Source of the DNA: Methanosarcinales archaeon | GTDB taxonomy: Archaea > Halobacteriota > Methanosarcinia > Methanosarcinales > Methanogasteraceae | Direction of reading: 5' to 3' | DNA: 35,193 bases | Assembly: GCA_004211975.1 (NCBI GenBank) | Contig: RXIK01000146.1 | Span: 1-35,193 of the forward strand | Shown here: piece after piece, positions 1 to 35,193 of the stretch | How the letters are laid out: every line of letters starts with the position of its first letter | Position numbering within the stretch: the first letter of the stretch is position 1 | Notes under the pieces: generated by a model | What the model was told of the DNA's origin: nothing | Database searches by the model: none | The model's input: the letters and a program-made list of their open reading frames with translations, nothing else | Program-made: the position numbers and the translations under genes

Positions 1-5
1 TCGTT

Positions 6-77
6 AATCTGTGAAATCAGTGTTCATCTGTGGCTAAAAGTTTTATTTGCCACAGATTAACACTGATTTCACTGATT
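6..77. repeat. Hairpin repeat, ATCTGTG family, copy 1
   Basis: Two 29-nt arms (6-34 and 49-77) are inverted copies of each other with only about two mismatches, around a 14-nt AT-rich loop. The inner part reads ATCTGTGGC ... GCCACAGAT and the outer part repeats ATC(A/T)GTG units. The same core recurs at 19088-19160 and 29285-29360, and a diverged half at 34287-34349. The repeat is non-coding; the window edge hides whether it lies in a larger element. Confidence 0.8.
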
Positions 78-157
78 TCGGAAGTCATATCCTGCCACTG
101 TTTGCAGGATTGGCATCATATGTTGTTCAACCGACCAGAACAAATTAAAAAGTCTCT

Positions 158-410
158 GAGGTTGTGCACATCATTGACGGCGAGAAGATGCTCAAAAACT
201 TCCTTTTTCGATGTGGGGGTGTGATCCCGACTGGAGTTTGGAGTCATTCATTAACAGTGAGTTCGACGAGGTTAGAGCGACAGTATGACGCGTCAGGGTG
301 ATTTTTGGCTTGAGTGTGGAATTGATTCTGCAACCGTTGCAGTCCCGCTCCACCGTGCAGTCGGGGATGAACTGACCTGCATCTATGTTGACAATGGTAT
401 AGTTCTAAAC
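158..410 (+). pseudogene. guaA: Decayed GMP synthase (guaA) fragment
   Basis: Three reading frames joined in order give a clear GMP synthase core. It begins with EVVHIIDGEKMLKNFLF (158-208), which matches the end of the glutamine amidotransferase domain. Next comes CDPDWSLESFIN (about 221-258) and SEFDEVRATV, then VIFGLS, and after a 2-nt shift GIDSATVAVPLHRAVGDE and LTCIYVDNG (about 312-404). The P-loop SGGVDS of the ATP pyrophosphatase domain is broken by that shift (VIFGLS/GIDS), and there is an in-frame stop after the ATV codons. About 80 residues of a roughly 500-residue fused GuaA remain. No intact copy is in the window. The sequence runs directly into a transposase-like remnant, which suggests disruption by insertion followed by deletion. 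Confidence 0.75.
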
Positions 411-602
411 CACAGATTCAGAGATAAGGAGATCTCTGAGTTTTACCTTGTTCTTGTGACTGCTAAAAACCATAATCATTTAAAAAGAGAGGTGGATGCC
501 AATAAGAAGTTCGCTGTCTTTGCAACAGACATTAAATTCGGTTTGGTAAAGGAATTTGCCAGAAGGATTCCAAACAAGTATGGAAAGTACTGGAACAGTC
601 GC
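411..602 (+). pseudogene. Truncated DDE transposase remnant
   Basis: An open frame continuing from the guaA remnant encodes LNHRFRDKEISEFYLVLVTA, then a Lys/Asn-rich linker, FAVFATDI and ARRIPNKYGKYWNSR. The FATN-like strand followed by an IP..Y.KRW.IE-like segment is typical of the C-terminal catalytic region of IS4/ISH3-type DDE transposases, where the final Glu follows the RW pair. Here the RW.IE segment is YWNSR, so the terminal catalytic Glu is absent. The homology stops at about 600, where the 3' end of egsA begins on the other strand. No terminal inverted repeats were seen. The family assignment comes from motif recall only. Confidence 0.5.
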
Positions 603-1655
603 CTAACCTATGACTCCCGTGATTCTTGCCACGTTTTCTGCTGCTTCTTTGTTGAGCCCGGCTCCGAGGATTGTGTAGCGCTCCGGGCGTATCTCATGTG
701 CGTGAACGAGCGCATTGATGATGCACTGATCAGGAATGTCAAGCTCGTGGGCGTTTACTGGCGCACCGATTTTTTGCAGTGCATCTCTGATCTGTTGCCA
801 GTTGCCGCCGTGCAGGTACATCATCAGGATTGTGCCGATGCCGCACTGTTCGCCGTGCAGGGCTGGTTTTGGTGCGATTTTGTCTAGTGCGTGGCTGAAT
901 TTGTGTTCTGATCCGGATGCTGGCATGGATGAGCCGGCAATGCTCATTGCAACGCCGCTTGAGACGAGTGCTTTTATCACAAGTCTTGCGGACTCCTCAA
1001 GTTCGGGTTTGATTGTTTCTGCGCGGTCCATCACGATCTGCGCGGTCATTCGGGATAGTGTGGCAGCATACTCGCTGTATGGTGTGTTCCTGAGCCTGTG
1101 TGCAAGTTGCCAGTCCAGAATTGCGGTGTAGTTTGAGATGATATCGCCGCATCCTGCCGCGAGAAAACGGTGGGGGGCGTGTGCGATGATCTCTGTGTCG
1201 GCAATTATTCCGAGTGGCGCCTGTGCTGGTACTGATACTGTGTCGCCGTCTCTTGCGATCGATGCGCGCATCGATGCGATGCCGTCGTGTGCAGCCGCTG
1301 TTGGCACGCTTAGGAATGGGATGTCAAGCATTGTTGATGCGAGTTTCGCAACATCGATCACTGTGCCGCCGCCGACTCCAATGAGGAATGCGGCGTTTTC
1401 TGCTGTGGTTATGGTGTTGTCTATGTTCTCCTGGTCGGCGTTTGTGACGATTGTGATGTCTGTTGTGAATCCACCGCTTGTGAGGATGTTTGATATGGAC
1501 TTGCCAGCGATTTCTCGTGTTTTTCTGCCTGTTACGATGACGGCGTTCTGCCCGAGTTTGAGTTCGGTGCACATGCGGGCTGTGTCGGCGATCATGCCGT
1601 GTCCTATTGCGATGTTGCGCGGGAGCTGCATCCATTTCTGTGATTTTGGGGTCAT
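603..1655 (-). CDS. egsA: sn-Glycerol-1-phosphate dehydrogenase
   Basis: NAD(P)-dependent, zinc-containing enzyme that reduces dihydroxyacetone phosphate to sn-glycerol-1-phosphate, the backbone of archaeal ether lipids; cytosolic. The 350 residues match the family length. Visible motifs are the nucleotide-binding GVGGGTVID (93-101), PTAAAHDG (118-125) and the metal site: AGCGD (Asp171), SEHKFSH (His251) and LHGEQ (His267). The start is the ATG at 1655 in [14 protein letters not shown]; an AT-rich TATA-like stretch lies about 55 nt upstream (1707-1722). It is monocistronic here, ending against the transposase remnant on the other strand. Long antisense frames inside it are high-GC shadows. 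It works in the same pathway as carS at 15217. Confidence 0.95.
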
Positions 1656-1706
1656 GGGGTTGTGAGGGGTTTGGAAAAAGTGTTTTTGTGGATTTACGTG
1701 TCCGGA

Positions 1707-1722
1707 TCTACAATAGTTTAAT
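1707..1722 (-). promoter_or_regulatory. TATA-like promoter of egsA
   Basis: Read on the minus strand this is TAATAAATAATTAAAC, an archaeal TATA-box-like stretch in an AT-rich gap (1656-1824). It lies about 55-65 nt before the egsA ATG, so the leader would be roughly 30 nt. The same gap must also hold the end of the methylase transcript. Confidence 0.4.
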
Positions 1723-1824
1723 TATTTATTATGAATAAAATAGTTGCAAAAGTTGTGTGTGTTTTGTCTTGCCAATTAAAAGATGTTTTTAATTTTCCAA
1801 ATTCTTGTTTCATATGCATTAGGG

Positions 1825-3495
1825 TCACCTCATTGTCCACATATTCTCTTGTCTTTTAAAATGTGTTTTTAGTATATTTAAAATTTCTGATAGTTTGAAA
1901 AATTTACCTTGCTGCAACAAGTCGGAGATTAATAAGTTTAAAATTTGGTAGGTTTCCAAACCTTTTCCACGGCTATTTTCTAAATAACCCCCAACCAGTT
2001 CGATAAAATAATCTTTGTTCTTTTTTATAGAGATGAGTTCAACGTCCTTGACAACCCTATCCGGATTTTTCCTGAAGGTTAATATGAAATCGGTTTTTAA
2101 TCCAGCTTTGCGAGTGTCCTGCACAACCGAGTTGGCAGAATATTCCAAAGTTTCGACCTTTTCCAACTCAAAATTAAGCATATTTGTATATGTAATCAAA
2201 TTCATCCATGTTTTATCATCCAGACTATTAAACATCAGAGAGAAGTAATGGTTCGGCTTTAATATCCTCTCGATCTCGGCAAAGGCTTCATTTAATAACT
2301 TATAATAATCGGATATGTGTTTCTCTCTGTCTTTAGATTCGCTTATCACAATCTCATCTTCGTAATTGACATCTTTTTTAAGCCAACTATTCCACATCAT
2401 GCTTAACTCCAGATATGGTTGTCGATTGCCATGTGGGGGATCTGTTATCACATAATCTACAGAATTATCGGGTATCTTTTTTAACGCGTTTTGAGAAGGA
2501 GCGTTCAACAGAAGCAAATTTTTCGAATCCAACAGTTCTTCAAAGTCGTTAGCTTCGTTGATTTGGTACTTTTTATATTCCACTCCTTTCTTCGCCTTAA
2601 GAATTCTTTTATACCTATTTTCGAAACAGTTCCAGGCATTTATTTCAAAATTTTCTTTCGGCAACCAGTAACCGATCACCCAACTACCCACTTCTTTCCT
2701 CTCGGTTTCCCTCAATTTGCCCTTGAACTTCCCCCGTCGTTTGACCACAAAAACCATCTTACTGGCTTGTCCGAGCGAAGCAGTGAAACAAAACCTGAAG
2801 AACTCTCTGATATCAACATTCTCGATTTTTTCTATTCTATCCATTAAAAACGATAACGCCGTTAGATTTCGCGGGGTAAATAAGTTATAGATATGATTCT
2901 CACGATTTGCATTGATCCGTGAATTATGAAAGAAATTGTCCTTCGGATAAAAGTGAGGTATGTTATCATAAGAAAATGACGATGCCACTTCCAAATCCTC
3001 TTCTGTCGACTCTTCGATAACCTTTCTTCTACTTTTTGCATTATTTTTATACCAGACCTCTGTCAACTTATCATTCTCCCAGATAAAATGCGTCCCCACA
3101 AATTTTTTGCCGCCCCTCCTTACGTCGTAAAAAGAATTTATTTTATCCTTAATTTCTGATTCGAGTTTGTCAAATTCTTCCTGTATCAAGTTCACCGGTA
3201 TCTTGCTAAGCATCTGTTTTGCTATAAAAACCGCAGATGGGTTTATATCTATCCCAACTGCTTTTCGTCCTGTAAAAATGGATTCTGTTATTGAGATTCC
3301 AGAACCACAGAACGGATCGATCACTATATCTCCCTTTTTTGTATAGCGCAAAATAAAATCTTGTATAATATTGTATGGCTTTTTGGACCAATATTTGTGC
3401 ATACCATAAATCCCGGTATATGATTCGGCAATGTGGTTTGTCTTGTTTTTTGTTTCATCTTCAAACAAAGTTAATTGCTTAAGCATTCCAAACAC
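1825..3495 (-). CDS. Site-specific DNA methyltransferase, DPPH variant
   Basis: Predicted SAM-dependent amino-methyltransferase (N6-adenine or N4-cytosine) of 556 residues. The SAM-binding motif IDPFCGSG is at 59-66, followed by the acidic strand AVGIDINPSA (79-88). The catalytic motif IV is TDPPHGNRQPYLELS (351-365). Motif I precedes motif IV with about 285 residues between them, an alpha-class-like order whose insert could recognise the target. Motif IV reads DPPH instead of the usual DPPY/F/W. The gene is clearly more AT-rich than egsA and dnaK, consistent with horizontal transfer. It is the last gene of a minus-strand operon, 3 nt after an antitoxin-like gene. No restriction endonuclease is adjacent, so it may be a solitary methylase, part of a defence system, or a modification gene from a phage or plasmid. 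The target site cannot be read from sequence. Confidence 0.85.
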   Translation of the reverse strand: MFGMLKQLTLFEDETKNKTNHIAESYTGIYGMHKYWSKKPYNIIQDFILRYTKKGDIVIDPFCGSGISITESIFTGRKAVGIDINPSAVFIAKQMLSKIPVNLIQEEFDKLESEIKDKINSFYDVRRGGKKFVGTHFIWENDKLTEVWYKNNAKSRRKVIEESTEEDLEVASSFSYDNIPHFYPKDNFFHNSRINANRENHIYNLFTPRNLTALSFLMDRIEKIENVDIREFFRFCFTASLGQASKMVFVVKRRGKFKGKLRETERKEVGSWVIGYWLPKENFEINAWNCFENRYKRILKAKKGVEYKKYQINEANDFEELLDSKNLLLLNAPSQNALKKIPDNSVDYVITDPPHGNRQPYLELSMMWNSWLKKDVNYEDEIVISESKDREKHISDYYKLLNEAFAEIERILKPNHYFSLMFNSLDDKTWMNLITYTNMLNFELEKVETLEYSANSVVQDTRKAGLKTDFILTFRKNPDRVVKDVELISIKKNKDYFIELVGGYLENSRGKGLETYQILNLLISDLLQQGKFFKLSEILNILKTHFKRQENMWTMR

Positions 3496-3498
3496 CAG

Positions 3499-3729
3499 CT
3501 ATTTTCTTGGGATGCCATACAGATAATGATCCTGCTCTTCTGACCAGTCTTCCGGTCCTTCGACCGTTCCGGCGTACTTGCTAAGCACATCCCAGACAGT
3601 CTGCTTACCAATTGTTTCTTTGCGTTTGATGGTTGCAAGATAGCGCGCATTTTGCTCCGGATCTACAGGCTCTTCCGGTCTTAACATCACACCGTCAAAA
3701 ATGACATGTAACGATCTTGTCATAGTCAT
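3499..3729 (-). CDS. DUF104-like antitoxin family protein (orphan)
   Basis: 76 residues. The N-terminus LHVIFDGVMLRPEEPVDPEQ resembles the short beta-rich start of AF2212/DUF104-like antitoxins, and the C-terminus PEDWSEEQDHYLYGIPRK resembles antitoxins usually followed by a PIN-domain toxin. Here the next gene, 3 nt downstream, is a DNA methylase and no PIN gene is present. Its ATG overlaps the stop of the 37-codon ORF upstream (ATGA), so translation is probably coupled. It may be an orphan antitoxin left after toxin loss, or a small partner of the methylase. The family call rests on remembered sequence patterns. Confidence 0.65.
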   Translation of the reverse strand: MTMTRSLHVIFDGVMLRPEEPVDPEQNARYLATIKRKETIGKQTVWDVLSKYAGTVEGPEDWSEEQDHYLYGIPRK

Positions 3730-3839
3730 CTCATAACCACCAATTTTTTTGATAACCCTGAATGTTTTTCCAATTCCTCATAGACGTCTGCAATTTTAGC
3801 ATCCCGCCCAATCACCCATTCTTGGGGTCCTAAGACCAT
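3726..3839 (-). CDS. Small ORF, 37 residues, unknown
   Basis: The reading frame starts with ATG 2 nt after the stop of the isomerase-like gene and ends in TGA overlapping the ATG of the antitoxin-like gene (ATGA). It encodes MVLGPQEWVIGRDAKIADVY followed by EELEKHSGLSKKLVVMR. The tight packing on both sides and lack of any other gene in the 111-nt space argue that it is translated, or is the remnant of a translated gene. I do not recognise the family. The second half could form one amphipathic helix. Confidence 0.45.
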   Translation of the reverse strand: MVLGPQEWVIGRDAKIADVYEELEKHSGLSKKLVVMR

Positions 3840-3840
3840 T

Positions 3841-4620
3841 TCACATCACCCCTCGCAGATACTCAAGACTTGCTTTTCCCTCCTCCAGACTTCGTGCTTC
3901 AACAACGAACCTGCATCCGCGATGCCGCTTGCACAATTCATCCATCACTTCCGCCCACGCAATCGTACCATCTCCTATCGGAAGATGATCATCGCTTCGT
4001 CCATTGTTGTCATGGATGTGGACGTGCACGATCTCTTTCATCTTGAGAAACTCCGGGAGAACACCGTTTGTGTGTGCATGACCCACGTCAAGTGTCATGC
4101 CAAGATTCTCTCGATCTGCAAGTTCGATCATGCCTGCCATCTCGTCAGGCTCTTTTCCGAAGATAAGTTTCATCCGCGGCATATTTTCAACCGCGATTCT
4201 GACCCCTAAATCGTCTGCGAAGTCGCATAGTTGCTGTAGTCCGGAGATGTTCTGTTGCCATGCGAGATCTGGCATTTGTGCCCCGAGCGGTGAGAGATAG
4301 CCTGGGTGCACGACCATGAGACTTGCGAACTTGGATGCAGCCTGGATGCAGGAGGTATGTTGCTCCACAACCTCTTCCCATATCGGCTGGTTCAGGCTTC
4401 CGAGGTTCAGGTCTGAAAACGGCAGATGGATTGTTATTGTAAGATCTGTGGTCTCGCAGACCTCTTGCATCTTGTGGATACTTTGGTTGTTGATAACCTG
4501 TTTTCCTTCTTGAACGATCTCCCATCCGCTGAAACCGATGTCTTCAAGCATGTAAGCCCATCCAAACGGGTCCTCTGTGACCCGCATGGATGAGAAACTG
4601 ATGTTTCGGGGGGATTTCAT
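3841..4620 (-). CDS. Sugar phosphate isomerase/epimerase-like TIM barrel
   Basis: 259-residue xylose-isomerase-like/AP endonuclease 2 superfamily protein. The expected metal-ligand positions of the barrel are visible: IHLPFSD (64-70), VVHPGYL (103-109), AVENMP (143-148, Glu145), TLDVGHAH (176-183, Asp178 and His181), VHVHIHDN (198-205), DDHLPIGDG (210-218) and VVEAR (239-243, Glu241). The fold and metal site support a cytosolic sugar (phosphate) isomerase, epimerase or AP-endonuclease-like enzyme, but the substrate cannot be assigned. It is the first gene of an operon continuing through the 37-codon ORF and antitoxin-like gene to the DNA methylase. Its base composition is richer in GC than the methylase, so the operon looks composite. 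Confidence 0.85.
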   Translation of the reverse strand: MKSPRNISFSSMRVTEDPFGWAYMLEDIGFSGWEIVQEGKQVINNQSIHKMQEVCETTDLTITIHLPFSDLNLGSLNQPIWEEVVEQHTSCIQAASKFASLMVVHPGYLSPLGAQMPDLAWQQNISGLQQLCDFADDLGVRIAVENMPRMKLIFGKEPDEMAGMIELADRENLGMTLDVGHAHTNGVLPEFLKMKEIVHVHIHDNNGRSDDHLPIGDGTIAWAEVMDELCKRHRGCRFVVEARSLEEGKASLEYLRGVM

Positions 4621-4685
4621 GCTAACCTGTGGTTATGGCTGCCGGGTGTGCTGGTGTTGGATGTGCCGGTGCCTGTGTTAGCGTG

Positions 4686-4716
4686 GGGGGTGTTGAAGAC
4701 CCCCGGTTGCCCGGGG
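4686..4716 (-). other. Overlapping G/C hairpins after dnaK
   Basis: Two perfect 6-bp stems share bases: GGGGGT (4686-4691) with ACCCCC (4699-4704), and CCCCGG (4701-4706) with CCGGGG (4711-4716). They lie directly behind the dnaK stop and in front of the isomerase-like gene. They are mutually exclusive, so only one can form. No U-rich tract follows, so calling this a terminator is speculative. Confidence 0.35.
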
Positions 4717-4720
4717 ACCC

Positions 4721-6586
4721 TCATTTGTCATCATCCACCGTCTCGTAATCCGCATCGACCACGTCGTCATTGTCGCCTTCGCCGCCCTCTCCGGCTCCAT
4801 CACCACCTTCTGTTTCTGCGGCGTGTTCTTCAGCGCCTTTCTGGTACATGGCGGCTGCGATTGGGTAGATCGCCTCGGTCAGCGCCTCGGTTTTGCTCTT
4901 GAGCTCCTCTGTGTCAGTATCCTCACTTTCCAGGGATTTTTTCAGGTCTTCTATTGCTTTTTCGACCGCGTCCCGCTGATCCTGCGTTGCAAGGTCGCCC
5001 GCCTCCTCAAGAGTTTTCTCTGCGGAGGTTGCCATCGCTTCAGCAGTGTTCTTTGCCTCTACGGATTCTTTTCGCTTTGTGTCCTCGTCCGCATGTTCCT
5101 CTGCATCCCTGACCATTTGCTTGATATCCTCTTCAGACAGCCCGCCTGGCTTCTTGATCGTGATTGACTGCTCTTTTCCTGTGCCGATATCCTTTGCAGT
5201 TACATTTAAGATGCCGTTTGCATCGATATCGAATGTCACCTCGATCTGAGGGGTTCCTCGTTGGGCAGGAGGGATGCCATCAAGCATGAATCTGCCAAGT
5301 GACTTGTTTGCGGATGCAATGCCTCGTTCTCCCTGTAAGATATTGATCTCGACAGATGGCTGATTGTCTGATGCTGTTGAGAATGTCTGACTTCTCTTTG
5401 TCGGTATCGTCGTGTTTCGTTCGATGAGTGGTGTTGCAACCCCTCCAAGTGTCTCGATACCGAGCGTCAGCGGCGTCACATCCAGCAGCAACACATCCTT
5501 AACCTCGCCCGAAAGCACGCCGCCCTGGATGGCTGCGCCCATTGCGACCGCTTCATCCGGATTGATGTTTTTGTACGGCTTCTTTCCTGTGACCCGCTCG
5601 ACCGCAGCAATGACTGAGGGCATCCGTGTTACGCCGCCGACAAGCAGCACACGGTCTATATCGTCTCTGGTCATCCCTGCGCTCTTGATTGCATCCTCCA
5701 TCGGACCGATCGTCCGGTTTATCAGCTCGACGGTCAGTTCGTCAAGCTTTGCACGTGAAAGAGTCATGTCAAGGTGTTTTGGCTGCCCGTCAGGTCCTAC
5801 CGTGATGAATGGCAGGCTGATGCTGCTGGTAACCACGCCAGATAGTTCGATCTTTGCCTTCTCGGCGGCATCGGTGAGCCGCTGCATCACTGATTTGTCT
5901 TTGGATAGGTCAATGCCTTCCTGTTTCTTGAATTCAGATACGATGTGTGCCACAATCAGCGTATCAAAGTCATCTCCACCAAGATGGGTGTCACCGGACG
6001 TTGATCTGACCTCAAACGTCCCGACTCCCGGGTCCAGCTCCAGAATCGAGACATCGAACGTGCCTCCACCGAGATCGTACACCATCACGGTCTGTTCACC
6101 TTCGTCTTTATCGATCCCATAAGCAAACGCAGCGGCGGTCGGCTCGTTGATGATTCGTTTCACATCAAATCCGGCTACCTTTCCTGCGTCCTTTGTCGCC
6201 TGCCGCTGTGAGTCGTCGAAGTATGCGGGCACGGTGATCACGGCGTCAGTGATTGTCTCCCCGAGATATGCCTCGGCATCTGCTTTCATCTTCTGCAGGA
6301 TCATGGCAGATATTTCCTGGGGCGTGTAGTTTTTGCCATCGATGTTCACGGTGTAATCTTTCTCGCCAACATGCCGTTTAATCGATGAAACTGTTTGTTC
6401 CGGGTTTAAGATCGCCTGTCTCTTTGCGATCTGCCCTACCAGTCGTTCCCCTGTCTTTGAGAAGCCCACGACTGAGGGGATGGTTCTTCCACCCTCCGCG
6501 TTTGGTATGATGGTTGGCTCGCCGCCTTCCATCACTGCCATGCATGAGTTCGTGGTTCCAAGATCGATTCCAAGTATTTTTCCCAT
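4721..6586 (-). CDS. dnaK: Molecular chaperone DnaK (Hsp70)
   Basis: ATP-dependent Hsp70 chaperone of 621 residues from the chosen start. The N-terminal actin-like ATPase has [17 protein letters not shown] near the start and the phosphate-2 motif [16 protein letters not shown]. The substrate-binding domain begins after [17 protein letters not shown], and the C-terminus is Glu/Asp-rich (EGGDNDD-type tail). An in-frame ATG 7 codons upstream exists, but a good ribosome binding site (AGAGGT) lies between the two ATGs, 8 nt before the one at 6586. A TATA-like stretch at 6624-6635 also predicts a transcript start near 6603, downstream of the first ATG. In archaea dnaK is bacterial in origin and usually sits with grpE and dnaJ; neither is in the window. 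Confidence 0.95.
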
Positions 6587-6623
6587 GTTATTATACCTCT
6601 TGCTCATTGATTCTGGCGTTGTA

Positions 6624-6635
6624 GTATTAAATTTT
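6624..6635 (-). promoter_or_regulatory. TATA-like promoter of dnaK
   Basis: On the minus strand AAAATTTAATAC, centred about 26 nt before a predicted transcript start near 6603. It supports the internal ATG at 6586 as the dnaK start, giving a leader of under 20 nt that contains AGAGGT. Confidence 0.4.
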
Positions 6636-6707
6636 TTGTGTGTGCGTGCGTGCCTGTCACATTATGTGGTGTTTCGGGTTTATCATTACAGGTGGTGCGC
6701 CTGGAGC

Positions 6708-8030
6708 TTAGCGCATTCCGAAGTAGTACATTGCCACGGGCAGCAGGATCACGGTCATTGTGTGGCTCTTCCGGATGCCCATGTAGTATGGGAGCAGCCC
6801 GATCGGTACTGCGGTCAGGAAGATTGCAAGCCCGAATGCGCCGCTTCCTGCGGAGATCATCAGGATAAGCCCGATGAGTATTGTTACGCATAGTTTTTGG
6901 TAGTTGATGTGTTTTAGCATAGATGGGGCAAAATCCCCGAGGGATATTGTGGTGATGTATGATGCTATCGAAACGAGCGCGATGACGGTCAGGAAAAGCA
7001 GGACTGTGGACCCGTTCAGTGTTCTGCCGACCAGATCTTGTACTGCGATTGTTGCCCCACTTCGGGGGTATCCGATGACAAAGAGCGCGATTAAGCAGAA
7101 AACGGCGTTTGAGGTGTTTGCTCCGGAGACTGAGACGATGAACTCCATTGCTCTTGTTCGGTGGTCTTCGAGCCGCCCTCTGATCGCTAGTCGTGCGAGT
7201 ACTGTTGCAACTGATGAGGATACTCCGGGTAGCCATGCAACTATTGATCCTGCAATGCTTCCGACCGCGATTCCGCGCAGCACCCATTTTGATCGTAGAT
7301 CTATTGAACTCCTGCGCTGTGCAGGTATGCTTGATTTTGTGAATATGCTGATCAGGAGCACGGGTGCTCCGAAAAGCCCGGTTAGGAGTGGGAGCAGGAT
7401 TGATGGTGAAAATGATGTGTCAGGTGAACCGAGCTGAAGGATTGGCTGCATTAGATGTTCATTTTCAAATGCAAGTAATCCGAGGACGCCGGACATGAGG
7501 ATGATGGTTGTTGCATAGAATTTGTATTTTAGGTGCACAAGTGACCCCTGTCCCTCGATATATCGTCCTGATTCTGTGAGGATCATGATTATGATGATTG
7601 CTATCAGGATCCAGCCCATGTTCTCGCGTATGATGTCATAATACCGGCTGAAAAATAACATGAGTGGGGCTGCAATCAGTAATGATATGATGATTGATCC
7701 TGCACTGCCAATTGCAGATAACCTGACCGCTGCTGCACCAAGTCCGTCGAGCAGCATGTCGTGACCCGGTAGCACCGCAAGCGCGGTGTCTGCGTCGGGT
7801 GCGCCAAGGTATATTGCTGGGATGATGTCAAGGAAGGTGTGCGTGATTGAGTTTGCAAGAATGATGATTGCAATATTGGTATTTGTGAATCCGAGGTGTG
7901 CGATTGTAGGGGCAAGCGCAAGCAGGATCAGTGCGAAGTTGTTTGTGTGGATGCCCGGGATAAGCCCGCTGATGATGCCAAGCGCAAATCCGATGAGTAT
8001 CGAGAGCGCAAGCATGAATGGTTCGGGCAT
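6708..8030 (-). CDS. TctA-like multispanning membrane protein
   Basis: About 440 residues with ten or more hydrophobic segments, resembling the archaeal branch of the tripartite tricarboxylate transporter TctA permease family. The N-terminal segment IGFALGIISGLIPGIHTNNF carries the GL(I/L)PG-type motif of TctA, and the internal GSIAGSIVAWLPGVSSSVAT repeats it, consistent with an inverted repeat architecture. No TctB small subunit or TctC binding protein is adjacent, so transport by a tripartite system is unproven. The frame extends upstream to a TTG at 8060, but the ATG at 8030 (MPEPFMLALS) is the better start because it directly precedes the first membrane helix. The gene is transcribed away from the small gene at 8161. 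Confidence 0.75.
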   Translation of the reverse strand: MPEPFMLALSILIGFALGIISGLIPGIHTNNFALILLALAPTIAHLGFTNTNIAIIILANSITHTFLDIIPAIYLGAPDADTALAVLPGHDMLLDGLGAAAVRLSAIGSAGSIIISLLIAAPLMLFFSRYYDIIRENMGWILIAIIIIMILTESGRYIEGQGSLVHLKYKFYATTIILMSGVLGLLAFENEHLMQPILQLGSPDTSFSPSILLPLLTGLFGAPVLLISIFTKSSIPAQRRSSIDLRSKWVLRGIAVGSIAGSIVAWLPGVSSSVATVLARLAIRGRLEDHRTRAMEFIVSVSGANTSNAVFCLIALFVIGYPRSGATIAVQDLVGRTLNGSTVLLFLTVIALVSIASYITTISLGDFAPSMLKHINYQKLCVTILIGLILMISAGSGAFGLAIFLTAVPIGLLPYYMGIRKSHTMTVILLPVAMYYFGMR

Positions 8031-8127
8031 GGAGTTTGATGATCGGCGGGTGTTAATCAATTGTTCTGACAGGTTGCTTGTTTACTGTGACTCAAAATAC
8101 TGGAAACCCGTGGTTTTTCTGAGATCA

Positions 8128-8135
8128 TTTAAGTA
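8128..8135 (+). promoter_or_regulatory. TATA-like promoter of the small basic gene
   Basis: TTTAAGTA lies 25-33 nt before the ATG at 8161, so transcription would begin within a few bases of the start codon (leaderless or nearly so), as is common in archaea. Confidence 0.45.
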
Positions 8136-8160
8136 CGGTGCAATTCAAAACGTATTTTCT

Positions 8161-8298
8161 ATGGCAATGTCTAAGAAGGATATGGTGCGAAGGAGCTCTA
8201 AGAAGAGGGCTGTGTTGGAAGATCTTGAAAAACAGGCTGCGTCCGGAAGTGGTGATGCAAAGAAGAAACTTGCAAAAGCTAAGAAAAAGATGAAGTGA
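8161..8298 (+). CDS. Small Lys-rich basic protein, 45 residues
   Basis: MAMSKKDMVRRSSKKRAVLE followed by a short acidic stretch and a C-terminus rich in KK pairs (KKKLAKAKKKMK). It is very basic and has no membrane segment, so nucleic-acid binding is plausible but unproven. The start is the ATG just downstream of a TATA-like box, which argues for real expression. The frame stays open upstream, but that part overlaps the divergent promoter region. I do not recognise a named family. Confidence 0.6.
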   Translation: MAMSKKDMVRRSSKKRAVLEDLEKQAASGSGDAKKKLAKAKKKMK

Positions 8299-8404
8299 TC
8301 CTTGTAGGGGTGTTTGGGTGAAAGATCATCTGCGACTAAAAAGCATTTGTCACCCCTGATCAATAAGCTTGCAATCAATAACTAATAGTTGCGGAGGACG
8401 TGAA

Positions 8405-8851
8405 ATGAGCGATGAAATCCGGATTGGAATTATTATATGTGACCGCTACCGCGTGTGTGCCGGGGGCAAGTGTTTAAGGGCGCTTGACAACCGGGAGGGC
8501 GCATTCAGCATTTATGGTGGTAAAGAGGTGAAACTGGTTGGGTATACTGCGTGTGGTGGCTGCCCTGGCGGAAATATTGAGCATGCTCCGGAGGAGATGA
8601 AGAAGAATGGAGTGGATGTGATACACCTTGCCACAGGGCTTGTTGTTGGATATCCGCCATGCTCTCGCGTGACTCGCTTCCGTGACTTTATCCAGGCGAA
8701 GTATGGGGTTGATGTTGTGATCGGGACGCATCCGATCCCCCAGAACTACTATAAAACTCATATGGCACTTGGAACATGGAATTCTCCGCGATGGACCGAG
8801 ATCATCCAGCCGACACTTGCGGATGAAGAGACCCGTCTGTTGTATGACTGA
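8405..8851 (+). CDS. CGGC domain-containing protein
   Basis: 148 residues including the start. It contains conserved cysteine sets IICDRYRVCAGGKCLRAL, YTACGGCPGGN (the CGGC signature) and GYPPCSRVTR, followed by VVIGTHPIPQNYYKTH. This fits the CGGC family (PF08821), predicted to bind metal or an Fe-S centre through its cysteines, common in methanogens and anaerobes. The start is the ATG at 8405, preceded by GGAGG at 8393-8397; the frame extends further upstream but without a ribosome site. The MBL-fold gene begins 11 nt downstream and is probably cotranscribed. The substrate is not known. Confidence 0.85.
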   Translation: MSDEIRIGIIICDRYRVCAGGKCLRALDNREGAFSIYGGKEVKLVGYTACGGCPGGNIEHAPEEMKKNGVDVIHLATGLVVGYPPCSRVTRFRDFIQAKYGVDVVIGTHPIPQNYYKTHMALGTWNSPRWTEIIQPTLADEETRLLYD

Positions 8852-8862
8852 TAAATAACCTG

Positions 8863-9705
8863 ATGCTGGAATTAAGAGTTCTTGTGGATAACAACACCCT
8901 GATAGATCGTTATTTTCAGGGTGAGCCCGGAGTGTCTTACCACCTTCAAGACGGAAGCACCAGGATCCTGTTTGATGCGGGATATTCGGACGTGCTCATA
9001 AGAAATGCGGAGAAGATGGGTATTCATCTGCTGGATATTGATGTTGTAGTACTCTCTCACGGGCATCTTGATCACACGTGGGGTCTTTATCATCTGATCA
9101 AACTCTACACCGAAGCAAGAGTGGAAGATGTGAATTGTGTTAATCCAGCTCTTGTAGCTCATCCTTCCGCATTTTTAACCCGAACGGTTGACGGCATCCC
9201 GGAGGTCGGCTCTTTGATCTCGGAAGACAAGTTGTGCTGCCACTTCAACATGCGATTAAGCAGGGAACCCCTGTGGCTGACTGATAACCTGGTTTTTCTC
9301 GGTGAGATCGAACGAACGAATGATTTTGAAGCGATGGTGCCGATTGGGAAAATCCTGCTGGATGGAACTAACGAAGACGATTATGTGCTTGATGATTCCG
9401 CTCTGGTTTACACATCACCTAAAGGGCTTACGATCGTTACGGGTTGTTCACATGCCGGGATCTGCAACATCATTGAGTATGCAAAGAAAGTCTGTGGCGA
9501 TGATCGAGTGGTTGACATAATTGGGGGATTTCACCTGCTTGAGCCCTCTTGCGAACAACTGCAGGGAACGCTTGAGTACATGAAGGAATTACAGCCGGGA
9601 ACTGTGCATGCCGCCCACTGCACTGACTTGAACTCAAAGATTATGCTGTCTCAAGTTGTGGACCTGCGGGAGGTGGGTGTGGGCTTGAGCTTGGTGTATG
9701 AATGA
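8863..9705 (+). CDS. MBL-fold metallohydrolase, COG1237-like
   Basis: 280-residue metallo-beta-lactamase-fold protein. The metal-binding signature is SHGHLDHTWGLYHL (about residues 66-79), followed by TGCSHAGICNII, DIIGGFHLLEP and VHAAHCTD, which supply the later His and Asp ligands. An early Asp precedes in ILFDAGYSD. The GCSHAGI and GGFHL pattern is that of the COG1237 group, related to the archaeal enzyme making 7,8-dihydropterin-6-methyl-4-(beta-D-ribofuranosyl)aminobenzene-5'-phosphate in methanopterin synthesis. The exact reaction is not settled by sequence. It follows the CGGC gene by 11 nt, and its end is convergent with the cupin gene. Confidence 0.8.
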   Translation: MLELRVLVDNNTLIDRYFQGEPGVSYHLQDGSTRILFDAGYSDVLIRNAEKMGIHLLDIDVVVLSHGHLDHTWGLYHLIKLYTEARVEDVNCVNPALVAHPSAFLTRTVDGIPEVGSLISEDKLCCHFNMRLSREPLWLTDNLVFLGEIERTNDFEAMVPIGKILLDGTNEDDYVLDDSALVYTSPKGLTIVTGCSHAGICNIIEYAKKVCGDDRVVDIIGGFHLLEPSCEQLQGTLEYMKELQPGTVHAAHCTDLNSKIMLSQVVDLREVGVGLSLVYE

Positions 9706-9712
9706 ACCCAAT

Positions 9713-10057
9713 CTAAGCCAGCATGCAAGCAGTCTCTTTGTGCCTGAAGACAAAGAACACCGCGGGCTCCTGGCAGTTTGTCCGGTGCCTGACTCCTGCT
9801 GGCACCAGAACGCCTGTGCCCGGTCTCAGCATGATTGTGGACGTGTCAGACTCGATTGTGGCAACGCCCTTGTAATTAAGGAAGAACTCATCGTAGTCAT
9901 GAACATACCACTTGCCCTCACCCTCGCAGAGCACCGCCCTTAGCAGCGAGTCACCCACAAACACCATGTCATAGGGACGCCGGGGCGACGTTATCTGTTT
10001 CACTTCCTCTTCAAACATGATAGCTTCTATATCCTGATTAGTGCTGGTCTGTGTCAT
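9713..10057 (-). CDS. Cupin-domain protein
   Basis: 114-residue single cupin. Motif 1 is degenerate: WYVHDYDEFFLNYKG keeps His, Asp and Glu but not the full G(X)5HXH. Motif 2 is LRPGTGVLVPAGVRHRTN with the typical PxG...H. The fold is compatible with a metal-dependent isomerase, dioxygenase or ligand-binding role; function is unassigned. Its ATG overlaps the stop of the ketopantoate-reductase-like gene (ATGA), so the two are translationally coupled. A second ATG (10018) would give a shorter N-terminus. Confidence 0.8.
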   Translation of the reverse strand: MTQTSTNQDIEAIMFEEEVKQITSPRRPYDMVFVGDSLLRAVLCEGEGKWYVHDYDEFFLNYKGVATIESDTSTIMLRPGTGVLVPAGVRHRTNCQEPAVFFVFRHKETACMLA

Positions 10058-11004
10058 GTGGATCTGAAAACCTCCTTTGCCTTAACCATCCTGACGACAG
10101 CGTTGTTATACGGCGTCTTAATCCCGTATTCCGCGCCCAGTTCCGCTACTTTTCCGTTTATATAGTCTATCTCGGTAACTTTCCCGCGAACGATGTCCTG
10201 CAACATGGATGATCTGTGATCTCTTGTTGGGGGAAGCAACTGGCTCCATAATACCTGCATATACGCGTCAGGAGCGTTCATGCCAGGGTCCATGCCAGCG
10301 GCTTTCGCCACCCGGAATGCTTCGGAGATCATCTCTCCTGCGAGCCATCTGGTATGTGGATTATCGGCAATCTCACCGTATGTTACCTCGAATATAGCGG
10401 ATAACGGGTTTAATGCGATATTATACAGGGCTTTGTGCCAGATCTCCCGCATAATGTTATCAGATGGTTTTGTCGGGATTCCCGCGCTTTCAAGCATCCC
10501 TGCAATGTGTTTTGCACGCGGGGTTGGGGTGGTGCCGCCACGGGTCTCGCCGATAAGGGTCTCTGATGCGATGACCGTTACCCTGACCGCCCCGGGCTTG
10601 GGCACGACTGCGCCAAAGATCGCCATCCCTCCCACCGTCCGCGCACCACCCACAATTTCTGCGAGCGTCTCCACGTTCCCAAGCCCGTTTTGCATGGACA
10701 CGATGACTGTGTCCGGTCCAAGCATTGGAAGCGCGGCTCTTGCGGCTGTTTTCGTATCATACGACTTAACCGTCAGAAAGACGATGTCATACGCCTCGTG
10801 TGGTGGTGATGTCACTGCGTTCAGGTTGGTCACAATGTGCTCCCCCCAGATCCCGGTGATGCAAAGCCCGTTTTCACGGATCGCTTTGATGTGAGGGTCT
10901 CGTCCTATCAGTGTCACCTCAACACCCTGCCCGGATTTTGCAATCATGCCGCCAATCGCGGAACCGATGGCGCCAGCACCCATTATTGCAACCGATTTTT
11001 TCAC
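10054..11004 (-). CDS. Ketopantoate reductase-like (ApbA/PanE family)
   Basis: NAD(P)H-dependent 2-dehydropantoate 2-reductase family protein of 316 residues from the GTG start. The Rossmann motif VAIMGAGAIGSAIGGMIAKS is at the N-terminus, followed by VSMQNGLGN (family NGxGN) and a C-terminal helical domain with EIWHKALYNIALNPLSAI and the catalytic Lys in HKALYN. In pantothenate synthesis the enzyme makes pantoate; without panB nearby, a related 2-oxoacid reduction is also possible. The frame stays open 71 codons upstream to a GTG at 11217, but that stretch carries short DNA repeats and encodes an unlikely basic tail. The start at 11004 puts the Rossmann motif at residue 4, as usual. It is coupled to the cupin gene downstream. 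Confidence 0.85.
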   Translation of the reverse strand: MKKSVAIMGAGAIGSAIGGMIAKSGQGVEVTLIGRDPHIKAIRENGLCITGIWGEHIVTNLNAVTSPPHEAYDIVFLTVKSYDTKTAARAALPMLGPDTVIVSMQNGLGNVETLAEIVGGARTVGGMAIFGAVVPKPGAVRVTVIASETLIGETRGGTTPTPRAKHIAGMLESAGIPTKPSDNIMREIWHKALYNIALNPLSAIFEVTYGEIADNPHTRWLAGEMISEAFRVAKAAGMDPGMNAPDAYMQVLWSQLLPPTRDHRSSMLQDIVRGKVTEIDYINGKVAELGAEYGIKTPYNNAVVRMVKAKEVFRST

Positions 11005-11021
11005 AAAAAATCGAGTAAAAA

Positions 11022-11161
11022 CTGCCCTCCGGGTGGGGACTGGCGATATACGTCTTAATCGGGTGAGAAATGCCCTCCGGGGTGGAAGCCAGTTTTTGAT
11101 CAAACTTTTGTGAAAAGTTTGGTGGAAAGTTTGCGAGTGAGAAATGCCCTTCCGGGTGTGG
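11022..11161. repeat. Three degenerate GC-rich repeats plus hairpin
   Basis: TGCCCTCCGGGTGGGGAC (11022-11039), TGCCCTCCGGGGTGGAAG (11070-11088) and TGCCCTTCCGGGTGTGG (11144-11161) are related, and the first and third are followed by the shared piece GCGATATAC. Between the second and third lies a perfect 8-bp hairpin, AAACTTTT-GTG-AAAAGTTT (11102-11120). All lie in the gap between the binding-protein gene and the reductase gene. Confidence 0.7.
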
Positions 11162-11213
11162 TTAGCGATATACATTTTCGTTGAAAAAAAATAAACCGCC
11201 GGGTGGCGGGTGT

Positions 11214-12500
11214 TCACTCAACTGTTATTGTTTCGCCCAGCGTGACGTTTCCGTCGTCTGTTATCTGCCACTTGCAATATTCGCCGAAGACATCGCCGAC
11301 ACTGTCAAAGGTAATCTCTCCTGATGCACCCTGATAATTAATCTCTGTTCCATTCCTGATCAGTGCAAGCGCCGTTCCAATGTCAGAAACCTCTTCGCCG
11401 GGTGCGTTTGCCACGGCTGGTATCATATCCCTGATCGCGGTTCCGTCTGCGCTCCCTGATTTCTCGATCGCAAGAGCGATTATCGCAGCCGCATCATACG
11501 TGTTCGAGCTGAATATGGAAGGTTCTCTCCCGAATTCTGCCTCGTACGTTGTTGCAAAGACATCATGCGCAGGACCTGCAGCCCGCGGGTCTGGTGTCGT
11601 CCCTGCAAAACCTGTCACGATGTATTTGCCTTCAGTGTCCTTCCCGACCTTATCAGCCAGTTCATCGGTGCGCATACCCTCTGAAAGCAGCCAGTCGCGT
11701 GCGTCCATGGCGCCTTTCTCGTACGCTGCTTTGAGGATTATGCTTCCGGTGTCAGGGTAGCCAACAAGAACAATAACGTCCGGATCGCTCGCAGATACCT
11801 TGTCAACCTCTGAATCAAACGTTGCTGCGGTTGATTCATATTTAACACGGTCAACAATCGTTCCACCGAGTTTTTCGAACTCTTCCTTGAAGATCGCCTC
11901 AAATCCTACTCCGTAATCGTTGTTGATAACAATCGTGCTTGCGGTGGCATATCCTGTGTCATTCGCAAGTTTCGCCATCGCTTTGCCCTGTAGTGCGTCT
12001 GATGGGACTGTTCTCCAGTAGAACCCGTCATCTTCGTATGTTGTGAAGTCAGGTCCGGTGTTGGACGGGGATATCTGGACGATCTTGTTGTTGATCGCTA
12101 TGTTAATTATTGCCATGCTCGGACCGCTTCCCGCAGCGCCGATCACTGCCGGAACCTTATCAACGGTCGCCAGTTGGTTCATCGCATCGTTTGCGATGGT
12201 TGTTGATGTCCCGGAGTCCATCGTGACAAGAGTGACATCGCTGCCAAGAACGCCGCCATTCTCGTTCACCTGCTTTATCGCAAGCCGCGCTCCATCCTCC
12301 ATCGATCCACCAAAAGCGGCAAGGTCTCCGGTGAGCGGCAGCAGCGTGCCGATCTTAACCGTCTGTTCTGTCGTTGCATCCTCATGCCCGGATTCTGCGC
12401 CCTCAACACCTTCCTGATCCGACGGGGTCACACAACCCGATGCCAGAACGAGAGCAAGAACCGCAAGGATTGTCAGGTACTTTATTCCCTTCAAAATCAT
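11214..12500 (-). CDS. Branched-chain amino acid-type ABC substrate-binding lipoprotein
   Basis: 428-residue extracellular solute-binding protein of the LivJ/LivK (type I periplasmic-binding) family. The signal peptide ends in a lipobox, LALVLASGC (Cys22), so it is probably a membrane-anchored lipoprotein. The mature part opens with a Glu/Asp-rich linker and then VKIGTLLPLTGDLAAFGGSM, GARLAIKQVNENGG and VIGAAGSGPSMAI, diagnostic for the family. A strong ribosome site, GAGGAGGT, lies just before the ATG. No LivH/M/G/F permease or ATPase genes are in the window, so the ligand and transporter are unknown. The reductase and cupin genes follow on the same strand after a repeat-containing gap. Confidence 0.9.
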   Translation of the reverse strand: MILKGIKYLTILAVLALVLASGCVTPSDQEGVEGAESGHEDATTEQTVKIGTLLPLTGDLAAFGGSMEDGARLAIKQVNENGGVLGSDVTLVTMDSGTSTTIANDAMNQLATVDKVPAVIGAAGSGPSMAIINIAINNKIVQISPSNTGPDFTTYEDDGFYWRTVPSDALQGKAMAKLANDTGYATASTIVINNDYGVGFEAIFKEEFEKLGGTIVDRVKYESTAATFDSEVDKVSASDPDVIVLVGYPDTGSIILKAAYEKGAMDARDWLLSEGMRTDELADKVGKDTEGKYIVTGFAGTTPDPRAAGPAHDVFATTYEAEFGREPSIFSSNTYDAAAIIALAIEKSGSADGTAIRDMIPAVANAPGEEVSDIGTALALIRNGTEINYQGASGEITFDSVGDVFGEYCKWQITDDGNVTLGETITVE

Positions 12501-12504
12501 TACC

Positions 12505-12512
12505 TCCTCTTT
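12505..12512 (-). promoter_or_regulatory. Strong ribosome binding site
   Basis: On the minus strand GAGGAGGT precedes the binding-protein ATG with a short spacer. It is an almost perfect match to the archaeal anti-Shine-Dalgarno and fixes the start at 12500. Confidence 0.6.
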
Positions 12513-12646
12513 GTTTCGTATGCGTTTAGCACCCCATATCCAAATAGCCGGAAAGGGCGCGTCTCTGGCAAAGCCGATGTCAGACCAGCCAGTTCACGCA
12601 TATCCGCTTGCCTGCAGCATCACCAGCCAAAATTAATTGATTAATG

Positions 12647-12656
12647 TTATATAAAT
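12647..12656 (+). promoter_or_regulatory. TATA box upstream of the VWA gene
   Basis: TTATATAAAT is a near-consensus archaeal TATA element. A transcript start near 12677 would allow starts at 12699, 12702 or 12759. Confidence 0.5.
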
Positions 12657-12698
12657 GTTCTGTGCGGGTTGTGGCGGTGGGGCTGGGCTGGGGTGGTA

Positions 12699-15146
12699 AT
12701 GATGAAGGGCGTCACAGCAACACCTTTACAATTCCCCGGCACAAAACGGTACGCACTCATGTATCTGGCACACCCAAGCATCCTTCTGCTGACGATCCCG
12801 GTACTCGTGGCAACAGCGTACCTGCTCCGCAAGGGGCACCGGAAAGGAATACTTGTAACCCGCGCCGCCGTATTCATCCTGCTAATCATATCGCTCGCAT
12901 CCCCCTGCGATCTGGTATCACAGACCATCTTTGATGAAACGCCAAGCATCACCATCATCGATGACCACACTGACAGCATGGCGCTATTTAACAACAACAC
13001 CGGGTTGCGGGTGTATGAACAACTTAAAAGCCGCACTCCAACCGAGATCCGGCAGATCACCGGGAGCAGGACTGCGATCGGGGATGCAGTCACCGAGTTT
13101 TCCCGTGGAAACGACAATATCCTGCTTGTGAGCGATGGAAACAACAATCACGGGCTTGATCTGGCTGACACCATCGCTTTTGCGCAGGCGGTTAATACCA
13201 CGGTCTGCGCTATCCGGCTGGAACCAGAGCACAGTGACCTCAGCGTCGAAATATCCGGCGGAAAGGACGTGATCGTGGAAAGCGAGCAATCGTTTGCCAT
13301 CACGGTGCGGCAGGCAGAAAGCAACGGGAGGAAATCAGAATACACGCTCTCCGTATGGATCGATGACACCAAAGTGAACGAGCAGGAGGTTCGTCAGACC
13401 GAACGGAAAAAGAGCATACCGATCACACACACCTTCACAGAACTTGGATCCCACACCATAAAAGCGGAAATTGTGACCCTGAGCGATGATACAAGGAAGA
13501 TCAACAACGTATTCTACAAATCAGTCTATGTGGTCCCGAAGCCAACGATTTTATCGGTGTGTGACCAAAGCTCTCCACTATCACAAACGATTTCTGAACT
13601 GTATGATGCAACAACCGTCAGTTCGGCAACATCAATTGATCCCGCCAGGCAACTTGCAGTGGTGCTTGATAATATCCATGCAAACGACCTTGACAAGGGT
13701 GAAATCGAGCGGCTGGGCGCATATCTCAGGAATGGCGGCGGACTCGTGGTTGTCGGGGGCGACCGGGCGTATGACACGGGTGGCTATTATAACTCACCTC
13801 TTGGGTTTGAGACGCTGCTTCCAGTGAAATCAAAGGAAAGTGCAGGGGAAGGGTCAAACGTTGGTGTGGTGATCGTGATTGATATTTCGGGGAGTGTTGG
13901 TACGGCTTACGGTGATAATACGGCGCTTAGTATGGAGAAGGCACTTGCAATCAACATATTGCGAGGGATTAACATAAACGACCACATCGGCGCCATAGCA
14001 TTCACTAACAAGGCACACATTGTATCTCCACTGACAAGAGGTCTGTATAAGAGTACAATCGAGGAAAAGATCACACGATTAACTCATGGTGGACGCACTT
14101 ATATAGACACCGCACAAAATGCCGCTTCTGAAATGCTCGAGGGATACGCGGGTGCAAAGAGTGTGATCATCATCTCTGATGGGAAAACAAGCAAGGGCGA
14201 TACGTGTATTGGTCTTGCCAGAAGCATGGCTGATGCTGGCATCACCACCTACGCGGTCGGCGTTGGCGCGACAACAGATGAGGATTTCATGCGGTCACTG
14301 GCATCAGCAGGCGGAGGAATCTACTACAAACCGGCAGAATCCGAGCGGCTGAACGTTATCTTTGGAGAGAAGCCTGATGAGCCGGATGACACGACAAAAG
14401 GTGATTTTTCAATCATTGTTCTGAACCCAAACCATTTTATCAGCGAGAATCTCGAATTATCAGGCTCGCTCACCGGTTACAACAAGGTCACCCCAAAGAC
14501 CGGTGCGCAGACGCTTGTCACAACCGGGGCGGGAAAGCCGATTGTGACTGCATGGCGGTTTGGCATGGGGCATGTGGTCGCGCTCAGCACCGATGACGGC
14601 GCGGGGTGGTCTGGCACGCTTTACAGCGGCGAGAACGCGCTCCTGATCTCGAGAATGATTAACTGGGCGGTCGGAGACCCGAGAAGAAACGACGATATTG
14701 TGATATCTGCCGACGACATCTATCTTGGCGACGATGCAATCATCAATATCCGATCAAAGACGGTTCCAAGCATAACTCTCGATGGAACAAAACTTGAACT
14801 CTCACAGGTTGATGAAGACCAATATCAGGCATCGATCACCGCGGATTCACAGGGGTTTCTAGATATTTCCGGGTACGTGATCGCTGTGAACTATCCTATG
14901 GAATTCCGTGATGTCGGGTTCTCAGAAGATCTTATTAGCACGATAGAGATGTTTGGCGGGGGTGGCGGAGTTTATGCAGAGGATGATGTTGAGCTGCTGA
15001 TTGCGCACCTGAAAGAGCGCTCAACGCGCACGGTGGAGGAGCCAGAGGAGAAGCGACTGCCGTTTTTACTTGCGGCGATGATGATCTTTCTCGGGGAGGT
15101 TGTGGTGCGAAGGCTGCGGGAGATTAAGAGGCTGCGGAAAGGATGA
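12699..15146 (+). CDS. Membrane-anchored VWA-domain protein
   Basis: About 815 residues. Two N-terminal hydrophobic helices (YLAHPSILLLTIPVLVATAY and VTRAAVFILLIISL) are followed by an extracellular part, and there is a C-terminal helix (PFLLAAMMIFLGEVVV) with a basic tail. An N-terminal VWA-like domain has DDHTDSM, a DxTxS variant of the metal-ion-dependent adhesion site. A glutamine-amidotransferase-like segment follows (GAYLRNGGGLVVVGGDRAYD). A second, canonical VWA domain has VIVIDISGSVG near residue 394 and SVIIISDGKTSKGD. The layout resembles BatA/YegL-like membrane VWA proteins; no MoxR ATPase is nearby. Start choice is uncertain: 12699 follows GGGGTGG, while 12759 (MYLAHPSI) sits directly before the first helix. 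carS begins 70 nt later. Confidence 0.85.
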   Translation: MMKGVTATPLQFPGTKRYALMYLAHPSILLLTIPVLVATAYLLRKGHRKGILVTRAAVFILLIISLASPCDLVSQTIFDETPSITIIDDHTDSMALFNNNTGLRVYEQLKSRTPTEIRQITGSRTAIGDAVTEFSRGNDNILLVSDGNNNHGLDLADTIAFAQAVNTTVCAIRLEPEHSDLSVEISGGKDVIVESEQSFAITVRQAESNGRKSEYTLSVWIDDTKVNEQEVRQTERKKSIPITHTFTELGSHTIKAEIVTLSDDTRKINNVFYKSVYVVPKPTILSVCDQSSPLSQTISELYDATTVSSATSIDPARQLAVVLDNIHANDLDKGEIERLGAYLRNGGGLVVVGGDRAYDTGGYYNSPLGFETLLPVKSKESAGEGSNVGVVIVIDISGSVGTAYGDNTALSMEKALAINILRGININDHIGAIAFTNKAHIVSPLTRGLYKSTIEEKITRLTHGGRTYIDTAQNAASEMLEGYAGAKSVIIISDGKTSKGDTCIGLARSMADAGITTYAVGVGATTDEDFMRSLASAGGGIYYKPAESERLNVIFGEKPDEPDDTTKGDFSIIVLNPNHFISENLELSGSLTGYNKVTPKTGAQTLVTTGAGKPIVTAWRFGMGHVVALSTDDGAGWSGTLYSGENALLISRMINWAVGDPRRNDDIVISADDIYLGDDAIINIRSKTVPSITLDGTKLELSQVDEDQYQASITADSQGFLDISGYVIAVNYPMEFRDVGFSEDLISTIEMFGGGGGVYAEDDVELLIAHLKERSTRTVEEPEEKRLPFLLAAMMIFLGEVVVRRLREIKRLRKG

Positions 15147-15216
15147 TCGGTTGCAGGCAGCAGCAAAACAACAAGAACCGGATCATTAATATGAGCCTGC
15201 AACCAACACCACCACC

Positions 15217-15744
15217 GTGTTTGACACGATCATCATCGCATTATGGCTGATGCTGCCTGCATACCTGCCAAACCCCTGCGCAGCGTTATTCGGGCGCGGC
15301 CTCCCCATTGATTTTGGCAGGAACTTCGCCGATGGAAGGCGAACACTCGGCGACGGGAAAACATATATCGGCTTCTTTGCCGGAAGTGCGGCAGGCATCG
15401 CAATCGGTTTGATCCAGATGTGGGCTGCACCACATTATTCGTTTTTTCCAATGTTCACCATGAAAGCCATCTTCTGCCTCTCGATCGGATCGTTGCTTGG
15501 AGATCTTGGGATGAGCTTTGTAAAACGAAGAATCGGGCTTGAGCGCGGGGCGTCATTCCCGATCGCAGACCAGCTCGACTTTGTGGCGGGCGCATGGCTA
15601 CTGACATTCATCGTTGCGCGAGAATGGTTTGTTTCGAACTTTACTATCTGGATTGTAATCACCATACTAATTATCACTCCGATTATGCATAGAATCACCA
15701 ACATAATCGGATATAAACTCGGAACAAAGGATGTGCCATGGTGA
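15217..15744 (+). CDS. carS: CDP-archaeol synthase
   Basis: Integral membrane enzyme that transfers CMP from CTP to unsaturated archaetidic acid (2,3-digeranylgeranylglyceryl phosphate), the activation step before polar head groups are added. The 175 residues and about five hydrophobic segments match the family. The motif GDLGMSFVKRRIGLERGASF followed by PIADQLDF contains the CdsA-like D...S..KR pattern and the conserved D.LDF. N-terminal LMLPAYLPNPCAALFGRG is also typical. The start is a GTG at 15217. The stop overlaps the ATG of pcc1 by 7 nt, and truD follows, so lipid and tRNA modification genes are cotranscribed here. Confidence 0.92.
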   Translation: MFDTIIIALWLMLPAYLPNPCAALFGRGLPIDFGRNFADGRRTLGDGKTYIGFFAGSAAGIAIGLIQMWAAPHYSFFPMFTMKAIFCLSIGSLLGDLGMSFVKRRIGLERGASFPIADQLDFVAGAWLLTFIVAREWFVSNFTIWIVITILIITPIMHRITNIIGYKLGTKDVPW

Positions 15745-16022
15745 AAGATAACTATCAGGGAGTTATCACCATAAAATGTCCTGATGCATCGGTGATTAAG
15801 GATGCGATTGCTCCGGACAATCTGCGGAACATGGCGATGCATAGCACCGGCGCGTCGCTGGTCGTTGAGATCACGGCGCCGAGGCTTGGAACACTGATAA
15901 GCACGGTTGACGACCTGCTGATGAATGTGAAGATTGCATGTGAACTGGCTGCCACCGTGCAGGCGTCGGCAGCTGCTGATTGCAGTCAACCAAAAGGAGC
16001 GAATAAGAATAACATTAATTGA
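15738..16022 (+). CDS. KEOPS complex subunit Pcc1
   Basis: 94-residue Pcc1, the dimerising subunit of the KEOPS complex, which makes N6-threonylcarbamoyladenosine at position 37 of ANN-decoding tRNAs. The C-terminal helix STVDDLLMNVKIACELA with the LLMNVK core is the family hallmark, preceded by the beta-strand pair GVITIKCPD and SLVVEITAPRLGTL. The start ATG overlaps the carS stop by 7 nt. The 3' end overlaps the open frame of truD. A tail after residue 77 (SAAADCSQPKGANKNNIN) looks non-conserved and covers the truD ribosome site. Confidence 0.85.
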   Translation: MVKDNYQGVITIKCPDASVIKDAIAPDNLRNMAMHSTGASLVVEITAPRLGTLISTVDDLLMNVKIACELAATVQASAAADCSQPKGANKNNIN

Positions 16023-17337
16023 CCCCCTCATCGGAATCGATACATATCTTGCGCACACAAGCGGCATTGGCGGCACGATCCGCAGGGACGCTGATGACTT
16101 CCATGTTACCGAGGTCTGGGACCAAAACCCGCGAGAAAACACAAGTGGGCAGTACCTCATCGTAAAGCTCACAAAAAAGAACTGGGACACCAACCACCTG
16201 ATCAGAGACCTGTCAAGGCGTTTCAGAGTCAGCAGAACCCGTTTCGGGTGGGCTGGCACCAAAGACAAACGAGCGGTCACCACCCAGAGAATCGGTATCT
16301 GGGACCCTGACCGCACGATAGAGACAGAAATTTCTGGCGTTCACATCCCGGATGTCCAGCTTCAGATCATCGGGCGATCAAACAAAAAAATAAGTCTTGG
16401 CGACCTTAACGGCAACAAATTCAGGATCGTCATACAAGACATCAATGAAAAATGTGGCGGCAGAGATGAAGTGGTAAAACGCATCGATAACATATCCCGT
16501 GAACTTAAGATCGCAGGAGGCATGCCAAATTTCTATGGCACGCAGCGGTTCGGAACGATCCGCCCGATCACGCATGAGGTCGGCAGACTGATCGTTTCAG
16601 GTGATTTTGAGGGTGCTGCCATGGCATATATTGCAAAGCCATTTTCAGGTGAGCGATCATCCGAAATTCGCAGGTGCCTCTGGGATACATGGAGTGCGGG
16701 GGACACTTGTGATTTTAAAGAAGCATTAAACATTTTTCCGGATCGTTTACGTTACGAACTTGCGATGCTGAACCACATAGTCAAATATCCCGATGATTAT
16801 ATTGGTGCGTTACGAACGCTCCCGAAAAATCTTGTAATGATGTTTGTGCACGCACATCAGTCGTTCATATTCAATAAAATCCTGAGCTATCGCATAAAAG
16901 AAAATATCCCATTAAACCGGGCAATCGAAGGCGATGTTGTGTGCTTCAGAGGAAAAAATGGCTTGCCTGATGCTTCAAAGACCGATGTCGTGACCCCAGC
17001 AACCATTGACGGCATCAACAACCTTGTCCGCAGGAAGCGCGCATGGGTGACCCATTCGCTGATCGGGCACGCATCCAAACTCACAAGCGAGATCGAACAG
17101 ACCGTGATCTCCGACCTTAAGATCAATATCCATGAATTAACCCGTAGTTTTGAGGTCACAGAGATGCCAGAGATTGCTTCGAGAGGCGGACACCGGGCGA
17201 TCGTGATCGATCCGGATCCTGCTTTCGATGTAGTATGTGATGAGGTACGTGGCGGGTTGTGTGTGACTTCCGAGTTTTTCCTGCCAAAAGGTTGTTATGC
17301 CACCGTTCTCCTGCGAGAGTACATGAAATCCGAATAG
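15934..17337 (+). CDS. truD: tRNA pseudouridine synthase D
   Basis: TruD converts uridine 13 of tRNA to pseudouridine. Family landmarks are GIGGTIRRDADDFHVTEVW near the N-terminus, the catalytic segment FGWAGTKDKRAVTTQRIGI (Asp of GTKDKRA) and PNFYGTQRFGTIRP. The C-terminal half has LFxA-like VMMFVHAHQSFIFNKILSYR and ends in FFLPKGCYATVLLREYMK. The only standard starts in frame are ATG 15934 and GTG 15940, which overlap pcc1 by more than 80 nt and give a basic N-terminal tail unlike the family. A strong AAGGAG at 15994-15999 instead points to an ATA (16009) or ATT (16018) codon directly before the family N-terminus. Coordinates use the ATG. Confidence 0.9.
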   Translation: MHVNWLPPCRRRQLLIAVNQKERIRITLIDPLIGIDTYLAHTSGIGGTIRRDADDFHVTEVWDQNPRENTSGQYLIVKLTKKNWDTNHLIRDLSRRFRVSRTRFGWAGTKDKRAVTTQRIGIWDPDRTIETEISGVHIPDVQLQIIGRSNKKISLGDLNGNKFRIVIQDINEKCGGRDEVVKRIDNISRELKIAGGMPNFYGTQRFGTIRPITHEVGRLIVSGDFEGAAMAYIAKPFSGERSSEIRRCLWDTWSAGDTCDFKEALNIFPDRLRYELAMLNHIVKYPDDYIGALRTLPKNLVMMFVHAHQSFIFNKILSYRIKENIPLNRAIEGDVVCFRGKNGLPDASKTDVVTPATIDGINNLVRRKRAWVTHSLIGHASKLTSEIEQTVISDLKINIHELTRSFEVTEMPEIASRGGHRAIVIDPDPAFDVVCDEVRGGLCVTSEFFLPKGCYATVLLREYMKSE

Positions 17338-17369
17338 GTGAGGTGCAGGAAAAAGATGGTGGAGGCTCG

Positions 17370-18350
17370 TTACATCCACTCGTAATGCGCCATCACCTCG
17401 GGCTTAAAATCATATAACAGGCTGTTCTCAACATACCCAAAGAACAAACAGCCCTCGCACTCCTTCGCCACTCTTTTCCGTGTTGCTTCCGATGATTTCC
17501 AGACGTTCGCAATCCCCTCGTCAACATCGCCCAGATGAACTCTTTTCACCCGGCAATTCTCGATTTTTCCATCCGCAGTGACATGGAGAACAATATCGCT
17601 GGCATGACATCTGAACGTTGGTTTTAACTCCTTTACCATCCGGAGATACGACAGGGAATTGATGATCGGGAATTTATTTCGCTTAAGTTCAATGATCTGA
17701 TCGACCGCCTCTGTATAGGCTGCCATATCCCGGATCCCGAGTTCATCCCACACATCATCACCAATCCCGCTGAACTCGTGGATCGGTTCAAACGAGATCG
17801 ATACGCCCAGATCGCGTGCCAGATAGACCAGTTCTGCGAGTTCGTCCTGATTCTTTCTGCTGATAACACAATTCATGAGAATGCTGTGACCTTCGTGTTT
17901 TGCTTCCTTTATCCCGTCCAGCACATCCCCAAAATCAATTCCACGTATCTCTTTGAATGTTTTTATGCCATCAACAGAGATTGACAGGTAATCAAGATCA
18001 GACAGATCAGGAACTCTCTTTTTCAGGAGTTTTCCGTTGGTTATGAGTGAAGTTATCATTCCAATATCGTGAGCGTGCCCTAAAATCTCGGGTAGGTCTT
18101 TTCGCATGAGTGGCTCAGCAGTCCATGCATTATAAATCATTATTCCAAATGATCTGGCTTCATCAAGGAGACTGAACACCTCTTCAGCACTCATCTCATC
18201 CCCTCCCTCCTTCCAGTACTCACAGAACTTACATTGCAAATTACATCTTGCATTGATCCCATGCGACAGAACAAAGGGTCTTTTCCTGACCCTGAGCTGC
18301 CACATGGCCTTAGATGCCAGCACCGGCGAGAATGTCATAACAATCACCAT
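17370..18350 (-). CDS. Radical SAM protein with C-terminal Cys cluster
   Basis: About 326 residues. The 4Fe-4S SAM cluster motif CNLQCKFCEY (CX3CX2C) lies near residue 36, after HGINAR. The rest of the barrel shows SLITNGKLL, LDYLSISVDG and MNCVISRKNQ. The C-terminal region has FRCHAS, IENCRV and ECEGCLFF, so a SPASM/twitch-like auxiliary cluster is likely. Such proteins (MoaA/NifB/PqqE-like) modify peptides or make cofactors; the substrate is unknown. The frame runs upstream into the tRNA-Leu gene, so the start must lie after the tRNA: ATG 18350 or 18338. The short distance suggests possible co-transcription with the tRNA. Confidence 0.85.
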   Translation of the reverse strand: MVIVMTFSPVLASKAMWQLRVRKRPFVLSHGINARCNLQCKFCEYWKEGGDEMSAEEVFSLLDEARSFGIMIYNAWTAEPLMRKDLPEILGHAHDIGMITSLITNGKLLKKRVPDLSDLDYLSISVDGIKTFKEIRGIDFGDVLDGIKEAKHEGHSILMNCVISRKNQDELAELVYLARDLGVSISFEPIHEFSGIGDDVWDELGIRDMAAYTEAVDQIIELKRNKFPIINSLSYLRMVKELKPTFRCHASDIVLHVTADGKIENCRVKRVHLGDVDEGIANVWKSSEATRKRVAKECEGCLFFGYVENSLLYDFKPEVMAHYEWM

Positions 18351-18365
18351 AAAAACATGGAAAAT

Positions 18366-18447
18366 GCGGGGGAGGGGATTCGAACCCATGAACTCCTTCG
18401 AGAACAGATCTTGAGTCTGTCGCCGTTGACCGCTTGGCTACCCCCGC
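18366..18447 (-). tRNA. tRNA-Leu (anticodon CAA)
   Basis: 82-nt class II tRNA on the minus strand. Acceptor arms GCGGGGG and CCCCCGC pair fully; the anticodon stem CAGA/TCTG closes the loop CTCAAGA, giving CAA. The long variable arm is built around CTCGAAGGAG, and the T-loop is GGTTCGAATCC. No intron is seen. A TTTAAA TATA-like box lies about 45 nt upstream (near 18495). Confidence 0.95.
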
Positions 18448-18544
18448 GTCTATGATAGGGTGAGAACAACAATCCTTTTGCGCAAACCACATTTAAAGAT
18501 GTCGATTATGCAGGTGGCACATGAAGATGTGGTATCGTCTTCGT

Positions 18545-18739
18545 TCACCACTCGTCAATTGGTATTCCCGCTCCTGCTTCCAGTTCCTTGAGAGACTGGT
18601 TAATGCTACCAAAAGCCACTTCGCCCGATAAGAGTTCCAGGGTCTCAAACTCTGCTAAACTCAGCCCTTTCAAAATATAAGCCAGCCGTTTAAGGTTAAC
18701 CCGCTCAATTTTGTTCATCTCACTTATTACGGTAGACAT
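18545..18739 (-). CDS. Orphan antitoxin-like protein
   Basis: About 64 residues: an N-terminal helix (STVISEMNKIERVNLKRLAY) followed by LKGLSLAEFETLELLSGE and a C-terminal tail ending GIPIDEW. The LKGLSLxEFETLELL segment resembles small helical RelB-type antitoxins of archaea that wrap RelE/ParE toxins. No toxin reading frame follows within the 80 nt before the tRNA-Leu promoter, and none precedes it, so it appears to be an orphan. The ATG at 18739 is chosen among three clustered ATGs. Confidence 0.55.
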   Translation of the reverse strand: MSTVISEMNKIERVNLKRLAYILKGLSLAEFETLELLSGEVAFGSINQSLKELEAGAGIPIDEW

Positions 18740-18748
18740 CATAACCAC

Positions 18749-19022
18749 ATTCTTATTTATAAATTTGTATCGAATCCATCCTCTGCTCCATCAGTAGTAG
18801 TTCACATCCCCTACAATAAAACCCCTCCCTTCCACGTATCTCGCATAAATCATCCTCACATCAACCATCATCGACCAAATCCCCGCCTTCACCCCGAGAC
18901 TGTCACGCCATCTGGTGTTGCAGAAGATCCGATGCTGCAGAAAATGTTCCGCCATATAGCAAGTGTTGTATCTCCAAATCAAAAACAAACCTATGTTTCA
19001 ACTCCATATTCAAAAATGATCC
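18749..19022. other. Intergenic stretch with a solo element end
   Basis: No convincing gene. It contains GACTGTCACGCCATCTGG at 18898-18915, which matches in inverted form the end of the repeat at 35028-35045 and resembles the start of the MITE-like element at 19023. A 65-codon open frame here (18791-18988, minus) has no ribosome site and spans that repeat end, so it is not called. Confidence 0.5.
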
Positions 19023-19256
19023 GGGACTGTCACGTCATCGGGGGTTATATGAGATCCCACGAATCTGTTCAAGTGAGTTGTAGGAGAAATCTGTGTAATC
19101 CGTGTTAATCTGTGGCTAAAAACTTTTGTCAGCCACAGATTTCACAGATGGACACAGATTACAGGTTATTTACCACAAGAGATTTCATGCTATATCTGAG
19201 TTCATCCGACCGCACCACCTGCAAGGATGACCCAAGCACCAAGTAATGTGACAGCC
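19023..19256. mobile_element. MITE-like element, copy 1
   Basis: A 234-bp non-coding unit beginning GGGACTGTCAC and ending GTGACAGCC, so the ends form short inverted repeats. Inside is the 30-nt-arm hairpin AATCTGTGT ... ACACAGATT (19088-19160). About 230 bp align with 29219-29472 at high identity, including the shared GAGATTTCATGCTATAT and CATCCGACCGCACCACCTGC. No transposase is encoded. This copy lacks a clear target duplication and has a short deletion relative to copy 2. Confidence 0.75.
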
Positions 19257-19413
19257 TCTCTTGAGCTATATTCCATGTATGCTGCTTGAATTAGCTGATG
19301 AATGCGATCATTGAAGCGTAAAATCGGGAAAATTCAACCACATCACGCCACATTATAATATGCCAGAACTGCAAAATAACCTATTTATGCACCAGACCGC
19401 ACTTAAATACGCT

Positions 19414-19591
19414 ATGGAAGTTTCGGACGGCGGCAGGTTGGAACTTAAAAACCCCCTCGAAGGGAACGCGGGTTATTCTTTTCGTTGTGCGGGAGTTCCC
19501 GGATGAATTCAGTGATCTGACGAAAGCCTCTGAAAGCACACTTGAATTCTGGGATAACCCAATCGATGATGAGGAATGGAACGATGCTTGA
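19414..19591 (+). pseudogene. Frameshifted antitoxin (MazF-partner type)
   Basis: The frame starts MEVSDGGRLELKNPLEGNA (19414-19470), then one extra base shifts it to VILFVVREFPDEFSDLTK and ASESTLEFWDNPIDDEEWND (19472-19588), ending TGA at 19589-19591. The C-terminal pattern of a Ser/Leu helix followed by FWDN..DDE.WN is typical of antitoxins paired with PemK/MazF toxins. The remains of such a toxin follow immediately. Removing one base at 19471 would restore about 58 residues. Confidence 0.7.
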
Positions 19592-19637
19592 TTAAAGGGA
19601 CATCGTCATGATTCCAATCCCATTTACGGATATGTGA
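19588..19637 (+). pseudogene. MazF/PemK toxin N-terminal remnant
   Basis: A TTG overlapping the antitoxin stop reads Met-Ile-Lys-Gly, and after a one-base deletion continues DIVMIPIPFTDM before a stop. KGDIV.IPFPFTD is the conserved N-terminal strand of MazF/PemK endoribonucleases. The rest of the roughly 110-residue toxin is missing. Position and frame fit a former antitoxin-toxin operon. Confidence 0.6.
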
Positions 19638-19692
19638 CTTGAACCATCTTAATCAACCATTGGGAAATCGTCATGGGGTTTATCGCACCACA

Positions 19693-19959
19693 TTAATATT
19701 TCCGATATATCTTGGTTCCGTGCCCTGTTTCCATCACCATGATTAGCAGGCGATCCTCTGTTATGTCCATGATCGCCCGGTATTCACCTATGCGGTGGGT
19801 GTAGAGCGGATGACGTTTCGTCCCTTTGATCTTTTTGACATTGGTGTAGGGGTCATCCCTGATACCATTGATCGATAGAATGATCCTCTGCGCAACATCC
19901 GGGGGCAGGTTTTTGAGATCCTTTCTCGCTTTTGCGGTATAGTTGACCTTAAAGCTCAT
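19693..19959 (-). CDS. RelE/ParE-family toxin
   Basis: 88-residue small basic toxin with the RelE fold pattern: an N-terminal strand and helix (FKVNYTAKARKDLKNLPPDV), LSINGIRDDPY, then HPLYTHRIGEYRAIMDI and LLIMVMETGHGTKIYRKY. The Arg in HRIGEYRAI and the terminal KIYRKY correspond to the residues used for ribosome-dependent mRNA cleavage in RelE. The ATG overlaps the antitoxin stop (ATGA), giving coupled translation in the order antitoxin-toxin. It appears intact. Confidence 0.88.
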   Translation of the reverse strand: MSFKVNYTAKARKDLKNLPPDVAQRIILSINGIRDDPYTNVKKIKGTKRHPLYTHRIGEYRAIMDITEDRLLIMVMETGHGTKIYRKY

Positions 19960-20192
19960 AGCAGGTCAAACTCTTCCATGATCTCTTCTTCGGAGTGCAT
20001 GCGCCCCTGTTTTAGGTCTTCAAGTGCCTCTTCGATTCCCAGTATCGCCTCATCGCTCAGTGGTTCGCAATCGATCGCTAGATTTGTTAACCGTGCAACG
20101 ACTGAATTATATGATTCACGAGGATGACGTTTCAGATTCGTCAGCAGGTCCTTCACCCCAGGTTCTATGCAGATCGTTGTGGTGGCTGCCAT
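19956..20192 (-). CDS. Antitoxin of the RelE pair (DUF7557-like)
   Basis: 78 residues. An N-terminal strand TTTICIEPGVKDLLTNLKRH and SYNSVVARLTNLA form a ribbon-helix-helix-like DNA-binding region, followed by a C-terminal toxin-binding tail (LEDLKQGRMHSEEEIMEEFD). It resembles the archaeal DUF7557 antitoxins next to RelE. It starts directly beside the palindrome at 20190-20217 and is therefore probably autoregulated by that site. Confidence 0.82.
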   Translation of the reverse strand: MAATTTICIEPGVKDLLTNLKRHPRESYNSVVARLTNLAIDCEPLSDEAILGIEEALEDLKQGRMHSEEEIMEEFDLL

Positions 20193-20217
20193 ATAGCGTA
20201 CTATAGATTCCTATATG
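20190..20217 (-). promoter_or_regulatory. Palindromic operator of the RelE pair
   Basis: CATATAG (20190-20196) and CTATATG (20211-20217) are perfect 7-bp inverted arms overlapping the antitoxin ATG, and an inner CTATAG plus TATAG-GAAT-CTATA nests within. Such overlapping palindromes at antitoxin starts are classic autorepression sites. Confidence 0.55.
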
Positions 20218-20619
20218 TTATAATACCATCCGATTCCCTGACTCCGGTCACAAGAACCCCTTGCAGAGATGCCGCTCGTCCGTCTCGATACTGCGCCGTG
20301 CCCGACTGCGATTGCGTCTGAGGTGGTGCTGCCTGGTGTTATTGATGTGATGAAGTGTTTGGGGACTCTGCCGGCAGGATAATGTGCCGGTCTACAACGA
20401 AACGGTTCACTGGCTTGCTGTTTTCGTTTATGAAGAGTAACGAGGACACACTGCAGCAGCTCTTTGGTAAGATCAGAAGATGGCTTGAAGCAGGATTGAT
20501 GTGGACGAGATGTAAATTCATTCACGTCGCTAACTTTGCTCCGAAAATAAACATGCCTTCAATATAACCTCTGGAATCACGAGTGACTAACGCTTTTAGA
20601 TATGATTAAGTCGGCCTAA
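20218..20619. other. Gene-poor stretch, decayed sequence
   Basis: Open frames here are short, mutually overlapping on both strands and lack ribosome sites. One feature stands out: 20482-20537 is similar to 22164-22223, which lies across the end of a decayed antitoxin. This suggests this stretch derives from another broken toxin-antitoxin-like locus. A 37-codon frame at 20270-20380 is unrecognised. Confidence 0.4.
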
Positions 20620-20819
20620 TTACTCGATTCGCAGCTTCAAATATACCACATCATAAGAATGAATTTTTATAGTATGCACTACCCTCGGAAGAGAGGGGGC
20701 TATTTGCATCAGCTTAAAATAATCCCGCCCTCTATCAACGATGCGGGGAATAACCGTTATCCCGTGGATGCCTCAACTTTCTGAACGCTGTAGCCAAGTT
20801 TCTCCAGTTCTCGGATCAT
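20620..20819 (-). pseudogene. Frameshifted small gene of unknown family
   Basis: A strong ribosome site GAGGTGA is 5 nt before the ATG at 20819. The frame reads MIRELEKLGYSVQKVEASTG and stops, but a neighbouring frame continues without stop as GITVIPRIVDRGRDYFKLMQ and IAPSLPRVVHTIKIHSYDVV, ending at 20620. Joined by one frame change near 20765, the product would be about 65 residues with a protein-like composition. I do not recognise the family. It could be a recent pseudogene or, less likely, use programmed frameshifting. Confidence 0.45.
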
Positions 20820-20831
20820 TTATTCACCTCG

Positions 20832-21190
20832 AGACGAACACGGCAGCGATCTGTGGAGTTTAGTTTGCTCCACGTGCTCATTCCTTACGGAAGGCGACAT
20901 TCATGGGTGCTATCCGCTGCTGGGTCAGTTTGGGACTCGGGGTTATAACCGCCAAAGAGTACCGACCTCGTGGGTTCGTCTCACCACAATCTGTTATTCA
21001 ACACTAAAACCAGGCGGGAGTGATTCGGGGGAACCAAAATATGCTTTCATGCTCATGGGTGTCCCAAGGGGTCATGGATGCTTGGGATCATTTCAATGCG
21101 ATAGACGAATCCCGGGGGCATGGACAGTCAGGGGTTCGAACCGGAGGCACACGCGCTTTTATAATAGCAGCCCCGCGGCAAGTCCGGAGG
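20832..21190. other. Non-coding stretch with small hairpins
   Basis: No convincing gene. It contains GTGGAG-(9 nt)-CTCCAC and TTCC-GTAA-GGAA hairpins (about 20853-20895), which could belong to an RNA or a mobile-element end. A GGTTCGAACC-like string near 21133 mimics a tRNA T-arm but the stem does not pair. Confidence 0.35.
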
Positions 21191-21217
21191 ATATACTTAT
21201 AGGTTCGAACGTCCGAA
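21191..21217 (+). promoter_or_regulatory. TATA box and operator-like palindrome
   Basis: ATATACTTAT (21191-21200) is TATA-like, followed by TTCGAACGTCCGAA (21204-21217), an inverted repeat with one mismatched pair. It sits just before the UPF0175 start and is placed to repress transcription, as expected for an autoregulated toxin-antitoxin operon. Confidence 0.45.
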
Positions 21218-21220
21218 TAT

Positions 21221-21514
21221 ATGTGTATGTATCCAACGGAGAGGTTAACCACAGTTCTGGTGCCGAAACATTACAAGACCAGATCTATCCTGATTGAAGA
21301 TGCATTTAGAGCGCTTTTGAATTTAAAACCGTGGTTAAAGGTTGAACTGTCTATAGAGCTTTATTTGATGGGGGATATCTCTCTCTTGAGGGCAGCAGAG
21401 ATCGCTGGCATGGATATGGAGAGTTTTAAGGAGACTCTGAAGGCGAGGGGTTTTAAAATAAGCAGTTATGTCGGATCCGAAGAAGAAATCGAGCGAGGGA
21501 TGGAGTTAATTTGA
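21221..21514 (+). CDS. UPF0175 antitoxin-like protein
   Basis: 97 residues ending in the UPF0175 pattern: VELSIELYLMGDISLLRAAE, IAGMDMESFKETLKARGF, and a short acidic tail. The AAEIAGM..E.F...L helix-turn-helix identifies a DNA-binding antitoxin. The N-terminal part (TVLVPKHYKTRSILIEDAFR) is longer than in many members; the ATG at 21221 is preceded by a palindrome and TATA-like box, though ATG 21227 is also possible. The PIN-like toxin gene follows immediately. Confidence 0.8.
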   Translation: MCMYPTERLTTVLVPKHYKTRSILIEDAFRALLNLKPWLKVELSIELYLMGDISLLRAAEIAGMDMESFKETLKARGFKISSYVGSEEEIERGMELI

Positions 21515-21985
21515 ATGCTTCTTCTCGATACCGATATTGCAAGTGCGTTTGCCAAGGCCGGGCATTTTAATGCGCTGGTAAATCTATTTGGAAGCGTTGG
21601 AATAACAACAGCGGTTCATGAAGAACTCTTAACACCTCTGGAGTATGGATACGACTATCCAGGGGAGATATTCGCTATGGCGGAACTGATAACGGTCTCA
21701 GAGGAAGAACAGATAGAATATTTGAAGATCAAGGAAAAACATGCTAAAATTGGAAAAGGTGAGCTAGAAAGCATCGTTGTTTGTTTGAAAAGAGGATATC
21801 TATTCTCATCTTTCGACAAAAAAGCTCTGATGGTGGCTAAGGCGAGTGGGGTAGAGATCATCACAGCAGGGGTTATCTTTAAAGGATTGGTGGTAAAAGG
21901 AGTCGCAACGAAGAAAGAAGTTCTGAAAATAATAAGAGACATCGAAATTTCAGATAACCGAGTGGTAAATTGTGGTGTGTGCTGA
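21515..21985 (+). CDS. PIN-like toxin (DUF3368-like)
   Basis: 156-residue PIN-fold candidate. The N-terminal LLLDTDIASAFAKAG supplies the first acidic residue, TTAVHEELLT a conserved Glu region, KGELESIVVCLKRGY the middle Glu, and SSFDKKALMVAKASGV the later Asp. This order matches DUF3368/VapC-type ribonucleases partnered by UPF0175 antitoxins. The ATG follows the antitoxin stop without a gap. It appears intact. Target RNA is unknown. Confidence 0.78.
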   Translation: MLLLDTDIASAFAKAGHFNALVNLFGSVGITTAVHEELLTPLEYGYDYPGEIFAMAELITVSEEEQIEYLKIKEKHAKIGKGELESIVVCLKRGYLFSSFDKKALMVAKASGVEIITAGVIFKGLVVKGVATKKEVLKIIRDIEISDNRVVNCGVC

Positions 21986-22003
21986 TAGGGTAATATTGAT
22001 GCG

Positions 22004-22184
22004 ATGGACTGTTCAGGCACGTTTGGCAGGCTGGAACTAAAACCCCAGGCTGTGTGAAAGCCCGTTCTTCCAGCTGCTCAGGAGTCCCCGGACGACCTGA
22101 GTGATTCTGGCGGAGGCATCCGAAAGCGCACCTGAAATAGGGGATGCCCGCTCGATGATCTGGGGCTGGAACGATTTTGTTTGA
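22004..22184 (+). pseudogene. Second decayed MazF-type antitoxin
   Basis: MDCSGTFGRLELK followed by a stop, then PAAQESPDDLSD, and after a frame change LAEASESAPEIGDARSMIWG and WNDFV with TGA at 22182. Aligned to the remnant at 19414 it shares GRLELK, PD(E/D)(F/L)SD, (K/E)ASES and WND. It is older and more broken than that copy. The following 40 nt resemble 20498-20537. Confidence 0.6.
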
Positions 22185-22466
22185 TGTGGGCGGGGTGCAA
22201 GACTCGTTTACATCACCAACTTTTTTTTCATTGCTTTATTCACCTGGCTCTGACTTTTGGTGAATTGAAATAGCCTGTTTTTTTTGTAGTTACAGAGCAG
22301 GTGTAGAATTACCCCTTGGTGTCAACGTGATTGAAAATTGGGTGTTTGAAAAGGGCGGGATGTGTTTTATCTGCGTGGTAGCTTTTGGGTGGTATTTTGT
22401 GTTTCACCGAAAATAGCGACATACCTTTAAGGGTTGCAAGCATTAGGGTGTGTATAAGGTGAACAA
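22185..22466. other. Gap upstream of ablA
   Basis: No gene seen. The stretch is AT-rich in part, with an 8-T run near 22268. CTTTAAGG at about 22424 could serve as the TATA element of ablA, and AAGGTGA (22456-22462) is its ribosome site. Confidence 0.4.
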
Positions 22467-23777
22467 ATGGGAATATATAATGAGAAGCAGAAGGGAATTT
22501 CTGAAACAATATCTGATGATGCGAGCCATTCTAACTGGAAGAACTATAAGTGGCAATTGAGTCATGCTATAAAGGATATTGATACGTTTGAGGATATTAC
22601 CTCCATTAAGTTTGATGACGAAGAGAAAAAGGTCTATGAAAAAGTTCTTGAAAAATTTCCGCTCTCTATCACTCCTTATTATCTGTCTTTGATTGATTTT
22701 GAGGATTATAAGAATGACCCGGTCTTTATACAGGCATTTCCTGATCCTCGTGAACTGATTATTAGTAAACATGACATAAAAGACTCGCTTGCGGAGGATA
22801 CGGATAGTCCGGTCCCTGGTATTACTCACAGATATCCGGATAGGGTGTTGTTTCTCATAAGTAATATTTGCAGCATGTATTGCCGTCATTGTACGCGGAA
22901 ACGAAGGGTTGGTGATGTGGATTCGATTCCGAACAGGTCCGAGATATTGAAAGGAATCGAGTACATAAGAAACACTCCTGCGATCAGGGATGTCTTGCTT
23001 TCGGGTGGGGATCCGCTGATGTTATCGGATGATTATCTTGATTGGATTCTTACTGAGTTGCAGGCGATTCCGCATGTTGAGGTAATCCGGATAGGAACCA
23101 GGGTGCCTGCAGTTCTGCCTTATCGTATAACTGATGATCTGGTGAATATGCTCAAAAAACACCATCCAATATGGATTAATACACAGTTCAACCACCCTCG
23201 AGAGGTGACTGCCTCTTCAAAAGAAGCGCTTGGTATGTTGGCTGATGCGGGTATACCGCTTGGCAACCAATCAGTTTTACTGGCGGGTGTGAATGACTGC
23301 CCCATACTGATGAAGAGACTGGTGCATCGATTGGTTCAAAACAGGGTTAGACCTTATTACTTGTATCAATGTGACCTATCCGAGGGATTAACTCATTTCC
23401 GCACCCCGGTTGGTAAGGGTATAGAGATCATTGAGTCTTTGATTGGGCACACAAGTGGCTTTGCAGTACCCGAGTATGTGATCGATGCGCCAGGTGGAGG
23501 CGGGAAGATCCGTATTATGCCTAATTACCTGATTTCATGGTCAACTAACAAGGTCATCCTGAGAAATTATGAGGGGGTTATCACCTCGTACAAAGAGCCG
23601 GATTCTTATGAACCAACCTTTTGCGATAGGAATTGTGATGAGTGCCAGTTGCAATTGGAGCTGGACGCGGCTGATGAACATAAGGCAGTTGGTATTGAGA
23701 TGTTACTGGCAGACCATGATAAGACCATATCTCTTGTCCCTATGAATACTGATAGGATGAAAAGAAGGGATGAATAG
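22467..23777 (+). CDS. ablA: Lysine 2,3-aminomutase
   Basis: 436-residue radical SAM, PLP-dependent enzyme converting L-lysine to beta-lysine. The cluster motif is [15 protein letters not shown] (Cys135, Cys139, Cys142). Downstream are the family segments [19 protein letters not shown] and [19 protein letters not shown], and [19 protein letters not shown] (PGGGGK holds the PLP lysine). The C-terminus has a Cys group [11 protein letters not shown] typical of zinc binding. The start ATG has AAGGTGA 5 nt upstream. The acetyltransferase gene ablB overlaps its stop, so the pair makes the compatible solute N-epsilon-acetyl-beta-lysine used by methanogens under salt stress. Confidence 0.95.
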
Positions 23778-24613
23778 TGAGGTCGGATAAAATCGAGAGA
23801 CTTGGAAATTCACGTATCCAGCATGGAACGTTCAATGATCGAATTTATCTGATGAAGTTGTCGTGCAGTGATTACCCGGATATTATAAGCCGCTTAAATA
23901 ATCTTGCCGAATACCAGGGGTACTCAAAGATATTTGCGAAGGTCCCGGAGTCCGCGGGTTCGTTGTTCCGTAAAAACGAGTATATAGTAGAAGCCAGCAT
24001 CCCATCGTTCTATGATGGTGAAGAAACAGGTCTTTTTCTGGGGAAGTTCCTGCAGAAGGATCGCCAGAACCCTTCGGACCGAAAAACGATGCGATCTGTG
24101 CTGAAAACAGCAGAGGAAAAAGCTGTGTTGTCAGATTCTCCTGCTCTGCCTGAAGAGATGCAATGGCGAATTTGCAGACCGGATGATGCTGAGGAGATGG
24201 CTGAAGCATATCGCCGCATATTTGAGACCTACCCATTCCCAATTCACGACCCTGATTATCTTCGTGAGACCATGTCTGAAAATATAGTTTATTTTGCGGT
24301 AGAATGTGATGGGAAGATCGTGTCACTAGCATCATCTGAGACATGCAAAGAGGATCACCACGTTGAGATGACCGATTTTGCGACACTTAATGAGTATCGT
24401 AGAAACGGGCTTGCCACATTCTTGCTCTCGGTAATGGAAGAGGAGATGCAGCGACAGGGGCTGAAGCTCTCATACACCATTGCTCGCGCACTCTCCTATG
24501 GTATGAACATCACATTCTCAAGGATGGGGTATCAGTACAGTGGAACGCTACTGAATAACACTAATATATCAGGGCGCTTTGAAAGCATGAACGTCTGGTA
24601 TAAATTTCTGTAG
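23777..24613 (+). CDS. ablB: Beta-lysine N6-acetyltransferase
   Basis: 278-residue GNAT enzyme that acetylates beta-lysine to N-epsilon-acetyl-beta-lysine. The N-terminal region FAKVPESAGSLFRKNEYIVE and SIPSFYDGEETGLFLGKFL is AblB-specific; the GNAT core includes YRRIFETYPFPIHDPDYL, EMTDFATLNEYRRNGLATFL (the acetyl-CoA loop) and YTIARALSYGMNITFSRMGY. The GTG start overlaps the ablA stop by one base. No other osmoregulation genes are near. Confidence 0.93.
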   Translation: MRSDKIERLGNSRIQHGTFNDRIYLMKLSCSDYPDIISRLNNLAEYQGYSKIFAKVPESAGSLFRKNEYIVEASIPSFYDGEETGLFLGKFLQKDRQNPSDRKTMRSVLKTAEEKAVLSDSPALPEEMQWRICRPDDAEEMAEAYRRIFETYPFPIHDPDYLRETMSENIVYFAVECDGKIVSLASSETCKEDHHVEMTDFATLNEYRRNGLATFLLSVMEEEMQRQGLKLSYTIARALSYGMNITFSRMGYQYSGTLLNNTNISGRFESMNVWYKFL

Positions 24614-24674
24614 CTGATAGAAAGGGCAGTTACGCGGTGGATTTTTCTTTAGGCGGCATCAGGATGTTTTCAAG

Positions 24675-24888
24675 ATGTACGCCGTGGTAAAAGAGGAATT
24701 CGAGAGAATTGTGGCAGAAAACAAGCTGCCGGACAAGACTGTGGTTATTGGATCAAAGCCATTGACGCCGGATGAACCAATAGGAAAACCTGGGAGCAGG
24801 GGACTTCTTAGTACTATAAAGGTGTTAAGCGGCTGATGTCTGCAGAGTTTTCCGGGTGCTTTGGTCCGGTGTTCACAGACCATTTACG
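24675..24888 (+). pseudogene. Frameshifted N-terminal gene fragment (DUF364-associated type?)
   Basis: An ATG at 24675 opens YAVVKEEFERIVAENKLPDK, then TVVIGSKPLTPDEPIGKPG. Near 24805 the frame shifts, and a neighbouring frame with one stop continues KGVKRLMSAEFSGCFGPVFT DHL to about 24888. The combination of PLTPxExIGxP followed by a LKG...LM.AEF.G..G.xFTD segment is the N-terminal half of a conserved archaeal family that I associate, with limited certainty, with DUF364/DUF4213 proteins. The C-terminal domain is missing. It follows ablB and is probably a truncated, dead gene. Confidence 0.5.
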
Positions 24889-25327
24889 TAAGCTTAATCT
24901 AACTTATAGTTTTACAAAGGGATACAATTAATATATCATAACATCTTCTATTTATCAATGCGGGATAAATAGTATCGCATGAAATATGAGACCCAAAAAA
25001 CGGATGTAGAAGAAGCACTCGATAAATTCGCTACAGTCTTATCTGAGGTTTCGATAAACCCATATTTTCGGTGGGGTCTGCGTCAGTCTTCAAATTTTGG
25101 ATATTGTTTTCTGTTGTTTGGGAAATGTTTGGAACACCGGTCTCCTGCAGGAATCATTTCGGTTATTTTCTGACTCGACCAAAAAAAAATTTCGGTGTTA
25201 TTTCGTGGGTTTTCCCGCATAATCTAAACACATACGACTATATGATTGTGCCGCTGCACGGTTCCATGGTTACATAGTTATATAGTTGCCTGAGAACATC
25301 ACCATCATTAAACTTGTTGGAGCGAAT
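24889..25327. other. Gap before the EF-Tu-like gene
   Basis: A 64-codon frame at 24979-25173 begins MKYETQKTDVEEALDKF; its first 24 codons look protein-like and the rest does not, so at most it is a broken gene. ATTAATATATCATAA near 24930 is TATA-like. TTATATAGTT at 25277-25286 is the likely TATA box of the next gene, about 45 nt before its ATG. Confidence 0.4.
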
Positions 25328-26386
25328 ATGACAAAGATAGCAATTATCGGTGGTTCTCAGAGTGGCAGAACCGTTCTTGCATCGAAACTTGGCAAGAAAG
25401 GAAATGTAACAGACATTGCCATCTATGATTTTTCCAAAAGTGGCAAAACACTCGTATCAATTGATGCTGTGGGGTATCCAAAGTCGGTAAAACCGCTGAT
25501 AACCGCCCTGAACCTCTCTGATATCGCGCTTCTCTGCATCCCGCCGACAGGACCTGATATTCACACGGGTGAGTGTATTGTTGCGCTGGATTTGCTGGGC
25601 TATAAGCATGGGATGGTGGTGCTGACCATGTCGGATACCTCGCATCATTATGCGCTTGAGGACCTGGTCGGAAGCCTCAGGAAGATCGCGGCTGGCACGG
25701 TTCTTGAGAACTGGGAGTACATCCCGGTATCCACCAGCACATTTGACGGCATGGAAGAGTTAAAAGAGAGGGTTTTTTCGATGGGGGATCTGGTGGATCG
25801 GGAGAATGCGGAATTAAACGAGCTTTCGCCGCGTGTTGTGGTTGACCACGTTTTTAACGTGACCGGTATTGGCTGCGTGATCCTGGGCATGGTTATGCAG
25901 GGCACGATTCATGCGAAGGATAAGGTGGGTGTGTTACCGGCAGGCAGGCAGGCTGAGGTGCGGTCGATCCAGATGCATGATGTTGATGTGAAGAGCGCGC
26001 CTGCTGGCGCAAGGGTTGGGCTTGCCCTGAAGAACATTCAGCCAAAGGACGTGGAGCGTGGGTGCGTGATCTCAAATATTGAGGTGGTGAACACCGGGTT
26101 AACGCTTAACTGCACGCTTTCAAAGTTTGCAAAACGTATTTTGGTTGGGGATATGCTCCATTTGTTTGTGGGGCTTCAGACCGCTCCGATGCGCGTCGAA
26201 AAAATCGTGGTGGATGGTGAAGACGCTGATCATGCTGATGCGGGTAGCAGCCCGGTTATAATGCTGTCTGGTTCAAAGAAGGTTGCATACATCGAATCGG
26301 ACAGGTTTATTCTCACTAATCTTGATGGGAACCAGCGGTTTGTTGGCTTTGGCTTCTGTGGACCAGCTATTCTGGAATCGCCCTGA
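25328..26386 (+). CDS. EF-Tu/SelB-like protein with degenerate GTPase domain
   Basis: 352 residues with the layout of a translational GTPase: an N-terminal Rossmann-like domain, then a domain-2/3 beta-barrel. The P-loop is GGSQSGRTVL (GxxxxGRT in place of GKT). The switch II segment SIDAVGYP lacks the DxxG pattern, and MSDTSHH stands where NKxD is expected, so nucleotide binding is doubtful. Domain 2 is recognisable from GIGCVILGMVMQGTIHAKDK and VGVLPAGRQAEVRSIQMHDV, as in EF1A/SelB barrels, followed by PKDVERGCVIS. Similar G-domain-degenerate EF-Tu relatives are common in methanogens, of unknown role. ATG 25328 is chosen over a TTG at 25286 that lies on the promoter. The 3' end overlaps the convergent lipoprotein gene by 20 nt. 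Confidence 0.75.
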   Translation: MTKIAIIGGSQSGRTVLASKLGKKGNVTDIAIYDFSKSGKTLVSIDAVGYPKSVKPLITALNLSDIALLCIPPTGPDIHTGECIVALDLLGYKHGMVVLTMSDTSHHYALEDLVGSLRKIAAGTVLENWEYIPVSTSTFDGMEELKERVFSMGDLVDRENAELNELSPRVVVDHVFNVTGIGCVILGMVMQGTIHAKDKVGVLPAGRQAEVRSIQMHDVDVKSAPAGARVGLALKNIQPKDVERGCVISNIEVVNTGLTLNCTLSKFAKRILVGDMLHLFVGLQTAPMRVEKIVVDGEDADHADAGSSPVIMLSGSKKVAYIESDRFILTNLDGNQRFVGFGFCGPAILESP

Positions 26387-26939
26387 TGACCGTGGGAATC
26401 TTGTCTGGCGGGATGTTGTGCGCTATGAAATAGAACATCCATCTTCCGTCAGACCAGAAATACTGTGGCATGCCATCAGGCTCGATTTGGTACACGGTCT
26501 TCCCGTTAACCGTGATCTCTTTGAGTGTGGACGCCCAATCGCCGCCGAACCTATGTATGCCGGTGACCATCTTCTCGGTCTCGCTGCTTGCAAGCGCCTC
26601 GTTCTGGTATGAAGTCGTCCAGAGCGTCAGTAACATCTCATCTCCACTATAATGGATGATCGCAACATCCTCTATGTTCTCTATATCTCCTATGTGCCGT
26701 TGTTTTGATCGCTGCAGCGCATCAGGTCCGGTGGAAACTATAATTCGCGCCATACCAAGAATTTCTGCTGGAGCAACCTCTGAAGCGTTCTGTTGTAGCT
26801 GCACAGTTGGCAAAATAGGCGGGTGTGGTGGACTGGATAGGTCGGGCGAGTTGGTGATGCATCCGGCATGCGCAACTGCCAGCGCCACGACGGCGATGGT
26901 TAGATATGTGGCAGCCCTTACCCTTATGTTCAGTACCAT
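26367..26939 (-). CDS. Hypothetical lipoprotein
   Basis: 190 residues. The signal sequence AATYLTIAVVALAVAHAGC ends in a lipobox-like AHAGC, followed by a Pro/Ser-rich linker (SPPHPPILPTV) and a compact domain with IEDVAIIHYSGDEMLLTLW, TGIHRFGGDW and GMPQYFWSDGRWMFYFIA. It is probably anchored outside the membrane. The frame continues upstream through both tRNA genes and is not coding there; ATG 26939 has AGAGGAAGCC before it. I do not recognise the domain. It is convergent and overlapping with the EF-Tu-like gene, with the two tRNAs directly upstream. Confidence 0.7.
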   Translation of the reverse strand: MVLNIRVRAATYLTIAVVALAVAHAGCITNSPDLSSPPHPPILPTVQLQQNASEVAPAEILGMARIIVSTGPDALQRSKQRHIGDIENIEDVAIIHYSGDEMLLTLWTTSYQNEALASSETEKMVTGIHRFGGDWASTLKEITVNGKTVYQIEPDGMPQYFWSDGRWMFYFIAHNIPPDKIPTVIRAIPE

Positions 26940-26971
26940 GGCTTCCTCTGTTGTATAATGATTTTTTTGAT

Positions 26972-27055
26972 GCGGGGGGTGGGATTCGAACCCACGAACT
27001 CCTGCGAGAATGGGCCCTAAACCCATCGCCTTTGACCTGGCTGGGCAACCCCCGC
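26972..27055 (-). tRNA. tRNA-Leu (anticodon TAG)
   Basis: 84-nt class II tRNA on the minus strand. Acceptor GCGGGGG pairs with CCCCCGC; the anticodon stem ATGGG/CCCAT closes the loop TTTAGGG, so the anticodon is TAG. The variable arm TCTCGCAGGAGTTC is long, and the T-loop is GGTTCGAATCC. No intron. It is the second Leu tRNA in the window. Confidence 0.95.
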
Positions 27056-27081
27056 ACATTAACTCAGGTAGCGCCGGATGA

Positions 27082-27153
27082 TGGACCGATCGGGAATCGA
27101 ACCCGAGGCCTCTTCCATGCCAAGGAAGCAATCTACCCCTGATCTATCGGCCC
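27082..27153 (-). tRNA. tRNA-Ala (anticodon GGC)
   Basis: Class I tRNA of about 72 nt. Acceptor GGGCCGA pairs with TCGGTCC (one G-T), with discriminator A at 27082. The D-stem GATC/GATT, the anticodon stem CTTCC/GGAAG around TTGGCAT (anticodon GGC) and the T-arm TCGGG-TTCGATT-CCCGA are all intact. It lies 26 nt upstream of tRNA-Leu(TAG), so the two are probably transcribed together. Confidence 0.95.
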
Positions 27154-27635
27154 ATGGATGTGCGGCGACGTATTCTGGCATGTGCTGTTGTATGCCGAGG
27201 TATACTGATGTGTTGATGTGGTTTTCAGGTTATTGACATCATCCCCGCAGTGAATTGCGAGGAATCCTTCCTGTTTCATTGATTCATCCATTGATGACAT
27301 CTCCAACAGGCTCTTCCCGCGTGTCCCGCGGTGTGATAATACATCCAGTTAACGCTACTTAAGTGTTTTGATAACCGATGTGTGAGGTGCGTTCATCCCC
27401 GCATTAAACATGCGAGGATTTCTGCGTCCCCTGCACCCCATGTTTTAAGATTGTGGTTGGGTGGGGTGGTCGTGTTGTACTTGCACCGGCACAAAATGAG
27501 CTTTTTGCGAGTGTGCCTGTGGGATGTGTTGACACGCGAAAGATGAGTATAGTTAAGTATAGTTAAACACGCACCGCACCGACACCCCAAAGCACAGTAA
27601 TAGATTTTAATGTGATAAGCGAGTTTAATGAACCA
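27154..27635. other. Divergent intergenic region
   Basis: About 480 nt between the tRNA pair (minus) and the DUF357 gene (plus), without a supported gene. It holds a tandem decamer, AGTATAGTTAAGTATAGTTA (27546-27565), and a TTTAAG-like TATA near 27355. TGATGA strings near 27293 hint at a C box, but no matching D box arrangement was found. Confidence 0.5.
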
Positions 27636-27914
27636 ATGAACAATTCGCCGGAACACGACCATCTCACTGAAAAGGCATATCGGTATCGAAAGCTGCTGAA
27701 TGCCGCACTCTCGGATCATGACCTAGTGCCAGATCACTCATCACACCTTCACGCTGTTGCGAAAGATTATTTGGTGATGGCAGAATCATATTATAATGAT
27801 GGCGTCCATTTCCTTGAATCGGATGGTGATTATGTCAACGCGCTGGTTGCTTTCAGCTACGGGCATGCGTTCATCGATGCAGGTGTGCGGTTGGGCGTCT
27901 TTTGTTTGAGGTGA
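27636..27914 (+). CDS. DUF357 protein
   Basis: About 92 residues, all-helical. The pattern EKAYRYRKLLNAAL, AKDYLVMAESYYNDGVHFLE and DYVNALVAFSYGHAFIDAGV RLG matches the archaeal DUF357 family (PF04010), whose function is unknown. The ATG at 27636 starts just before the first helix; an upstream in-frame GTG (27612) is possible. It is the first gene of an operon; UPF0212 begins 3 nt after its stop. Confidence 0.85.
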   Translation: MNNSPEHDHLTEKAYRYRKLLNAALSDHDLVPDHSSHLHAVAKDYLVMAESYYNDGVHFLESDGDYVNALVAFSYGHAFIDAGVRLGVFCLR

Positions 27915-27917
27915 CTA

Positions 27918-28259
27918 ATGGATTACAATGTAACAATGGAGGCGGCATGGATGGTGCGCGATATCAAGAGTGTGGACGACGCTATCGGTGTTGCGATATC
28001 AGAGGCGGGTAAGCGGTTTCACCCGAAGTTGTCGTTTGTAGAGATTGAGATCGGGACTTTTACGTGTTCGCGTTGCAATGAAGAGATGGCGGCGGTGATG
28101 CTGGTTGCGGGAACCGCGCTTGTTGGGATGGTGCTGTCCATGAAGGTTTTTGATGCTGAGAGTGAGGAGCACGCATCACGGATTGCAAAATCAATGGTTG
28201 GGCGCGCACTTAAGGGCGTGCCACTGCGAGTGATTGAGGTTGTGGAATGGAACGGCTGA
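27918..28259 (+). CDS. UPF0212 (DUF555) protein
   Basis: 113-residue conserved archaeal protein of unknown function. It carries the family start [20 protein letters not shown] and [14 protein letters not shown], a single CSRCNEE zinc-like pair where many members have two CxxC, and the end [20 protein letters not shown]. It overlaps the membrane-protein gene downstream by 13 nt and follows DUF357 by 3 nt, so the three are one transcription unit. Confidence 0.9.
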
Positions 28260-29158
28260 GTGAGGTGCTGAAAAACGGCGCAGAGACCTGGAAGCAGAAC
28301 CCGGTTTTGTGCATGCCGTTCCTGCTCATTTTCTTCTTCCAGATGTTGCTTTTAGCGTTCCTGTTACTTGGGCTTGCAGCCGTTATTGGCACTGATACGA
28401 TCACCGGCATCCAGTCGCAGGTATCTGAGATTGTACAGATGGCGCAGTATTCGGACACCCCGCAAATTGAGGGGGTGTCAGAGCTGATGCGCATGATTGC
28501 GCCATTTAAAAGCGTCTTCATCGTTGCAGCCACCATTCTGGTGATTGGGTGTGTGCTGATTCAGGCATTCTTTTCTGCGGGCGCAATCGGTATGGCGAGG
28601 ACTGCGACAATGACTGGCACCACCCGGACCCGGGATATTCTCGTGTACGGCATGCAAAGCGGGCTTAACCTGTTTTTTGCCGGTATTGTGGTTATGCTCC
28701 TGTTTCTTGTTGGGGTTGTGTTCATGCTTCCCGGCGCATTCATGATCATGGTTGCAGACCGTATCGTTGTGCCGGCGATCATCATGTTAATCGGATCTAT
28801 TTTTTTATTTTTATATGTGATTGTCCTATCGATCGGGCTGGCACCGGTCAAGTATGCGATTGTGGTCAACCACACCGGACCAATCGAAGGCATCACAAGT
28901 GGATGGAGTTTCTTTTCACACCATAAAATGGATGTTTTCCTGATGTGGTTACTGATGATCGGGATATCAATGGTCCTTGGTATAGCCGGGCAAATCTTTT
29001 ACATAAACCCAATTTTAGTAATGGTCTGGCAGTTTGTCGGCACGCTGATCAACCTGGTCATCGTTATGCCGCTCGTTACGGTGTGGTGGACGCGCCTTTA
29101 CATTAGCCGGACAGTCATCGCCGGAGACGCGCCTGTGTCCGTTGTCGCCAGCTACTAA
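28247..29158 (+). CDS. Archaeal multispanning membrane protein
   Basis: 303 residues with about six hydrophobic helices: [60 protein letters not shown], a long hydrophobic pair around 180-210, [20 protein letters not shown] and the last near 280. A cytosolic N-terminal helix precedes ([18 protein letters not shown]). It looks like the archaeal DUF4013/DUF7847-type family of unknown function. It overlaps the UPF0212 gene by 13 nt. A MITE-like element begins 60 nt after its end. Confidence 0.7.
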
Positions 29159-29209
29159 CACGATGGACACCACCACGGGCACTGCCACCAACGATACCAT
29201 CACCCGGTC

Positions 29210-29481
29210 GGCATCCGGGGGACTGTTACGCCATCCGGAGTTACATGAGGTTCCATGAATCGGTTCAAGTGAGTTACAGGAGAAATCTGTGTGATCCGTG
29301 TTAATCTGTGGCTAAAAACTTTTGTCAGCCACAGATTTCACAGATGGACACAGATTACCGGTTATTTACCAAAGAACTCGATCCATTCAAGAGATTTCAT
29401 GCTATATTTAAGCTCATCCGACCGCACCACCTGCAAGGATATGGTCCAAGCACCACATAATGTGACACCCCTGGCATCCGG
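29210..29481. repeat. 9-bp direct repeats flanking the element
   Basis: GGCATCCGG occurs at 29210-29218 and again at 29473-29481, exactly bordering the MITE-like element. This fits a target-site duplication made on insertion. Confidence 0.7.
29219..29472. mobile_element. MITE-like element, copy 2
   Basis: 254-bp non-coding unit, starting GGGACTGTTACGCC and ending GTGACACCCCT, with the internal hairpin AATCTGTGT ... ACACAGATT (29285-29360). It aligns nearly throughout with copy 1 at 19023-19256; an extra 16 nt near 29380 is absent there. It is bordered by a 9-bp direct repeat and ends about 60 nt before the valS start, so it may influence or supply part of that promoter region. Confidence 0.8.
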
Positions 29482-29531
29482 AAAGTTTTATCAGTCATCG
29501 TTTTAATCGAAAAGATGTAAAGGAGATGACC

Positions 29532-32201
29532 ATGCAGGACACACTTCCAAAGGAATATGATCATCATGCAGTCGAGCAAAAATGGCGATCCGAGATCGAT
29601 CAGGACATCTATCGATTCGACTGGGAATCAAACAAGCCACAGTACATCATTGATACGCCACCCCCATATCCCACGGGGAATTTGCATATTGGAAATTCGT
29701 TAAACTGGTGCTATATTGATTTCGTGGCAAGATACAAGAGAATGTGCGGATACAACGTGATGTTTCCGCAGGGGTGGGATTGTCACGGCTTACCGACCGA
29801 GGTTAAGGTTGAGGAGACCCACGGGATCACCAGACACCAGATCCCGCGGGCAGAGTTTCGGAAACTATGCATGGAACTAACCGCAAAAAACATCACAACA
29901 ATGAAGGAAACCATGCGGCAGCTCGGGTTCTCCATCGACTGGAACTGCGAGTACGTAACCATGGACCCCGCATATTATGGCAACACGCAGAGGTCGTTTG
30001 TCAGGATGCATGAAGGTGGCATGGTGTACCAGCGAGACGGTCCTGTGAACTGGTGTCCACGATGCGGGACCGCAATCGCGTTTGCAGAGGTCGAATACGA
30101 CGACCGAAATACTATGCTTAACTACCTATACTTTGGAAACCGGGACATGGAGATTGCAACCACCAGACCCGAACTGCTTGCCGCATGTGTCGCGGTTGCA
30201 GTGCATCCTGATGACAAGCGGGTTTCACAGCACATCGGCGGCACGGTCCAGGTACCGCTCTTTAATTATGAAGTGCCCGTGATCGCTGATGCAGAGGTCG
30301 ATCCCGACTTTGGAACGGGCGTCGTCATGATCTGCACGTTTGGAGATAAGCAGGATGTGCGATGGTGGATCGAGCACAATCTCCCGCTTCGCATGGCAAT
30401 TGACCGCTGCGGAAAGATGACCGAAATCGCAGGGAAATACGAGGGAATGAGCATCGCCAAATGCAAAGAATCAATCACAGCAGACCTTGAATCCGCGGGG
30501 CTGTTATACAAGCAGGAGCCTCTGGCGCAAAACGTCGGGATGTGCTGGCGATGCAACACCCCAATCGAAATACTCTCAGAAAAACAGTGGTATGTCAAGG
30601 TCGATCCGAACAAGATCCTGCAGACCGCAAACAAGACCGAGTGGGTCCCGCCACACATGAAGATACGGCTTGAGAACTGGACACGAAGCATGGAATGGGA
30701 CTGGTGCATATCCCGCCAAAGGCTCTTTGCAACCCCAATCCCGGTATGGTACTGCAAACAATGCGGACTTGCAAGGGTGGCAGACGAAGAATGGCTGCCC
30801 ATCGACCCAACAGCCACAAACCCCCCGGAGGGAACCACGTGTAAGTGCGGCTCAACCGAGTTTCTGCCCGAGGAAGACGTGCTGGACACCTGGATGGACT
30901 CCTCCATCTCGGCAATGTCAGTTTCAGGCTGGCTATTCGGACGCTCACCAGATCAAGCAGGACCAACCGGACCCGGAACAGGGCAGAACGGGCTGAAACT
31001 ACCCACACAGCTCAGACCACAGGGACACGACATCATCCGCACATGGGCGTTTTACACGATCCTGCGAACAGAGGCACTCACCGGAGTTGAGCCATGGGAA
31101 ACAATACTGATCAACGGAATGGTGCTCGGAGACGACGGACACAAAATGAGCAAATCACTGAACAACACAGTTGCGCCCGAAACAGTGATCAAACAACACG
31201 GCGCCGATGCATTCCGACAATGGGCTGCAATCGGAGGATCAACCGGATCAGACATCATGTTCAGATGGAAAGATGTTGTTGCAGCATCACGTTTCCAGCA
31301 GAAGATGTGGAGCATTGTCAGATTCACGCTGCCACACACCCATGACGCAGGAGACGCAGACAATGCCAGCAACACTTCACTCACAGCAATCGACCGATGG
31401 ATATTAAGCAAGCTAAACACACTGATCAAAGACACAACCGACGCAATGGACCAGTACCAGTTCGATCTTGCACTAAAAATGACCCGGTCATTTGCATGGG
31501 ACGTTCTTGCAGACAACTACATCGAACTTGTAAAGCACCGACTATACGGCGAACCATCACCCGACCAACAGGCAGCAAGACAAACACTGAAGACAACAAT
31601 CGATACGATCACAAAGCTACTTGCCCCAATCACACCGTTCTTTGCAGAAGAAATATACACACAACTTCACGCGTCCACAGAGGGAAGCATACATAAAAGC
31701 ACATACCCAACCGCCAACACAACAATGATCGATCCGGACGCGGAACAAGAGGGCGAACGAATCAAAAACATCGCTCACGAAATCCGGAAATACAAATCAG
31801 AGCACGGAATAGCACTGAACGCACCACTTCAAAACATCGAAATATATACCAACACCGTATTCCCGCCATCAGACATCACTGGCGCCGCAAACACCCCCGT
31901 ACAAGTGATCACGGGAACACCCAATTTCGAGCACCGAGCAGTCGGCATCAAGCCAGACATGAAGGTGCTCGGCCCAATATTCAGGAAAAATGCTGGAAAG
32001 ATCATTAAAGCACTGTCAGAAATCGATCCTGCTGATGCTGCCCGGCAGGTGAGTGCCGGCGGCACGATACAGACCGAAATAGGTTCGGAGGCCTTCAAGA
32101 TCCCGGCGGATGCGGTTGCGATCGAGCGAGAAGTTGTTCTTGGCGGCAAGACCGTGGACGTGCTTGAGGTGGACGGTGCAACCGTTGTGATCACGCGGTG
32201 A
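29532..32201 (+). CDS. valS: Valyl-tRNA synthetase
   Basis: 889-residue class I synthetase that charges tRNA-Val. The HIGH-type motif is [19 protein letters not shown] (HIGN), followed by [18 protein letters not shown]. The KMSKS motif is [12 protein letters not shown]. The editing (CP1) domain includes [17 protein letters not shown] and zinc-like CWRCNTP and CPRCG pairs. The C-terminal anticodon-binding domain runs from [20 protein letters not shown] on. The ATG at 29532 is preferred over ATG 29526 because the AAAGGAG site then has a 6-nt spacer. The MITE-like element ends just upstream. The two ribosome-proximal TATA-like strings GTTTTATC and GTTTTAATC lie at about 29487-29508. Confidence 0.96.
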
Positions 32202-32506
32202 AGGGGGTGGGGGCAAGCTGTTTGGCTGCCGCGAGGACGGATGAGTCCCCAAGGGTCATCATCGTCAGTAAGGTTTGAGTGTCGTGGCGATTACTGACCA
32301 CATTGTATGGAATAATGAGATCCACGTGGTGGCTTAGGGTATCGTTGTTGACTTACCACAGTGAACATGCCAGAGCATACGGTAGGATAGGCGGCATGAA
32401 AATCGCGATGTACAGGCTCCAGACTTAAGTGGGGGGTTTAGTGACTTATTGTGCAATGTTATGATACGGAAGAGTGAAGGTTTTTAAATAGTATGATGGA
32501 GTTAGA
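32202..32506. other. Gap before the surface-protein gene
   Basis: No gene supported in 305 nt. The last part carries TTTTTAAATA (32481-32490), a TATA-like box, and GGAG (32498-32501) just before the ATG at 32507. A GGATGAGTCC string at about 32239 resembles part of a hammerhead core, but the CUGAUGA and GAAA parts are absent. Confidence 0.45.
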
Positions 32507-33214
32507 ATGGGTATGATTAAATGGAAAATAGGAGCAATTTTGGTTTTATTAATATTGAATTCACTGATGGTGACTAACGCAACCGAAACAACAAAAGTTT
32601 ATTCAAATGAAGAAATAAGAACGCTCGAACGTCGAGGATACGAAATCGAAAAGAGTATATCTTACACCATTCCAGAAAGTATTTCGAAAAGATCTGAGGT
32701 CGGTAAACCAGTAGTAATACAAGGTTATGTATCGGCAAGTGTACTTAATGAAAGCGCTACAACCGCAAGTGTGAATGTTTGGGATCAACTTGGTTATGTT
32801 TCTACTAACCAAGTAACTTTTTGCATTTATAAAAATGGTTTAAAAGTATTCCTTAGTAGCAGCAGCATCCTAACTAATGAAAGTGGTATGTATAACTTTA
32901 ACACATTTATCCCAAGAGAGTCAGGATATTACAAGGCTACTATCATGTATGGTGGACATCCGTGCAATATCAGCTTTTATGCATCTGAAAAACCAGCCAA
33001 AGTGGACTCAGATGGAGATGGATGGGATGACGAGCAAGAGATGCAAGCCGGAACATATCCGCATAACGTTGATACCGATGGTGATGGTATTTGGGACCCG
33101 AAAGATCCAAATCCATTGGTCGCTACATCAATGCTTAAAGAAATGTTAGGATTTGAAGCTATATTTGCAATCATGGGACTATTCGTGGTAGTATACATTT
33201 TAAGGAGAAAATGA
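32507..33214 (+). CDS. PGF-CTERM-like surface protein with calcium-binding repeats
   Basis: 235 residues, predicted secreted and anchored. A signal peptide (WKIGAILVLLILNSLMVTNA) is followed by an Ig-like beta domain (VGKPVVIQGYVSASV and TFIPRESGYYKATIMYGG), then two thrombospondin-3/dockerin-like Asp loops, VDSDGDGWDDEQE and VDTDGDGIWDPKDPNP. The C-terminus is LGFEAIFAIMGLFVVVYILR plus RK, which matches the PGF-CTERM sorting signal of archaeosortase A except that the invariant Pro is Leu. The ATG has GGAG 5 nt upstream. It is the first gene of an AT-rich trio; the next gene overlaps its stop. Function is unknown. Confidence 0.75.
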   Translation: MGMIKWKIGAILVLLILNSLMVTNATETTKVYSNEEIRTLERRGYEIEKSISYTIPESISKRSEVGKPVVIQGYVSASVLNESATTASVNVWDQLGYVSTNQVTFCIYKNGLKVFLSSSSILTNESGMYNFNTFIPRESGYYKATIMYGGHPCNISFYASEKPAKVDSDGDGWDDEQEMQAGTYPHNVDTDGDGIWDPKDPNPLVATSMLKEMLGFEAIFAIMGLFVVVYILRRK

Positions 33215-33447
33215 TCAACGACGGTGGAGAGGTGAACTACAAGGATGCTCTGCAATTTATTGGGGGCGGTTTGGACTTCGGGAGGGTGGAACAGAACATA
33301 TGCTCGGTCATTTGTTTAATATACAATAATATATACATTGATACTATCAAAGAAAAAATTAGACATAATATACTCATATCTGAAATCTACCTTAGTTTGG
33401 CAGAGATTCCATATAATATCCATCTAAAATTTAGGGAAGTGAAATAA
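33211..33447 (+). CDS. Small unknown protein
   Basis: 78 residues starting in the ATGA overlap with the surface-protein gene. The N-terminal part MINDGGEVNYKDALQFIGGG is followed by a helical region (NICSVICLIYNNIYIDTIKE) and IYLSLAEIPYNIHLKFREVK. I do not recognise the family. It is AT-rich like its neighbours, and its TAA overlaps the probable true start of the following gene. It could be a helper of the nuclease-fold protein or a non-conserved ORF. Confidence 0.45.
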   Translation: MINDGGEVNYKDALQFIGGGLDFGRVEQNICSVICLIYNNIYIDTIKEKIRHNILISEIYLSLAEIPYNIHLKFREVK

Positions 33448-33485
33448 TTAGAATAGAGGATCTTTTTAAATCAATTGCAGAAAAA

Positions 33486-34223
33486 ATGCGGTTGGATTTC
33501 GAATATGCTCAAGCTGTCATAAAACATAGAGGACTCAAAGGTGGATCAAACGAAGAAATTTTCCGAACTTTTCTTATTGAATATCTTCCTAAATCATTGG
33601 GTATTTCCACAGGGGAGCTTGTAGATGCAAATGGCAATGTTTCCCGGCAACTCGATGTTATAATTTATGATAGTGCAAAAACTCCCATATTGTATAGTAA
33701 TGCCAACACTCAAGTTATACCGGTTGAATGTGCATACGCAGTAATCGAAGTTAAAGCAAAACTCGACAAACGAGAACTGTACAAAACTTTCGAAAATATG
33801 AAAACCGTTCGCGGTCTTGAAAAAACAGCTTTTAGTGAACCATCTGAGTATAGTATTTTAAAAGACAATTTATATGGAAAGGAATGGGATATCTGGCCTA
33901 TCAATTATTATATTTTTACATATAATTCAATTAAATTAAAAACTTTAGCAAATTATATAAACGAAAAACATCAGACTGAGATGCTCCCAGAGTATTCAAG
34001 AGTAGACACTATTTGCGTGTTGAATAAAGGCATTATCTGCAATAAAAATGCAGAAGGTAAAATTGATGCATTGCCCGAACCAGGATCTGAACTATATATT
34101 TGCGAAACGGAGAAGCAGTCTCTACTAGTATTTTACACATTAATCAGCCATTATTTAAATCAAGCAAGACTTCCAAATTTTAGATTCACTGACTACTTGG
34201 GAAAGATACAAATTAAATGTTGA
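33486..34223 (+). CDS. DUF6602-like nuclease-fold protein
   Basis: 245 residues from the ATG. The block GISTGELVDANGNVSRQLDV, IIYDSAKTPIL and AYAVIEVKAKLDKREL shows the PD-(D/E)XK arrangement: Asp in QLDVIIYD, then EVK (Glu-X-Lys). This matches the DUF6602-type family, predicted to be nucleases, often in defence contexts. The frame is open upstream to 33435, and a GGAAGTGA ribosome-like site there points to an ATT at 33447, giving an N-terminal extension RIEDLFKSIAEK that fits the helical start of the family. The ATG at 33486 itself has no ribosome site. Catalytic activity is inferred only. Confidence 0.65.
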   Translation: MRLDFEYAQAVIKHRGLKGGSNEEIFRTFLIEYLPKSLGISTGELVDANGNVSRQLDVIIYDSAKTPILYSNANTQVIPVECAYAVIEVKAKLDKRELYKTFENMKTVRGLEKTAFSEPSEYSILKDNLYGKEWDIWPINYYIFTYNSIKLKTLANYINEKHQTEMLPEYSRVDTICVLNKGIICNKNAEGKIDALPEPGSELYICETEKQSLLVFYTLISHYLNQARLPNFRFTDYLGKIQIKC

Positions 34224-34286
34224 ATATCAGCAATTGTTGCAAGTTTTAAATGCACGGGCAGAAGTAGTTTCCACATCATCGTACAA

Positions 34287-34349
34287 AATCAGTGTAATAT
34301 GTGTTTAAAACCTCATCAGACACTGATTAACACCGATTACACCGATGAG
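34287..34349. repeat. Diverged ATCTGTG-family repeat
   Basis: AATCAGTGTAATATGTGTTTAA is followed by CACTGATTAACACCGATTAC and ACCGATGAG. The units match the outer arms of the hairpin at 6-77, but the central GGC/GCC palindrome is lost. Confidence 0.6.
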
Positions 34350-34922
34350 AAAGCGGAAATCATTTTTGCCCGGTGGTTATTTATACTGCAACGCTTGATG
34401 ATATTTCCCTGAATTTTCTGGATTGAGACATGGGTATGCCAAGCAATCAAAAGTCAATATAAATTCCGAGCATCCAACCTTGATGCTCCGTTTTTCAAAA
34501 CGGGGTTGTTGACTTCGAGAGGTTGGCACGAGTGTTACACGCGGAGGTCGGGTTGAGTCGGGTATGGGCAGAAGGGTTTTGTGAGGTGGGGCGATGGATC
34601 TGACATTCCGCAGGTCGCTATCCATTTTTCATAATTTCTACTGATAGTGGTTTTAAACATTTAAAGAATATTATTGTTATACTGTGGTGGAATAGTCTAT
34701 CCAATTTCAACCGATGAGGCTTCACATGTCCATGTAAAAAATATATATTTTAATAAAGTGATTATCTTAAAAACCCCAAAATCGCAAGCATCAGCCACTA
34801 TTCACCATTTGCAAAAAATAGATCTTTTTGTAAAAACACGTGCGGAATGTTCGATGGATGGCGGTATTCTCGAAATCGTTCGGATACGCTCCAATGATTG
34901 AGAGGGATATATACTTACACGG

Positions 34923-35045
34923 GGCTGTCAACTTACGTGGTGTTGAATCGAAACTCTAATTTTTCCAGATACTCAAACCCGAAGCGGCAGATACGAGACC
35001 CAAATCAAGATATGCTTCAAAACAACGCCAGATGGCGTGACAGTC
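34923..35045. mobile_element. Short element with GACTGTCAC-type ends
   Basis: About 123 bp between GGCTGTCAACTTACGTGG and the inverted end, whose reverse complement reads GACTGTCACGCCATCTGG. The ends pair over about 20 nt with roughly two thirds identity. The right end is nearly identical to 18898-18915. It encodes nothing obvious. It is a possible further member of the MITE-like family. Confidence 0.45.
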
Positions 35046-35079
35046 ACCCTATGGGCTTGCCAGAAAACAATCTATTAAA

Positions 35080-35166
35080 ATTCGTGGCATTCGGCACATT
35101 CGTGAAATTCGTGATAAAATCAGCATAAAGGATCACGAATGGCACGAATGAACGAATCGCACGAAT
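35080..35166. repeat. ATTCGTG inverted repeat
   Basis: Left arm 35080-35115 (units ATTCGTG) and right arm 35132-35166 (units CACGAAT) form an imperfect hairpin; the inner 9 bp ATTCGTGAT/ATCACGAAT are perfect around a 16-nt loop. It is built like the ATCTGTG repeats but from a different 7-mer. Confidence 0.75.
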
Positions 35167-35193
35167 GTCGGGGATGTAGCGTGACATCAGCCA

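Follow-up and report, generated by a model that had tools for sequence, protein, structure and literature searches.

A 254-bp MITE lying just upstream of valS in an uncultured, ethane-oxidiser-type archaeon of the Ca. Argoarchaeum/GoM-Arc1 family belongs to a family of elements whose position beside promoters, as the evidence below supports, is not accidental: the whole family appears to insert at a fixed distance from promoters. The new point is this choice of target, i.e., a fixed spacing to an archaeal TATA/BRE. Very probably, the MITE is mobilised in trans by a Mutator-superfamily IS distantly related to ISH6, the transposition of which would be targeted to sites upstream of archaeal core promoters. 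In three archaeal families, the sequences document that the elements are mobile, produce a target site duplication (TSD), have ends in common and empty sites in relatives, and keep a fixed spacing with a biased orientation. The open-access literature that was searched contains no report of an archaeal IS with a fixed TATA spacing, or of a counterpart using the archaeal TATA/BRE. The window, i.e., the whole 35,193-nucleotide stretch analysed, contains this MITE together with several related elements (Table 1).

Results

Architecture of the element upstream of valS

The unit upstream of valS is supported as a MITE, i.e., a non-autonomous, IS-mobilised element with a 9-bp target duplication: it is short and non-coding, carries inverted terminal repeats and a TSD, occurs in multiple copies, and has its ends in common with an autonomous element (the IS ends of the relatives G016 and G009). 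The first-pass annotation had described a MITE-like unit of this length without a transposase, bordered by an exact 9-bp direct repeat and containing a long internal hairpin, and each of these features proved real. Its inverted ends were borne out as an inverted repeat but not as a perfect match, the two ends being imperfect repeats of each other (left, GGGACTGTTACGCCATCCGG; right, read inward, GGGGTGTCACATTATGTGG). Folded as DNA, the whole 254-bp unit gives z = -2.05. The hairpin itself (AATCTGTG.../...CACAGATT) is found alone in many genomes of the family (relatives G001-G016), and because it occurs there without MITE ends, it seems to be an independent dispersed repeat that was captured by the MITE.

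Table 1. Coordinates of the MITE, the adjacent valS locus and related elements in the window
Feature	Position	Strand	Remarks
TSD, left copy, GGCATCCGG	29210..29218	+	Exact repeat; TSD statistics
MITE, right end toward valS	29219..29472	+	254 bp; own genome has 37 or more distinct right-end copies, boundaries common to copies
Left terminal repeat	29219..29242	+	Homologous to IS left end of G016 and G009
Internal long hairpin	29282..29358	+	Also dispersed on its own in relatives (matches there are partial, query 64-149 only)
Right terminal repeat, CACCACATAATGTGACACCCC	29452..29472	+	IS right end of G016 is CACCACGTAATGTGACAGCCT
TSD, right copy, GGCATCCGG	29473..29481	+	Exact repeat; TSD statistics
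Predicted valS core promoter, AAAG TTTTATCA (BRE + TATA box)	29482..29493	+	Begins directly after TSD
valS (class I tRNA synthetase)	29532..32201	+	Pfam tRNA-synt_1; start inferred from relatives
Left-end remnant of autonomous IS	18896..19022	+	Aligns with the left end of the IS in G015, G016 and G009; directly abuts second MITE copy
Second MITE copy	19023..19256	+	Identity 85%; TSD not recognisable
Short element, about 126 bp, same two ends, different interior, no hairpin	34922..35047	-	End patterns, sequence

Copies, target duplications and empty sites

The host genome is a MAG of 2.66 Mb in 249 contigs, 87% complete, and its contigs are broken by repeats. Searching it with the MITE gave 40 scored matching stretches with identities of up to 96%, many contigs ending inside a copy, and the right-end pattern occurs 41 times as against 0 for the reversed control; together these counts exclude a chance origin. 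Exact matches to the MITE ends are also present in named records (Ca. Argoarchaeum ethanivorans, GoMArc1 and a Methanosarcinales MAG). When the unit and its ends were searched in its own genome and in relatives, as the first-pass annotation had advised, the ends coincided with copy boundaries elsewhere: the boundaries are sharp and common to many copies, and the duplications differ from copy to copy (e.g., GATACCGGT, CCTCTATAT, GAACGTGCG, GGTTTTCCG). A recognisable TSD-like match of 8-10 bp flanks 15 of the 30 complete copies, compared with 0.46% of swapped left/right flank pairs.

Empty sites were likewise sought in relatives, and precise ones were found. The site of the MITE copy L003 is empty in G015, a genome of the same genus, with a single GATACCGGT; for the IS copy L141, four relatives have a single ATAGTTTT(G/A) together with a conserved TATAAATA; valS loci without the element are described below. 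Among the joined empty-site queries only these two worked, the other tested copies giving either no junction-spanning match or a partial one only. The unit has evidently spread by transposition.

Of the further elements in the window, the homologue noted earlier at 19023-19256 is a true second copy, and its fusion with the adjoining IS remnant (18896-19256) is perhaps a product of deletion or recombination. The short element at 34922-35047 represents a second class (about 123-130 bp) with the same ends and no hairpin, found also as L038, L103, L108 and L110; L108 apparently derives directly from the IS by internal deletion. Neither this short element nor the 19023 copy shows the TATA spacing described below. 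Another dispersed repeat, of the AAAAAATCGAGTAAAAACTGCCCT(T/C)CGGG type, is abundant in the genus (flanks of L002 and L014, and many places in G013-G016).

An IS with the same ends and its transposase

An IS with the same terminal repeats, the existence of which the first-pass annotation had thought worth checking, is present in the same genus. The C-terminal part of a transposase, including the second catalytic D, CIFH and the catalytic E (TTDH, CIFH, ENYYRQT), is encoded on contig C157 of G016, and 16 bases past it lies the right end CACGTAATGTGACAGCCT, identical in many MITE copies; contig C95 of the same genome carries the IS left end. MITE-like left ends also precede a transposase gene in G009. 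Of the 238 genomes of the class, 14 contained transposase homologues. In the well-assembled genome G133, the IS is present in seven full-length copies, which have a reading frame of 415 aa and TSDs of 8-9 bp; the empty site of one of these seven occurs in four relatives.

In the transposase of L131, the D-D-E triad consists of D187, D244 and E360, with a D2-E spacing of 116 aa, and the C(2)H motif is CIFH, with C263 located 19 aa after D244. Prokaryotic Mutator-like (p-MULT) transposases are defined by a D-D-E triad with an insert of 99-138 aa between D2 and E, and by C/D(2)H 11-19 aa after D2 (PMC3942029). Since both the spacing and the motif fit this signature, we assign the enzyme to the Mutator superfamily of DDE transposases, where it is, by its profile scores, distantly ISH6-like. 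Its best NCBIfam match is ISH6 (NF041731), at 33.7-36.4 bits and far under the cut-off of 240 bits; the ISLre2 and ISKra4 models give 15-20 bits (cut-offs 200 and 205) and the IS256 model NF033543 gives 20.6 bits (cut-off 150), and a PDB sequence search with the transposase returned nothing relevant.

No transposase gene was found in the 249 contigs of the 87% complete own genome, and the IS left-end remnant is present there; we infer that an IS with the same ends supplies the transposase for the MITE in this lineage. In the related genome G015, ten contigs (C5, C73, C136, C165, C170, C182, C214, C232, C263 and C301) break off some 80-140 bp into a left or right end of the IS, a pattern suggestive of several recent, full-length copies of the IS that the assembly collapsed. 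Distant transposase homologues (27-31% identity) lie on plasmids of Halococcus dombrowskii and Methanosphaera sp., where they are annotated only as transposase or hypothetical protein.

The valS locus

At valS, the element is followed by GGCATCCGG, AAAG and TTTTATCA in this order, the ATG at 29532 coming 46 bases after the start of TTTTATCA, and a GAAAGTTTTATCA-type block upstream of the gene is conserved across the family, in 14 of 15 loci, just past the insertion point. The conserved start is probably this ATG and not 29526, so that the gap between element and gene is 59 bp. The predicted core promoter is left intact, the MITE stopping just upstream of the conserved BRE/TATA and replacing the sequence formerly upstream of about -45 of valS. 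An effect of the MITE on valS expression is possible and, because the core promoter appears uninterrupted, would have to act through the lost or altered upstream sequence.

Two genomes of the same genus, G014 and G016, have valS loci without the element. In a third, G015, a relative of the element (L156, contig C199) ends at nearly the same place upstream of valS; as it is different and shorter (about 118 bp), it suggests an independent insertion, and one valS promoter target may have been used repeatedly, in different species.

Fixed spacing between the right end and a putative TATA box

Reading outward from the right end, 4 bases of the element end are followed by the 9-base TSD and then by the motif cAAagcTTATATAc, which looks like an archaeal BRE plus TATA box; the order at the target is element right end, 9 bp (TSD), about 5 bp (BRE) and TATA box. 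We defined a strong TATA match as at least 6/8 to TTTATATA starting at flank positions 17-21, the boxes being predicted from sequence. Such a match is present in 30 of 83 non-redundant right flanks, a set that admits pattern matches with up to 3 mismatches and of which a few may not be true ends, versus 3.9±2.0 in shuffles (at most 11 in any of 300), while other 5-base windows give 0-4. The signal is found both in the own genome alone (13/37 vs 1.2 in other windows) and in the relatives alone (17/46 vs 1.0), and about half of the right flanks have no strong TATA match at the expected place.

In a within-family cross-validation, a motif trained on half of the flanks scored highest at the expected offset in 54% of the other half, compared with 14% of shuffles. 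The same motif was applied to IS copies of two other archaeal families at offsets 11-16, a range already fixed by the training step, and gave 9/17 vs 2.5±1.5, with 0 of 1000 shuffles reaching 9 and the peak again at offset 13; an earlier test with narrower offsets (12-16) had given 5/17 vs 2.0 (P 0.03). Left-end flanks carry little or no motif signal (12/54 vs 9.5 expected, and 2/10 vs 1.5). Since the promoter is on the left side in a few copies (e.g., L017 and L019), the orientation is a strong bias, not a rule. The duplicated 9 bp are variable and have no clear consensus. Distances from the TATA box to the first ORF were left out as too noisy, the first possible start codon having been taken.

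Discussion

Proposed mechanism and alternative readings

In the mechanism that we propose, a Mutator-superfamily IS with the same ends would mobilise the MITE in trans, its transposase would join the element's right end to the DNA a short distance ahead of an archaeal core promoter, and a staggered cut would produce the 9-bp duplication. The element would then land upstream of genes in a preferred orientation, with both core promoter and coding sequence kept whole. That the unit is instead a conserved, non-mobile regulatory hairpin or terminator (or ncRNA) beside valS might be thought from its strong internal hairpin between two co-oriented genes, but it is contradicted by about 40 copies at unrelated sites, by TSDs, by empty sites including orthologous valS loci without the unit, and by the absence of any matching Rfam family at the site, and its probability is negligible. 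Mobilisation by a different IS (e.g., IS256-type) with merely similar ends is very unlikely: MITE and proposed IS have just about 20-28 bp per end in common and no helper turned up in the MITE's own genome, yet this IS agrees with the MITE in both ends, in TSD size and in its distance to the promoter, and the window contains its left end, whereas an IS256-type helper was rejected as the genome has no Transposase_mut (PF00872) match. Equally improbable, in our view, is an insertion at random after which only copies upstream of core promoters survive selection and mimic targeting. Most copies are intergenic, and it would be costly to disrupt a coding region or, as at valS, a core promoter; such selection would, however, allow any larger TATA distance, whereas the single peak observed at 13-14 bp from the element, with background beyond it, argues for a measured distance, and in three families the peak is seen on a single side of the element.

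If targeting is real, the promoter may be recognised via contact with TBP/TFB or via the DNA itself. The transposase could read the DNA directly (a bendable AT-rich TATA or BRE) with no TBP/TFB contact, a possibility to which we give somewhat less than an even chance; the signal is a sequence motif at a fixed distance, and ISH6 relatives prefer an AT-rich AANATNTT duplication (PMC3942029). On the other side, the conserved part lies outside the consensus-free 9 bp and resembles BRE plus TATA, the footprint of TFB/TBP, although this is compatible with direct reading too. The furthest-reaching reading is that the TBP/TFB preinitiation complex acts as a tether for the archaeal IS transposase and thereby fixes how far upstream of a core promoter IS and MITE copies integrate; it is tentative, its likelihood falling just below even.

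Significance

Insertion upstream of promoters is an apparent way to spread without breaking genes. Promoter-directed transposition is known from bacteria (sigma-A promoters) and yeast (Pol III genes), and archaea would join this list with a family that measures its spacing from TATA/BRE, which would suggest that such a safe-landing strategy evolved repeatedly inside the Mutator superfamily. Such a family would help to show how the basal transcription machinery is read by a transposase, and it might be developed into a tool for inserting DNA in archaea; where uncultured archaea lack transcript maps, its insertion sites point to candidate core promoters.

Comparison with known systems

The closest functional parallels are TnGBS and ISLre2 (p-MULT 3) and the ISKra4 group (p-MULT 4), which insert 15-17 bp upstream of sigma-A promoters with their right end toward the promoter (PMC3942029). 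Like them, the archaeal family has a Mutator-superfamily DDE transposase, a fixed-distance insertion upstream of promoters, a right inverted repeat beside the promoter, and an asymmetry between left and right ends that goes with orientation. The target differs, being the -35 region of bacterial sigma-A promoters in those elements and a BRE/TATA-like motif about 14 bp from the right end here, and the resemblance is functional only, the transposase scoring weakly with the ISLre2 and ISKra4 models. With ISH6 (p-MULT 2), the family shares its best NCBIfam match, archaeal hosts and a similar DDE organisation; unlike ISH6, for which an AT-rich duplicated motif AANATNTT was described and promoters merely speculated about (PMC3942029), it scores far under the model cut-off and duplicates 9 bp without the AANATNTT consensus.

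As with prokaryotic MITEs in general (reviewed in PMC10969869), the element is short, has no coding capacity, and combines terminal inverted repeats, a TSD and a high copy number with the ends of an IS; unlike them, its position is locked to archaeal core promoters and it carries a captured hairpin repeat. The analogy with yeast Ty3, already noted for TnGBS, ISLre2 and ISKra4 by the authors who described their targeting (PMC3942029), is again one of function, i.e., integration next to a transcription start, which Ty3 achieves via the TFIIIB machinery (PMC3942029). Ty3 is an LTR retrotransposon, in contrast to the archaeal element, whose contact with TBP/TFB is hypothetical; with a chance that we would place a shade under even, a tethered archaeal IS would be the DNA-transposon counterpart of Ty3-TFIIIB targeting.
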